Origin: Vulcanococcus sp. Clear-D1
GTDB lineage: Bacteria > Cyanobacteriota > Cyanobacteriia > PCC-6307 > Cyanobiaceae
DNA: 64,000 bases
Assembly (NCBI RefSeq): GCF_014654725.1
Contig: NZ_JACVZV010000015.1
Span: forward strand, 124,001 to 188,000
Direction: 5' to 3'
Under the pieces are notes generated by a model. That model ran no database searches and had not been told where the DNA came from. It saw only the letters and a program-made list of their open reading frames with translations. The position numbers were made by a program, and so were the translations under genes. Below are positions 1 through 64,000 of this stretch, in pieces (position 1 is the first letter of the stretch; every line of letters begins with the position of its first letter).

Positions 1-922
1 GCTTTGGCTGCTTTACGGCGCCGTGACCGGCACGGTGGCGATGGGCTGCTGGGTGATCGCCCACGAATGCGGGCACAACGCCTTCCACCCCAACCGGCGC
101 CTTGAGGCTTGCGTGGGTTTTGTGCTCCACAGTTTGTTGCTGGTGCCTTATCACTGCTGGGCCCGCAGCCATGCGGTACACCACGCCCATTGCAACCACC
201 TGGAAGAGGGCGAAACCCACGTGCCTCCCAGGGTCTCCTCGCCTACAGGGCAGATCACCGAAGCGCTCAAACAGAAGCTCGGTCTCAGGCTCTTCGGCTG
301 GGTGTCTCTGTTCAACCACCTGGTGTTGGGCTGGCCGCTGTATCTGTTCTTCGGTGCCACCGGCGGGGAGGACTACGGACGCCCCACCTCTCACTTCCGG
401 ATCCTTGCAGGCGGCATCGAGCGCAAGCGGCTTCTCTTCCCTGCGTCCTTTCGAGGGCTGATGCTGCGGTCCAACCTCGGGCTGATCGCGGTGCTGATGG
501 CCCTGGGCTGCGCTGCGATCCAGTTTTCCTTGCTGCGGGTGCTCTGCGTCTACGGCCTGCCTTATCTGGTGGTGAACGTTTGGCTGGTGGTCTACACCTG
601 GCTTCAACACACCGACCTGAACATTCCCCACTTCTCCAATCAGGAGTGGTCTTGGGCGAAGGGAGCCCTGCAGACCGTTGATCGCCCTTACGGTCCCGTG
701 CTCAATCTGTTGCACCACGGCATCGGCTCGACCCACGTGTGCCATCACATCAAGTCGACGATTCCTCACTACAACGCCTGGCGTGGCACGGCGCTACTCC
801 GTCAGCGCTACCCGGAGCTTGTGCGCTACGACCCCACGCCGATTCACCAGGCGCTCTGGCGTGTGGCCACCCGTTGTGGTGCCGTGCGGCAGAGTCCTGT
901 TGATGGTGCCTACTACTACTGA
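1..922 (+). CDS. Membrane fatty acid desaturase, FAD2/delta-12-like, 5' end outside window
   Basis: Three His boxes: HECGHNAFH, HAVHHAHCNH, HVCHHIKSTIPHYNAW; ORF open to the left edge. Confidence 0.85.
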   Translation, partial: LWLLYGAVTGTVAMGCWVIAHECGHNAFHPNRRLEACVGFVLHSLLLVPYHCWARSHAVHHAHCNHLEEGETHVPPRVSSPTGQITEALKQKLGLRLFGWVSLFNHLVLGWPLYLFFGATGGEDYGRPTSHFRILAGGIERKRLLFPASFRGLMLRSNLGLIAVLMALGCAAIQFSLLRVLCVYGLPYLVVNVWLVVYTWLQHTDLNIPHFSNQEWSWAKGALQTVDRPYGPVLNLLHHGIGSTHVCHHIKSTIPHYNAWRGTALLRQRYPELVRYDPTPIHQALWRVATRCGAVRQSPVDGAYYY

Positions 923-933
923 ATCGGTCAGTT

Positions 934-1236
934 ATGGACGACGCACTGCAGGCTCTCGTGGCTGACCTCGGCAGCGGCAATGTGCTTGATGCCGAAATGC
1001 TGGAGGGTTGCGCCGTTGAGCCCCACGAGCTCGACGATATGGATGAACAACAGGCGGCGATCGTGGCTGCTCATGTCTTCGACCAGCTGTTCGATCACGG
1101 TCTTGCTGAGGTGGTCGGGGAAAGCGCCGATCCCGAGGCGGGGCGTTGGAGCGGCACGTTGGATGCCTTCAGATTTGTGATCGAGCGCGACGAGGTGGGT
1201 GACCTCGTGCTCGATTTCATCCCGGCCGGTAAATGA
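934..1236 (+). CDS. Small conserved acidic hypothetical protein
   Basis: 100 aa ORF, short gap after desaturase, same strand. Confidence 0.6.
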   Translation: MDDALQALVADLGSGNVLDAEMLEGCAVEPHELDDMDEQQAAIVAAHVFDQLFDHGLAEVVGESADPEAGRWSGTLDAFRFVIERDEVGDLVLDFIPAGK

Positions 1237-1302
1237 GCTCGTGCCGGGTCGCCGAGCTCGGCTGACCCGTGGCACGATGCGGATTCCAGCTTCCGTTTCG
1301 CC

Positions 1303-1641
1303 GTGCCGCTGATCAACGTGCGCACCTCTTTAGCTTCGGTGGATCACGCGGAGGCCCTGCTCAAGGAGCTCTCCGCCGCCCTGGCTCAGCAGACCGGCAA
1401 GCCCGAGGGCTACGTGATGACGATGCTGGAAACCGCTGTGTCGATGACCTTCGGTGCCAGCACGGAGCCCAGCGTGTTTGTGGAGATCAAATCGATCGGC
1501 TCCTTGCGCCCTCCCGCCATGACGGCTGCGTTCTGTGATCTGATCAGCGCCCGCACGGGAATTCCCACCAACCGCATCTACATCCAGTTCGAGGATGTGG
1601 CAGCCGCCAGCTGGGGCTGGGATGGCCGCACCTTTGGCTGA
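1303..1641 (+). CDS. MIF/tautomerase superfamily protein
   Basis: MPLINVRTS start with catalytic Pro2; full-length MIF-like fold pattern (SVFVEIKSIG, NRIYIQFEDV, WGWDGRTFG). Confidence 0.85.
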   Translation: MPLINVRTSLASVDHAEALLKELSAALAQQTGKPEGYVMTMLETAVSMTFGASTEPSVFVEIKSIGSLRPPAMTAAFCDLISARTGIPTNRIYIQFEDVAAASWGWDGRTFG

Positions 1642-1649
1642 GGCCGGGC

Positions 1650-4058
1650 TCAGGGTGCGGCATTGCCGATCGTGAGCGGCTTGAGCCTCCAGATGCGCGT
1701 GGCGTAGTCCTCGATGGCGCGATCACTGCTGAAGAAGCCGCAGCGCATCGTGTTGGTGATCGACGCCCTCGCCCAAACGTCTGGGTTTTGCCAGGCCTGA
1801 TCCACCTGATTCTGGGCGCGGCTGTAATCGGCCGCATCCGCCATCACCAGGAACGGATCGCTGCGTGTGAGGTTGTCGAGCAGAGGCTGGTAGAGCGATC
1901 GATCGCCTTCGCTGAAATGGCCCGAGGCGATCAGTGCCAGGGCCTCCCGGGCGTTGCTGTTTGGCTCCAGCCAGGTCCAGGGGTGATAGCCCCTGGCAGT
2001 GATCTCCTGCACCTGGGCAGCCGTATGCCCGAACAGGAAGAAGTTCTTTCCCCCCACCCGCTCGCGGATCTCGATGTTGGCACCATCGAGCGTGCCGATG
2101 GTGAGTGCCCCGTTGAGAGCCATTTTCATATTGCCCGTGCCGGAGGCTTCCTTCCCAGCGGTGGAGATCTGCTCCGAGAGGTCCACCGCCGGGTAGGTGA
2201 GTTGGCCAAGGCTCACGCTGAAATTGGGCAAAAACACCACCCGCAGCCGCCCCCGCATGGAGGGGTCAATGTTCACCATTTCGGCGATGCCCACGATCAG
2301 CCGGATGATCAACTTGGCCATGGCATAGCCCGGGGCCGCCTTGCCGCCGAAGATCACCGTGCGCGGCGGCAGATCCTCGCCGGCTCGTAGGCGCAGGTAG
2401 CGCTGCACCAGCTCAAGCGCCGCCAGATGCTGGCGTTTGTACTCGTGAATGCGCTTCACCTGCACATCAAACAGAGAGGTGGGATCCACGAGCACCCCGA
2501 GCTGCTGATGGATGTGGTCGGCGAGTCGCTGCTTGGCCAGCGCCCGAACGCCGCGCCAGCGCTCCAGGAAGTTGGCGTCGTTCAGGAGTGGTTCGAGCCG
2601 CTCGAGTTGCTGCAGATCGCGCCGCCAGCTATCACCGATCGCCTCATCGAGCAGGCCCGAGAGGTAGGGGTTGGCGACGGCGAGCCAACGCCTGGGTGTG
2701 ACGCCGTTGGTCACATTGGTGAAGCGCTCCGGCCAGAGCTGGGCGAAATCGGCAAGAACCTGATCCTTCAACAATTGGCTATGCAATTCGGCCACGCCAT
2801 TGGTGTGGTGACTACCCACCACGGCCAGATGGGCCATGCGCACCCGCTGTTTCGGCCCTTCCTCAATCAACGACACTCTGGCTAATACCTCCGGCTGGCC
2901 GGGGTAGCGCAGCCGCACCATCCGCAGGAAACGGGCGTTGATCTCGTAAATGATCGCGAGCTGCCGCGGCAGAAGTTGCTCGAATAGCTCCACACCCCAG
3001 GTTTCCAGGGCCTCTGGCAGCAAGGTGTGGTTGGTGTAGCTGAGGCTGGCGGTGGTGATCGACCAGGCCGCATCCCAGTCGAGCCCTTCTTGATCAATCA
3101 GCAGGCGCATCAGTTCAGCCACCGCAATCGCTGGGTGGGTGTCGTTGAGCTGCACCGCAAATTTGCGGTGGAAGTCGCTCACCGGCAGGCCCTGCTTCTT
3201 CAGGATCCGCAGCATGTCTTGCAGGGAGCACGACACGAAGAAGATCTGCTGGCTGAGGCGCAATCGTTTGCCCTGATCCAGTTCGTCGTTGGGGTAGAGC
3301 ACCTTGCTCAGGGTTTCGCTCTGCACCTTGGCCAGCACGGCACGGGTGTAATCACCGGCATTGAAGGAGGCGAAATCGAACGCTTCCGGCGCCATCGCCG
3401 ACCACAACCGCAGCGTGTTGGCTGTTCGCACGCCATAGCCCGTGATCGGCGTGTCATGCGCCACACCAAGCACCGTGTGCTGACCGATCTGCACCGGATA
3501 GCACCATTCCGGGCGGATCACCTCCCAGGGATTGCCCTGCGCCAGCCAGGCATCGGTGCTTTCGTGCTGCCCGGTGTGGGTGATGCTCTGCCGAAAGATG
3601 CCGAATTCGTAGCGGATGCCGTAGCCGATGGCTGGCAACTCAAGGCTGGCCAGTGATTCCTGGAAACAGGCCGCCAGGCGACCCAGGCCACCATTACCCA
3701 GCCCCGGTTCCGGTTCGCAGCTGAGCAAAACCTCCAGCTCAAGCCCGAGTTCCTCGCAGGCTTCCTCGGCTTCCCTCCGCAGGCCCAGATTCACCAGATT
3801 GTTATCGAGATGGGGCCCCAGTAGGTATTCGGCCGAGAGGTAGGCGGCTGTGCGCACCCCTGTTGTTGTGTAGGCCTCGGCGGTTTCCACCCAGTTCTGC
3901 AGGAGCCTGTCTCGCACCGCCAGCGACAGCGCCATGTAGTAATCGTGCTGGCTGGCCAGGGTGGGTGACTTGGCCTGGCTGTAAAACAGATGGCGGCGAA
4001 TTTGTTCCGCCAGGGAACCCTGCACTGCCACGGTCATTCCGGGGTCGTTGGATGGCAT
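1650..4058 (-). CDS. glgP: Glycogen/starch/alpha-glucan phosphorylase
   Basis: GNGGLGRLAACF, NGVTPRRWL, EASGTGNMKMALNGALTIGTLDGANIE (PLP site region); start chosen at MPSNDPG. Confidence 0.95.
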   Translation of the reverse strand: MPSNDPGMTVAVQGSLAEQIRRHLFYSQAKSPTLASQHDYYMALSLAVRDRLLQNWVETAEAYTTTGVRTAAYLSAEYLLGPHLDNNLVNLGLRREAEEACEELGLELEVLLSCEPEPGLGNGGLGRLAACFQESLASLELPAIGYGIRYEFGIFRQSITHTGQHESTDAWLAQGNPWEVIRPEWCYPVQIGQHTVLGVAHDTPITGYGVRTANTLRLWSAMAPEAFDFASFNAGDYTRAVLAKVQSETLSKVLYPNDELDQGKRLRLSQQIFFVSCSLQDMLRILKKQGLPVSDFHRKFAVQLNDTHPAIAVAELMRLLIDQEGLDWDAAWSITTASLSYTNHTLLPEALETWGVELFEQLLPRQLAIIYEINARFLRMVRLRYPGQPEVLARVSLIEEGPKQRVRMAHLAVVGSHHTNGVAELHSQLLKDQVLADFAQLWPERFTNVTNGVTPRRWLAVANPYLSGLLDEAIGDSWRRDLQQLERLEPLLNDANFLERWRGVRALAKQRLADHIHQQLGVLVDPTSLFDVQVKRIHEYKRQHLAALELVQRYLRLRAGEDLPPRTVIFGGKAAPGYAMAKLIIRLIVGIAEMVNIDPSMRGRLRVVFLPNFSVSLGQLTYPAVDLSEQISTAGKEASGTGNMKMALNGALTIGTLDGANIEIRERVGGKNFFLFGHTAAQVQEITARGYHPWTWLEPNSNAREALALIASGHFSEGDRSLYQPLLDNLTRSDPFLVMADAADYSRAQNQVDQAWQNPDVWARASITNTMRCGFFSSDRAIEDYATRIWRLKPLTIGNAAP

Positions 4059-4073
4059 TCGATCGCCTCCTCG

Positions 4074-4094
4074 CGTCGACGTTGAGCGTCGACG
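4074..4094 (-). promoter_or_regulatory. Perfect inverted repeat CGTCGACG-TTGAG-CGTCGACG in glgP 5' leader
   Basis: Two identical self-palindromic 8-mers, 16-36 nt upstream of the glgP ATG. Confidence 0.5.
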
Positions 4095-4163
4095 ACATTG
4101 ATCCATCCACCGAAACGGAGTGCGGCGGTTGGTGCTGTGCCTATCCGCACCAAAACGCAGTTT

Positions 4164-4388
4164 TTAGGACGGAGGTTCAGTGCCTCGCCAGCTCTGGTTG
4201 CCCCGTTGGATGGATCCCTCCGGAATCACATCGGTGATGGCTTTCAGCTCCACATCCACCACGCGGTGGGCGGAGCCTGCTTCTGCTGTGCGCCAGAGGG
4301 CCGCGGTCACTGCCCTGATGCGGGTGCGATACAGGCCGCGGGCCACGGGCTTCCACTGGTTCTCCCGTTGGATCTCCAGGCGATACAT
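4164..4388 (-). CDS. Small hypothetical protein
   Basis: 74 aa ORF between glgP and the next small ORF; no recognised motif. Confidence 0.4.
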   Translation of the reverse strand: MYRLEIQRENQWKPVARGLYRTRIRAVTAALWRTAEAGSAHRVVDVELKAITDVIPEGSIQRGNQSWRGTEPPS

Positions 4389-4485
4389 GGATCTTTGATC
4401 TTTGCTTCACCATGCCGATGGCGAAGCTTGATGCCCGAATCCTTAAGGCCTCAATTGGGATCAACCTGGCTCGTCATCCGGGTGC

Positions 4486-4725
4486 TCAGGGTTTCCACAC
4501 CCGCGACCATCCATAGCTGCTCAGATAGCTGGAGAACGCTTGGGCATCGGCCAGCGAGTGGAGCGCCACTTCCTCTACCACTCTACGGTCTCCATTGAGC
4601 TGTTCCACCTCGTGGCAGGCGCTGAACAGCAGATTCGGCACCTGATAAATCACCCACTGGCCGCGATAAGGCGTCTCCTTGTGCACCAGGGTTGCAATGG
4701 CGGGATTTTTATAGAGAAGAGCCAT
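4486..4725 (-). CDS. Small hypothetical protein
   Basis: 79 aa ORF, protein-like composition. Confidence 0.4.
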   Translation of the reverse strand: MALLYKNPAIATLVHKETPYRGQWVIYQVPNLLFSACHEVEQLNGDRRVVEEVALHSLADAQAFSSYLSSYGWSRVWKP

Positions 4726-4804
4726 CCGAGATCGTTGCTGAGGGCAGCCCGCTTCGGGCAGCCGGCGTGAGCTCCAAGCATTCCCTGCTGGATCGATGGT
4801 TTGT

Positions 4805-4818
4805 GTACCTACGGCTAC
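4805..4818 (+). promoter_or_regulatory. Putative NtcA binding site GTAN8TAC (GTA-CCTACGGC-TAC)
   Basis: Exact match to the NtcA consensus, about 90 nt upstream of the glnN ATG. Confidence 0.55.
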
Positions 4819-4885
4819 CAGGACGGCATCTGAATGGTGATTCGGTAGCGATAGCTGCCTGGACAGACGGCCTCGGCTGCGTTAG

Positions 4886-7078
4886 GTGGTTGCACTGATT
4901 GCTCGCTTCATGCCTTCCAGCGCTCGCCTACAGGCTCTTCAAACCATTCAGCATCGTGCGGCAACGCCCGCGGCATCCCCTGGTGCGTTGGAGGAGCTCT
5001 GGGCCAGTGATGTGTTCAGCCTGGCCGCGATGAAATCAGCGCTGCCCAAGGCTGTGTTCAAGTCGCTGCAGCGCACCATCACCCGCGGCGGCAAGCTCGA
5101 CACCTCTGTGGCTGATGTGGTCGCTCAGGCCATGAAGGACTGGGCGACGAGTCGTGGGGCGCTCTATTACGCCCACGTGTTCTATCCACTCACCAACCTC
5201 ACCGCTGAAAAGCACGATGGCTTCATCGCGCCCCAATCGGATGGCTCGGTGATCAGCGAATTCACCGGCAAGTTGTTGGTGCAGGGTGAGCCCGATGGCT
5301 CCTCGTTTCCGAATGGCGGGATCCGCTCTACCTTTGAGGCGCGTGGCTACACGGCCTGGGATGTGACCAGCCCCGCCTATCTGATGCAGACGCCCAACGG
5401 CACCACGCTCTGCATCCCCACGGTGTTTGTGAGCTGGACCGGTGAAGCGCTCGACAAGAAAACGCCCTTGCTGCGCTCCAATGCCGCCATGGATCGCCAG
5501 GCGCAGCGCTTGCTGGCCTTGTTGGGGGAAACCGAGATTGCTCCGGTGAATTCCAGCTGCGGCGCCGAACAGGAATATTTCCTGGTGGATGCCGCGTTCA
5601 CAGCCCTGCGGCCCGATCTCCAGCTGGCCGGGCGCACCCTGTTTGGCGCGCCACCGGCCAAGGGGCAGCAGTTTGATGATCACTATTTCGGCGCGATCCC
5701 GGAGCGGGTGCAGGTGTTCATGCAAGACGTGGAGCATCAGCTCTACCGCCTGGGCATTCCCGCCAAGACCCGCCATAACGAGGTGGCACCTGGTCAGTTC
5801 GAAATCGCCCCGTTCCACGAGGCCGCCAATGTGGCCACGGATCACCAACAGCTGATCATGACCGTGCTGAAGGCCACGGCCAAGAAGCATGGCTTCACCT
5901 GTCTGTTGCACGAAAAGCCCTTTGCCGGTGTGAACGGCAGTGGCAAACACGTGAACTGGTCGATCGGCAATAGCACCCAGGGCAATCTGCTCGATCCCGG
6001 CAGCACGCCACACGAGAACCTCCAATTCCTGCTCTTCTGCGGGGCCGTGATTCGTGGCGTGCATCAATACGGACCACTGATGCGCGCCGCGATTGCCACG
6101 GCGAGCAATGATCACCGCCTTGGTGCCAATGAAGCCCCACCGGCGATCATTTCGGTGTACCTCGGCAGCCAGCTCGAGGATGTCTTCAGCCAGATCCGCA
6201 GCGGCAGCCTGCAGGGTTCGGCCAAGGCGGCGCTGATGTCGCTGGGGGTGGATACATTGCCAGACCTCAACAAGGATCCCGGCGATCGCAACCGCACCTC
6301 ACCATTTGCCTTCACCGGCAACCGCTTTGAATTCCGGGCTGTGGGATCCGGTCAGTCGGTGGCTGGTCCACTGGTGGTGTTGAACACGATCCTGGCGGAT
6401 TCCATGCAATGGATTGCCGATCAGCTGGAGCAACGGCTGCAGAGCGGAATGCCCTTGGAGGAAGCGGCCTTCGCAGTGCTGCAACGCACCATGGAGGACC
6501 ACGGTGCCGTGGTGTTCGGCGGTGATGGTTATTCAGCTGAATGGCATCAGATGGCCGTGGAGCAGCGCGGTCTGGAGAATCTGCGCACGAGTGCGGATGC
6601 GTTGCCTGTCTTGCAACGCCCTGAGATTCGTGCCTTGTTCGAGCGCACGGGCGTGCTCAGTGCCGTTGAGTTGGAAAGCCGCTTTGAGGTCTATGCCGAG
6701 CAGTACAACCTGGCCATTGATGTGGAGGCCAAGTTGGTGCTGCGGATGGCGCGCACCCAGATCTATCCCGCGGTGATGGCTTCTCTCGAGCAACTGGCTG
6801 GCTCGATTGGCGCGCAGGAGTCGCTCGGTTTGGTGGTTGACCGCAGCATGCTGGATCAGATGGCGGCAGTCACACAGCAGCTGTTGTCGGCCTGTGAACG
6901 CTTGCAGGATGCGCTCGTGGCTACGCCAGCGGACGCCCATCACCATCTCCGCCATTGCGCGGATGTGCTGCTGCCGTTGATGAGCGAGGTGCGTGGTGCC
7001 GTTGATGCTCTGGAAGTGCTCGTCGACGATGAGCAATGGCCGTTGCCCACTTATCAGGAGATGCTCTTCCAGCGCTGA
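4886..7078 (+). CDS. glnN: Glutamine synthetase type III (GTG start at 4886, or ATG at 4910)
   Basis: 730 aa; [89 protein letters not shown]. Confidence 0.95.
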
Positions 7079-7104
7079 TCGTTGTTTGTCGTCGTGGTCT
7101 TGTG

Positions 7105-7509
7105 ATGCCGATGGAACCCTCTACCGCGTTTGCTGCGATCGCATTGGCCGCTGTGTTCTGGGATGGCCGCCTCACCATGGCGGGCTCCCGGGCCCTGCGG
7201 CATGCCCTCGACTATCGCCAGCCGTTCAAGAGCTACGACGACACCACCATGGTTGCCTTGATGGATTCCTTGGTTGCTGAGCTCCGACAAAAAGGAGCTC
7301 AGCACATGATGGTGGAATCGGCCGAAGTGCTGAAGCCTGAACAGCGGATGACGGCCTTTGCTGTTGCCGCTCAGATCATGCGCTCAGATGGCCGTTATGA
7401 ACAGGATGAACTCAATATCCTCAGTCACCTTGCCGGCGTGCTTCAGCTCAGCGACGACTTCACCTTTGAAGTGATGCGGGTGATGGATGCTCTCCACTCC
7501 GATCTCTGA
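7105..7509 (+). CDS. TerB-like domain protein
   Basis: Helical protein with AFAVAAQIMRSDGRYEQDELNILSHLAGVLQLSD, TerB-type pattern. Confidence 0.6.
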   Translation: MPMEPSTAFAAIALAAVFWDGRLTMAGSRALRHALDYRQPFKSYDDTTMVALMDSLVAELRQKGAQHMMVESAEVLKPEQRMTAFAVAAQIMRSDGRYEQDELNILSHLAGVLQLSDDFTFEVMRVMDALHSDL

Positions 7510-7787
7510 GCCCGCCTTCACCAGGAGGTGGTGATGTAGTGCACCAGGTCTGCGCCAAGGGGGCGACGGCCTCGGATCGCAGCCGCCCGTCCGCCTTCCG
7601 CCGTGGCCTGGCTGAACTGGGCCATGGGCGCGGATTGCGGATCGGCTTCCCGTTCAAGGCCTGGGGTGGGTTCTTGGTTGGTGGAGCGGGACTGAACCAT
7701 GGCTGTTCTTCACGGCCTTGACCCTATGGATCGGTTCGACCCCTAACTGGTGCTAACCGCTACAGAAGTGGCCTTGCTTGGGCCTTT

Positions 7788-8072
7788 TTAGATCAGTTCT
7801 TCTTCTGCGTTCGGGCGGATTGTGCAGTCGCTGGTGGGGTAGCTCACGCAGAGCAGGGCGTAACCCTGGCTCATCTGCTCATCATCGAGATACGACTGAT
7901 CCTGTTGATCCACGCTGCCCACCAGGAGCTTGCCGGCGCACGTGCTGCAGGCTCCAGCCCGGCAGGAGTAAGGGAGGTCAATCCCTTGCTCTTCAGCGGC
8001 ATCGAGGATGTACGCATCGTCAGCGCAGCTGAAGGATTCGCCGCTTTCGAGCGTGATTGTGAATGTGGCCAT
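7788..8072 (-). CDS. 2Fe-2S plant-type ferredoxin
   Basis: [14 protein letters not shown]...[11 protein letters not shown] cluster-binding motif. Confidence 0.95.
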
Positions 8073-8138
8073 GACGATCCTGAATTCAGATCTTGATTCA
8101 ATGCTGTTGTTCTTGTCTGGGCTGTGGTGTGTTTGCCA

Positions 8139-9866
8139 CTACACCTTCTCGATCAAGGGTTGATAAGTCGGCGTCCATTCAGCTGCATCCAGACATTGCA
8201 TCGCCTCGTCGGGTGTGCGGGCAAACCTGGCCAGCCCCGCTTCTACGGCTTCCATGGCCACCGCATCAGCCACCACCCGGCCGATGCGGGGGGCATCGCA
8301 CAAGGCTGGCATCAAGGCCTCGGATGGATCCCGGCTGGCGGGAATCTGCTGCGCTAGGGCATGCAGGCCCGAATCAATCAACGCATCGGTCATGCGCGTG
8401 ATGCCGAGGGCTACAGCCGCAAATCCCAGCCCCGGGAAGAGGAAGCAGTTGTTGCACTGCCCCACGACCCGTCCATTCACCGGTTTGAACGGGCTGCCGG
8501 TCGCCACCAGTGCGCGACCGCTTGTCCAACGCCACACATCGGCCGGCGCTGCTTCGGCCAGATGGGTTGGATTGGAGAGCGGCAGGATGATCGGGTGCTC
8601 GCATGCGCTCAGCATGCTTTCCACCACTGGCTGGCTGAAGGCTCCAGCCACGGTGGATGTTCCGATCAGCACCGTTGGCTTTACCTGATCCACCACGGTC
8701 TGCAGATCCATCACCCCGCTGCTGCTGCGCGGCCACCCCTCTGTTTCCGCTGGATCCCGCCCGAGTTCCAGAGCTGCTGGGCTCACATCCACGCTCTCCC
8801 GGGTGACCAGGCCGCATCGATCGACCGCCCAGATCCGCTGCCTTGCTTCGCATGCGCTCAGTCCCTCGGCTTGCAGCAACCTGAGTAGACCTTCTGCAAT
8901 TCCGCAGCCTGCTGTGCCCGCACCGAAGATCACAATCCGCTGATCTTTGAGCTGTTGGCCTAGCCCCTGGCATCCGGCAAGTACGGCCGCACTCGCCACG
9001 CCACTGGTGCCCTGAATGTCGTCGTTGAAGCTTGGAAGCCGGTTGCGATAGCGATCCAGGATCGTTTTTGCGGTGTTGCGGCCGAAGTCTTCCCAGTGCA
9101 GGCAGGCACCTGGCAACACCGCTGCCACTGCCTCCACGAACTCATCAATGAAGGCTGCGTAAGCAGCACCCTGCAATCGCGGTTGCCGCAGGCCTGGATA
9201 CAGAGGATCGTTGAGCAGACTCTCCCGGTTGGTGCCCACATCCAGCACCACGGGGAGCACAGATTCCGGGTTCAGGCCAGCGCACAGCGTGTACACCGCA
9301 AGCTTGCCTTGACAGATATGAATGCCGCCAACGCCCTGATCGCCAATTCCGAGAATGCCCTCCGCATCGGTCACCTGCACCAGGCCGATTCCAGCGTTGG
9401 ATCCAGTGCGCAGCACTTGCTCCAGGCGTCCAGCCTGACTCGCATTCAGAAACAGTCCATCCTGGGGTGTTCGGTAGGTCTGGCTGAAGCGCTGGATCAC
9501 AGCTCCAACCGTTGGTGTGTAGACCACCGGCAGCACGGCTTCGAGGTGCGTGCGCAGGAAGGCGTGGAACAGCACCACGTTGCTGCGCCGCAATCCATCC
9601 ACAAAGGTGAATTGCTCCAGTGGCTGGTTGATCGATTGAAACGCTTGCCAGCAGCGCTCCACCTGCTGGTCCAGACGTTCACACTGGGCCGGGAGCAACC
9701 CTTCCAAGGCAAAGATCCGGCGTTCTTCCGCGCTGAAGGCCGTGCCTTTGTTGAGGGCTGGTTGGCGTAGCAGCTCAAGGCCACGCAGTTCGGTTTGTCG
9801 TGGTGCCTTCCCAACCAGAGCTGTTTCAGTGGAGAGCAGCACCATGGTGCGAACCGTTTCGGGCAC
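8139..9866 (-). CDS. NAD-dependent malic enzyme
   Basis: VVYTPTVGAVIQRFS, DVGTNRESLLNDPLYPGLR, WEDFGRNTAKTILDRYRNRLPSFNDDIQGT, IFGAGTAGCGIAEGL. Confidence 0.95.
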   Translation of the reverse strand: MPETVRTMVLLSTETALVGKAPRQTELRGLELLRQPALNKGTAFSAEERRIFALEGLLPAQCERLDQQVERCWQAFQSINQPLEQFTFVDGLRRSNVVLFHAFLRTHLEAVLPVVYTPTVGAVIQRFSQTYRTPQDGLFLNASQAGRLEQVLRTGSNAGIGLVQVTDAEGILGIGDQGVGGIHICQGKLAVYTLCAGLNPESVLPVVLDVGTNRESLLNDPLYPGLRQPRLQGAAYAAFIDEFVEAVAAVLPGACLHWEDFGRNTAKTILDRYRNRLPSFNDDIQGTSGVASAAVLAGCQGLGQQLKDQRIVIFGAGTAGCGIAEGLLRLLQAEGLSACEARQRIWAVDRCGLVTRESVDVSPAALELGRDPAETEGWPRSSSGVMDLQTVVDQVKPTVLIGTSTVAGAFSQPVVESMLSACEHPIILPLSNPTHLAEAAPADVWRWTSGRALVATGSPFKPVNGRVVGQCNNCFLFPGLGFAAVALGITRMTDALIDSGLHALAQQIPASRDPSEALMPALCDAPRIGRVVADAVAMEAVEAGLARFARTPDEAMQCLDAAEWTPTYQPLIEKV

Positions 9867-9891
9867 TCAAGGGGATCGCTCCTGGGGCGAT

Positions 9892-10240
9892 GGTCACCGT
9901 CACTACGAACCGATCCGCTCCTGCGTGCCTCATGACACAGATCTCTGCCGCTGGAATCTGGGAGCTTTGGGCTGTTGAAGGAGGGTCGCTGATGCCATCC
10001 CACTCATTACTGGCTCAATTCGGACAGCCCATCGCTAAGCGTTATCGGCTGATCAACGCCAGCTTCGAGGTACATCCTCACCTCGATGCCATCTACGACT
10101 CCCTCGAGGATGCGCTCACGGATGCGGCGGCCTGGTTGGCGTCTCATACGTCGTCGGCTCAGGCTGCGATCGGGGTGGAGGTGTGTACGCGTTCAGGTGA
10201 GTGGCGCACCCTGCGCCAGCCGGCTCCCCTGGCGGCTTAA
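9892..10240 (+). CDS. Hypothetical protein
   Basis: In-frame part of ORF 9800..10240; uncertain start; no motif. Confidence 0.45.
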
Positions 10241-10251
10241 GGCGTGCCAAC

Positions 10252-10279
10252 AAAAAAGCCCCGGCAACTGCCGGGGCTT
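10252..10279 (-). terminator. Rho-independent terminator of abrB
   Basis: 10 bp stem AAGCCCCGGC/GCCGGGGCTT, 4-nt loop, then T-run on minus strand. Confidence 0.85.
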
Positions 10280-10307
10280 TGCTTGAGGTGAATGGCCAAG
10301 ACGGCAA

Positions 10308-10670
10308 TCACTCTTCTTCGGTGGCGCCGGCGGGGATCAGTTTGATCTGCTTGCGACCCAGTTTGATCTCGAACTCGTCGCCGGGCTTGAGGTCGAGCAT
10401 GGCGGTGTAGGCCTTGCCAATCAGCAGGTTGCCGTTGCCCTGCACTGTGGCGGTGTAGCTCAGCTTGCGACCACCTTTGCCACGGCCCACGCCATCGTTG
10501 CCGAGGCTGAGACCTTTGGCTTCCAGCAGAGCTTCGTAGAAGGCGGTGAAGTTCAGGCGTTCGCCACCATCCTTCTTGGTGCTCACATAGCCGCAGCTGC
10601 GCACCAGATCGGATTTGGACACGTCGCCAAGTTCTTTGACCTTGGCCAGCAGTTCAGAGCCGGTGAGCAT
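10308..10670 (-). CDS. cyAbrB family transcriptional regulator
   Basis: MLTGSELLAKVKELGDVSKSDLVRSCGYVS..., C-terminal AbrB-like GNLLIGKAYTAMLDLKPGDEFEIKLGRKQIKL. Confidence 0.9.
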   Translation of the reverse strand: MLTGSELLAKVKELGDVSKSDLVRSCGYVSTKKDGGERLNFTAFYEALLEAKGLSLGNDGVGRGKGGRKLSYTATVQGNGNLLIGKAYTAMLDLKPGDEFEIKLGRKQIKLIPAGATEEE

Positions 10671-10743
10671 GGATCGGAATTGAATCAATCCAACAATAAC
10701 GCTCGGGCGGTACTGTGCCATCCCCTGACCAATGATCTCCGTC

Positions 10744-10905
10744 ATGTTTCTGATCGCCTGTCTCGCGATCCTGCCGCTGCTTCTGATCGCCTACTACACG
10801 ATTCAACGCACCGCGGGGCATCACAGCCGTGAGGATACCCGCCACATGATCCAGGACATGGTGGTGGAGGCCATGAACAAGCACGATCAAGACTTCGACG
10901 ACTGA
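10744..10905 (+). CDS. Small single-TM protein, 53 aa (below ORF track cutoff)
   Basis: MFLIACLAILPLLLIAYYTIQRTAGHHSREDTRHMIQDMVVEAMNKHDQDFDD; divergent from abrB. Confidence 0.6.
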   Translation: MFLIACLAILPLLLIAYYTIQRTAGHHSREDTRHMIQDMVVEAMNKHDQDFDD

Positions 10906-10909
10906 TCGC

Positions 10910-11377
10910 CTAACAGCTGCTGATCCAGCGCATCAGTGCTTTTGCCGGATCGCTCAACTCCGCGATCGAGCCATAGAGCCAGTCCTGCCAGCCGTGTTGT
11001 GGCAATCCACTGAACACCATCAGATTGAGTGGATAGTCCTCTGAGTCGCTGCAGCGCCGAAAGTCGTCGCGATAGAGGAACACCGGCTTCCCCAGTGCGA
11101 TCGCCGCTCCCAGTTCCAGCATCACCCCTTCATCCGGGGGTGTTCCATTCACGATGGCCAGCAGAGCATCGGCATCGCGAACATCCTGGAGGTCCGCCTG
11201 GGCCACACGCCAGGCCCAACCAGGCTGCGCTAGATCCACCTGACCATTCCGACTGAACGGTTCCCAAACCTCCAGCCCGAGCTGCTCCAGTGCGGTGATG
11301 AAATCCGGCAACAGTCGCTCACGCCAGTGGGGTGAAAACCCGTAAGGAGAGGCCAGATACAACGTGGGCTGACCCAT
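10910..11377 (-). CDS. Nucleoside 2-deoxyribosyltransferase family protein
   Basis: LYLASPYGFSP, DADALLAIVNGTPPDEGVMLELGAAIALGKPVFLYRDD. Confidence 0.85.
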   Translation of the reverse strand: MGQPTLYLASPYGFSPHWRERLLPDFITALEQLGLEVWEPFSRNGQVDLAQPGWAWRVAQADLQDVRDADALLAIVNGTPPDEGVMLELGAAIALGKPVFLYRDDFRRCSDSEDYPLNLMVFSGLPQHGWQDWLYGSIAELSDPAKALMRWISSC

Positions 11378-11784
11378 CAGCGGGAAGCGCGATACAGCTG
11401 TTCATCCAGCGCCGCCGCGGCAGCGTTCTCCCAGGGAAACACAATCCATTCATCCGTTTCGGTCACATCCACCGCCTGCCACCACTGCGGCTCGACCTTG
11501 CTCAACCACACCATGGTTGTGCAGTTCTCGAGCTGGCGATAGGCCTCGAGGGTGAGCCCCGTTTCATACACATCGTCTACCAGCAGACAGCCCGGCTGTG
11601 CGCTGCTCAGTAGAGGCAGATCCAGGCGATGGCTGAGCGTCACCGCCAGGACCAAGCCGCCGCGGGGAATGCCATGCACGCCGCAGAACCGTTGGCCTTG
11701 GCAACGCTCCACGATCGTGTCGACCGCCCGCTCGAAATCCTGCCAAGTGAGTGTGCGCATCGTCGCCTCGATCGATGCGCACAC
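11377..11784 (-). CDS. Phosphoribosyltransferase (PRTase type I fold)
   Basis: FCGVHGIPRGGLVLAVTLSHR and PRPP loop CLLVDDVYETGLTL. Confidence 0.85.
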   Translation of the reverse strand: MCASIEATMRTLTWQDFERAVDTIVERCQGQRFCGVHGIPRGGLVLAVTLSHRLDLPLLSSAQPGCLLVDDVYETGLTLEAYRQLENCTTMVWLSKVEPQWWQAVDVTETDEWIVFPWENAAAAALDEQLYRASR

Positions 11785-11991
11785 TGTCGCAATCAGGACG
11801 ACCTGATCGCTTCAGGCCAGCCGCTTCAGCGGCGTGAGGGCTACCAGGCTGAGATGGGCCATGGCTCTGCACACGGATAAAACCGCCAGGCCAAGGCAGA
11901 GGGGGCAGTGCATCAGGCTCATGCAGCCAGCTTTATGCAATCGCTTCGGGCTGAAGCGTTTCCTGCAGAAACTTCATCAACGCCCTTGCGA

Positions 11992-12399
11992 TCAGCGGCG
12001 CACCGGCACCACGGTCATCCCCACAGGCGCCAGGGCGATCAGCGCGAGCTTGATGTGCTGGATGCCGAAGGGAATACCAATGATCGTGATGAAGCAGGCC
12101 AGCGCTGAGGTGAGATGGCCGATCGCCAGCCACCAGCCGGCTACCAGGAACCACACCACATTGCCGATCAGCCCCAGCGCCCCGGTGCCCAGATCGTGGC
12201 GGCCGGTGAGATCACGCCGGCTGATCGCTTCCTGGCCAAACGGCCACAGCGCGAACGCGCCGATCACAAAACAGGAACGGGCCCAAGGCAGGCCCACGAT
12301 GGTGATCGCGCACACCAGGCCCGCCAGCCACCAACCCAGGGCCATCACCAGGCCGCCGAGCACCACCCAGAGAATGTTGAGAAGGGCGCTGACCATCAC
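11992..12399 (-). CDS. YccF domain membrane protein
   Basis: LLNILWVVLGGLVMALGWWLAGL..ITIVGLPWARSCF plus repeat ITIIGIPFGIQHIKLA. Confidence 0.85.
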   Translation of the reverse strand: MMVSALLNILWVVLGGLVMALGWWLAGLVCAITIVGLPWARSCFVIGAFALWPFGQEAISRRDLTGRHDLGTGALGLIGNVVWFLVAGWWLAIGHLTSALACFITIIGIPFGIQHIKLALIALAPVGMTVVPVRR

Positions 12400-12421
12400 G
12401 CCATCTTCTTCTTGGAGCCGC

Positions 12422-15130
12422 TCAAAGCGCTTCGGCCCGTTGCGCTTCGTTGATCAGGCGTTGCACGCGATCCAGCAGTGATTCATTGCTGAGGCGGCTG
12501 TTCAACCGCTCGACGAGCAGTGGGAAGGCCAAGGGTCCTGGCCGGGCGATGCGCTCCACCCGCCAGGTGCACGATGCCATTCGCTCCAGCGCCGCCTGCA
12601 GCCGCTGCGCTTCCAGTTGCTCCTCGAGCACCTCGCGTTGGGCCTGCTCCAGCAGCAGGCTGCCGGGTTCGTGCTTCTGGAACACATCGAACAGCAGCGC
12701 CGCGCTGATCTGCAGCTGCCCACCTGTTTTGTTCTGCCCCGGCATCGCCTGGCTGATCAGGCCGCTCACCTGGGCGATGGCGCGGAAGCGGCGCCGGCAG
12801 AGCTCAGAAAAATTCAGCGCCTGCTGAAGGTCGCTCTCGAGGTTGCTGAGATCGAGCAGATCGTCGCCGTGTAGATCCAGCAGCTCTTCAAAGGGATAGG
12901 TCTTCGGGGCCAGGAGCTCGAAGCCGTAGTCGTTCACCGACACCGTGATCGTGCTGGCCTGCTGCCTCGCCAGCCGCCAGGCCCAGAGGAAGCCGATGCC
13001 TTCGTGCACGAAGCGCCCCTCGAAGGGATACACAAACAGATGGCTGCCTTCGCGGCTGCGGCACAGCTCCACCAGCAGCTGATCGCTGCGCGGTAGGCCG
13101 GAGAGGTTGGCCTGCCTCAGCAGCAGCGGTTCGAGCGCCTGCAGTTCCGGCGTGTCGAGCCTGGCTTCGCCATCGAGGGCGCGGGCGCAGCGGTCCACTT
13201 CCTGGCGCAGATGGGAGCTGAGCAGATCCGACAGCGCCATCTGTCCGCCAGCCCAGGCCGGCACGGTGGAGCTTTTCTTGCTCGTGGCCTTCACCTGGGC
13301 CGTCATTTCCCGCAGCCGCACGAATTCCAGCTGGCGGCCGGCGAAGAAAAACACATCCCCCGGCTTGAGCCGTCCGATGAAGGCCTCCTCCACATGGCCA
13401 ATCACCGCGCCGCGCACGAAGCGCACGGTCACGGATCGATCGGCTGTGATCGTGCCGATGTTGAAGCGATGCAGCCGGGCGATTGTTTTGTCGAGAACGC
13501 GGAAGCGCCAGGGTTCTGCGGGAGCGGCCGGCTCGTCGTCGTGCAGGCGGCAGCGCACCAGTTTGCGGTAGCGGGGATAGGCGCTGAGGCATTGGCCGCC
13601 GTGCTCCAGAAAATCGAGGCACCACTGCCATTGGGCGTCGGTGAGGTGGCGAAAGCTCCAGCACTGGCGCACCGTGGCCAGCTCCTCCTCCGGTTGGAAA
13701 CCGGCTCCGCAGGCCAGGCTGGTGAGGTGCTGCAGCAGCACATCGAGGGGAAGCTGCGGTGGTCGGCGGTGCTCCACCAGGCCGTTCTCCAGGCCCCGCC
13801 GCATGGCGCTCACCTCAAGCAGCTCAAGGGCGTTGGTGGGCATAAACAGCACCTGGGAGGTGCCTCCCGGGCAGTGGGCGCTGCGGCCGGCCCGCTGCAG
13901 CAGCCGCGCCAGGTTTTTGGCGCTGCCGATCTGCACCACCCGCTCCACGGGCTGGAAGTCGACCCCCAGATCCAGAGAACTGGTGCACACCACCCAGCGC
14001 AGCTCCCCAGCTTTCACGCGGGCTTCGATCGCTTCACGCTCGGCGCGGTCGATGGCGCTGTGGTGAAGCGCCAGACAATCTTCCATCTCCGGGCAGGCAA
14101 AGCGCAGGCACTGGTGCCACCGCTCGGCCTGGTTGCGGGTGTTGGTGAACAGCAGCGTGCTCACCCCGGGCTCCAGTCCCGCCACCAGCTCCTCATACAT
14201 GCGCAGCCCCAGGTGACCGCCCCAGGGGAAACCATCGATCGTGTCGGGCAGGAGCGAACGGATCGCCGTTGCCCGCTGGATGTCGGCGGTGATGATCCGC
14301 GGGGTTGTCGGTAGGCCGAGGGCCGCACGGGCGGCTTCGTCGAGATTGCCGATGGTGGCACTGATGGCCCAGGTGCGCAGCATCGGGCGATGGCGCCGCA
14401 GCCAGCTGAGGCAGAGCTCCGTTTGCGAGCCGCGTTTACTCCCCATCAGCTCGTGCCATTCATCGAGCACGACCGCCTGCAGCTGGGCGAACAGCTCCGG
14501 TGCCTTGGCGTTTGCCAGCAGCACGCTGAGGGATTCCGGCGTGGTGATCAGGATCTCGGGCGGTGTGCGCAGCTGTTTGCTGCGCTCATGGGTGCTGGTA
14601 TCGCCATTGCGAATCGCCACCCGCAGCGGCCAACCCATCGCCGCAATCGGTTGTTCAATCGCCAGGGCCAGATCACGGCTAAGGGCCCGCAGCGGTGTGA
14701 TCACCAGCAGGCGCAGGCCGCGGGAGGGAGTGGTGGTGCGACGGGCTCTGCGGCGCGGCTTGGTTTCAGCGTTCTGGAGCTCAACTCCCTGGGGGGCCAC
14801 TGGCTCCGGAAGCGCTGGGAGGACGCGCTCACACTGATATCCGGTTTTCTGTGCATCCTGTTCATAACCCGAGGCGTTGGCGCTTGCGTGCATGGCCTCG
14901 CTTGCTGCGCTGCTCGGCGGCTGTGGTTGTTGGGTTGGCTGTTGTTCCGCGGCCAACAGTTCCGCGATCGGTCCCATCACGGCGGCGTAGGTCTTGCCGG
15001 AGCCGGTGGGGACCTGTAGCAGCCCGCTCTCGCCCGCCAGGTAGGCCCGCCAGCACTGGCGCTGGAAGGCCATCGGCGTCCAGCCTTGCTGAGTGAACCA
15101 GGCCTCGATCGGCGCCAGGGCCTCGCTCAC
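12422..15130 (-). CDS. Ligase-associated DEXH-box helicase (Lhr-like)
   Basis: LLQVPTGSGKTYAAVMG, VVLDEWHEL, AISATIGN, LVCTSSLDLGVDFQPVERVVQIGSAKNLARLLQRAGRSAH; GTG start overlaps ligase stop (GTGA). Confidence 0.92.
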   Translation of the reverse strand: MSEALAPIEAWFTQQGWTPMAFQRQCWRAYLAGESGLLQVPTGSGKTYAAVMGPIAELLAAEQQPTQQPQPPSSAASEAMHASANASGYEQDAQKTGYQCERVLPALPEPVAPQGVELQNAETKPRRRARRTTTPSRGLRLLVITPLRALSRDLALAIEQPIAAMGWPLRVAIRNGDTSTHERSKQLRTPPEILITTPESLSVLLANAKAPELFAQLQAVVLDEWHELMGSKRGSQTELCLSWLRRHRPMLRTWAISATIGNLDEAARAALGLPTTPRIITADIQRATAIRSLLPDTIDGFPWGGHLGLRMYEELVAGLEPGVSTLLFTNTRNQAERWHQCLRFACPEMEDCLALHHSAIDRAEREAIEARVKAGELRWVVCTSSLDLGVDFQPVERVVQIGSAKNLARLLQRAGRSAHCPGGTSQVLFMPTNALELLEVSAMRRGLENGLVEHRRPPQLPLDVLLQHLTSLACGAGFQPEEELATVRQCWSFRHLTDAQWQWCLDFLEHGGQCLSAYPRYRKLVRCRLHDDEPAAPAEPWRFRVLDKTIARLHRFNIGTITADRSVTVRFVRGAVIGHVEEAFIGRLKPGDVFFFAGRQLEFVRLREMTAQVKATSKKSSTVPAWAGGQMALSDLLSSHLRQEVDRCARALDGEARLDTPELQALEPLLLRQANLSGLPRSDQLLVELCRSREGSHLFVYPFEGRFVHEGIGFLWAWRLARQQASTITVSVNDYGFELLAPKTYPFEELLDLHGDDLLDLSNLESDLQQALNFSELCRRRFRAIAQVSGLISQAMPGQNKTGGQLQISAALLFDVFQKHEPGSLLLEQAQREVLEEQLEAQRLQAALERMASCTWRVERIARPGPLAFPLLVERLNSRLSNESLLDRVQRLINEAQRAEAL

Positions 15131-16797
15131 GGCTGCTGCTCCATCAGGGCCATGGCGTTGGCCAGGCTGTCGGCCTCGCTGGCGGGTTTGTCGGTGCGCC
15201 AGCGGCTGATGCGCGGGAAGCGCACGGCGAAGCCACATTTGTGGCGTTTCGAGGGTTGGATGCCCTCGAACGCGAGTTCAAACACCTGCAACGGCTCCAC
15301 CGCCCGCACAGGCCCGAACCGCTCGGTGGTGTGCGCGCGGATCCAGCGATCGAGCTCGCGGATCTCGGCATTGTCGAGGCCGGAGTAGGCCTTGGCGAAG
15401 GTCACCAACTCCCCGTCGCTGTTCCAGAGGCCAAAGCTGTAGTCGGTGTAGAGGTTGGCGCGCTTACCGCTACCTGCCTGGGCATACAGCAGCACGGCAT
15501 CCAGCCGCAATGGCTCGAGTTTGTGCTTCCACCAGTGGCCGCGTTTGCGCCCCACCAGATAGGGGGAGTCGAGCGCCTTGAGCATCAGCCCCTCCGCCCG
15601 CTGCCCACGGGCCTGATCGCGCAGATGATCCAAGTCGCCCCAGCTCCGCAGCGTCTGGGTTGGGGAGAGTCGCATGCGGCCCTTCCCCTCGGCGCCCTGC
15701 ACGTCCTGCCAGTTTTCATAGAGCTGCTCCAGCTGCTCCCGCCGACGCTGCAGCGGTTGCTGGCGCAGGTCTGTCCCCTGATCTTCCAGCAGGTCGTAGG
15801 CCACGAAAGCGGCCGGGCAGTCGCGCTGCAGGCTGCGGCTCGGTGCTTTGCGCCCCAGCCTTCGCTGCAGGCTGGTAAAGGCTTCCGGTGTTTCGGCATC
15901 GCCGTGCCACACGATCACCTCCCCATCCAGCGCCGTTCCCTGAGGTAACTGCTCCGCCAGGGCGATCAGCTCAGGGAATGCCTCATTGATCAGCTCCTCG
16001 CCGCGGCTCCACAGGCTGCAGCCGCCGGAGCGGTGGATGAGCTGGCCGCGGATGCCATCCCATTTCCACTCCAGTTGCCAACCTTCCGGTGGCGTCTGCT
16101 CCAGTTGGCCGGCCTCAAGGGGGCTAGCCAGAAAGAAGGGATACGGCCGGGCAGACAGGCTCTCGCCCTGGGCATCAGCGGCCGTGAGCTCTGCAAACGC
16201 CGCGGCACTGGGCGTGAATCCACCCATCAGCCGGTGCGCCACCAATGCTTCATCCAGTTCGGCGCTCTGGGCCAGGGCCCGGGTCACCAGTCCCGTGGAG
16301 ACTCCCACTCGGAATCCCCCGCTGAGCAGCTTGTTCACCAGCAGCAGCTGATCTGGCGGCAGGCTGCGCCAACAGGCCTGCACTGCTTTGGTCTGTTTCT
16401 CCCCATCCAGAGCCGCCAACTGAGGCAGCCGTTCGTCCATCCACAGGGCCAGGGGATCTTCAAAGGTGACGCGGCCAGGGTTGCTATCCCAGCGGCTTGG
16501 CTCGCCCGTGCCGTCGGCTCGCTGTTGCCACAGCAACGCCACCGTTTCTGCCGAATCGCCAACCTGGGCGTGGCAGGCCTCAAACAACCACTCCGGCAGC
16601 TCCGTACCCGCCAGGCAGATCTCCCGCAGGCGCCGGCCGGTGATCAGGCGACGGCGCCGCTTGCCCAATAGCAGCGCCAGAGCCCAGGCGGCATCGGCGG
16701 GAGCCGCACTGAGGAAATAGGCCTGCAGCGCCTCCAGCTTGGCGCTCGTGCTGCCGGTGCCATCCAGCTGACGGAAAAGGGCGGCGAACGCTTGCAT
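15127..16797 (-). CDS. ATP-dependent DNA ligase
   Basis: Nucleotidyltransferase motif EWKWDGIRGQLI, ALDGEVIVW, AEGLMLKALDSPYLVGRKRGHWWKHK. Confidence 0.95.
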   Translation of the reverse strand: MQAFAALFRQLDGTGSTSAKLEALQAYFLSAAPADAAWALALLLGKRRRRLITGRRLREICLAGTELPEWLFEACHAQVGDSAETVALLWQQRADGTGEPSRWDSNPGRVTFEDPLALWMDERLPQLAALDGEKQTKAVQACWRSLPPDQLLLVNKLLSGGFRVGVSTGLVTRALAQSAELDEALVAHRLMGGFTPSAAAFAELTAADAQGESLSARPYPFFLASPLEAGQLEQTPPEGWQLEWKWDGIRGQLIHRSGGCSLWSRGEELINEAFPELIALAEQLPQGTALDGEVIVWHGDAETPEAFTSLQRRLGRKAPSRSLQRDCPAAFVAYDLLEDQGTDLRQQPLQRRREQLEQLYENWQDVQGAEGKGRMRLSPTQTLRSWGDLDHLRDQARGQRAEGLMLKALDSPYLVGRKRGHWWKHKLEPLRLDAVLLYAQAGSGKRANLYTDYSFGLWNSDGELVTFAKAYSGLDNAEIRELDRWIRAHTTERFGPVRAVEPLQVFELAFEGIQPSKRHKCGFAVRFPRISRWRTDKPASEADSLANAMALMEQQP

Positions 16798-17870
16798 CAG
16801 TTCGCTGGAGAACTGGCTGCGATGGCAGCCGCCTCAGCGCCTGCGGGTGTGGCCTCGTCGTCGTCGAAGCGTTCGGCCTCGAAGTGGCCTTCCAGCGGTT
16901 CGGCGCTGATGCCCTCCACCTCCTGCAGATAGCGCGCCAGCACGCTGCTCTGGCCGTGGGTCACGTACACCTGCTGCGCCTGGCTGTCTTTCACGCTCTG
17001 CAGCAGGCCGCCCCAATCGGCGTGGTCGCTCATCACAAAGCCGCGGCCGTAGCCGCGCCGCCGCCGGGCGCCGCGAACCGCCATCCAGCCGCTCACGAAG
17101 CCGTTCTGAGCTTTGGCGAAGCGCCCCAAACCGCGGCTGCGGTGGGCCGCCGGGGGGGCGATCAGCAGGCGGCCAGCCAGATCGGCGCCGCGCTCCAGTT
17201 GCGTCAGCGGCCGGGTTGGCGGCATGGCCACTCCGGAATCCCGGTAAGGCCCCATCAGCCGGTCAACGGCGCCATGCAGCAGTACCTCGTCGCCGACGCC
17301 GAGGCGATGCAACTCCGCCAGCACTCGCTGCGCTTTGCCGAAGGCATAACAGAACAGCACCGATGGCCGCTCGGGAGCGGTGCGCCACCACTCGAGGATC
17401 TCTGCCGCCACCTCCGCGCCGCTCTGCCAGCGGTAAATCGGCAGGCCGAAGGTGGCTTCGCTGATCAGAACATCCGCCTGCACCGGCTCAAACGGCGTAC
17501 AGCTCGGATCGGCGCAACGTTTGTAATCGCCGCTCACCAACCAGCTCTCGCCACCGGCCTCCAAGCGGATCTGGGCACTGCCCAGCACATGGCCGGCTGA
17601 ATGAAACGACACCCGCGCATCACCGATGCGATGGAGTTGGCCGTAGTCCACCGGCAGCAGCTGGATCTCGGCGCCGAGCCGCTCCCGCAGGATTCCTTCG
17701 CTCGCCCCGATCGCCCAGTACTCGCCGCAGCCCGGCCGGGCGTGGTCGGCATGGGCGTGGGTGATCAAGGCGCGCGGCACGGGCCGCCAGGGATCGATCC
17801 AGGCGCGCGCTGCCGGGCAGTAGAGCCCTTCCGGGCTGAGCTGCAGCAGGCCGCCTGGGGCGAGGGGCAT
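16797..17870 (-). CDS. Ligase-associated DNA exonuclease (metallo-beta-lactamase/beta-CASP fold)
   Basis: THAHADHARPGCGEYWAIG, HSAGHVLGSAQI, VSGDYKRCADPSC, YVTHGQSSVLARYL. Confidence 0.92.
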   Translation of the reverse strand: MPLAPGGLLQLSPEGLYCPAARAWIDPWRPVPRALITHAHADHARPGCGEYWAIGASEGILRERLGAEIQLLPVDYGQLHRIGDARVSFHSAGHVLGSAQIRLEAGGESWLVSGDYKRCADPSCTPFEPVQADVLISEATFGLPIYRWQSGAEVAAEILEWWRTAPERPSVLFCYAFGKAQRVLAELHRLGVGDEVLLHGAVDRLMGPYRDSGVAMPPTRPLTQLERGADLAGRLLIAPPAAHRSRGLGRFAKAQNGFVSGWMAVRGARRRRGYGRGFVMSDHADWGGLLQSVKDSQAQQVYVTHGQSSVLARYLQEVEGISAEPLEGHFEAERFDDDEATPAGAEAAAIAASSPAN

Positions 17871-17998
17871 CAGCGGTGGGGCGTGTTGTGTGGGTTCGGG
17901 ACTGAATCATGACCAGCCGCGTTGCACCTCTGCGTCGCCCGGTTGACGCTTGCGGCCACCGTCTCTAGCCAGGGGGTGAACCCCTGCGGCCCGCCGCC

Positions 17999-19081
17999 AT
18001 GGCCCTCAACGATTTTCGCGATGAACTGGCGGCTACTGCTGCGGCCCTGGCAACACCGGGCACAGGGCTGCTGGCAGCCGATGAATCCACCGGCACGATC
18101 GGCAAGCGCTTCGATGCCATTGGCCTCGAGAACACCGAAGAGAACCGACGTGCCTACCGCAGCCTGCTGGCCACCACGGAGGGCCTGGGCGACCACATCT
18201 CCGGCGTGATCCTCTACGAGGAAACGCTCTTTCAAGACAGCACGGCCGAGGTGGGAGGCGCCCCGATCGTGGAGCTCTTCCAGAAGCAGGGGATCGTGCC
18301 CGGGATCAAGGTGGATCAGGGGGTGGAACCCCTCGCCGGTGGTGTGGTGGGCGAGAGCTGGTGCACCGGCCTCAAGGGGCTGGGCGAGCGCGCTGCTCGC
18401 TACTACGCCCGCGGCGCCCGTTTCGCCAAATGGCGGGCTGTTCTGCAGATCAGCGGTAATGGGGCGCCTTCCGAGCTCGCCGTGCGCGAGAACGCCTGGG
18501 GTCTGGCTCGCTACGCCCGCACCGTGCAGGAGCACGGTCTGGTGCCGATCGTGGAGCCTGAGATTCTGATGGATGGTGAGCACGACATCACCACCACCGC
18601 CTCGGTGCAGGAATGGGTGCTGCGCACCACCTATGAGGCCCTGGCGGTGAATGGTGTGTTTCTCGAGGGCAGCTTGCTCAAACCCTCGATGACGTGCGCC
18701 GGGGCCGATTGCCCCCAGCAACCCTCCGCTGAAGAGGTGGGTGCCTTCACTGTGCGCACCCTCAGCCGCACGGTGCCGGCCGCCGTACCCGCCATCTTGT
18801 TTTTGAGCGGCGGCCTCAGTGAGGAGGACGCCAGCCTATGTCTCAACGCCGTCAACCAGGCCGCAGCCCAGGGCTATGCGCCCTGGCACCTCGGTTTTTC
18901 CTATGGCCGAGCCCTGCAGCACTCCTGCATCAAACATTGGGGCGGCAGTGATGTGGCGGCGGGCCAGGCTGCGCTGATGGCGCGCGCCCGTGCCAATGGA
19001 GCGGCCAGCCAGGGCACGTACGTGGCCGGTTCTGAGCCGTCGGATGACGCCAGCTTGTTTGTGGCCAACTACAGCTACTAG
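17999..19081 (+). CDS. Class I fructose-bisphosphate aldolase
   Basis: [66 protein letters not shown]. Confidence 0.95.
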
Positions 19082-20046
19082 CGGCTCATCTCGAGCATCT
19101 TCTGGATTGGAGCCAGGGCGCGCTGCCGCATGGCCTCATCGAGTTCGATGGCCGGTGCCATGTCGGTGAGGCACTGCCAGAGCTTTTCGAGGGTGTTGAG
19201 GCGCATGTAGGGGCAGGCGTTGCAGCTGCAGCCGTCAGCCCCGGGTACCTCAAAAAACTGTTTGCCGGGCACGGCCTTGCGCATCTGGTGCAGGATCCCC
19301 GGCTCGGTGAGCACAATGAAGCTGCTGGCTTCACTGGCTTCTGATCGGCGCAGCAGAGCGCTGGTGGAGCCGATGAAATCAGCGTGATCGAGCAGGTGCT
19401 GCTGGCACTCCGGGTGGGCGAGCACTTCTGCGCCGGGGTGCTCGAGCTTCAGCTGCAGCAGGGCCTGCTCGCTGAAGGTTTCATGCACGATGCAGCTGCC
19501 GGGCCAGAGGGTGAGCTCGCGGCCGCTCTGGTTCTGCACCCAGCGCCCGAGGTTCTGATCGGGCGCAAACAGGATCGGGCGATCGGCGGGCAGTTGCTTC
19601 ACCAACGCCACTGCGTTGCTGCTGGTGCAGATCAGGTCGCTCTGGGCCTTCACCGCCGCTGAGCAGTTGATGTAGCTCACCACCAGGTGATCGGGGTGCT
19701 CAGCGCGAAACGAGGCGAAGGCATCGGCGGGGCAGGCATCCGCCAACGTGCAGCCCGCCTCCAGATCCGGCAACAACACCGTTTTCTCCGGGCTAAGGAT
19801 CTTGGCCACCTCCGCCATGAAGTGCACGCCGCAGAACACGATCACCTCGGCGTCGGTGGCAGCCGCTTTGCGGGAGAGCTCAAGCGAATCGCCGATGAAA
19901 TCAGCGATGTCCTGGATTTCGGGTTCCTGGTAGTAGTGCGCCAGGATCACGGCCTTGCGCTGCCGCTTCAGCTCGGCAATGGCCGCCGGTAGCTCGGCGT
20001 GAGGCGGGCAACCGCCGGTGGTGTTCTGGGCAGCCGCGAAAACCAA
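19078..20046 (-). CDS. nadA: Quinolinate synthase A
   Basis: [67 protein letters not shown]. Confidence 0.96.
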
Positions 20047-20063
20047 GGCTCAGGCCCTACCTG

Positions 20064-20954
20064 ATGCAGGATGGCGTGAGCCTAGGCATCCGTTTGGCAG
20101 AGCTCCGCATCGCCATCGCCGGAGATCTGCATGGGCAATGGGACGGGGTGGATGAACAGCTGTTGGCGCAGCTCGCCCCCGACGCCTTGCTGGTGGTGGG
20201 CGACCTCAGTGATGGTCAGGCCCGCATCCCGGCGCGTTTGGCCCAGTTGCCCCTGCCGCTCGCCTGCATCCTGGGCAACCACGACACCGGCCGTGATGCC
20301 AGTGGCCGCACCCTGCAACTCCAACTCGACGCCCTGGGCAGCCGCCACTGCGGCTGGGATCTGCGCGAGCTGGAGCCCCCTGGCCTCGCCGTGGTGGGCG
20401 GCCGGCCGGCCAGTGCCGGCGGCGGTTTTCACCTCAACCAGGCGGCGCAGGCCGTATTCGGACCCGTCACGCTGCAGGAGTCGGCGGCGCGAATCACAGC
20501 GGCGGCCCTGCGCGCTGATCCAAGCCTGCCCCTGATCCTGTTGGCCCATAGCGGCCCCAGTGGCCTCGGCAGTGCTGCCGCCGACCCCTGCGGCCGCGAT
20601 TGGAAAGCACCGGCTTGCGATTGGGGCGATCAGGATCTGGCCCTGGCGATCGACCAAATCAGACGCCACAGGCCTGTGCCGCTGGTGGTGTTTGGCCACA
20701 TGCATCACAAGCTCAAGCGCGGCCAGGGCGACCGCCTCAGCTATTGCATGGATCGTGCTGGTACCGCCTATCTCAACACCGCCTTCGTGCCGCGCCACAG
20801 CCACGATGAGCAAGGCCGGCCGCTGCGCCATTTCAGCTGGGTGGAGCTGCGCGGGGGCCAGCTGCATGAGATCAGCCATCGCTGGTACGCCCCTGATGGC
20901 GCCCTGCGTTACCGCCAGACCCTGATGCGGGCCCCGGAGCTGCAGCCGTGCTGA
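20064..20954 (+). CDS. Metallophosphoesterase, cyanobacterial/plant type
   Basis: IAGDLHGQWD, LLVVGDLSDG, LGNHDTGRD, LLAHSGPSGLG, VFGHMHHKLKRG. Confidence 0.85.
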   Translation: MQDGVSLGIRLAELRIAIAGDLHGQWDGVDEQLLAQLAPDALLVVGDLSDGQARIPARLAQLPLPLACILGNHDTGRDASGRTLQLQLDALGSRHCGWDLRELEPPGLAVVGGRPASAGGGFHLNQAAQAVFGPVTLQESAARITAAALRADPSLPLILLAHSGPSGLGSAAADPCGRDWKAPACDWGDQDLALAIDQIRRHRPVPLVVFGHMHHKLKRGQGDRLSYCMDRAGTAYLNTAFVPRHSHDEQGRPLRHFSWVELRGGQLHEISHRWYAPDGALRYRQTLMRAPELQPC

Positions 20955-22033
20955 TCTATGCCTGTGTGAGCGGCCATGGCTTCGGCCATGGCTCGCGGGT
21001 GGCCGCGGTGCTCACCGCACTCCATCAGGTGCGTCCCCGTTGGCGCCTGGTGCTCTCCACCCCCCTGGCACCAGCGTTCCTCAACCTCGCTTTCGGATCG
21101 GTTCCCTTTGAGCAGCGCCCCTGCCGTTGGGATGTCGGGGTGATCCAGGCCGATGCCCTGGGCGCTGATGCTGAATCCACCCTGGCCGCCCTCAGCCATC
21201 TCGAGCAGCAGTTGCCTGCGCAGATCGAGGCGGAGGTGCGCTGGCTCAGGGCCCAGCGGCAACCGATCCTGGTGCTCGGGGACGTAGCTCCAGCGGCAGC
21301 CTCGCTGGCTAGCCAGCTGGGGGCACCGCTGGTGTGGATGGCCAATTTCGGCTGGGATGCCATCTACCGGCCCATGGGCGGTGCCTTCACCGCCTGGGCC
21401 GATCGCGCCCTTGCGGCTTACCGCCAGGGCGACGCCGTGATCCGCTGCCCCTTTGCCATGCCCATGCCCTGGGATGTTCCGGTGACGGAGGTGGGACTCA
21501 CTCCTGGGCGCGCCCGCCATGCTCCAGAGACCTTGCTCAAGCGATTGCAGCTCGAGTCGGCGCCGGAGCGCACGGTGCTGGTGGGGTTCGGCGGGCTGGG
21601 GCTGGCCCTCGAGCCGCAGCTGCTGCAGCGTTGGCCGGAGCACCATTTCCTGGTCAGCGACACCGCCTTGGCCCAGGCCGCTAACGCCAGCTTGATCCCG
21701 CCAGATCTACGGCCGCTCGAATTGATGCCGCTCTGCAGCCGGATTCTCACCAAACCCGGTTACAGCACGTTCTGCGAGGCCATGGCCGCCGGGATCGGCA
21801 TTCACCTGGTGCGGCGTGAGGGTTTTGCCGAGGCACCGGTGCTGGAGAAAGCGCTGCAGCAACACAGCTGGAATCGGCTTCTCAGCCGCGAACAGCTCGA
21901 GCGGGGGGATTGGCAGCTGGATCAGCCGTTGCTGGCACCCAGTGGCTCCCCGCTTGGCCGTGAAGGGGCCGAGCAAGCTGCTGCTGTGATTTTGGCTACA
22001 GCGCAACGCGCAAATGCGGCATCTGCGCAATAG
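20948..22033 (+). CDS. Glycosyltransferase-like protein related to the N-terminal domain of plant arabinokinase
   Basis: YACVSGHGFGHGSRVAAVLTAL, VLVGFGGLG, LTKPGYSTFCEAMAAGIG; GTG start overlaps upstream stop. Confidence 0.7.
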   Translation: MLIYACVSGHGFGHGSRVAAVLTALHQVRPRWRLVLSTPLAPAFLNLAFGSVPFEQRPCRWDVGVIQADALGADAESTLAALSHLEQQLPAQIEAEVRWLRAQRQPILVLGDVAPAAASLASQLGAPLVWMANFGWDAIYRPMGGAFTAWADRALAAYRQGDAVIRCPFAMPMPWDVPVTEVGLTPGRARHAPETLLKRLQLESAPERTVLVGFGGLGLALEPQLLQRWPEHHFLVSDTALAQAANASLIPPDLRPLELMPLCSRILTKPGYSTFCEAMAAGIGIHLVRREGFAEAPVLEKALQQHSWNRLLSREQLERGDWQLDQPLLAPSGSPLGREGAEQAAAVILATAQRANAASAQ

Positions 22034-22358
22034 GAATTCACTTGCGGGTTCTCTTACGAAACCCAGTGCAGTTCAGTGATTTGAATCTGCCACTCGTGTT
22101 CTTGATGGTGGTAGACGGTTTTTTCGCTGGCACGAATGAGATTCCCATGCGCTGGTTTGTGAGTCAAACTCTGCACATTCAAATGCTAGTCGCATCAGCA
22201 TCTTCTTTTCAGAAAGCTTCTGCATGACTGGTTGTTTGTGGCTCTCGGCTCAGTTCTTCTGAACTGCTGTTGTTCTTCTGGTTGTTGATCAGGAGCTGCA
22301 CAACTGTCGTTTTCTTGTGGCATTGATCCGCTCGCAAGGTTTGTTGTTCACCTCTTGA

Positions 22359-23174
22359 TTGGCTTTGCTGTCTGTTTTTTCTCACTCGCTGCGCTCTAGT
22401 TCTGCGCTTTTGGTTGGTGGGCTTGTGCTGCTGGGTGCAGCGCTGAGTGTGCCTGCCAGGGCTAACACCTCAACGGAGTTGCTGATGGCAGCTCGCCCCG
22501 CTTCGGCGCTTGAGCTCGGCCGCCCTCGCTCTCAGCTCGCCATGCTCAATGGGAGCGATGGACCTTCAGCGCTCGAGCGCTTCTTTCGTTACGCCCTCAC
22601 CCCTGAGCGGCGCGCTCTGCTGAACACCATCCGCTACGCCGAGGGCACCTGGGCCCGCGGTGACGATGTGGGCTACCGGATCATGTTTGGTGGTGGTCTG
22701 ATGCCGGGCCTGGATCGCCATCCTGATCGGGTCATTTCCACGGGGCGTTACGCCAGCGCCGCTGCCGGTGCCTACCAGTTCATGCCCTTCACCTGGGCCC
22801 TGGCCAGCCGCAGCCTCAGCCTTCAGGGCTTCGGCCCTGAGGTCCAGGATCAGGCCGCCCTGTTTTTGATCCAGCGCCGTGGAGCTCTGCACCTCGCTGA
22901 TCGCGGCGAGTTCACGGCCCATCTGGCCGCCAAGCTGGCTCCCGAATGGGCCTCGTTTCCCACCCTGGCGGGCCAGAGCTACTACGGCCAGCCGGTGAAG
23001 CGTTATGTAGCCCTTAAAGCCTTCTACGAAGCCAACCTGGCTGAGCTGCGCGCCCTGGCTGGTTCGGCCACACCGATTGCTGCAGAGCCGGCCTGCGAAC
23101 CGGTTGATTCCTTGCGCTGTCGCTTGAAGAAGCTCGATCGCGTCGGTCCACGCAGCGTGGCTCAGGGCCGCTGA
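22359..23174 (+). CDS. Exported GH104/lambda-R-like muramidase (TTG start)
   Basis: Signal peptide (LLVGGLVLLGAALSVPARA); IRYAEGTWARGDDVGYRIMFGGG...HPDRVI...SAAAGAYQFMPFTW. Confidence 0.85.
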   Translation: MALLSVFSHSLRSSSALLVGGLVLLGAALSVPARANTSTELLMAARPASALELGRPRSQLAMLNGSDGPSALERFFRYALTPERRALLNTIRYAEGTWARGDDVGYRIMFGGGLMPGLDRHPDRVISTGRYASAAAGAYQFMPFTWALASRSLSLQGFGPEVQDQAALFLIQRRGALHLADRGEFTAHLAAKLAPEWASFPTLAGQSYYGQPVKRYVALKAFYEANLAELRALAGSATPIAAEPACEPVDSLRCRLKKLDRVGPRSVAQGR

Positions 23175-23183
23175 AGGGGCAGA

Positions 23184-23990
23184 TCAGCCTTCACTGTCCT
23201 TGAGCCTCTGCTTGCCCACGGTGTTCTGCGCGATCAGGTAGGCCGCCACGATGGCCCCCACAAATCCCAGGGCATTGCGCAGCAGGGGCAGGAGATCCGG
23301 GGTGCGCGTGATGATCGGGGCGATCCCGAACACGCCGAAGAGAATCACCCACAGCGGCGAGAGCAGCAGCACCCAGGCCCACTCCACCGTGTGCTCCGGC
23401 TTGCGGGGGTAGGCGGCAAAGCCCACGATCAGCCCGCCGATCACGGATGTGGCCAGCGTCAGCAGCCACTGCTCCTGGGGTAGCCCTGGCACCACCTGGC
23501 AGCCGCCAATCTCCAGGCAACCCTTCACGGTGTGGAGGGAGTCGATGATTGAAGCGTCCTGGCCGTGGTCGCGCACGTAGTACACGTTGCCGAAGCGCGT
23601 CTGTAGCTCCACCCAGTAGGTGCGGGGCATCAGGGCGAACAGGGCATCGCCCACGTTGAAGTTGAGCAGGTTGCCGCCGCGTTCATCGGCAATCAGCAGC
23701 AGGCTGCGCTCATCGAGGCCCCAGAAATCCTTCACCGCCAGGCCGGGCGTGCGGTCGTACTGGGTGAGCACCCGCAGCTTCCAGCCGCTCACTGCCTCGA
23801 AGTCGTTGAGTTCGGCTTCGAGGGCCGCGCGCTGGGTGTCGGTGAGGATCTTGGCCAGGTCGATCACCGGGGTGGGGTGATCGGGCAGGAGGTCGGGGTT
23901 GTCGTAGGCCAGTGCCGGCCCGGCGCCCAGGCCCAGCAGCAGCACCAGGCTGAGGATCGCTCCGGTGAACCAGCCCATCACTCGAGCCAT
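23184..23990 (-). CDS. TPM domain membrane protein
   Basis: Signal peptide, VIDLAKILTDTQRAALEAELNDFEAVSGWKLRVLT; C-terminal TM helices. Confidence 0.8.
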   Translation of the reverse strand: MARVMGWFTGAILSLVLLLGLGAGPALAYDNPDLLPDHPTPVIDLAKILTDTQRAALEAELNDFEAVSGWKLRVLTQYDRTPGLAVKDFWGLDERSLLLIADERGGNLLNFNVGDALFALMPRTYWVELQTRFGNVYYVRDHGQDASIIDSLHTVKGCLEIGGCQVVPGLPQEQWLLTLATSVIGGLIVGFAAYPRKPEHTVEWAWVLLLSPLWVILFGVFGIAPIITRTPDLLPLLRNALGFVGAIVAAYLIAQNTVGKQRLKDSEG

Positions 23991-24038
23991 CGCGCCTGCT
24001 TCAGTGGCGAGCATTCTCCCTGAGTCGATCGCCCGCCC

Positions 24039-25238
24039 GTGAGCTCTGCTGCCGCTCCTGCCCATCCCGCGCCCGCCTGGCTGGCGGAGCGCCTTCGGGC
24101 TGCTGGCGGCGCCGTGCCTTTCCGCACCTACATGCAGTGGGCGCTGCATGACCCCGAGCACGGCGCTTATGGCAGCGGCCGTTTGCAGGTGGGCCCCCGC
24201 GGCGATTTCGTCACCTCTCCTTCCCTCGGCCCGGATTTCGCTGCCCTGCTGGCCCCCCAGATCGCTCAGTGGCTCCAGCAGCAATCTGCTGATCAGGCAC
24301 TGGCCCTTCTGGAAGCCGGCCCGGGTGAAGGCGATTTGGCTCTGCAACTGGCCCGGGAGCTGGTGGCTGGCTGGCCCGAGCTGGCGGCGCGGACCACGCT
24401 GGTGTTGATCGAACCCAATGCCGGCATGGCCGAGCGGCAGCGGGAGCGCCTGCGTGAGTGCCCGCTACCTTGCCGCTGGAAGAGCTTCGCGGAGCTGGCT
24501 GCTCAGCCCGTGTGCGGCGTGCTCCTGGCCCATGAGGTGCTGGATGCCCTGGCGGTGGAGCGGATCGTGTGGGACGGAACCCTCTGGCGTCGCCAGCAGG
24601 TGGCTCTACACGAAGTGCCGAACGCTGAGCTCTCCCTGCGACTCGAGCCCGGCCAACCCCTGGCGCCGCAGGAGCTCGCCCAGCTCGAACCGCTCGGGCT
24701 ACTCCAGCCGGGTTCCCAGCGACAGCCAGGCTGGTGCACCGAGCTCCATCCCGAGCAGGCCCTCTGGCTGGAGGCCGCCGCCGCCGCGCTGGGTTCTGGT
24801 GTGCTGCTGGTGATTGATTACGCCCATGAGGCCTGGCGCTATTACGCCCCCCAGCGCAGCAATGGCACCTTGATGGCCTACCGCAACCAACAGGCCAGCA
24901 CTGAGCTCCTCCAGGAGCCGGGTTGCTGGGATCTCACGGCTCATCTCTGCCTAGAGACCCTGGAGCAAGCGGCGGCGGAAGCCGGCTGGCGGTCGCTCGG
25001 CCAGCGCCGCCAGGGGGAGGCTCTGTTGGCGCTGGGGTTGGCGCAGCGGCTGCATGGGCTTCAGCAGCAGAGCGGTGTGGGCCTCGATGCCTTGCTCGGG
25101 CGCCGCGAAGCGCTGCTGCGCCTGGTGGATCCCCACACCCTCGGTGATTTCCGCTGGGCCGCGTTTGCAAGGTCCGCTGCCTCCGGTGATCCGGGCCCGA
25201 GCGACGCCTTGTTTCTCCAGGATCCCCCTCTGACCTGA
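24039..25238 (+). CDS. SAM-dependent methyltransferase, MidA/NDUFAF7 family
   Basis: HDPEHGAYGSGRLQVGPRGDFVTSPSLGPDFAALLAPQI, LLEAGPGEGDLALQLA, NELLDALAVERI-like HEVLDALAVERI. Confidence 0.88.
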   Translation: MSSAAAPAHPAPAWLAERLRAAGGAVPFRTYMQWALHDPEHGAYGSGRLQVGPRGDFVTSPSLGPDFAALLAPQIAQWLQQQSADQALALLEAGPGEGDLALQLARELVAGWPELAARTTLVLIEPNAGMAERQRERLRECPLPCRWKSFAELAAQPVCGVLLAHEVLDALAVERIVWDGTLWRRQQVALHEVPNAELSLRLEPGQPLAPQELAQLEPLGLLQPGSQRQPGWCTELHPEQALWLEAAAAALGSGVLLVIDYAHEAWRYYAPQRSNGTLMAYRNQQASTELLQEPGCWDLTAHLCLETLEQAAAEAGWRSLGQRRQGEALLALGLAQRLHGLQQQSGVGLDALLGRREALLRLVDPHTLGDFRWAAFARSAASGDPGPSDALFLQDPPLT

Positions 25239-25282
25239 ACCGCGGCATCCTGCGGCTCAGAGCTGCATTCAGGCCTTTCGCC

Positions 25283-25963
25283 GTGCATTCAGAGTCCACT
25301 GCACCTGCCCAGGCCCCTGCCGATCTGCTGCGCGATCGGCTCACCCGCGGTGGGGGCCGAATGGCGGTCATTGCCGCCACCACGCTGGTGTGGCTGATGG
25401 ATCTGCTGCTGGCGCAGCATCTGGAACGCGATCAGGTGATTGAGCCGTCGCTTAAGGCTGTGGTCACAGGCATTGAGCGAGCGGGCACGCTGGTGTTTGT
25501 CGTGGTCACCCTTGGACTTGTGATCGCCTTGTTGCGTGGTCTGCGCCGCTCTTTGTTTCGTTGGGGGCTGGTGTACTTATCATTTTCCGTGCTGCAGGTG
25601 ATTGCCAATGTGATGGCGATGATCTTCACCAGCGGCCATCATCAAGGTGCCGGACTCACCAGTCTCTGGGATGTGGCTGCGGTGTACATGGAGAGCGTTC
25701 TGGTGTTCATGTTCATCTATGTCTTCATTGATGTGAGCACTCCTGGAGGGGCGTTTGTGTGGCCCAGTCGAGAAGGTGAACCGCCACCTGTTCCCCATCT
25801 GATCGATTATTTGTTCATTTCACTGAACGTGAATTCCACCTACGGCCCGACTAGTGAGGATCTGGTGTCGCGGCCAGCCAAGCTGGTGATGTCGCTTCAG
25901 GTGTTGCTGGCAATCCTGATCCTCACCGTGCTGATTGCCAGAGCGGCCAGTTCGATCAACTGA
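25283..25963 (+). CDS. Multi-TM membrane protein with a C-terminal two-TM channel-like hairpin
   Basis: DYLFISLNVNSTYGPTSEDLVSRPAKLVMSLQVLLAILILTVLIARA resembles pore helix/filter/TM2 layout but lacks TxGYG. Confidence 0.55.
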   Translation: MHSESTAPAQAPADLLRDRLTRGGGRMAVIAATTLVWLMDLLLAQHLERDQVIEPSLKAVVTGIERAGTLVFVVVTLGLVIALLRGLRRSLFRWGLVYLSFSVLQVIANVMAMIFTSGHHQGAGLTSLWDVAAVYMESVLVFMFIYVFIDVSTPGGAFVWPSREGEPPPVPHLIDYLFISLNVNSTYGPTSEDLVSRPAKLVMSLQVLLAILILTVLIARAASSIN

Positions 25964-25976
25964 GCGTGGCTGGGCG

Positions 25977-27098
25977 CTAGTCGTGGCAGCGCGCCAGTGC
26001 CGCCAACACCTGTTCGCCGCTCACGTCGCTGCGGATCTCCACCGTGCCCAGGCTGGTGGGCAGCACGAAGCGCACGCAGCCATCGCGCACCTTCTTATCC
26101 CCCTGCAGGCACTCCAGCACGGCTGAGCTCTCCAGCTCCGGCCAGCGGCCTGGTAGCCCGGCGGCGGCGATCACCGCCCGCTGGCGGGCTTGGTCGTTAG
26201 CGCTCCACAGGCCCAGCTCCAGGGCTAACTCGCCGGCGGCCACCATCCCAATGGCCACGGCTTCCCCGTGCAAGTAGGTGCCATAGCCGCACAGGGCTTC
26301 CACCACGTGCCCGAGGGTGTGGCCGTAATTGAGGATCGCCCGCAGGCCACCCTCCTTTTCATCCGCTGCCACCACCTTGGCTTTCGCGGCGGCGGAGCGC
26401 TCGAGCACGCTCTGCAGCAAGGCGGCCGGGAGGGTGTCCATCGAGGTCAGCCGCTCCCCGGCTGCTTCCAGCTCGCGGAACAGCTCGGGATCGCCGATCA
26501 CCCCGTACTTGATCACTTCCGCCATGCCAGCGCGGAATTCCCGCTCCGGCAGGGTGGCGAGGGTGTCGGGATCGATCAGCACCAGGCGCGGCTGATGGAA
26601 GGCGCCGATCAGGTTTTTGCCGCCGGGATGGTTCACCCCGGTTTTACCGCCGATGGAGGCATCCACCATCGCCAGCAGGGTGGTGGGCACCTGCACCACG
26701 GCAATGCCCCGCAGCCAGCTGGCCGCAGCAAATCCCGCCATGTCGCCCACGACGCCGCCACCGAGGGCCACGATCAGCGAACCGCGCTCCAGCTTGCGCG
26801 CAAAGGCGGCGTCGTGGATCAGCCCAACGGTTGCAGGGGTTTTCTGGTCTTCACCGGCCTCGATCACCAGCAGGCTGGCGTTCAAGCCTGCCGCTTCCAG
26901 GCTCGCCAGTGCCTTGGCCCCGTAGTGCTCATGCACCACCGGGTTGGTCACCACCAGCACCTTGGTGCCCGTTTTGATGCCCTGGGCCAGGATCTGTTCG
27001 CCGAGGGCCGAGAGCGCACCCCGCCCGATCACCACCGGATAGGGATTGGCGCTGAGCGCCACCTCGATGGTGCGGATCGCGGCGGCCGTGGCGCTCAT
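25977..27098 (-). CDS. aroB: 3-dehydroquinate synthase
   Basis: [58 protein letters not shown]. Confidence 0.97.
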
Positions 27099-27123
27099 GA
27101 AACAACGCTGCTGTCGCCTGAGG

Positions 27124-28971
27124 CTATCGGTCGCCTGCGGCTGCCAGCACCTCCAGCAGTGCGGTGCCGTAGCGCTCCAGCTTGGCTGTGCCGATGCCGC
27201 TCACGCTTCCGAGCTCGCTCAGGGATCCGGGACGCACGGCCGCCAGCTCCACCAGGGTGCGGTCGTGGAACACCACATAGGGCGGCACCCCCTGATCGCG
27301 GGCCTGCTCGCGTCGCCAGGTTTTCAAGGCGGCCAGCAGCGGATCGTCGGCATCCACGGCCGCGCTTGCGCCCACCGCGCTGCCGGCGCTGCCGGCGCTG
27401 CGTCGGCGCTGCTCCTTCGCTGGTGGCGGCAGCACCAGCTCCAGATCCCGCTCCCCTTTCAACAGCGGTTGCACCAGCTCGGGTGGACCAAAACACAGGC
27501 CCCCTTTGGCGTCTGCCGGTGACACGAGCGCCCCGAGGCTCACCAGCTGACGCAGCAGCGCCCGCCACTGCCCCCGGTCCAGCTCTTTGCCGATGCCGTA
27601 CACACTCAGTTGGTCGTGCCCCAGCGTGCGGATGCGCTCGGTGTTGCCGCCGAGCAGCACATCCACCACGTGGGCTGCACCGAAGCGCTGCCCGGTGCGA
27701 TACACGGCAGATAGCGCTTTCTGTGCGGCCACGCGGCAGTCGCTGCGCTGCTGTGGCTCCAGACAGCCATCACAGTTGTTGCAGGGCTTGGCCAGCCCTT
27801 CGCCGAAGTGGCGCAGCAGCACCTGGCGCCGGCAGCCGCTGGCTTCGCTGTAAGCGATCAGTGCCTCGAGCTTGCCGTGCTCGATCCGCTTCTGCTCCTC
27901 ACTGGCGCCCGAGTCGTCGATGAAGCGGCGAAGCTGGGGGATATCGCCGGCGCCATGGGCCATCCAGGCCACCGCCGGCAAACCATCGCGGCCCGCCCGG
28001 CCTGTTTCCTGGTAGTAGGCCTCAAGGCTCTTGGGCAGATCCACGTGGGCCACGAAGCGCACGTCGGGTTTGTCGATCCCCATGCCGAAGGCGATCGTGG
28101 CCACCACCACCACGCCGCTGCCTAAACGGAAGCGCTGCAATGCCTGGCGCCGCGCCTCGGCGTCCATGCCTGCGTGGTAGCCGATTGCGTCGTAGCCCGC
28201 GGCCTTGAGTTCCGCGGCCACCCGATCCACCCGGCTGCGCGAGCGGGCATACACGATCCCGGATACACCCCGGTGTTCCGCCAGGAACTGCAGCAGCTGA
28301 GCGTTGCCGCTTTGTTTATGGCGCAGCAGATAGCGGATGTTGGGCCGATCGAAGCTGGCCAGGAACACCTCGCCCTGCTGCAGCTGCAAGCGTTCGCGGA
28401 TGTCGGCCTGGGTGCGCGGGTCGGCGGTGGCGGTGAGGGCCAGGCGCGGCACATGGGGAAAGCGCTGCGCCAGTTGATCGAGCTGGCGGTATTCCGGACG
28501 GAAGTCGTGTCCCCACTGCGACACGCAATGGGCTTCATCGATGGCGAACAGCGCCAGGGGTGCGCCGCCCAGCCGCTCCAGCAGATCGCCGCTCAGCAGC
28601 CGCTCCGGCGACACGTAGAGCAGATCCAGCTGGCCTTCGTTCAGCTGCCGCCACACCCGCTGGTTCTCCTCGGCCTCGAGGCCGGAGTGCAGGGCGGCGG
28701 CCGCGATGCCGAGTTGCTGCAGCGCTTCCACCTGGTCCTGCATCAGGGCGATCAGCGGCGAGATCACTACCGCCAGCCCTGGCCGGCACAGGGCCGGCAC
28801 CTGATAGCAGAGCGATTTGCCGCCGCCGGTGGGCATCAGCACCAGGCCCGACCCGCCGGCGATCACGTGGCGCACGATCGCCTCCTGCGGGCCGCGGAAG
28901 CTGGCGTAGCCGAACACCCGTTGCAGCACCTCGAGCGGATCGCTGCTCAGCGCGGCTGGGCTGCTCAACAT
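27124..28971 (-). CDS. recQ: ATP-dependent DNA helicase RecQ
   Basis: [75 protein letters not shown], Zn-binding Cys, RQC, HRDC. Confidence 0.97.
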
Positions 28972-29028
28972 CGGGCGGCTGGCAGGTCGGAATGGATCTC
29001 CCACAATGGCGCGATCACGGCTGGTTGC

Positions 29029-29925
29029 ATGTCTGAGCCTTCCCCCCGCACCGGGGCTGCATCCGCAACCGCCTGGGGCTTCCTGGCGCCGGGGCTGGCG
29101 TTGATCAGCCTCTCGGTGCTGATCCCTGCCGCCATGGCCCTGGTGATGAGCTTCACCCAGAGCGGTCTCGATGTGAGCGAACCCCTGCAGTTTGTGGGGC
29201 TGGCCAACATCCATCGCCTACTGAGCGACCCGATGTTCTTCAAGGTGCTCGGCACCACGCTGCTCTATCTGGTGGGCGTGGTGCCGCCGGTGGTGCTCGG
29301 TTCGCTGGCCCTGGCGGTGCTGGTGAATCGGCAGTTGCCGGGGATCCACTGGTTCCGAGCCGCTTTCTACACGCCGGTGTTGGTGTCGATTGTGGTGGCG
29401 GCCATCGCCTTTCGCTGGCTCTACGCCGAAACCGGCCTGATTAACGGCTGGCTGAGCGCGCTCTTCCCCGCTGGCTTTCAGCCCATTGGCTTTCTCACCA
29501 ACCCGCTGCTCGCCTTGCCCTCGGTGATGGTGGTGACCCTCTGGAAGGGCCTCGGCTACTACATGGTGATCTTCCTGGCGGGGCTCCAGGGCATCAGTGC
29601 TGATCTCTACGAGGCTGCTGAGCTCGATGGCAGCGAGGGCTGGCGTAAGCACCTCGACATCACCCTGCCGCTGCTGCGCCCCTATGTGACCCTGGTGGCG
29701 GTGATCTCCGCCATCGCCGCCACCAAGGTGTTCGAGGAGGTGTATCTGATGACTCAGGGCGGTCCGGCTGATGCCACCAAAACCCTGGTGTATTACGTGT
29801 ATGACCAGGCCTTTGCCGAACTGGAGATCAGCTACGCCTGCACGGTGGGGCTGGCCCTGTTTGTGATCGTGTTGCTGCTCAGCCTGGTGCGCTTTGCCTT
29901 CGCCGGCGACAAAGGTTTCAGCTAA
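29029..29925 (+). CDS. Sugar-type ABC transporter permease (MalF/GgtC-like)
   Basis: WGFLAPGLALISLSVLIPAAMALVMSFTQ; EAAELDGSEGWRKHLDITLPLLRPYV inner-membrane permease loop. Confidence 0.88.
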   Translation: MSEPSPRTGAASATAWGFLAPGLALISLSVLIPAAMALVMSFTQSGLDVSEPLQFVGLANIHRLLSDPMFFKVLGTTLLYLVGVVPPVVLGSLALAVLVNRQLPGIHWFRAAFYTPVLVSIVVAAIAFRWLYAETGLINGWLSALFPAGFQPIGFLTNPLLALPSVMVVTLWKGLGYYMVIFLAGLQGISADLYEAAELDGSEGWRKHLDITLPLLRPYVTLVAVISAIAATKVFEEVYLMTQGGPADATKTLVYYVYDQAFAELEISYACTVGLALFVIVLLLSLVRFAFAGDKGFS

Positions 29926-29983
29926 CCCGCGCTTCCACGGCTTCGGCCCTGTGGATGCGACATTGATCCATTGATCACGCGCA

Positions 29984-31249
29984 TTGATGGGCCCAGCCAC
30001 CTCGATCGGAATCGTGGGTGGTGGCCAGCTGGCCTGGATGCTGGCGCAGGCCGCCCGCCGGCGTGGTGTGGAGCTGCATGTGCAGACCCCTGGCCCTCAG
30101 GATCCGGCCGTTGGCCTGGCCTCCAGTGTGGTGCAGGCCGAGGTGCGCGATGTGGCGGCCACCCGTGAGCTGGCCAGCCGCTGCAGCGCCATCAGCTTTG
30201 AAAACGAGTGGGTGGATCTTGAGGGCCTGAAGGCCCTGGCTGCCGATGGCGTGCCATTTGTGCCTGATCTTGAGGCCCTGCGGCCGCTGGTGTGCAAGCG
30301 CAGCCAGCGCGAGTTACTGAACCGCTTCAACCTGCCCTCACCGGCCTGGTTCCCGCTGGATCGCGTGATGGAGCTCCCCGAAGTGCCAGCTGCTGGGGAG
30401 GATCCCGCTGCTGCTTCTGCCCCACCGGCAACTGAGGCTCCCCCCCAGTTGCCTCAAGGTTTTGCCTATCCGCTGATGGCCAAGGCTGCTAGCGGTGGTT
30501 ACGACGGCAAGGGCACTGCTGTGTTGCGCAGCGATGCCGATCTGGAGGCGCTGCTGGAGCGGGTCGAAGCCAGCAACTGGATCGTCGAGGAGTTCGTGGC
30601 CTTCGATCTGGAGCTGGCCGTGGTGGCTGCCCGCGATCAGATGGGCGATGTGGTGTGCCTGCCTGTGGTCCAGACCCACCAACATCAGCAGGTGTGTGAC
30701 TGGGTCCTGGCTCCCTATGAGGCCAACCACGCCCTGCAGCAGGCCGTGCGCAACATGGCCGCTTCCCTGCTCACCGCGCTGAACTACGTGGGTGTGCTCT
30801 CGATTGAGCTGTTCTATGGGCCTCGCGGCCTGATGATCAACGAGCTGGCGCCGCGCACTCACAACTCAGGCCACTACTCGATCGAAGCCTGCGACCTCAG
30901 CCAGTTCGACCTCCAACTCCTGGCTGTCTCGGGTCAGCAGCTGAGGGAACCAGCCCTGCAGGCTCCTGGTGCCTTGATGGTGAATCTGCTGGGGTTTGAG
31001 CAGCGCAGCGCCGAGGATCCCCTTGCCGCCTACGAGCTGCAGCGACAGGCGCTCGCGGCATTGCCGGATGCCCACCTGCATTGGTACGGCAAGGCAGGCG
31101 CATCGGTGGGACGCAAGCTGGGCCATGTCACCCTGCTTCTGCAGCAGCAGGACCCTGCGGCTCGGCGGCAGGAAGCGATGCAGCGCCTCGAACAGGTGCG
31201 GCAGATCTGGCCTCTGCCGCCCGGTTCTGACGCGGGGCAGTCGTCCTAG
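29984..31249 (+). CDS. purK: 5-(carboxyamino)imidazole ribonucleotide synthase
   Basis: GIVGGGQLAWMLAQAARRRG, MAKAASGGYDGKGT, NELAPRTHNSGHYSIEAC. Confidence 0.93.
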   Translation: MMGPATSIGIVGGGQLAWMLAQAARRRGVELHVQTPGPQDPAVGLASSVVQAEVRDVAATRELASRCSAISFENEWVDLEGLKALAADGVPFVPDLEALRPLVCKRSQRELLNRFNLPSPAWFPLDRVMELPEVPAAGEDPAAASAPPATEAPPQLPQGFAYPLMAKAASGGYDGKGTAVLRSDADLEALLERVEASNWIVEEFVAFDLELAVVAARDQMGDVVCLPVVQTHQHQQVCDWVLAPYEANHALQQAVRNMAASLLTALNYVGVLSIELFYGPRGLMINELAPRTHNSGHYSIEACDLSQFDLQLLAVSGQQLREPALQAPGALMVNLLGFEQRSAEDPLAAYELQRQALAALPDAHLHWYGKAGASVGRKLGHVTLLLQQQDPAARRQEAMQRLEQVRQIWPLPPGSDAGQSS

Positions 31250-31257
31250 GATTTCGC

Positions 31258-31440
31258 CGGACTGCTGTGTTGGTGACTGCCTTCTACAGTTTTCTGATCT
31301 GACTCCCTTTTCGACTTGGGGCGTCTGTCGCGACAGTGCCGTAGACCGGCCTCGTAGCCGGAAACGAATCTTCGCTTTGACTCCCCTTCTGGTTTATCCA
31401 GGTCGGAATCTGGGGCAGAACGGCACAGCGGTTCACCCTC
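31258..31440 (+). ncRNA. ssaA: 6S RNA candidate (cyanobacterial ssaA)
   Basis: Non-coding stretch of about 180 nt directly after purK; ends pair (CTGCTGTG 31262-31269 with CACAGCGG 31424-31431). Confidence 0.7.
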
Positions 31441-31483
31441 TTTCAATCTGTTTTTAAGCTCTCAATACAGCTCTTGAGACTTC

Positions 31484-31843
31484 TCAGATACCAAAGATTG
31501 CGTTGTAAAGCTGCTCGTTGGTCACCACCAGGCTGGCCAACTTGTTGATGCCATCGCCCCATACATCCACAACGGCTCGTGAGGCGTCGCTGGCGCCCAG
31601 CGCGGCTGGGTTGCTGCCCCAAAAGCCGTCGTCGAGGGAGCGCAACAGCTTGGGTTGTTCCACCCTGCCGCTGGCAATACGGCTCTCGGGTCTGCCGGCT
31701 GCATCGCTACTGAACATCCGGATGCGGCGCCCTTTCACCTCAAACCAGCCGGTGATCGCATCCGTTTCGCCTTTCGACCATTCCAGCCTGCGTTTGCTTG
31801 TGCCTTCGCGGTCCCAGTCTCCGCTGATCGCGTACTGCTGCAT
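31484..31843 (-). CDS. Hypothetical protein
   Basis: 119 aa ORF, protein-like composition; no known motif. Confidence 0.6.
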   Translation of the reverse strand: MQQYAISGDWDREGTSKRRLEWSKGETDAITGWFEVKGRRIRMFSSDAAGRPESRIASGRVEQPKLLRSLDDGFWGSNPAALGASDASRAVVDVWGDGINKLASLVVTNEQLYNAIFGI

Positions 31844-31945
31844 CGCCTGAATTCTTGCTCTTCAACCGTAGTGGGGCTGAATGGCTGTGCCAACCCTCCA
31901 GTATCCGGGGAATCGGGAGCGTTGAGTCCTGAGCGCTGGCTGGGC

Positions 31946-32224
31946 TCAGCGGCTGAGCACCTGATCGATCCGCTCTTCGAGGGCTTCGGCATTCAGAGCT
32001 GTCACCACAAACACCTCCTGTGCGCTCGATCCGCGCCGGGCCACCAGCTTCCAGCCCCCCGTGATTGGCGTGGACACCCTCAGTCGCAGCTCCGGCGATC
32101 GGCCCTTCACCCTCGCAATCACCGCTGGAGTGATTGTGTCGATGGCCGGATCCTGCACCAGCCGCTTGAGCAGTGGGATCAGCCCCTCCAGGTAGGTGCT
32201 GTGGGTGATCACCAGCCGGCCCAT
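31946..32224 (-). CDS. DUF2103-like protein
   Basis: GRLVITHSTYLEGLIPLLKRL...ITPAVIARVKGRSPELRLRVSTPITGGWKLVARRGSSAQEVFV. Confidence 0.75.
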   Translation of the reverse strand: MGRLVITHSTYLEGLIPLLKRLVQDPAIDTITPAVIARVKGRSPELRLRVSTPITGGWKLVARRGSSAQEVFVVTALNAEALEERIDQVLSR

Positions 32225-32268
32225 CGCTGCCGCATGTGGTCGTCAACCCTAGGGATTCCTGCTAAACC

Positions 32269-32514
32269 ATGAGCCGCTTTGTCATTGCGATGGCAGCCCG
32301 GGCCAATCCGGAGATGCGCGAGCTGTTGCGGCGAGAACTGCTGCGGGAGCTGGGTTCTCCGTCGCAACTGATCAGCTGCGAGCAGCCCGATGAAGGGCAT
32401 CTGCGCGGCCTGGCCGTGTGCTCAGGGCGAGTGCTCAGTTATGTGCTGGATGCCCAATCGCAGCGGCTTCGCACCAGGCCCTTGTTTGATCTGCTCCTGC
32501 GCAGCCGCCGCTGA
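32269..32514 (+). CDS. Small hypothetical protein
   Basis: 81 aa ORF, convergent with clpS. Confidence 0.5.
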   Translation: MSRFVIAMAARANPEMRELLRRELLRELGSPSQLISCEQPDEGHLRGLAVCSGRVLSYVLDAQSQRLRTRPLFDLLLRSRR

Positions 32515-32796
32515 TCAGCCGCGCTCCAGCGAGGCCATGGTGAGCCCTTCAGCTCCCAGCTGCTGGTGATAGAGCTCGGCCTGCTCGAGTGGTCCGCTCC
32601 ACACCACAGCTGATCCCTGGCCATCGATCTGGTGCGCAAGCTCCCAGGCGCGATCGGCACCCATCCCTGGGATGTAACGCACCAGTACCTCCACCACATG
32701 CTGAAAGGTGTTGTGGTCGTCATCGAGCACGATCACGCGGCCATTCGGGTAGGGGGCCTCTACCCGCTGCCGCTCCTGAACCGCCTGTTGTGCCAT
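32515..32796 (-). CDS. clpS: Clp protease adaptor ClpS
   Basis: [25 protein letters not shown]...[39 protein letters not shown]. Confidence 0.95.
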
Positions 32797-32872
32797 CAGA
32801 TCACAAGCCGCTTGGGAGCATCAGTCTGGCCCCCGGCGCTGGCTAAACTCCACACACCTTTGCAACCGCACC

Positions 32873-32974
32873 ATGCTGGTCACCGTGGGTTGGGCCGCCC
32901 TTTGCGCCGTCTTTACCTTCTCGATCGCCATGGTGGTGTGGGGTCGTAACGGCGACGGTTCCATCAACTTCTGA
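32873..32974 (+). CDS. petN: Cytochrome b6-f complex subunit PetN (33 aa, below ORF track cutoff)
   Basis: [33 protein letters not shown], characteristic PetN sequence. Confidence 0.95.
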
Positions 32975-32976
32975 AT

Positions 32977-33165
32977 GTGACCGACGTTGTTGTTGCTGGC
33001 CTCACGCTCAACAACGTGCTGGCCATCCTGGCGGCTTTTCTGCTTGTGTTTGTGAGTGGGGGGGTGATCTACCTCTCCACCATTGAATGGCGCGATCGCA
33101 GGCGCCGGCAGCAACCCGTGGCTGCCTCACCGAAGCCCCGCACCAAAGCCAAGGCCCTTCGGTGA
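32977..33165 (+). CDS. Small single-TM protein
   Basis: GTG start 2 nt after petN stop; TM helix then basic tail; its TGA overlaps a GTG start of cofH. Confidence 0.65.
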   Translation: MTDVVVAGLTLNNVLAILAAFLLVFVSGGVIYLSTIEWRDRRRRQQPVAASPKPRTKAKALR

Positions 33166-34409
33166 TCGCAACGCAGGAGTCGTTCGACCCCTGGGCTTGG
33201 CGCACCTCGAAGGCGGTGTTGGCGCCGTCACAGCTCGCATCAGAAGCGTCTCCCGCCACCTCAGTGGTCTGGAACGTCGACCTGCAACAGCAGCTTGCCG
33301 ACCACGTCGCGGCTGCCCCCACAAGCGCTCATTCGCTCGCATTGGCGGCTTCTCTGTTGGCTCAGCCGCCTTCGGAGTCATTGCAGCAGCAGGCTGATCG
33401 GCTTCGCCGCGGCTTGGTGGGTGACACGGTCACCTACGTGGTGAACCGTAATCTCAATTTCACCAACCACTGCCTGCAGCACTGCAGCTTCTGTGCCTTT
33501 CGCCGCGATCCCGGCGCTGACGGGGCTTACTGGCACAGTTTTGACACGCTGCAGGAGCGTGCCGCTGAAGCCGCCCAGCTCGGTGCCACGGAGCTATGCA
33601 TTCAAGGTGGGCTCAACCCAGAAGCGCGGCTGAATGGATCAGCTCTGCGCTACTACCAGGCTCTCCTTCAAGCGCTTCAGCAGGCAGCGCCGGGGTTGCA
33701 TCTGCATGCCTTCTCCCCCCAGGAGTTGCTGTTCATGGCGCAGCAGGATCAGGTGCCGCTGCAGGCGGTGATCGATGGACTGATGGCTTCCGGCCTTGGC
33801 TCGATTCCGGGCACGGCGGCTGAGGTGCTCGATGAGGCGGTTCGCGCACGGCTTTGCCCTGAAAAGCTCACCGCCCGTGAGTGGTGCGCTGTGGTGCTTC
33901 AGGTGCACCGCAGTGGTCTCCGCAGCACAGCCACATTGATGGCGGGCCATCTGGAAACCAGTCGCCAACGCGCGGGGCATCTGCTCACGCTGGTGGCTCT
34001 TCAGCAGGTGGCCTGGCAGCATTCACAGGCTGGTTTCAGCGAGTTCGTGTTGCTCCCTTTTATCGGTGCGCAGGCTCCGGCAGCGCTGCGCCAGCGCGTG
34101 GGTCGTGATCAGCCTGATCGACCCGCGATGCTCGCGCTGACGGCTCAGGCGAGGCTGCTGCTGGAGCGCTGGATTGTGAATCACCAGCCCAGCTGGGTGA
34201 AGCTCACCCTGGCCGGAGCGACCGAGGCGCTGCGCTGGGGTTGCAACGACCTCGGCGGCACCCTGATGGAAGAGAGCATCACCAGTGCGGCCGGCGCCTT
34301 GGGCGGTACAGCGCAATCGGTGGCAGCGCTGCGGGCGGCTGCCAGATCGCTGCAGCGCCCAGTGCGGGAGCGCACCACCCTCTATGGGGTTGTGCCAGCG
34401 TGCGTCTGA
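33162..34409 (+). CDS. cofH: FO synthase subunit 2 (radical SAM)
   Basis: NRNLNFTNHCLQHCSFCAFRR (CxxxCxxC), CIQGGLNPEARLNG, GLGSIPGTAAEVLDEAVR, GATEALRWGCNDLGGTLMEESIT. Confidence 0.93.
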   Translation: MIATQESFDPWAWRTSKAVLAPSQLASEASPATSVVWNVDLQQQLADHVAAAPTSAHSLALAASLLAQPPSESLQQQADRLRRGLVGDTVTYVVNRNLNFTNHCLQHCSFCAFRRDPGADGAYWHSFDTLQERAAEAAQLGATELCIQGGLNPEARLNGSALRYYQALLQALQQAAPGLHLHAFSPQELLFMAQQDQVPLQAVIDGLMASGLGSIPGTAAEVLDEAVRARLCPEKLTAREWCAVVLQVHRSGLRSTATLMAGHLETSRQRAGHLLTLVALQQVAWQHSQAGFSEFVLLPFIGAQAPAALRQRVGRDQPDRPAMLALTAQARLLLERWIVNHQPSWVKLTLAGATEALRWGCNDLGGTLMEESITSAAGALGGTAQSVAALRAAARSLQRPVRERTTLYGVVPACV

Positions 34410-35650
34410 AGGATCTACCCCTGCGGGTCACGGCCCTCACCAGCGCGGTGCTGCTAGTTGTGCCCGCAACTCTGGTTCTGCTCGTGCCCCGTCGCCTGGC
34501 CAGCGGCCTCGACCGGCTGATGCCCGACGCAGCTCTGCTGCAGAGCTTTGCGGCCCGGCCAGCGCAACCAGCGCCAGCCCTTTGGCAGCAACGGCTTGGA
34601 CCAGAGCTCGCGCAGCGCTATTGGCGTGCCCAGCGGCGCCTGTGGTGGCAGTTCTGGGGCCCCCATGGTGATGCCGGCGCCTATTTGGTGTTTTCGGCGT
34701 CGTCCACTGAGCCGCTCCCTACAGATGGTTTGCGGGTCGATGATTTGATCGTGGTGGCTCCGAGCCCCCTGGCTCGCCAGCTGCTGCAGGAGCAACTCAA
34801 GCTCCGGCGACGCCCGCCAAGGGGCCTTGATCTGCGCTGCAGCCAGGCGCTGCTGCAAGAGGAAGCGGTGCACTGGAACCCCGCAGCCTTGGCCCAGATG
34901 CTGGGCCCCCTGGCACCTCTGGCGATGACACTCCAGCAGGGCTGCCTCAGCCTGCGCAGTGAGCGTTCGTCGCTGCTCTGGCAGGGGGAAGCTGAGGCCA
35001 GCCCCGATGCCCACGGCGCCGCCCCCAATCGGCTCAGCGTGCCTGCCCTGCCACTCAATCCCTCGACGGCCCAACCGCTGGAGCTACGCGGCCAGCGGCT
35101 CGATCTGTTGCTGCGAGGCCTGCTCAGTACGGCCCTGCTGCGCACCGCCCTGGCCGAGCGCTATGGCCTCGGTGCTGAGCAACTGCGCCAGCTGCAGAGC
35201 GCTCCCTTCAGCTTGCGGCTTCAGGCCCAGCCCAAAGGGGCCTACCGCGCTGGCCTCCAGTTGGTTGTGCGTTTACCCGGTGATCGCAAGCTGTGGGAGC
35301 GCTGGCTGCTCGACCTGAGCACCGCCCTTGAACAGCAGGGGCTCACCCGCCTGCAACCGCAGCCCGCGCTCAGTCTCTGGAACCGTGAGGATGGCGCTGT
35401 GGTGGGAGGTTGGCGCTGGCTGGCACCTGATCAACTGCTTCTGTTCCTGGGCCCCAATCCCGTCCAGGCTCCAACCCTGCAGGCACCAGCAGAGGGCGAC
35501 TGGCAATTGGCGGTGCAGCCCGCGGAGCTTGAAGCGCTGCAATTGCTGCCCCCGGGTTTACCGCTGGTGGTGAAACGCGCTGCACAGCTGGTGTTGCTGG
35601 GCCGTGGTTCTGGATCCACAGCCCTGGCAGGACGCCTGGAGCTCAGGTAG
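34400..35650 (+). CDS. DUF3352-like hypothetical protein with N-terminal TM
   Basis: GTG start inside the cofH 3' end; long coding ORF; N-terminal hydrophobic segment. Confidence 0.6.
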   Translation: MRLKDLPLRVTALTSAVLLVVPATLVLLVPRRLASGLDRLMPDAALLQSFAARPAQPAPALWQQRLGPELAQRYWRAQRRLWWQFWGPHGDAGAYLVFSASSTEPLPTDGLRVDDLIVVAPSPLARQLLQEQLKLRRRPPRGLDLRCSQALLQEEAVHWNPAALAQMLGPLAPLAMTLQQGCLSLRSERSSLLWQGEAEASPDAHGAAPNRLSVPALPLNPSTAQPLELRGQRLDLLLRGLLSTALLRTALAERYGLGAEQLRQLQSAPFSLRLQAQPKGAYRAGLQLVVRLPGDRKLWERWLLDLSTALEQQGLTRLQPQPALSLWNREDGAVVGGWRWLAPDQLLLFLGPNPVQAPTLQAPAEGDWQLAVQPAELEALQLLPPGLPLVVKRAAQLVLLGRGSGSTALAGRLELR

Positions 35651-36317
35651 CGCTCCCCTCGGCGGCACGCTCGCGGCGACGGCGCTCGGCGGCCACCGTT
35701 TCTTCCATCAGCTCAACAGCCTGGCTCATCTTTTCGATGTTGCCGGCGTAAAGGCTCAGGTCTTTGTCCAGGCGGTCTTTGATCAACCCCATGGCCTCGC
35801 CGATCTCATGGGCTGAGCTGCGCAACGCCTGTGGATCCAGGGCATCGGCGCCCTGGGCACTCTGCAGCAGGCTCAGCAGGCCCACCGCCACCAAGCGGGA
35901 GTAGTGGAAATCATCCCGCTGCACGCTGCCCAGCAGAGAGGCGATCACCTCCGGTGCGCCCTGGCCCTGGTTGGAGAGCCAGCCCTTCACGTCTTCAAGG
36001 CTGTGGTGGCCCACCTGGTCGCGGGCCTGTTGCGCCTGGAAGCGCAGCGCACCACCATCGAAACCATTGGCGCTACACAGCGCTTCGAACAGAGGCTCGC
36101 GCTGTTCCTCGGGGCGGTAGCCCTTGGAGAAGCTGTCGAACACCTGGGTGAGGCCCACAGCGAACAGGCCGTCGGCTTGAAACCCCTTCTGATGACTGAG
36201 CAGGTGCAGTTCCACCAGCAGCTCATCCACCAGGCGCCGGTAGATCGGCGCGATCACATAGGGGAAAGCGTTGTGGAAGGCACGCTTGCTATCCGCAACA
36301 GTGAGGCTCACGCCCAC
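35643..36317 (-). CDS. thf1: Thylakoid formation protein Thf1/Psb29
   Basis: TVADSKRAFHNAFPYVIAPIYRRLVDELLVELHLLSHQKGFQADGLFAVGLTQVFDSFSKGYRPEEQ. Confidence 0.95.
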   Translation of the reverse strand: MGVSLTVADSKRAFHNAFPYVIAPIYRRLVDELLVELHLLSHQKGFQADGLFAVGLTQVFDSFSKGYRPEEQREPLFEALCSANGFDGGALRFQAQQARDQVGHHSLEDVKGWLSNQGQGAPEVIASLLGSVQRDDFHYSRLVAVGLLSLLQSAQGADALDPQALRSSAHEIGEAMGLIKDRLDKDLSLYAGNIEKMSQAVELMEETVAAERRRRERAAEGSAT

Positions 36318-36410
36318 GTTCTCATCGATCGACGTGCTGGGACCCTAGCTCGCGAGGATCGCTGAACTCGGCTGGAGCTCAGTAGGATCCCGCCAGCTGC
36401 TGAGCCCCTT

Positions 36411-37007
36411 GTGTCGATGATCCCGATCGTGATCGAAGAGTCGGGCCGGGGCGAGCGGGCGTTCGATATCTATTCGCGCCTGCTGCGCGAGCGGATCATT
36501 TTCCTCGGTGAGCCTGTCACCTCCGAGTCCGCAAACCGGATCGTGGCTCAGCTTCTCTTCCTTGAAGCAGAAGACCCCGAGAAGGACATCTTCCTCTACA
36601 TCAATTCCCCCGGCGGCTCTGTTTACGACGGTCTGGGCATCTTCGACACCATGCAGCACATCAAGCCGGATGTGCACACGGTGTGTGTTGGCCTGGCCGC
36701 TTCGATGGGTGCCTTCCTGCTCTGTGCTGGTGCCAAAGGCAAGCGCAGCAGCCTCACCCATTCCCGGATCATGATCCACCAGCCCCTCGGTGGTGCCCGC
36801 GGCCAGGCCAGCGACATCCGCATCCAGGCTGATGAGATCCTCTATCTCAAGAAGAAGCTCAACCAGGAGCTCGCCGATCGCACCGGCCAACCCCTGAGCC
36901 GCATCGAAGAAGACACCGACCGCGACTTCTTCATGTCGCCGGCTGAAGCCGCCGAGTATGGCTTGATCGACAAGGTGATCGACAAGCGTCCGGTGCGTGC
37001 CGTCTAA
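36411..37007 (+). CDS. clpP: ATP-dependent Clp protease proteolytic subunit
   Basis: [36 protein letters not shown] (Ser), [11 protein letters not shown] (His). Confidence 0.97.
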
Positions 37008-37017
37008 GCAGCGCCCG

Positions 37018-37158
37018 ATGGGCAAGGGCCGGCCTCCTTCGGAGCGGCCCAGCAAGGTCTGCCCCGTGTGCGGCAGGCCTTTTTCATGGCGTAAGAAATG
37101 GGCAACGGTGTGGGAGGAGGTGATCTACTGCTCCGACCGTTGCCGCAAACGCCGCTGA
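37018..37158 (+). CDS. DUF2256 zinc-binding protein, 46 aa (below ORF track cutoff)
   Basis: [46 protein letters not shown]; CxxC...CxxxC. Confidence 0.9.
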
Positions 37159-37161
37159 GGA

Positions 37162-38727
37162 TCAGCTGCTGGTGAGGGTGGGGAAGCGGTTGCCGGTGTA
37201 GAGCTGCGGCATCGCCGAGGCCAGGGCTGATCCCACACGCATGCAGGTGGCGTCCTCATAGGTGGGCGCAACGATCTGGATGCTGGTGGGCATGTTGTCG
37301 GGATCCAGCCCTGTGGGTGCAGCCAGCACGGGGTTCCAATTGAGCAGGTTCCAGAGGGGGGTGAGGGCCCAGCCTCCAAGGGCATCCACCTCCACACCAT
37401 CCACCAGCACCTTGTCCCGGAAGGGGTCGAGATCAGCAGGGATTTCGCTGGTGGTGAGTGTCGGCATGATCAGTGCCTGATATCCGCTCTGGAACACCTG
37501 AGCGTCAACTCGGCGATAGATCTCTGCCGAGACCTGTGCTGCATCACGGGCCTGTTTGGGTCCCATCGACGTGGCAGCGAGTTCGGCGAAGTGGCGTGCA
37601 TAGCTGGTGAGCTGCTCTTTCTGGCTGAGCAGATCGGCCATGTCGGCTCCCTGAATCCCCGTGAGCAACACTTCAAACAACACCTTGCGGATGTCACTGC
37701 CATCCACACCCAAGTCCAGGTCAACCTTGGTGATCTCGGCGCCCTGTCGTTCCAGTGCTGCCAGCGCGGCCTCGGTGTTGCGCCGCACGTTCTCACTCAC
37801 CCGGGCCCAGCCCTGATTCGGTGAGTAGGCAATTCGCATGCCCTTCACCCCGGCATAGGTGAGGGGGAGGTCCAGCTTCGGGCGCAGGGAGTTCATCACG
37901 CCGGGCGCTGGGCCGGAAATCACGTTCTCCAGGCGGATCATGTCCGGCAGGGTGCGCGCCAGGGGCCCCAGCACAGAAGGAAGCAGGCTCACGTAGGTGG
38001 GCTCCACTGGCACCCGTCCGTAGGGCGGCTTGAAGCCCCACAGGCCGTTAAACGCCGCTGGAATTCGAATGGAGCCTCCTTGATCTGAGCCAGTGGCCAG
38101 GGTGGTGAGACCTGCTGCCAGTGCAGCGCCGCTACCGCCCGAGGATCCCCCAACGGCATACTGCAGATTCCAAGGGTTGCGCGTGACGCCCCAGAGTTCA
38201 CTCCAGGTCACGATCAGGAAATACATCTCGGGCACCGTGGTCTGTGCGTGCAACACAGCCCCTGCTTCGAGAAGTTTCACCACGATGGGGTCGTTCGTGG
38301 TCATCACCCGATCCCGAAACACCTTCGAGCCGGACGTCATGGTCCAGCCCTTCACCGCCATCTCATCTTTGAGGGCCACCGTGATGCCCTCAAGCGCGCG
38401 CGGATTGCCCTGCTGCCAGCGCTGTTCAGATTCCTGGGCCTGCGCCATCGCCTCCTTGGGATGGAGGTAGGTGAAGCAGTTCACCACCTTGCCGCGCTGC
38501 TCGGTGAGCCGAAGCTGCGCCTTCAGCACCTCCACCGGTGAGAGCTTTTTCTGGCGGAACAGCTGGAGCTGCTCCGTCGCCGTCATGTAAGCGAGTTCGA
38601 GATCGCGGCTCTCTGAGGCACCAGCCGCTCTCACTCTTGCGGATGGTGCGAGCCCCAGGGCTCCCGCCATCCCAAAGCCTGCAGTGGCTCCGAACATCTG
38701 CAGGGCATTGCGGCGAGTGACGGTCAC
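37162..38727 (-). CDS. Tat-exported amidase
   Basis: Twin-arginine leader TRRNALQMFGATAGFGMAGALGLAPSARVRA; amidase signature GGSSGGSGAALAAGLTTLATGSDQGGSIRIPAAFNGLWGFKP. Confidence 0.92.
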   Translation of the reverse strand: MTVTRRNALQMFGATAGFGMAGALGLAPSARVRAAGASESRDLELAYMTATEQLQLFRQKKLSPVEVLKAQLRLTEQRGKVVNCFTYLHPKEAMAQAQESEQRWQQGNPRALEGITVALKDEMAVKGWTMTSGSKVFRDRVMTTNDPIVVKLLEAGAVLHAQTTVPEMYFLIVTWSELWGVTRNPWNLQYAVGGSSGGSGAALAAGLTTLATGSDQGGSIRIPAAFNGLWGFKPPYGRVPVEPTYVSLLPSVLGPLARTLPDMIRLENVISGPAPGVMNSLRPKLDLPLTYAGVKGMRIAYSPNQGWARVSENVRRNTEAALAALERQGAEITKVDLDLGVDGSDIRKVLFEVLLTGIQGADMADLLSQKEQLTSYARHFAELAATSMGPKQARDAAQVSAEIYRRVDAQVFQSGYQALIMPTLTTSEIPADLDPFRDKVLVDGVEVDALGGWALTPLWNLLNWNPVLAAPTGLDPDNMPTSIQIVAPTYEDATCMRVGSALASAMPQLYTGNRFPTLTSS

Positions 38728-38839
38728 AACAGCGTTTGTGTTATTCGCTTAAAAGTTTGGCTAGCGTTCCATCAAGGCTGTGGGTGTGTTGATGAAAGTC
38801 GACAGATGACATCCCTTGCGATGCGCATCCGAATGATGT

Positions 38840-39289
38840 TCATCCCCAGCCAGGAATGACCCCCCTGCGCTTTGCGGACGGGGTGAGAAGAGCTGTGGAG
38901 AGCCAGTAGAGCAAGGTGACATCCATCAGCTGCGCCGCCAGCAGAAGGATTGAGGCGGATCCAGGCAGATTGAGTTGAACCTGCACGGTCAGTGCACTGG
39001 CCAAGCTGATGCCGCACCCGAGCCACCAAAGCTGTCGAAGGCTTCTGGATTGGAGCTGACGGGGTGACACCAGCATCACCCACACAAGCTGAGTGCTCAG
39101 CACCACGACATACGACACCCACAGCCTCGGAAGAATCAGGCCGTCAAACACCTCGACGGCCTTCCATTGACGGTGATCAAGCAGTTCGATCAACAGGGGC
39201 TGTCCGAAGGCAGAGAGCGTCCACCCCCAGAGGGCATCGATCGCCATCACAAGGGCATGCGGAATCATCTCCCTGAATCTGCTGGTCAT
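38840..39289 (-). CDS. Hypothetical membrane protein
   Basis: About 4 hydrophobic segments in 149 aa. Confidence 0.55.
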   Translation of the reverse strand: MTSRFREMIPHALVMAIDALWGWTLSAFGQPLLIELLDHRQWKAVEVFDGLILPRLWVSYVVVLSTQLVWVMLVSPRQLQSRSLRQLWWLGCGISLASALTVQVQLNLPGSASILLLAAQLMDVTLLYWLSTALLTPSAKRRGVIPGWG

Positions 39290-39302
39290 GATGAGGGGCG
39301 CC

Positions 39303-40070
39303 CTAACTCAGGGCGTCCTGAATGGCAGCATTGCTGTACCAGCTGTAGGGGCCTTCACGAACCGGCTCGATTCCGAGTTCATGGCGCAGATCGTCGAGGT
39401 TGTCGGCCATGCGCTCTTCCCAAATGATCGGAAAGAGGGGTTTGGCTTTGATCCCCATGTCCATGCCCTGGGTGATCAGGTCAAAGCTGTAGCCGATGCT
39501 GCCTGCACGCTCCAGTTCATTGGTGAACTCCTCGTCAAGCTTGTCGGTCTGGAAAAAGCTCAGCATCAGACTCACCAGATCGAGAAAGAGGAAACCGGGA
39601 AAGCTGAACTGGCTCACACTGATACTCACCACACCGATCTCGCCAAAGTTGTCGAGACTGAAGCCGCTCAGAATATGGTGTAGGTCATGGGTGGCGTAGA
39701 CCCTGTAGTTGATGTAATCAGCATCACTTTCAAGGCTGTTGTAGAACGCCGGATCAGGGAAAAAATCGATGTCGTAGCCCATCGCTTCCATCACCTTGGC
39801 GTAGGTGTACCCGAGGCTTCCCTTCGGGAGTTGCTTCATCGCCTCCACGTTGTAGGGCCCACTTAAGCGGCGTTGCCTGATCAAGGCAGCCGCAGCTGGA
39901 TCCTGTTTGAGTTTGCGCTCACACACCACCATCGGATTGCCGGTGATCCGCCGCGACAGCTCAAACACATTGTTGGCACTCTCCCCGCCTCCAGCTGCTA
40001 GGTCGGCCAGTTCGAGAAATTCAGCGATGTGCTCTTTGGATGCAATCTGATTGAGGTAGCGGAATCCCAT
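39303..40070 (-). CDS. Coq4 family protein
   Basis: GYTYAKVMEAMGYDIDFFPD..., ATHDLHHILSGFSLDNFGEIGVVS metal-site-like HDLHH. Confidence 0.75.
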   Translation of the reverse strand: MGFRYLNQIASKEHIAEFLELADLAAGGGESANNVFELSRRITGNPMVVCERKLKQDPAAAALIRQRRLSGPYNVEAMKQLPKGSLGYTYAKVMEAMGYDIDFFPDPAFYNSLESDADYINYRVYATHDLHHILSGFSLDNFGEIGVVSISVSQFSFPGFLFLDLVSLMLSFFQTDKLDEEFTNELERAGSIGYSFDLITQGMDMGIKAKPLFPIIWEERMADNLDDLRHELGIEPVREGPYSWYSNAAIQDALS

Positions 40071-40119
40071 GGTGGATGCTGGATCCTCTCGGTTGGTTTC
40101 AGTGCCCTTGATGGTGCAC

Positions 40120-40149
40120 AAAAAAAGCCCGTGCGTCAAAGCACGGGCT
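40120..40149 (-). terminator. Rho-independent terminator of ftsH
   Basis: 9 bp stem AGCCCGTGC/GCACGGGCT, then T-run on minus strand. Confidence 0.88.
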
Positions 40150-40172
40150 GTTGGTTGGGGTGAGAGGAGGGT

Positions 40173-42137
40173 TTAGGCCTGTGCAGCTTCCGGCTCAGCC
40201 TTGGTTTCGCTCACCACCTCACCATCACTGATGAAGGGAGAAAAACGCTCTTTCTCAGGGATGGCCGTGAATTCACCCACGAGGGCACGGAACTCATCAC
40301 CATCGAGGCTTTCCTTCTCGATCAGCACATCCACCACGCGGTCCATGCAGGCGCGGTTTGCGGCCACGAGCTTCACGGTTTCCTCATAGCAGTTCTGCAC
40401 GATCTGGCGGACGGCTAGGTCGACGCGGGCGGCGGTGGCATCGGAGCCGTCGCTGCGGGTCATCAGGTCGCGGCCCAGGAACACTTCCTGGTTACCAGCC
40501 TCGAGGGAGAGCTGGCCCACTTCGCTCATGCCAAAACGGGTCACCATCTGGCGGGCGATCGAGGCCACCTGTTGGATGTCGCCGCCGGCGCCGGTGGTCA
40601 CTTCAGCGTGGCCGAACACCACGTCTTCTGCAGCACGGCCGCCCAGGGCTCCCATGATCCGGGCCCGGAGTTGCGCGCGGCTCACCAGCATCTGCTCCTC
40701 GTCGGGGGAGAACCAGGTGAGGCCCTGGGCCTGGCCGCGCGGAATCAAGGTGACCTTCTGGACAGGGTCGTGGGCTTTCACCAGGGTGCCCACCAGGGCG
40801 TGGCCTACTTCGTGATAGGCGATCAGGCGCTTGCTGCGGCCATCGGTGAGGGGCTTGCCCTCCATGCCGGCGATGATTCGGTCGACGGCGTCGTCGATCT
40901 CAGCCAGGCTGGTGGCTTCCTTGCGGCGGCGTGCCGTGAGAATGGCGGCCTCATTGAGCAGGTTGGCCAGGTCGGCACCGGAGAAGCCGGGGGTGCGGCG
41001 GGCGATGGCCTCGAGACTCACGTCTTCTGCGAGTTTCTTGTCGCGGGAGTGCACCTTCAGCACAGAGAGGCGGCCCTTGATGTCGGGCACATCCACCTGC
41101 ACCTGGCGATCAAAACGGCCGGGGCGCAGCAGCGCTGAATCGAGTACGTCGGCGCGGTTGGTGGCGGCAATGATGATGATGCCGCTGTTGCCCTCAAAGC
41201 CGTCCATCTCCGTGAGGAGCTGATTGAGGGTCTGCTCCCGCTCGTCGTTGCCGCCGCCCACACCGGCGCCACGCTGACGGCCCACTGCATCGATCTCGTC
41301 GATGAAGATCAGGCAAGGGCTGTTTTCCTTGGCGCGCTTGAACAGATCGCGCACACGGCTGGCACCCACGCCCACGAACATCTCCACAAATTCCGAACCG
41401 GAGAGGGAGAAGAAGGGCACACCGGCTTCACCAGCGATGGCTTTGGCCAGCAGGGTTTTACCGGTGCCGGGAGGGCCCACCAGCAGCACGCCTTTGGGGA
41501 TCTTGGCGCCCACGGAGGTGAAGCGCTCAGGGGTCTTGAGGAAGGTGACCACCTCCTGGAGGTCTTGCTTGGCCTCTTCCACACCGGCCACATCGTCAAA
41601 TTTGACGCCGGTTTCGGCTTCCATCAGGAAGCGGGCCTTGGTTTTGCCGAACTGCATGGCCTGGCCGGGGCCGCCGGGCATGCCATTCCCGCGGCGAGCC
41701 AGGAACACCAGCACGCCGATCAGCAGCAGCGGGAAGAGCAGGTTCCCCAACAGGCCGAGGGCCGGCGGCGCCTGACGAGGAGGATGAATATCGAAGCTGA
41801 TGCCTTGTTCCTTGAGGTTGTTCACCAGCTCAGGGGCGAGGCCGGGAAGATCCACGCGCAGGCGCTGCACGCGGTTGTCGAGGTCGGGATCGACGGCTTC
41901 GACAACAGCGGTGCGGCCGCCATCAAAAATGTCGACAGCGGTGACGCGACCCGCGTCCACGTAATCGAGGAAGCGGCCGTAGCTCATCCGCGCCACGGCG
42001 GCATTGCTCGGGGCCACGGTGGGGCCATTGGGAGCGCTGAGGCGGCTGGCGCCACTGCCGAGCACCTGCCAACCGAGGAAAAGGGCCACCCCGATCGGCA
42101 GCACCCAGAGGGCAATCGTGCGCCAGCGCTGATTCAT
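40173..42137 (-). CDS. ftsH: ATP-dependent zinc metalloprotease FtsH
   Basis: [51 protein letters not shown]. Confidence 0.97.
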
Positions 42138-42224
42138 GGCCGCCTCAGAAACAGGTGGAGATGTTTAACAAGTGTAAAGCGGCTCCTGCCTGGATCGGGA
42201 TTTTCGGCCCGAAATGCCTCTCAT

Positions 42225-42548
42225 TCAGGAGGCTTTCTGCCAATCCATCTGCATGGCCGGCGCTTCGACGACCGGAGGTGCTACCGCTTCTGTTTCGGCA
42301 TGGCCTGCAGCTGCTGCCTCCAGGCCCGATCGATCAACACAGAGATCCTCAACCGCAAGGCTTTCGCGCAGCTCAGCCCCGCCCAGGCTGTGGGTCCAGA
42401 TCTGCACCACGGATTCCGGTGGCGCCAGAAAACTGAGCAGCTCGAACGGGAACACCACCCGTTCCAGGAAAAACTCATCCGGGCCGATGCAGCGAACGAT
42501 CACCATGCGATCGCTGCTGTTGCGGTAGCCACAGGTGAGCTGCGCCAA
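42225..42548 (-). CDS. DUF1830 protein
   Basis: CGYRNSSDRMVIVRCIGPDEFFLERVVFPFELLSFLAP. Confidence 0.85.
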   Translation of the reverse strand: MAQLTCGYRNSSDRMVIVRCIGPDEFFLERVVFPFELLSFLAPPESVVQIWTHSLGGAELRESLAVEDLCVDRSGLEAAAAGHAETEAVAPPVVEAPAMQMDWQKAS

Positions 42549-42697
42549 GGGAAGGCTTGCCGAAAGGGACCCTTATCAAGCCATCCGCCAGCGGCGCAGT
42601 TGGTCGCAGTTGAAACCGTTTGAGCGGCTGGCGGGCTTCTTTGGGATTTCTTCGCCTTTGCGCGTTGGGGTGGTAAGGCAGGCGTGCTGCAGCGGGT

Positions 42698-43927
42698 TCA
42701 CAGGCTCCGCAAGGCCGTGATCGGATCAAGCCGTGCTGCCCGCCGGGCTGGAAGCACGCCGAACACCAGGCCGATCGAGCCGGAGAGTCCCACGGTGATC
42801 AAAACGCTGGTGCCGCCGATGGCGGCGGGCAGCGGCGTGAGAGCCGCCACGGCCGCTACGGCAGAGAGGCCCAGAGCACTGCCGATCACGCCGCCGAGGC
42901 TGGAGAGCACCAGGGCTTCCACCAGGAACTGCGCCAGTACATCGCTGCTGCGGGCTCCGATCGCTTTGCGCAGACCGATTTCGGAGGTGCGCTCACTCAC
43001 CGACACCAACATGATGTTCATGATCCCGATGCCGCCCACCAGCAGCGAGATCGCGCCGATTGCACCCAGCATCAAGGTGAGGCCACCCGTGATCGTTCCC
43101 ACGATCGAGAGGGCATCTTTTTGGGAGCGCACGGCGAAATCGTCTTCCCGCAGGATGTTGTGGCGCTGGCGCAGCAGATTGGTGATCTGAAATTTCGCCG
43201 CGCCGGTGCTCGCTTCATCGCGCGCTTCCACGCTGATGAAGTTGAGGCTCACGCCGTAGGTGGGATCGCGGCCCGAGAGTTTGCTCACCATGGTGGAGAG
43301 CGGGATGTAAGCGGCCTCGTCTTGGTTCTGGCCGAACACGGCCCCCTTGGGCGCCATCACACCGATCACCTCAAAGCTCTGATCGCGGATGCGCAGCTGC
43401 TTGCCGATGGCGGACCCCATCGGCAGCAGCTTGTCGCGAAGATCCGGGCCGATCACCACCACGTTGCGCGCTCCATCGAGATCTCGCTTGTCGATGAAGC
43501 GGCCCTGTGCCACCTCGAAGCGGCGCACGGTGAGGAAGTCGGGCGTGATGCCCGACACGGTGGCGCTGGAACTCTTGGAGCCGGCCTGGAGCACCGCACT
43601 CAGCGTGATCTGGGGTACCACCCGTTTCACCGATGGCACCTGCTCGGCAATCGCCTCGGCGTCTTCGAGCACGAGGGTTTTTGGGAAGTCGATGCCCTGT
43701 CGGCGGCTGTCGTTGTTGCCAGGCACCACAAACAGCACATTGGCGCCGAGGGTGTTCAGCTGCCCCTCGGCCAGGTTCTGAGCACCGCGGCCCACCCCCA
43801 CCAGGGTGATCACGGAGGCGTTGCCGATCACGATGCCGAGCATCGTGAGCAAGGAACGGAGGCGGTTCGACCGGAGGGTGGCAAGCGCCATGCCCACGGT
43901 CTCGCCCATCGCCAGTTTGGCGGCCAT
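42698..43927 (-). CDS. MacB/FtsX-type ABC transporter permease
   Basis: LRSNRLRSLLTMLGIVIGNASVITLVGVGRGAQ...GGIGIMNIMLVSVSERTSEIGLRKAIGA. Confidence 0.93.
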   Translation of the reverse strand: MAAKLAMGETVGMALATLRSNRLRSLLTMLGIVIGNASVITLVGVGRGAQNLAEGQLNTLGANVLFVVPGNNDSRRQGIDFPKTLVLEDAEAIAEQVPSVKRVVPQITLSAVLQAGSKSSSATVSGITPDFLTVRRFEVAQGRFIDKRDLDGARNVVVIGPDLRDKLLPMGSAIGKQLRIRDQSFEVIGVMAPKGAVFGQNQDEAAYIPLSTMVSKLSGRDPTYGVSLNFISVEARDEASTGAAKFQITNLLRQRHNILREDDFAVRSQKDALSIVGTITGGLTLMLGAIGAISLLVGGIGIMNIMLVSVSERTSEIGLRKAIGARSSDVLAQFLVEALVLSSLGGVIGSALGLSAVAAVAALTPLPAAIGGTSVLITVGLSGSIGLVFGVLPARRAARLDPITALRSL

Positions 43928-43985
43928 GCTGTTGGGTGCCGGGATGGTCGGCGGTTGGTGCAGGACAACCATCCTGCAGCTCAAC

Positions 43986-45443
43986 TCACATGATTGTGGG
44001 GTCGAGCACGGTGCCTTTGCCCACGATGCTCACCTTCACCAGGTCGGTGGAGCCACTCACATCAGCCACGGTGCCGGCGGTCTGAATGACGAGATCGCCA
44101 TCCCGTAGCAGGGCCTCCTCGGTGGCCATCTCCATGGCGCGGTTGAAGCTGGCGGTGGCGTTCTTGGCATCGTCCACGAGGAGCGGGTGCACACCCCACA
44201 CCAGCTGCAACTGGGAGGCCACCTTCTTCTCGCTGGTGATGGCCAGGATCGGGGTGCTCGGGCGGAACTTGCTCACGTTGCGGGCCGTGGCACCGCTCTT
44301 GGTGAGGGGCAGGATCGCTGCAGCTTCCAGTTGCCGGGCAATCGCGCTCACGGCATGGCTGATGGCATTGGGAATTGTGGAGGCCAGCTGGCTGTCGTTC
44401 TCCCGGCGGGGATAGTCGCGCTCGATGCGACGGGCGATCTGGCTCATCGTGGCCACCGCCTCCACCGGGAAATCACCCACGGCGCTCTCATTGGAGAGCA
44501 TCACGGCATCGGTGCCATCGAGGATCGCATTGGCCACATCGCTCACCTCGGCGCGGGTGGGGCGGGGGCAGCTCACCATTGAATCGAGCATCTGGGTGGC
44601 GGTGATCACCGGAATGCCGAGGCCGTTGCACTTGCGGATCAGTTCCTTCTGCAGCAGCGGTACTTCTTCGGCCGGCATCTCCACGCCCAGGTCGCCGCGC
44701 GCCACCATCACGCCATCGCAGAGCGGCAGGATCGCGTCGATCTGATCGATGGCCTCGAATTTCTCGATCTTCGCCACAACCGGTGTGTTGTGGCCGTGGG
44801 AGGCGATCAGGGCCTTGATCTCCTCCATGTCGGAGGGATTGCGCACGAAGCTGAGGGCCACCCAGTCGACGCCCTGCTCCAGGCCGAAGGCCAGATCGGT
44901 GCGGTCTTTGTCGGTGAGGGCGCGGATCGAGAGCTGCACATCGGGGAAATTCACCCCTTTGTTGTTGGAGAGCACCCCCCCCACGGTGACGGTGCAATAG
45001 AGGGTTTGATCGCTCTTGTCGACGCGATCCACCACCATTTCCACGCGGCCGTCATCCAAGAGGATGCGGCTGCCGCTCACCACCTCGTCCGCCAGCTTGT
45101 CGTAGGTGACAGTGGCAATGTCCTGGGTGCAGGCCACATCGCGGGAGGTGAGGGTGAACGCATCCCCGTTGGCCACGGTGATCGGACCTTCCTTGAACCG
45201 ACCGAGGCGGATCTTCGGGCCCTGCAGGTCTTGCAGGATGCCGATGTGCACGCGCATCTCCTCCGCCACCTGGCGGATGGTGCGGATGCGGGCGGCGTGC
45301 TCGCTGTGATCGCCGTGGGAGAAATTGAGCCGGAAGGTGGTGGCGCCGGCTTCAATCAGCCGGCGCAGCTGTTCCGGAGACTCGGTGGCAGGGCCGATGG
45401 TGGCCACGATCTTGGTGCGACGCGTGAGATCGGGCAGGGCCAT
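43986..45443 (-). CDS. pyk: Pyruvate kinase
   Basis: RRTKIVATIGPATESPEQL, GVMVARGDLGVEMPAEEVPLLQK, ATQMLDSM. Confidence 0.97.
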   Translation of the reverse strand: MALPDLTRRTKIVATIGPATESPEQLRRLIEAGATTFRLNFSHGDHSEHAARIRTIRQVAEEMRVHIGILQDLQGPKIRLGRFKEGPITVANGDAFTLTSRDVACTQDIATVTYDKLADEVVSGSRILLDDGRVEMVVDRVDKSDQTLYCTVTVGGVLSNNKGVNFPDVQLSIRALTDKDRTDLAFGLEQGVDWVALSFVRNPSDMEEIKALIASHGHNTPVVAKIEKFEAIDQIDAILPLCDGVMVARGDLGVEMPAEEVPLLQKELIRKCNGLGIPVITATQMLDSMVSCPRPTRAEVSDVANAILDGTDAVMLSNESAVGDFPVEAVATMSQIARRIERDYPRRENDSQLASTIPNAISHAVSAIARQLEAAAILPLTKSGATARNVSKFRPSTPILAITSEKKVASQLQLVWGVHPLLVDDAKNATASFNRAMEMATEEALLRDGDLVIQTAGTVADVSGSTDLVKVSIVGKGTVLDPTIM

Positions 45444-45503
45444 TCGGCAGAGCCAAAGATGCCAGCGACCCTATCATCGACGGCCGCCAGCCCTGTTCTG
45501 CCA

Positions 45504-45833
45504 ATGGATCTGAATGACTATCAGCAGGGTGCTCGCAGCACGGCCCGCTATCCCGATGTGGGCGCCAATCCCATCTACCCCACTCTCGGCCTCTGTGGTG
45601 AGTCCGGTGAGGTGGCCGACAAAGTGAAGAAGGTGCTGCGCGATCAGGGGGGCACCTTCACGCCGGACGTGCGTGAAGCGCTCAAGCTCGAGCTCGGCGA
45701 CGTGCTCTGGTACGTGGCTCAGCTCGCCAGTGAACTCGGCTTCGAGCTGAACGACGTGGCCGAGGCGAACCTCAGCAAGCTGGCCAGCCGCGCCGCCCGT
45801 AACGTGATCGGAGGCAGTGGCGACCATCGCTGA
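45504..45833 (+). CDS. MazG-like nucleotide pyrophosphohydrolase
   Basis: LCGESGEVADKVKKVLRD..ALKLELGDVLWYVAQLASELG (EXXE..EXXD). Confidence 0.9.
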   Translation: MDLNDYQQGARSTARYPDVGANPIYPTLGLCGESGEVADKVKKVLRDQGGTFTPDVREALKLELGDVLWYVAQLASELGFELNDVAEANLSKLASRAARNVIGGSGDHR

Positions 45834-45853
45834 TTGCGGGGTGGGCTGCCAGG

Positions 45854-46363
45854 TTGTTCACCGTGTGTTCTGTGCATTTCCGGCCGCTCCGTTCCCTGCT
45901 CGGTGCTGTTGCTGTCATCTGGCTGGTGCTGGCTGGTGTCTGGGTTGAGCCGGCCCTGGCCGCCAATCTGAGCGTGGGTGAGGTGAGCCTCGAGCCCTGC
46001 CCCAGCGCCGATATCGGTGCGCAGCCGCAGCTGCGTCGCCCCAGCGGTGCAAGCTGCTACGTGCTCAGGGGCACAGTGAACAACCCGGGCCGCAAGCCGG
46101 TGGTCGACACCGATGTGTTTGCCCAGATCCTGGATGCCAGCGGCGAGCCGGTCTTGCAGAACCGCTCTCGCGTTGGCTCGATCGGGGATGTGCCCCCCGG
46201 CGACTCGAGCTTCGCCCTGCGGTTGGCCATTCCGGCTGGCACCCCGGGGCCCTTCACCTTCTCCAATGTGAAAGCGCGCGGATTTGCCTCTCCCGTACGC
46301 ACCCGCGCTGGTGAATTCGACGATCTGCTCCCGCTGGAGCAGGCCGTGGCTGACGCTCAGTAG
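45854..46363 (+). CDS. Secreted FxLYD-like hypothetical protein
   Basis: Signal peptide ending EPALAA; CYVLRGTVNNPGRKPVVDTDVFAQILD, IPPGDSSFALRL-type pattern. Confidence 0.65.
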   Translation: MFTVCSVHFRPLRSLLGAVAVIWLVLAGVWVEPALAANLSVGEVSLEPCPSADIGAQPQLRRPSGASCYVLRGTVNNPGRKPVVDTDVFAQILDASGEPVLQNRSRVGSIGDVPPGDSSFALRLAIPAGTPGPFTFSNVKARGFASPVRTRAGEFDDLLPLEQAVADAQ

Positions 46364-46647
46364 AAGCTGGGATAGAAGAAGCCGCGGCTCTGCTCCAGCA
46401 GCGTTTGGATCAGCTGCAGCGCCAGGAAGGCCAGGATCGCGGAGAGGTCGAGGCCACCCAGAGGGGGGATCAATCCGCGAAAGGCATTCAGATAGGGATC
46501 GGTGACGGCGCTCACGGTGGAGAGCACCGGGTTGCCCCAATCGAGGTTGGGGAACCAGCTCAGCAGCACTCGCACCAGCAGGATCAGCGTGTAGATCGAG
46601 ATGGTCTGGGCGAGAACGCCGATCAGATCGCCGACCAAAGCAGACAT
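46357..46647 (-). CDS. YggT family protein
   Basis: TLILLVRVLLSWFPNLDWGNPVLSTVSAVTDPYLNAFRGLIPPLGGLDLSAILAFLALQLIQ. Confidence 0.92.
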   Translation of the reverse strand: MSALVGDLIGVLAQTISIYTLILLVRVLLSWFPNLDWGNPVLSTVSAVTDPYLNAFRGLIPPLGGLDLSAILAFLALQLIQTLLEQSRGFFYPSFY

Positions 46648-46715
46648 GGGAAGGGTGCGCCTTAGACCGAGTGTATGGAGCTGGGCCGCGGGCTGCCGGC
46701 CTGGCTCATGGCCGA

Positions 46716-47300
46716 TCAGGCGGCCTGCTCCCAGGCCTCGTCGTCAGTGGGAGCTTTCGCGACAGGCTCAGCCCGCTTGGGCCTGAGTTCATCGGTTTTG
46801 ATCGCAAACGTGCGGTGGAATTTTTCGCTGAGGGTGAGCCAGTAGGAGCGGCCTTCGCTCTGGCGTTTGCGCTCGATGAAGTTCTGGGCCAGCAGCTCCT
46901 TGATGTGGTCGTAGGCCCCGGAACCCCGTAGTTCCACCAGGTCCGATTGCAGGATCCGCTTCTTCAGAGCGATGGTGGCCAGGGTGCGCAAGGCGGCGGT
47001 GGAGAGATCCACCGGCAGCAGGTTCTGCACCAGTTCTCCCAGGCCATCGCGCAGCTGCAGGCTGTAGCGCTGGCCCTCCTGCCGGATCTCCAGGGCGGTG
47101 TCGCGATGGGCGTAATCGGCCATCAAGGTGATCAAGCCCATTTCCACCGCATCCCTGGCCACGCCACTGATCTCGGCTAACTCGCCGAGGGTCATCGAGC
47201 GGCCCTTCAGGTAGAGAATCGCCTCCAGGCGTGCCGGCAGTGACAGCTCGGCGGAGGGGGGCTTAGCGGCCGGGGCGTCCTGGGTTGTGTCGTCCATCAC
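46716..47300 (-). CDS. scpB: Segregation and condensation protein B
   Basis: LEAILYLKGRSMTLGELAEISG...AALRTLATIALKKRILQSDLVELRGSGAYDHIKELL. Confidence 0.92.
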   Translation of the reverse strand: MMDDTTQDAPAAKPPSAELSLPARLEAILYLKGRSMTLGELAEISGVARDAVEMGLITLMADYAHRDTALEIRQEGQRYSLQLRDGLGELVQNLLPVDLSTAALRTLATIALKKRILQSDLVELRGSGAYDHIKELLAQNFIERKRQSEGRSYWLTLSEKFHRTFAIKTDELRPKRAEPVAKAPTDDEAWEQAA

Positions 47301-47321
47301 GCCCCCAGCTGTGTTCGCAAC

Positions 47322-48905
47322 TTATCCCACGCCCACCGTGCCGGCCACTTCTCCCAAAAAGAGGCGGTAAGCGGGGTTCTCGGTTTCATCCACGTATTGG
47401 TAGCCCAGCCCGTCGAGGAAGGTTTGCCACTCGGCGGATTCCTCTGGCGGCACCTGCACACCCACCACGATTCGACCCACATCGGCGCCGTGGTTGCGGT
47501 AGTGAAAAATGCTGATATTCCAGTTGGGATGCAGGCTCGTGAGGAAGCGCATCAGCGCGCCGGGCCGCTCCGGGAATTCGAAGCGATAGAGCAGCTCGCG
47601 CGTGTGGCTGCAGGCTTCAGCCGCTGCCGCCGGCATGCGTCCCCCCACCATGTGGCGCAGGTGCAGCTTCGAGAGCTCGTCGTTGGAGAGATCGAGGCAG
47701 GGGAAGCCTGCGCTGTTGAGATCGTGAATCAGATCCTGTTCATCAGTGCTGCCGCTGGTCTGCACGCCCACGAAGATATGGGCCCGAGCAGGATCGGCCA
47801 ACCGGTAGCTGAACTCGGTGAGGTTGCGGTTGCCCAGCAACGTGCAGAACTCCCGCAGGCTGCCGGCCCGTTCCGGGATCTCCACCGCCAGCATCGCTTC
47901 ACGGTCTTCGCTGATCTCGGTGCGCTCGGCCACAAAGCGCAGCCGATCGAAGTTCATGTTGGCGCCGCAGGCCACCGCCACCAACGTGCGGCCTTGCAGC
48001 CCGCGCCGGGCCACATCGGCCTTCATGCCGGCTACGGCCAGGGCACCGGCGGGTTCAAGGATCGAGCGGGTGTCCTCAAACACGTCCTTGATGGCGGCGC
48101 AAATGGCATCGGTGTTCACCGTCACCATCGCGTCCACGTGTTGCCGCGCCAGCGCGAAGGTTTGTTCACCCACCTCCCGCACGGCCACGCCATCGGCGAA
48201 CAGGCCCACCTGCTCCAGCTTCACCCGCTCGCCGAGCGCGAGCGAGCGGGTCATGGCATCGGCATCCTCCGGTTCCACACCGATCACCTCCACTTGAGGC
48301 CAGAGCGCCTTCACGTAGGCGGCAATGCCGGCGATCAGGCCGCCACCGCCCACTGCCACATAGATGGCATCGGGCGGCGCGGAGCACTGGCGCAGGATTT
48401 CCAGGCCGATCGTGCCCTGGCCGGCGATCACATCCGGGTCATCAAACGGATGGATGAAGGTGAGCCCGCGCTCTTCCGCCAGCCGGTAGGCCTCCCCGCA
48501 GGCGGCGTCGTAGTTGTCGCCATGGAGCACCACCTCGGCCCCGCGGCCCGCCACGGCCCGCACTTTCATCTCCGGTGTGGTGACCGGCATCACGATCACG
48601 GCCCGGCAGCCCAGGCGCTGGGCTCCGAGCGCCACGCCCTGGGCGTGGTTGCCAGCACTGGCTGCGATCACGCCCCGCTCCAGCTCCGCGCGGCTGAGGC
48701 CGGCCATCTTGTTGTAAGCGCCGCGCAGCTTGAAACTGAACACGGGCTGCAGGTCTTCCCGCTTCAGCAGCACCGTGTTCTCCAGCCGCCGCGACAGATT
48801 CGGGGCTGGGTCGAGCGGCGATTCGAACGCCACGTCGTACACACGCGCCCGCAGGATCCGCAGCAGCATCGGCAGGGAACCGTCCTGACTGGTGGTGTCG
48901 CTCAT
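47322..48905 (-). CDS. ilvA: Threonine ammonia-lyase, biosynthetic
   Basis: LLKREDLQPVFSFKLRGAYNKM, ASAGNHAQGVALGA, VGGGGLIAG, two C-terminal ACT-like regions. Confidence 0.96.
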   Translation of the reverse strand: MSDTTSQDGSLPMLLRILRARVYDVAFESPLDPAPNLSRRLENTVLLKREDLQPVFSFKLRGAYNKMAGLSRAELERGVIAASAGNHAQGVALGAQRLGCRAVIVMPVTTPEMKVRAVAGRGAEVVLHGDNYDAACGEAYRLAEERGLTFIHPFDDPDVIAGQGTIGLEILRQCSAPPDAIYVAVGGGGLIAGIAAYVKALWPQVEVIGVEPEDADAMTRSLALGERVKLEQVGLFADGVAVREVGEQTFALARQHVDAMVTVNTDAICAAIKDVFEDTRSILEPAGALAVAGMKADVARRGLQGRTLVAVACGANMNFDRLRFVAERTEISEDREAMLAVEIPERAGSLREFCTLLGNRNLTEFSYRLADPARAHIFVGVQTSGSTDEQDLIHDLNSAGFPCLDLSNDELSKLHLRHMVGGRMPAAAAEACSHTRELLYRFEFPERPGALMRFLTSLHPNWNISIFHYRNHGADVGRIVVGVQVPPEESAEWQTFLDGLGYQYVDETENPAYRLFLGEVAGTVGVG

Positions 48906-49023
48906 CGCTGCCTGACCGTTCCCCCAGTGTGACAACCCCCTGACAAGGCTCTGGGAATCGGGCTAAGCACAACCAATCGCCTGAGTGCAGACCGTAGGCT
49001 GAACCGCAATCAAGGCCCAGGGC

Positions 49024-50931
49024 ATGCATCTCAGCGAGCTGACGCATCCGAATCAGCTGCACGGCCTGAGCATGGCGGAGCTCGAAGGGATCGCTCGTCA
49101 GATCCGTGAACGCCACCTGGAGGTGGTGAGCACCAGCGGCGGCCACCTGGGCCCCGGCCTGGGTGTGGTGGAGCTCACCCTCGCCCTGTACCAAACCCTT
49201 GATCTCGATCACGACCGGGTGGTGTGGGATGTGGGGCACCAGGCCTATCCCCACAAGCTGATCACCGGTCGTTACAACGACTTCCACACCCTGCGTCAGC
49301 AGAACGGTGTGGCGGGCTACCTGAAGCGCTGCGAAAGCCGGTTTGATCACTTCGGTGCTGGCCACGCCAGCACCTCGATCTCCGCTGCCCTGGGGATGGC
49401 CCTGGCCCGGGACCAGCGCGGCGAAGACTTCAAGTGTGTTGCTGTGATCGGTGATGGCTCGCTCACCGGCGGCATGGCGCTGGAGGCGATCAACCACGCC
49501 GGCCACCTGCCCCACACTCGCCTGCTGGTGGTGCTGAACGACAACGACATGTCGATCAGTCCCCCGGTGGGAGCGCTGAGCACTCACTTGAACCGCATGC
49601 GGCACAGCAAGCCGCTGCAGTTCTTGCAAGACAACGCCGAGGAGGCGATCAAGCATCTGCCCTTCCTGCACGGTGAATTGCCCACCGAGCTGAAGAACCT
49701 CAAGGAGAGCATGAAGCGCCTGGCGGTGCCCAAACTGGGCGCCGTGTTCGAGGAGCTGGGCTTCACCTACATGGGGCCCGTCGATGGGCATGACATCGCC
49801 GGGATGATCCAGGTGTTCCAGCAGGCCCACGCCCATGAGGGGCCGGTGCTGGTGCATGTGGCCACCACCAAGGGCAAGGGCTATGCCTACGCCGAGGAAG
49901 ACCAGGTTGGCTACCACGCCCAGAGCGCCTTCGACCTGGCCACCGGTAAGGCCTATCCCTCCAGCAAGCCAAAGCCCCCCAGCTACAGCAAGGTCTTTGG
50001 CCAAACGCTGGTGAAGATCTGCGAGCAGGATCCCCGCGTGGTGGGCATCACCGCCGCCATGGCCACCGGCACCGGCCTAGATCTCCTGGAGAAGGCCCGA
50101 CCGAACCAATATTTCGATGTGGGTATCGCCGAGCAGCACGCCGTCACCATGGCGGCTGGCATGGCCTGTGAGGGCCTGCGCCCCGTCTGTGCCATCTACA
50201 GCACCTTCCTGCAGCGGGCCTACGACCAGCTGATTCACGATGTGGGCATCCAGAAGCTGCCCGTCACCTTTGTGATGGACCGGGCCGGCATCGTTGGCGC
50301 CGACGGCCCCACCCACCAGGGCCAGTACGACATCAGCTACCTGCGCTGCGTGCCCAACTTCACGGTGATGGCACCGAAGGATGAGGCCGAGCTGCAACGG
50401 ATGATGATCACCTGCTTGCAGCACAACGGCCCCACCGCCCTGCGCATCCCGCGTGGGGAAGGCGAAGGCGCCGCTCTGATGGAAGAGGGCTGGGAGCCAC
50501 TGGAAATCGGCCGCGGGGAACTGCTGGCCGATGGCGATGATCTGCTGATCGTGGCCTATGGCGCCATGGTGTACCCCGCCATGGCCACGGCTGGCTTGCT
50601 GCAGGAGCAGGGCGTGCGGGCTGCCGTGATCAATGCCCGCTTCCTGCGCCCGCTGGATGAGGCGCTGATTCTGCCGATGGCTCGCCGGATCGGCCGGGTG
50701 GTGACCATGGAAGAGGGTTGCCTGCCCGGTGGCTTCGGCGCCGCCGTGGTGGAAACCCTCAACGATCACGACGTGCTGGTGCCCGTGCACCGCATCGGCA
50801 TCCCCGATCAGCTTGTGGATCACGCCACCCCGGATCAGAGCAAGCAGGCCCTTGGGCTCACCCCGGCCCAGATGGCCGACAGCATCCTCAAGCGTTTTGG
50901 TTCCCTCCGCCGCCAGCCGGTGGGTGTCTGA
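49024..50931 (+). CDS. dxs: 1-deoxy-D-xylulose-5-phosphate synthase
   Basis: [74 protein letters not shown]. Confidence 0.97.
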
Positions 50932-52120
50932 TCTTCAGGCGTGTGATGTTCTGATCGCTGGAGCCGGGCCGGCGGGTTTGCTGCTGGCTCGGCTGTTGGC
51001 TCAGGGCGGGGTTTCGGTGCTCGTGGTGGATCCGTTGTGGGATCTTCGCCACGGTGCGTTCAGCAGTGCGGCCCTACCGCTTGAGGCGGTGCGGCATTTC
51101 CAGTTGCCCGAGCAGGTGCAGGCGGCTCATTGGCAGGGATGGGAACTGCATGGTCCTGGCGAAGAGCCCTACAGGTGGTTCGCCGAGCAGAGCCTGGGGG
51201 CTGTGCTCGATTTTGGTGAGCTGCGCCACTGGCTGGCGGCTCAGGCTCAAGCGGCAGGCGCCCGGTTGCAGCTGGGCTGGGCCGTTCGCCAGTGGCAGGC
51301 CAGCGGTTGTGGTGCCAGCGCCAGCTTGCGCGGGCCCGGTGGTGTGGAGCAGATCCAGCACTGCCGCTGGCTGGTGGATGCCACCGGGCAACGGCGGGCC
51401 TTGCTCGGCGATCCACCGGCGGCGGCTGGTTCGCTGGTGTCGGGCGAGGGGGTGGAGTGGCTGTTGCAGGTGCCCACGCCGCAGTGGCAGCGCTGGGCCC
51501 ATCGCCTCAGTTTCATGCTTGGCAGCAGCTGGGTTCCCCAGGGGTACGGCTGGGTGTTTCCGATGCAGTGCGGCCAACTCAAGCTCGGGGTGTGCCGCCT
51601 GCACGACGGTCGCCGCAGCCAACCACCCCTGCACCAGCTGCTGCGTGGCCTGCAGCAACGGTTGGAGCTGGAGGGGGCAACGGTGCTCGATCGCCACGGT
51701 GGCTTGATCCGCAGCACGATCAGGCGCCGCGAACCGCATCAGCGGGGGGTCCTGCTCGGGCTCGGTGATGCCGTGAGCACCGGCAATCTGCTCGGTGGTG
51801 AAGGCATTCGCCACGCGATGGCTAGCAGTGAGGTGCTCGCCCCGTTGCTGCTCGAGGCCTTGGCCGGCCGGCCAGGGCGGCTGCGGCGCTATGCCCCCAG
51901 GCTGAAGCGGCGCCTCGGCTGGCGCTGGTCGCTCAGTGGGCGTTTGGCTCGCCGCACCTGGCTGGGCCTGCACAGCCCTGCGGGGGATCAACGCTTGGAG
52001 CGCCTGTTGGTGGGGCTCCAACAAAACAGAAGTGCCGAAGAGCTTTCGGCACTGCTGTTCGATTACCGCTTCGAGCGCTACGGCTTGAAAGCCCTGCCCT
52101 ATCTGCTGGGCTGGCGCTGA
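50924..52120 (+). CDS. FAD-dependent oxidoreductase, lycopene cyclase/geranylgeranyl reductase-like
   Basis: [61 protein letters not shown] start overlaps dxs stop. Confidence 0.8.
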
Positions 52121-52152
52121 ACCGGTTCAGTTGGCGGGCTGATCCGCGGGTT

Positions 52153-52419
52153 TCAGAGCACGCCGCGTGCAGCCAGACCGAGAATCGCGCCCATGCCGAG
52201 CACGTGGCCGAAGGAGGTGGTGGCCAGCAGCGAGGCATGGCTCATGCCACCGAACATGGCGGCGTTGGGCAGCTGCGCACCTTCGTTGGGGTACTTGATG
52301 GTGGCCTTGCCGATGCCGATGGCGATCACGTTGGCAACGATCATCACCAGGCCCACCTTGGGCGACCAGGACACAGATGCAGGGGCGATGGCCAGCAGGG
52401 GAGCGAGCATCGGATTCAC
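52153..52419 (-). CDS. psaK: Photosystem I reaction center subunit PsaK
   Basis: WSPKVGLVMIVANVIAIGIGKATIKYPNEGAQLP...FGGMSHASLLATTSFGHVLGMGAILGLAARG. Confidence 0.95.
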   Translation of the reverse strand: MNPMLAPLLAIAPASVSWSPKVGLVMIVANVIAIGIGKATIKYPNEGAQLPNAAMFGGMSHASLLATTSFGHVLGMGAILGLAARGVL

Positions 52420-52478
52420 GGGCGACGCTTCATCTTCCGAGCGAGAACGCCCTGCTGCACGCTCCGCTTAAGACTTGT

Positions 52479-52808
52479 TCACTGCTCCTCCTGGCCCGGT
52501 GAGCGGCTGAAGCCCAGCAACACCAGCACGTTGCTGAGGGTGAGAAACAGCTCCGCTCCGCCGTGCAGCGGATCCACATCGGCCAGCTGCCGCCCGTAAC
52601 GCAGCTCCGCCACGATCGCCGCGGCGATTGTGACGAGCACAAACAGCAACGTGAGGCAGAAGCCCCAGAACGCCAGCCGCGGCATCCGCCTGGAGCGCCA
52701 GCTCCACCAGAGAAAGGCGAGGTAAGGCAGGAGCGACAGCCCAAAGAACGGTGCTGGATCCACGCCAGCCAGGGCCTCGAGCAATCCTTCGGGGGTGAAT
52801 AGGCTCAT
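52479..52808 (-). CDS. DUF3593 membrane protein
   Basis: FGLSLLPYLAFLWWSWRSRRMPRLAFWGFCLTLLFVLVTIAAAIVAELRYG...LADVDPLHGGAELFLTLSNVLVLLGF. Confidence 0.85.
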   Translation of the reverse strand: MSLFTPEGLLEALAGVDPAPFFGLSLLPYLAFLWWSWRSRRMPRLAFWGFCLTLLFVLVTIAAAIVAELRYGRQLADVDPLHGGAELFLTLSNVLVLLGFSRSPGQEEQ

Positions 52809-53098
52809 TGGCTGCGCCGCGCCAGATTCCAGGCCGCACCGGCCATGGCGGTGTTGCCCACGGTGGTGCAGGCGGCCTGCAACACCACCAGCCCCTGCAG
52901 CTCAGCGGGGTTATCGAACAGATGCCAGGTGCAGGCGGCCATCGCACTGATTAGTGCCGGAGTCATGGCCAGGGCCAACCAATTCCACTCCGGTTCCTGG
53001 CGCCGTTCCCCCCAGCGCTGAATGGCCAGCATCGCCAGGCCCCACTCCAGGACCGAAGCCACATGAATCCACCAGGTGGGCAGGGAGAGCGCGTGCAT
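52805..53098 (-). CDS. DUF2499/Ycf49-like membrane protein
   Basis: ALSLPTWWIHVASVLEWGLAMLAIQRWGE...ALISAMAACTWHLFDN; ATGA overlap with DUF3593 gene. Confidence 0.88.
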   Translation of the reverse strand: MHALSLPTWWIHVASVLEWGLAMLAIQRWGERRQEPEWNWLALAMTPALISAMAACTWHLFDNPAELQGLVVLQAACTTVGNTAMAGAAWNLARRSQ

Positions 53099-53120
53099 GC
53101 TCTCGTTCTAGGGGCCCGTC

Positions 53121-53306
53121 TTACACGCTGTGGCTGCTGAACTGCTCGAACACCGTTTGCAGCAGCCGGCTCATGCCGCTGTTGAGCGTGCAACCTGGAG
53201 CGCTGTTCGAAGCCAACAGCAGCAGGGCACAGGCATCCACCAGCTGCGCGGCCTCAGCGCTGCTGAGCTGGATCAGATGCTCATCGCCGCAGTGGGTAAC
53301 GCGCAC
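53121..53306 (-). CDS. Small hypothetical protein
   Basis: 61 aa ORF with protein-like composition, colinear with cluster. Confidence 0.45.
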   Translation of the reverse strand: MRVTHCGDEHLIQLSSAEAAQLVDACALLLLASNSAPGCTLNSGMSRLLQTVFEQFSSHSV

Positions 53307-53386
53307 GGAACCGGGTGTGGATGTATCGCACGCTACGGAGTGTGAGAGCGCCTGCCGAAATCTGCAGGTTCATTTCCGCTTTGGGA

Positions 53387-53941
53387 TCACGCGCCGACGC
53401 GTTCACATCCTTCGGGGTGCAGTGGCTGGAAACTGTCGCGCCGGTGAAAGTCGGGTTGATCGCCGCTGTGCTGCCAGGCCCAATAGCTCAGGCCCCGCTT
53501 GGGATGCTCCAGTACAGCGGTGAGGGAGACCTCCAGCGACTGATCGGCTGGGATCCAGTGGCTGAGATCGAGCTGGAAGTGCATCTGCAGGGCGCCCTCC
53601 AATCGCCGCAAGGTGTAGGGAAGGCTGGTGACCTCGGCTACGGGCTGGAGGTTGTCCCGGTATCCCGAGAGGGCGTAAACGTTCCAGTTCCCATTTGTTG
53701 CCAGGTTGACCTCCCAGTAGGGGGCTTGGCCCTTGGCGGCGATGAAGGCTTCCAGGCAGGTGCTTTGCCACAACCCATCGCGCCGAGCGGGCGGCAGCGC
53801 GATCCTCGGCCAGCGCACGCTGCTCTCCGGGCTGCGCAGCTCAAAACGCCCGTGCAGCAGTCCACCGCGCCAGATGGCTTCGCCCTTGAGCTCGATGCAG
53901 GCCAGCTCGGTCCTTGGCTCAAACGGATGCAGGGGCTGCAT
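53387..53941 (-). CDS. DOMON-like domain protein
   Basis: DGLWQSTCLEAFIAAKGQAPYWEVNLATNGNWNVYALSGYRDN pattern of DOMON-like carbohydrate/heme-binding domain. Confidence 0.7.
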   Translation of the reverse strand: MQPLHPFEPRTELACIELKGEAIWRGGLLHGRFELRSPESSVRWPRIALPPARRDGLWQSTCLEAFIAAKGQAPYWEVNLATNGNWNVYALSGYRDNLQPVAEVTSLPYTLRRLEGALQMHFQLDLSHWIPADQSLEVSLTAVLEHPKRGLSYWAWQHSGDQPDFHRRDSFQPLHPEGCERVGA

Positions 53942-55049
53942 GACGCTCCACCAGATGTCTGAGCGCCGGCATCTGGGATTCAATGCTGGCGGTGAGTTGG
54001 AACTGAACCAGGGCCCGCTGCAGGTTGTGATCGGGGTGGTTGGCTTTGAAGTAGGTGTTGCCCTGCAGGTAATCGCTGAAGAAGCGCAGCCCCAGTTCAA
54101 AGCTGATCAGCTGGGCTGCATCGGGGATGTAGCGCAGCTCGGCCTCAGTGAGGAAGCAACCGGCTACCCCGAGATACCCCTCGAGAACAGCCTCGGCGAG
54201 CTTGAGATCAAAGTGCACCGCATCGATCGCATCGGTTTCTTCGCCCAGCGGATTGCAGCAGGAGCGCAGGCAGTCGCCGATGTCGTAATGCACGAGACCT
54301 GGTTTCACGGTGTCCAGGTCGATCAGCGCCACAGCCTCACCGGTGTGGCGATCGAGCAGCACGTTGTTGATCTTGGGATCGCCGTGAATGGGCCGGAGCG
54401 GCAGCTCCCCGCGCTGTTTGGCACGCTCCAGCAGATCGCACAACACCTCGCGCTCGCGAATGAAGGCCATGCAGCGATCGCTGCCGGCGCTGGGCTGGCG
54501 ATCGGTCTTCACCAGGGTCCGGTGGTAGGCCGCGAGGTAGCCGGGCGTGATGTGAAAGCCCTCCAGGGTGTCCGCCAGGGCGGATGGGGCGAGATCACTG
54601 ATCAACAGGTGAAACAGCCCAAGGCCCAGCCCCAGCTCCCGCGCCTGATCAGCACCTTCCACCACATCGACGCAGTGGCTGTCGGGCACGTAGGTGATCG
54701 TGCGCCACACACCACCGGCGGTGCAGCAATGCCAGGCTTTGCCCTCCTTTTTAGTGCACACCACCTGCGGCAATTGCCAGCGGCGTTGTTGCAGCAAGGG
54801 ATGGGCGCCCCCCTCCTGGAGCTTGCGTTCGATGTGCTCACCCAGCACTTGGAGGTTCTGGATCACCAGCTGGGGCTCGGTGAACACTTGCGTGTTGATC
54901 CGCTGCAGCACCGACGGACCATCGACGGACTGCACCAGATAGGTGTCGTTCACATTGCCGTTGCCCAGGGGCTGCACCGCATGCACGCTGCCGCCGCCAT
55001 GGAATGCTTCGGCGATGGCAATCAGCTCAGGCTGAGACGGTGCAGGCAC
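53919..55049 (-). CDS. Aminoglycoside phosphotransferase/sugar kinase-like protein (NahK-like)
   Basis: GNGNVNDTYLV, PIHGDPKINNVLLD, ALIDLDTVKPGLVHYDIGDCLR. Confidence 0.8.
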   Translation of the reverse strand: MPAPSQPELIAIAEAFHGGGSVHAVQPLGNGNVNDTYLVQSVDGPSVLQRINTQVFTEPQLVIQNLQVLGEHIERKLQEGGAHPLLQQRRWQLPQVVCTKKEGKAWHCCTAGGVWRTITYVPDSHCVDVVEGADQARELGLGLGLFHLLISDLAPSALADTLEGFHITPGYLAAYHRTLVKTDRQPSAGSDRCMAFIREREVLCDLLERAKQRGELPLRPIHGDPKINNVLLDRHTGEAVALIDLDTVKPGLVHYDIGDCLRSCCNPLGEETDAIDAVHFDLKLAEAVLEGYLGVAGCFLTEAELRYIPDAAQLISFELGLRFFSDYLQGNTYFKANHPDHNLQRALVQFQLTASIESQMPALRHLVERHAAPASV

Positions 55050-55129
55050 ACGTTTGGACAGGACTTGACTTCAACCTGCCAGTACACCCTCGCCTTATCG
55101 GCGTGCGAGGGCCAGTCGTTGGGCCGGAT

Positions 55130-55387
55130 TCAGCGCGTCAGAGCTTCGCGCTCGAGTTTCTCACCCTGTTCCCGCTCGATTTCACGCCGAAGTTGATGGC
55201 GAATGTGATCCGGTGATTTGTATTGGCGGGGCAGGCAGTTATGCAGGGTTTCCAGCCGGCTCCAACAGAGTGTTTTTTCAATGTTTGCAGCGGGCCTTCC
55301 TTCCAGGAGCAATTGCTTGAGTGCCTTGCGGTACAGGAAGTATTTGGCCTCCAGTTCAGCGATGGTGAGTCCTTGGCTGTCGCTCAT
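55130..55387 (-). CDS. Small conserved hypothetical protein
   Basis: 85 aa, helical, protein-like composition. Confidence 0.55.
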   Translation of the reverse strand: MSDSQGLTIAELEAKYFLYRKALKQLLLEGRPAANIEKTLCWSRLETLHNCLPRQYKSPDHIRHQLRREIEREQGEKLEREALTR

Positions 55388-55496
55388 CGGAGGCCTGCCC
55401 GGCGTTGCGGTTGTCTCACCGTACGCGAGCTGAGGGGGCTGATTGGGGAAATGCAGGTGTGCTGTAGCACTGTTCGGCGCAGGCTCCGCTTCAGCT

Positions 55497-57290
55497 TCAC
55501 AACCACAGCTGCAAGGCCGCCCACAGCCGTGGGCTTGGGCTGCTCGCCTCCAGATCGATCAGGCTGCTCTGAGCGGGATTGCCGCCGATGGGAAAGGCTG
55601 CCCGCAGCGACACCAGCCAGCGGCTGACACGGCCCAGATCGATCCCCACCCCTGCGCCCGCAAGGCTGTAGGTGTTCGGTTGGAGCGAGCCGCGAAAGGG
55701 CTGGCGCCAGCGCTCACCCCAGCCCACATCGGCGAAGCCCACCAACTTCAGCCACGGCTTCCATCGCCACATCAGATCCAGCTGACTCACAAGGCAGCTG
55801 CTGGAGGAGTTTTCCCCAGGCGGATAGGCCCGCACACCGTTGGGCCATCCGAGGCCGCACTGCTCGTAGCCCGAGAGGTTGGTGGCCGCCATCTGGCCGA
55901 GCAGCAGCCAGCTGGCGCTCCAGTTCTCGCTGAACACCTGTTGCCTAAGCAGGCTCAGGTTGAGCGCGCCGTAGTCGCCCTGTAGCCGGGTGGTGAATTG
56001 ATCGAACTGCTTGAAGGAGCTGTTTCCGTTGAGGTTGATCGAGCCGAACGAGCCGCCCAGCACCAAGGTGGTGTTCCCCTGACCCCAAAACTGATCGCTG
56101 CTGGTGCCCACCAAGGAGCCCCGCAGCACGCCTCCCTGCTTGTCATCGAGATTGAGCCGGTTGCGTTCATCGCGGAAGTGAAAGCCTTCTGTGCTCAGCC
56201 GCAGCCACATGCTGCGGGCATCGCGGCGCCACAGCGGTTGCTGCAGGCTCAGGCTCACTCCGCCAGTTTCACCGGTGTAGAGCACCTCGCCGGTGTTCAC
56301 CAACCGGTAGCGCCCCGCATTCGCTGAGGCGCTGAACAGCAGGCCATCGAGGCCCACGGGCCAATCGAGGCCCCACTGCAGCGGAGCCGTGCCGGTGCCT
56401 TGCCCACTGCCCCACGAGGAGGGGTTGAGCCAGAAGCGCTCGCCGCGGCCGAGGTTGTTGGCTGAGCTCCACGTTGCGAGGGTGCGCACCGTGCCCACGT
56501 AGCGGTTCAAATCGTTATCAACCTCCAACAGAACGCTCTGCCGCTTGAGATCCGCCAGCTCGAGTACCAGGATGCGTGTATCGGCATCAGCGCCGCTCTG
56601 CAAGCGGCCGCGCACCTGCACGCCCCAGAGATCGTTGAGCTTGAGGAGGGCTGATTCCAGTTTTCCCGGTCTCAGGGCTGTGCCGAGCGGAACAGCGGCG
56701 GTCACAAAGCCGATGGCCCGGGCCTCGTTGAACTGGTGGGCGTTGCTTGGATCCACCGTCACCGCCGCCAGGGTGAGGGGGGCGATCGCCAGTGTGAGCA
56801 CACCCTGTTCAGGGTCCGCCGCGATCCGATGGATGCCCACCACCTGATCGCGCTGCCAGAACCAGGCTTCGATGGCACGCTGGATCTCCCGCAGCTGTTC
56901 AGCCTCGATCCGGCGGCCGATCCACCCCTGCAGGCTTTGCTCCAGAGCCTCAATCTCGGGGAGTGTGCCCTGGAGCTCGAGCCTCCTGAGTTCGAGGGAG
57001 CCGCTCCAGGTCAATGGGCCTTGGGGCGCGCCCTGGATCAGCGGAGCGCTGTCTTCGATTGCGTCGTCGTCTTCAAGCTCGAGCAATCTCAGGCGGAGCT
57101 GGTCTTCCTGCAGGCGCTGCTGCAGCGATTGGCTGGGGGTGATCTGAGCCAGGAGGGGTGAGCCGCTGCTGAGCCCGATCAGGCCCAGGGCCGCAAGAGG
57201 CCAGAACGGCCTTCTCGCCCGCCCACGCCTTAGAGGCCGTTGATCCACTGCCGGCCCAGGGGCACCAGCGAGCGACTCACCTCGCACCAT
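55497..57290 (-). CDS. ShlB/FhaC/HecB (TpsB) type outer-membrane protein
   Basis: POTRA-like LQGTLPEIEALEQSLQGWIGRRI...REIQRAIEAWFWQRDQVVGIHRI; long beta-rich barrel to C-terminal aromatic region (LQLWL). Confidence 0.82.
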   Translation of the reverse strand: MVRGESLAGAPGPAVDQRPLRRGRARRPFWPLAALGLIGLSSGSPLLAQITPSQSLQQRLQEDQLRLRLLELEDDDAIEDSAPLIQGAPQGPLTWSGSLELRRLELQGTLPEIEALEQSLQGWIGRRIEAEQLREIQRAIEAWFWQRDQVVGIHRIAADPEQGVLTLAIAPLTLAAVTVDPSNAHQFNEARAIGFVTAAVPLGTALRPGKLESALLKLNDLWGVQVRGRLQSGADADTRILVLELADLKRQSVLLEVDNDLNRYVGTVRTLATWSSANNLGRGERFWLNPSSWGSGQGTGTAPLQWGLDWPVGLDGLLFSASANAGRYRLVNTGEVLYTGETGGVSLSLQQPLWRRDARSMWLRLSTEGFHFRDERNRLNLDDKQGGVLRGSLVGTSSDQFWGQGNTTLVLGGSFGSINLNGNSSFKQFDQFTTRLQGDYGALNLSLLRQQVFSENWSASWLLLGQMAATNLSGYEQCGLGWPNGVRAYPPGENSSSSCLVSQLDLMWRWKPWLKLVGFADVGWGERWRQPFRGSLQPNTYSLAGAGVGIDLGRVSRWLVSLRAAFPIGGNPAQSSLIDLEASSPSPRLWAALQLWL

Positions 57291-57508
57291 GGAAAGGCTT
57301 GCCCGGTTGCATCACCATCACCGCTGAGCTCGCTGCCCAGCCCTTCGTGCACATCTTCAAGGGCTTGGGCGAACGGAATCTGCCGCAGCGCGGCATAGGT
57401 GCGCGCGATCGCATTGATCTCGCCCGGGCTGCTGACCCCTTGGAGGTAGCGATCACGCAGGTCATCGGCGCTGTGCATGGCCCCTGAGCAGAAGGGATCA
57501 ACCCCCAT
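57230..57508 (-). CDS. Small hypothetical protein
   Basis: 92 aa; overlaps 5' end of TpsB ORF; start may be internal (MHSADDLRDRYLQG). Confidence 0.5.
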   Translation of the reverse strand: MGVDPFCSGAMHSADDLRDRYLQGVSSPGEINAIARTYAALRQIPFAQALEDVHEGLGSELSGDGDATGQAFPWCEVSRSLVPLGRQWINGL

Positions 57509-57616
57509 AGCCTCAGCCTGGGGAGCGGCAGGCGCAAGAGCTGTTGATCGCCATTCACATCACAGCCGCGAACACCTGCTTGGGCTGAAACGCAAGGGGG
57601 ATCACCCAGGAACGCC

Positions 57617-58417
57617 TCAGCTTGATGCCGACGTGTAGTGGCGGAGTGCGAACTGCCAGAACAGCCGTGTTGCCACCATGCTGCTCGACGCCGCTGTCAG
57701 CGAACCAAGGGCCCAGGCTGCTGAGGCTCGCCCCAACAGGGCCTCTGCGGGAACCGTGGTGAGAAAGGCCACCGGCAGCACGAGAGTGAACAAGACCCGT
57801 AATGCCGGTGGGTAGGCGCTGATCGGATAGCGGCCTGCCACCAGCGTGTAGCGCAGCACCTCGGTGGCATTCCACACCTTCACGAACCAGATCGAGAGCC
57901 CCGCCAGCAGAAACCAGAGGCTGTAGAGGATCAGGCCTCCAGCCGTGAGCAGCGCCAATGCCAGGGCCATGCCCTCCAACGACAGCGCCTCCTCGCTGTG
58001 GGCCAGGGCCCAACCGATCAGAGCGATGCCTGCCACAACCCCCGGCAATCCCCAGGGAGAAAAGCTGCGGGTCGACAGCCAGAACTGACTGTCGATCGGT
58101 TTGAGCAACACGAAATCGAGGGTGCCGTTCTGCACATGGCTCACGATCTTGCTGAGGTTGGGCTGCAGCACGCAGCTGGTGAAGCCGTCGAGCAGCGTGT
58201 AGATCCCCAGCACCACCAGGGCGCTGTTCCAGCTCCATCCCCCCAGTTCGCCCCTGGGTCCGGCCAGCAACACCAGCACAAACAGGCTGCCGGCCAGGTT
58301 GCCGAGCACCGCCACCAGTTCGATCACCAGGTTCAGCTGGTATTCGAGCTCTGCTTCCATCGAGGTCGCCCAGAAGCTGAGCAGGCTGCGCCAGTAACGG
58401 CGAACACGGTGTGCCAT
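57617..58417 (-). CDS. ABC-2 type permease
   Basis: MAHRVRRYWRSLLSFWATSMEAELEYQLNLVIELVAVLGN..., TM-rich; start overlaps upstream stop (TGATG). Confidence 0.82.
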   Translation of the reverse strand: MAHRVRRYWRSLLSFWATSMEAELEYQLNLVIELVAVLGNLAGSLFVLVLLAGPRGELGGWSWNSALVVLGIYTLLDGFTSCVLQPNLSKIVSHVQNGTLDFVLLKPIDSQFWLSTRSFSPWGLPGVVAGIALIGWALAHSEEALSLEGMALALALLTAGGLILYSLWFLLAGLSIWFVKVWNATEVLRYTLVAGRYPISAYPPALRVLFTLVLPVAFLTTVPAEALLGRASAAWALGSLTAASSSMVATRLFWQFALRHYTSASS

Positions 58418-59232
58418 CAGGCCCCCATCGCCGAATAGCGGCGCACACCAGCGCGCCACAGCAGCCGGCTGAGCGGGAACAGAACGGCGCACCACAGGGC
58501 GATGTTGAGAAAGCCAGCTCCCACATCCACGCTCTCGCCGGCCAGCAGCTTTGCCGGGAACGACACCATCGCTGGAAACGGCGTGCACTCCGCGAGGCGA
58601 CGCACGGCCGGCGGGAACGACTCCAGCGGCGCTACCAATCCCGAGAGGAACAGATAAGGAATCAGCAGCAGCCGATCGAGGGCGGCCGCTCGCTCGCTCC
58701 AGAAACAAAGCATGGCCACCAGCGTTTGCAGCAGAAAGCGCATCACGAACGCTGCTTGAATCGCCACGATCCCCAGCAGCAGCTGCCCCAGCGAGGGCAG
58801 CCACAGCCACTCGGGCTGCAGCACCACCACCCCTGCCAGCATCAGCGCCACAAACGGCACGCGTGTGGCCTGCTCTGCCACATGGGCCGCCAGGTAGCGC
58901 CAGAGGGGCTGAAGGGGCTGCAGCAATTGGGGCGAGAGCTTGCCCTGCAAGGCGTCTTCTTCAAACACGTGGATCAGCCACACGACGCTGAACTGCCGCA
59001 CCACAAAGGCAGCCAGGAAATATCGCCCCAATCCCTGGGGTGTGAGCCCCGCGGCGGCGGCTCCATCGGAGCCCTGCCACACCGCCAGCATGATCAGCGG
59101 CAACACCCCTGAGAGGGCCCAGAGGGCGATCTCAGCCCTGTACTCGAGCATGTAGGCGTATTGGCTCGAGAGCAGCGCTGCGGCGATCCGCATGGCGCGT
59201 TGGACCGATTGGAGAACGCTGCGGCGCGCCAT
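58417..59232 (-). CDS. ABC-2 type permease
   Basis: SSQYAYMLEYRAEIALWALSGVLPLIMLAVW..., 6-TM pattern. Confidence 0.82.
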   Translation of the reverse strand: MARRSVLQSVQRAMRIAAALLSSQYAYMLEYRAEIALWALSGVLPLIMLAVWQGSDGAAAAGLTPQGLGRYFLAAFVVRQFSVVWLIHVFEEDALQGKLSPQLLQPLQPLWRYLAAHVAEQATRVPFVALMLAGVVVLQPEWLWLPSLGQLLLGIVAIQAAFVMRFLLQTLVAMLCFWSERAAALDRLLLIPYLFLSGLVAPLESFPPAVRRLAECTPFPAMVSFPAKLLAGESVDVGAGFLNIALWCAVLFPLSRLLWRAGVRRYSAMGA

Positions 59233-59233
59233 C

Positions 59234-60217
59234 TCAGCCCTGCTGCCGGAACAGGCCACCGATCAGCTCTTCGATCGGTGGATCGCTCACTTCCAGATCC
59301 ACCACCTCGAAGCGCGACAGCAGCAATCCCACCTGCTGAGTGAGCTGATCGCGCGGTATCAGCAGCCGCACCTGGTGGCCTTGATGGGCCTCGACCGTGC
59401 CGAAGCGTTCAAACGCCTCGCGCGCATGCGCCTGCCGCAGCTCGAGCCGCACCTCCCTGCAGGGGGCCAGGCGGCTGGTGAGCGCATCAAGGGATCCATC
59501 ATGAAACAGACGGCCCTGATGAATCAGCAGCACCCGCTCGCACAGTGCGGTGATGTCGCCCATGTAGTGGCTGGTGAGGAGCACCGTGGCGCCGGTGCGG
59601 CGGTTGTAGTCGGCCAGGAAATCGCGCACTCGCGCCTGGGCGTTCACATCCAGCCCCAGGGTGGGCTCATCCAGAAACAACACCGCCGGCTGATGCAGCA
59701 GCGCCGCCAGGAGCTCCGCCTTCATGCGCTGGCCCAGGGAGAGCTTGCGCACAGGCCGATGCAGCTCTTCCCCCAGCTCGAGCATCTCGGCCAGTTCTGT
59801 GATGCGCCGCTTGGCTTCGATCGCATCGATCCCGTACACCGCTGCATTCACCCGCAGGGAATCGAGCGGCGGCAGATCCCAGATCAGCTGTTGGCGATTG
59901 CCCATCACCAGCGTGATCTGCTGCAGGAATCGCTCCTGGCGCCGCTGCGGCTGGCAGCCCGCCACCTGCACCCGGCCGCCGCTGGGGTGAATCAGGCCAC
60001 TGAGCATTTTCAGCGTGGTGGTTTTGCCGGCGCCGTTGGGACCCAGAAAACCCACCACCTCACCGGGCTGGATGGCAAAGCTCAACTCCCGCACCGCCTC
60101 CACATCGCGGTAGCGACGCCGCAACGCATGGCGCACGGTGCCCGCCAACCCCGGTTGCTTATTAGCCACCCGGAAGCTCTTGCTCAGCCCCTCGGCGAGC
60201 ACGATCGCCTCGCTCAT
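59234..60217 (-). CDS. ABC transporter ATP-binding protein
   Basis: VVGFLGPNGAGKTTTLKMLSG, LSLGQRMKAELLAALLHQPAVLFLDEPTLGLD. Confidence 0.95.
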   Translation of the reverse strand: MSEAIVLAEGLSKSFRVANKQPGLAGTVRHALRRRYRDVEAVRELSFAIQPGEVVGFLGPNGAGKTTTLKMLSGLIHPSGGRVQVAGCQPQRRQERFLQQITLVMGNRQQLIWDLPPLDSLRVNAAVYGIDAIEAKRRITELAEMLELGEELHRPVRKLSLGQRMKAELLAALLHQPAVLFLDEPTLGLDVNAQARVRDFLADYNRRTGATVLLTSHYMGDITALCERVLLIHQGRLFHDGSLDALTSRLAPCREVRLELRQAHAREAFERFGTVEAHQGHQVRLLIPRDQLTQQVGLLLSRFEVVDLEVSDPPIEELIGGLFRQQG

Positions 60218-60540
60218 TCGTTGGGCTCGCAGGCCTGGCGGTAGCGCTCCAACCGCTTGGTGAGCTCGGCGTCCGCAGGGGAACCCGATCCCTTCACCCC
60301 CTCAGCGCGGTTCACCTGTTCGCAGGCCAGGTCGTTCTCACCGCGGTTGAACAGATCGGTCGCCGTCTCCACCGCTTCCAGCAGCCGCGGCGTGGTGGCT
60401 GCGTCCTCGGGGCTGGGTTTGGGTGCAGCGGGCACCACCGGCGCGGTCGCTGGATCAGCCGGGGGCTTGGGCTTGGGTGTGCAGGCGCTGATGCTGCAGG
60501 CCAGGGCCGCTAACAACAGCAGCTTGAGCCGGTAGGTCAT
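60214..60540 (-). CDS. Small putative lipoprotein
   Basis: Lipobox-like ACSISAC after hydrophobic leader; Pro/Ala-rich linker. Confidence 0.65.
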   Translation of the reverse strand: MTYRLKLLLLAALACSISACTPKPKPPADPATAPVVPAAPKPSPEDAATTPRLLEAVETATDLFNRGENDLACEQVNRAEGVKGSGSPADAELTKRLERYRQACEPNE

Positions 60541-60551
60541 GCCCACCATTG

Positions 60552-62027
60552 TCAGCCCAGCACCGCGGCTTGTTCGGGGCTGAGGCGGCCGGCCTGCAGC
60601 AGCACCTGGGTGATCCGCTCGATGTCGAGCACCGCATGCACCCGGTAGCCCTGGCTTTCCAGTCGCTCGCGGGCTTTGCGGTCTTTGCGGCCGCCATGGT
60701 CGATGAACACCACCACATCGTTCACCACCAGGCCTGAACTCTCCAGCTTGGCGATGCCTTCGAGCACGCTGCCGCCGGTGATCAAGATGTCGTCGACCAC
60801 CACCACCTGATCGCCTTCGTTGAAGTCGCCCTCGATCAGGCGCCGGGCGCCGTGGGCCTTCACCTCCTTGCGCGGATAGATCAGCGGTTTGTGCAGCGCC
60901 AGTGAGAGGCCCGTGGCCGTGGGCAGTGAGCCGTAGGGAATGCCGGCGATGCGATCGAAATCCAGCTGCTCCAGCAGGCCGCTGTAGCCATGCAACACCC
61001 GATGGAACAGGTTCGGGTCGGAGATGATCTGGCGCAGGTCGATGTAGTAGTTGAACACCGCTCCGGATGCCTGCACATACTCCCCGAACAGCAGGCAGCC
61101 GATGTCGAACAGATCGAGGATCAGGTCGGCCATGGGGTCTTGATTGCCAGGGTGTTCAGGCGGCCCTGCCAGCCAGACGTCGCAGCTGGTGTTGGTGTCG
61201 GTTGGCTGGTTCGCCAGCCAGCGTTGCCGGCGACGGTTAATCAGTCCCTTGAGTGCGGCGGCCTGTTCACTCAGGTCGTCTTCCACCAGCAGGTTCTGCG
61301 GCAGCGGCAGCAGCAGGCCATCGGCCGCCTGGTTGAGCCCCGCCTCCAGCAGACCATCGAGCCGCTCTTCTTCGCTCCAGATGCTGCGCAGCATCAACAC
61401 CCGCTCCGGCGCTGCCTGGCGCACCTGCGCCAACACGGCTGGATCACTGGTGCCCACTTCCAGCAGCAATTGATCGGGCGTGCCCCACAGCTGGCTCTCG
61501 CGCACGATCTGCAGGAACAGCGGATCGCTCTCGCTGGGGTGGTATTGGATGCGTTTGGCAGCTGGGTTGGAGCTGCGGCAGGTGATCACCACCGCCTTGT
61601 CGGCATAAAGCAGAAACGGTGCAGCGATGTCCTGCCCGGCCAGGGGCGACAGGGTCACCGCATCCACCCCCAAGTCTTTGAACAGGTAGTGGGCCAGGGC
61701 CGTGGAGGAGTTGAGATCGCCGTGCTTGGCGTCGATGATCAGGGGCAGATCCCGCGGCACCAGATCGCGCACCTCCAGCAGCAGCTCAAGGCCCAATGGC
61801 CCCAGGGCCTGGTAGAAGCCGAGGCTGGCCTTGATCGCGCACACATGGGGGCTCGTAGCTTCCACCACGGCTTTGATCCAGTGGCGAGCCTGGCTCAAAA
61901 AGGAGCGGTTGCCCATGCCGTGGCGCAGCGCCCAGCTCTGCAGCATCTCCGGGTTCGGGTCAAGACCCGTCATCAGGAGCGACTGGCGCTCGGCGATGGC
62001 TTCAGTGAGTTGAACGAAGAAGCCCAT
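60552..62027 (-). CDS. pyrFE: Fused orotidine-5'-phosphate decarboxylase / orotate phosphoribosyltransferase
   Basis: ODCase: DAKHGDLNSSTALAHYLFKDLGVDAVTLSPLAG; OPRTase: VVVVDDILITGGSVLEGIAKLESSG. Confidence 0.95.
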   Translation of the reverse strand: MGFFVQLTEAIAERQSLLMTGLDPNPEMLQSWALRHGMGNRSFLSQARHWIKAVVEATSPHVCAIKASLGFYQALGPLGLELLLEVRDLVPRDLPLIIDAKHGDLNSSTALAHYLFKDLGVDAVTLSPLAGQDIAAPFLLYADKAVVITCRSSNPAAKRIQYHPSESDPLFLQIVRESQLWGTPDQLLLEVGTSDPAVLAQVRQAAPERVLMLRSIWSEEERLDGLLEAGLNQAADGLLLPLPQNLLVEDDLSEQAAALKGLINRRRQRWLANQPTDTNTSCDVWLAGPPEHPGNQDPMADLILDLFDIGCLLFGEYVQASGAVFNYYIDLRQIISDPNLFHRVLHGYSGLLEQLDFDRIAGIPYGSLPTATGLSLALHKPLIYPRKEVKAHGARRLIEGDFNEGDQVVVVDDILITGGSVLEGIAKLESSGLVVNDVVVFIDHGGRKDRKARERLESQGYRVHAVLDIERITQVLLQAGRLSPEQAAVLG

Positions 62028-62201
62028 CCGCCGGACTGCGGCAAGGTTGTTGATAAGAGATCACCGGCCCATCACGGTGGAAGTGGACACAGCTCGTAGC
62101 AAAAGGCGCCGGCAAGCCAATGCAGGCAGCCTGCTGATCTGGCCCTGGCCCCTGGCCGCTGCCCCCGCCGGCTGATGTGATCCGGTCGCTGAGCCCATCC
62201 T

Positions 62202-62360
62202 GTGAACCGAGAGCTCGATCAACACTGTCTGGAGTTGGCCCTGGCCGATCTGCTGATGCTGCATCCCCAGCAACGCCGCCGCGCCCTTGCCCAGTTCCGC
62301 GCCATCGATGCAGGTCTTGCCGACAAGCTGCAGCTGGAGTTGCTGCTGCATCTCTCTTGA
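62202..62360 (+). CDS. Small hypothetical protein, 52 aa (below ORF track cutoff)
   Basis: GTG start; VNRELDQHCLELALADLLMLHPQQRRRALAQFRAIDAGLADKLQLELLLHLS, 5 nt upstream of GST gene. Confidence 0.5.
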   Translation: MNRELDQHCLELALADLLMLHPQQRRRALAQFRAIDAGLADKLQLELLLHLS

Positions 62361-62365
62361 GCCCG

Positions 62366-63184
62366 ATGTTGGAACTCTTTCACGCAGCACCGTCGTACTA
62401 CTCGATGGTGGCGCGCCTGGCCCTGGCGGAAGCGGGCGTGGCTTACGTCAGTCGGCTGATGGACATCCATCTGGCCAAGCAGCAGCTGAGCCCGGCTTAC
62501 CGGAAGCTCAACCCCCACATGACCGTGCCGACCCTGCGGGGCCCCGGGTTGCTGCTCACCGACAGCGCGCAGATCCTGATCTATGCAGCCCAGCAGGCCG
62601 CGCAACGGCCGGAGCAGTCCTGGGCTGATGTCGATGCCAGCCGCGCCGAGGCCATTCAGCGTGCCGTGGCGGGGCACTACGCCCTCTCGATCGAAACGCT
62701 CACCTTCGGCAAGGTGCTGGCCACTCGCCCCTGGTTCAAGGCGGTGATGGTGCGGATGCTCAGCGGCATCAACGCCAAGCTTGAGCGCGACATCGCTGGC
62801 AAGCCCGATCAGGCTGCGCTTCTGGAGGCGAAGGTGCAGCAGAACCGGGCACGGCTGGCTGTGTTCCGCGACCGGCCAGCCCCAGCCGTGTTGGCCGAGC
62901 AACAGGATCAGGTGGCGGCTTATCTGGCATCGCTGCCGCCGGTGGTGGCGAGCGGCTGGTTGTTTGGTGCTCGCATCAGCTCAGCTGATGTGGTGCTCGC
63001 CGTGCTCTGCTCGCGCCTGGCCATGGCCGGCGAACTCGCGTTGCTCAGCAGAGCAGATCTCCAGAGCTGGTGGCAGCGGTATCAGCAACGGCCAGCGTTT
63101 GCAGCGGCTGATCTGTGGACCCGTTTTCAACGCCGCCGTTTTGTGCAGTCGCTGCTGGAGGCTCGGCACACCCGCTTCAGTTGA
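62366..63184 (+). CDS. Glutathione S-transferase family protein
   Basis: MLELFHAAPSYYSMVARLALAEAGVAY...MTVPTLRGPGLLLTDSAQIL N-domain; C-terminal helices. Confidence 0.88.
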   Translation: MLELFHAAPSYYSMVARLALAEAGVAYVSRLMDIHLAKQQLSPAYRKLNPHMTVPTLRGPGLLLTDSAQILIYAAQQAAQRPEQSWADVDASRAEAIQRAVAGHYALSIETLTFGKVLATRPWFKAVMVRMLSGINAKLERDIAGKPDQAALLEAKVQQNRARLAVFRDRPAPAVLAEQQDQVAAYLASLPPVVASGWLFGARISSADVVLAVLCSRLAMAGELALLSRADLQSWWQRYQQRPAFAAADLWTRFQRRRFVQSLLEARHTRFS

Positions 63185-64000
63185 GGCTGCCTGGCTTGGG
63201 GCAATCCCGATCCAGCAGCACCGCCGCTTGGCCTTTGCCATCCCGTTCGGCGGGTTGGGGGTCAAAGGCGTCGTCGCTCACATCAAAGGTGCGTGTGGCG
63301 CAGTGCAGCGTGAGCTGCCGCTGCGTGTAGGTGCCATCAGCTCGGCCCTTGCCCTGTTGGGCGGCCATGCCGATGCACTGCTGCTGGTTCCCCCAGACGC
63401 AGCTGGCAGCACCGAGCAAGCCACCGATCAGGTTGGTGGCAATCTGCTGACCTCGATCAATTTCGAAGCGGCGCACTTCATACCGGCGCCGGTTCAATTG
63501 AAGATCGTCGGCGCTGAGTTGGAGCGGCCGGCTGAAGGTTTCGGCGGTGTCGATCCGCCAACCGCCCAGTTGCTGGCCAACCTTGAGCTGGCTGGTCAGT
63601 CCGCGGGTGAGGGCTTCAAAGCGGTCCTTGGGGTAACCGTGATGCTGCGCCGCAAGTCGTTCGTAATCCCCCATTTCGAACATCAGGTTTGCCGTCTGGG
63701 TGAAGTCGTCCACACCGAGGGCGCCAGTGTTGAGCATCCAGCCGAGAAACACCCCTGTTCTCCAGTCGGCTGCCAGTTCCTCCTGTTTCACGGTGAGGCC
63801 CATGCCCCCTTGGAAGGGCCCGCGGCCCTTCTCCCGGTTCACGTGGTGGCCCCACTCGTGGGCCAGCACAGCCAGATCCAGCAGCAGGAGCTCCCGATCG
63901 GTTTTGCCCCGAGCACTGCGCACGCTTTTGCGCAGGTTGAGCCCCATGGCGAGTTCCTGGCTGGGCGGGCAGTAGTAGGCCATTGGGTGCGCCACGCGTT
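63177..64000 (-). CDS. YpfJ-type neutral zinc metallopeptidase, 5' end likely outside window
   Basis: LAVLAHEWGHHVN (HExxH), KQEELAADWRTGVFLGWM, YCPPSQE. Confidence 0.85.
   Translation of the reverse strand, partial: RVAHPMAYYCPPSQELAMGLNLRKSVRSARGKTDRELLLLDLAVLAHEWGHHVNREKGRGPFQGGMGLTVKQEELAADWRTGVFLGWMLNTGALGVDDFTQTANLMFEMGDYERLAAQHHGYPKDRFEALTRGLTSQLKVGQQLGGWRIDTAETFSRPLQLSADDLQLNRRRYEVRRFEIDRGQQIATNLIGGLLGAASCVWGNQQQCIGMAAQQGKGRADGTYTQRQLTLHCATRTFDVSDDAFDPQPAERDGKGQAAVLLDRDCPKPGSLN

Follow-up and report, generated by a model that had tools for sequence, protein, structure and literature searches.

The nuclease, ligase and helicase genes that lie together in the window (the whole 64,000-nt stretch analysed here, positions 124001-188000 of contig 15 in a genome of 2.96 Mb in 39 contigs) very probably represent three members (nuclease, ligase and Lhr-core helicase) of the known set of four genes, EXO/LIG/LHR-Core/MPE, whose fourth gene, pdeM, is found 33.4 kb away; the four products would serve a single repair pathway, and contiguity of the genes would not be needed for the set to persist. 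The locus is an ordinary and probably functional member of this repair set from a freshwater cyanobacterium, in a dispersed layout. Across the family Cyanobiaceae the four genes are, in raw counts, retained or lost as a group, including where they no longer lie side by side. Such joint retention of non-neighbouring genes provides independent genomic support for placing PdeM in one pathway with the nuclease (N), ligase (L) and helicase (H) proteins, and truncation of the operon should not be read as gene loss. The set is known from Pseudomonas putida, in which the EXO/LIG/LHR-Core/MPE cluster was described by Ejaz and Shuman (2018, 2019; as related in PMC10140301, PMC7437997 and PMC8301817). 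All four families of that cluster are present in the window genome, which differs in the distance between its MPE and helicase genes.

The three genes of the window

The families of the set correspond to the curated NCBIfam models TIGR04120-04123, and we assigned the nuclease, ligase and helicase by the cut-offs of TIGR04122, TIGR04120 and TIGR04121, respectively. Each gene product scored above its cut-off (Table 1), bearing out the original prediction that three minus-strand genes of ligase-associated families stand side by side. The ligase exhibits DNA-binding, adenylation and C-terminal domains (Pfam PF04675, PF01068 and PF04679), and its closest named relative is that of Vulcanococcus sp. 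Con.Enr.2019-1 (92% identical). No Pfam match was obtained for the nuclease at 0.001; its HAHADH motif is nevertheless intact. The helicase contains the Pfam domains DEAD, Helicase_C, WH_Lhr and DEAD_assoc, together with the catalytic motifs GSGKT, DEWH, SAT and QRAGRS. It is a core-only protein that ends with DEAD_assoc and does not have the long Lhr C-terminal region, as expected of a member of the set. Its best relative in the PDB is 5v9x, which we take to be the mycobacterial Lhr helicase. Between motifs I and Ia the protein also carries a low-complexity, Q/P/A/R-rich insert of about 75 residues (residues ~60-134, window 14729-14953), which is shorter or absent in most relatives as judged from the profile alignment.

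Table 1. Features of the repair set in the window genome. Positions are those of the window unless a contig is named.
Feature	Position	Strand	Details
Ligase-associated MBL/beta-CASP-type nuclease (EXO/LNE), first gene of the set	16797-17870	-	357 aa; TIGR04122, 435.8 bits (cut-off 325); HAHADH motif
Nuclease/ligase junction, TGATG	16795-16799	-	1-nt overlap; TGA stop and ATG start share one base (read from the sequence)
ATP-dependent DNA ligase, 'cisplatin damage response' family	15127-16797	-	556 aa; TIGR04120, 575.9 bits (cut-off 400); EWKWDG motif at 243
Ligase/helicase junction, GTGA	15127-15130	-	4-nt overlap; helicase start and ligase stop (read from the sequence)
Lhr-core DEXH helicase	12422-15130	-	GTG start, 902 aa; TIGR04121, 1039.6 bits (cut-off 850)
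pdeM (PdeM/MPE metallophosphoesterase)	contig 15:102404-103060, outside the window	-	218 aa from ATG; TIGR04123, 178.2 bits (cut-off 150)

Overlaps of 4 nt had been described at both gene junctions. This was correct for the ligase/helicase junction, while the nuclease and ligase genes overlap by a single nucleotide in TGATG rather than by ATGA. The GTGA overlap places the helicase start at the GTG codon, from which the protein opens with MSEALAPIEAWF; the 938-aa open reading frame beginning with the ATG at 15238 is merely the longest possible reading. The accompanying suggestion that the nuclease, ligase and helicase genes are translationally coupled appears likely, and the three proteins would be translated from one message.

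Upstream of the nuclease, a divergent gene, presumably coding for a class I fructose-bisphosphate aldolase, starts at 17999. The 128-nt gap between the two genes (17871-17998) contained no match to the LexA/SOS consensus with up to two mismatches; as this pattern matched 170 times in the window as a whole against 143 expected, the scan carries little information. On the other side of the cassette, overlapping minus-strand genes resembling those for nucleoside 2-deoxyribosyltransferase and phosphoribosyltransferase (10910-11784) are kept near the 3' side of the helicase gene in the genus.

The displaced phosphoesterase gene

The original prediction described the cassette as a three-gene version with no phosphoesterase partner, leaving open whether the phosphoesterase was lost, encoded elsewhere or replaced. 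A search of the whole genome with the TIGR04123 profile gave one match above cut-off, on the minus strand of contig 15 (102416-103018), thereby settling the matter in favour of the second option: the gene has not been lost but lies at another site. The absence of a partner thus holds within the window and not for the genome. The matching gene, pdeM, lies about 20.9-21.6 kb before the first base of the window and could therefore not be seen from the window alone. It is found on the same contig and strand as the nuclease, ligase and helicase genes and continues their order (N-L-H, then M), downstream of the helicase gene. The pdeM reading frame is intact, with no stops, and its product contains the metallophosphoesterase motifs ADLHLGK, GDLIHS, GGNHD, SHEP and GHVHP. 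The only solved relatives that we found, and hence its best PDB matches, are structures of the P. putida nuclease MPE (6nvp/6nvo, 1.3e-27).

Since PdeM is encoded elsewhere in the genome, the three-gene version was not borne out; the locus belongs to a four-gene set with one displaced member, and it looks like a three-gene version because its operon is dispersed and the edge of the window cuts pdeM off. A genuine three-gene version working without the phosphoesterase would agree with the lack of a TIGR04123 gene within the window, and one other genome (G043, see below) shows that N-L-H can exist without PdeM. However, the presence in the same genome of an intact PdeM of 218 aa scoring above the cut-off makes this reading highly improbable. 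The usual layout of the set, which does not define it, is a contiguous four-gene operon. Here that layout is absent, only N-L-H being contiguous. As four-gene contiguity is also missing in most Cyanobiaceae genera, it does not define the set in this family.

We also considered a phosphoesterase gene much closer to the cassette. The plus-strand gene at 20064-20954, located 2.2 kb upstream of the nuclease gene, codes for a calcineurin-like metallophosphoesterase (PF00149) and sits in a neighbourhood that is kept in the genus. It belongs to another family, however, matching TIGR04168 only (344 bits, cut-off 200) and not TIGR04123, and is separated from the nuclease gene by two other genes and by its opposite orientation, while a true PdeM exists in the genome. 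For its family membership we rejected this protein as a PdeM substitute, and there is next to no chance that it has replaced PdeM.

The start of pdeM overlaps the stop of a glutathione-S-transferase (GST)-like gene. This pair of genes (contig 15:102404-103650; 1489-2735 of locus L001) was also found at loci L004, L018, L020, L027, L030 and L155, and so recurs in three genera.

Co-occurrence, concerted loss and a proposed pathway

The order was sampled with 150 genomes, all from the Cyanobiaceae, and each was searched for the four families. The nuclease, ligase and helicase were found together in 117 of the 150 genomes, and PdeM scored above cut-off in 115 of these 117, both raw counts that ignore kinship; none of the four families rose above its cut-off in the remaining 33. 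Two genomes depart from this pattern. In G147 a contig end accounts for the missing gene, as the match to the helicase profile breaks off at position 660 of 804. The other (G043; L154, contig 14:106000-121000) has intact nuclease, ligase and helicase genes, with no pdeM after its GST-like gene, suggesting that PdeM may not be needed, at least for a time. The stretch that follows the GST-like gene in place of pdeM is presumably a fragment of a Rad52-family (annealing-protein) gene. The operon had been attributed to several proteobacteria, where it is indeed known. That range was understated, as the operon has already been reported in Prochlorococcus marinus (PMC10140301) and the same families occur in the 117 Cyanobiaceae genomes.

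Layout differed between the genera. In genus g2, whose genomes measure 1.5-1.7 Mb, the four genes N-L-H-M are contiguous in 32 of 34 genomes, the other two being cut by contig ends. The window's genus does not keep them contiguous: M lies 4.3 to 63 kb from the helicase gene, on the same strand in 10/10 genomes. In g9 and most of g8, M is separated by 90-700 kb or lies on a different contig, and it is frequently found on the opposite strand. Nor is N-L-H itself always compact: both the N-L and the L-H gaps are shorter than 500 nt in 71/117 genomes.

Traces of loss were found in three genomes. G004, of genus g5, is devoid of the nuclease, ligase and helicase, and of pdeM it has no more than the last ~50 codons, which are 84% identical to those of G020. 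Since this remnant occupies the syntenic, unlinked site, both flanks of which align at 82-89%, N-L-H and pdeM were probably lost at unlinked sites; among the g5 congeners, pdeM lies 6-370 kb from the helicase gene. In G131 (L161, contig 1:143000-150000), the first two thirds of the nuclease gene run directly into the 3' end of the MPE gene, a fusion that reads as the scar of a single deletion through a contiguous four-gene operon. G068 retains a broken MPE gene. Together with the co-occurrence, this concerted loss supports the view that the four genes act as one functional unit.

An alternative is that PdeM has left the pathway to work with the GST-like gene, leaving the N-L-H operon to act alone, as the overlap of the two genes and the recurrence of the pair in three genera might suggest. 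We consider this unlikely, for the retention of pdeM follows that of N, L and H in 115/117 genomes, pdeM decays at an unlinked site where N, L and H are gone (G004), and G043 keeps the GST-like gene though its pdeM is gone.

The biochemistry of the family members has been reviewed (PMC7437997, PMC8301817). Lhr-core is a 3'-to-5' translocase on single-stranded DNA (PMC7437997). MPE is described as having an Mre11-like active site, and the title of reference 8 of the same paper calls it a Mn-dependent ssDNA endonuclease. A neighbouring MPE gene was counted for bLhr in 276 of 319 bacterial genomes (PMC8301817). In a single pathway of all four proteins, the helicase would, at a lesion, travel along the single strand in the 3'-to-5' direction and open the duplex, PdeM and the beta-CASP nuclease would trim the damaged strand or its ends, a polymerase would fill in, and the ATP-dependent ligase would seal. 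PdeM would be supplied from a separate transcript, so that contiguity of the operon would not be needed to maintain the set. The damage targeted by the operon is not known (PMC10140301). By analogy, the likeliest substrates would be crosslinks or further helix-blocking lesions, among them those caused by UV light or photo-oxidation. The mycobacterial lhr-nei2 crosslink-repair operon encodes a related Lhr helicase core, and loss of mycobacterial Lhr causes sensitivity to three interstrand crosslinkers (PMC11323726). In contrast to the core-only helicase of the window, the mycobacterial Lhr is full-length with a C-terminal tetramerisation domain, and it is accompanied by Nei2 instead of a ligase, a nuclease and MPE.

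Origin of the dispersed layout

Relatives in Proteobacteria and Gemmatimonadota, retrieved with the window ligase, have their genes in the order N-L-H-M on one strand. The same arrangement occurs at L123, a cyanobacterial locus where the stop of the helicase gene overlaps the start of the MPE gene by ATGA. Because these loci keep that order, the dispersed layout is most simply taken as derived. The contiguous g2 operon was not taken to prove the ancestral arrangement in cyanobacteria, L123 and the proteobacterial loci being used instead, since the branch of the g2 ligase is very long (2.58) and of unsure placement, and this ligase may be fast-evolving or re-acquired. The g2 proteins are divergent, the ligase being 44% identical.

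In three close relatives (G011, G102 and G106), as in the window genome, a nucleoside-deoxyribosyltransferase-like gene lies on the helicase side and a GST-like gene on the PdeM side, and the phosphoribosyltransferase-like gene on the helicase side is common to the window genome, G011 and G106. The interval between the helicase and PdeM genes measures only 4-8 kb in these three genomes. The window genome and G139 have many further genes in common within an interval of some 33 kb. These arrangements fit a growth of the interval by insertion, relocation being the alternative. Tentatively, and with somewhat less than even confidence, we propose that in Cyanobiaceae the four-gene operon was dismantled stepwise, by intergenic insertions and then by relocation, under strict joint retention, and that G043 may be a natural PdeM-free variant. 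If so, the family would serve as a natural experiment to find out which components of the pathway depend on being expressed together.

In a sample of the phylum, the ligase was found in 29 genomes, 25 of them in the window's family and 4 elsewhere. In a ligase tree that was midpoint-rooted with few outgroups, the Cyanobiaceae copies, g2 apart, grouped together and away from three other cyanobacterial copies. The family may plausibly have acquired its set horizontally. The ATP-dependent ligase was reported among genes lost early in Prochlorococcus (PMC3940434, with the ligase in Table 6), and a ligase was reported within an LLI-specific segment (PMC6102989), both of which are consistent with a patchy history.

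Further differences in layout were observed. In several genera the ligase and helicase genes are separated by a spacer whose length stays close to 3.8 kb (L136 9700-13430, L134, and many g8, g14 and g17 genomes); neither an RNA gene nor a single long gene was found in it, and in L136 it holds opposite-strand genes resembling those for a spermidine-synthase-like membrane protein and DUF proteins. In L105 the set is rearranged differently, with the MPE gene directly upstream of the nuclease gene on the same strand.
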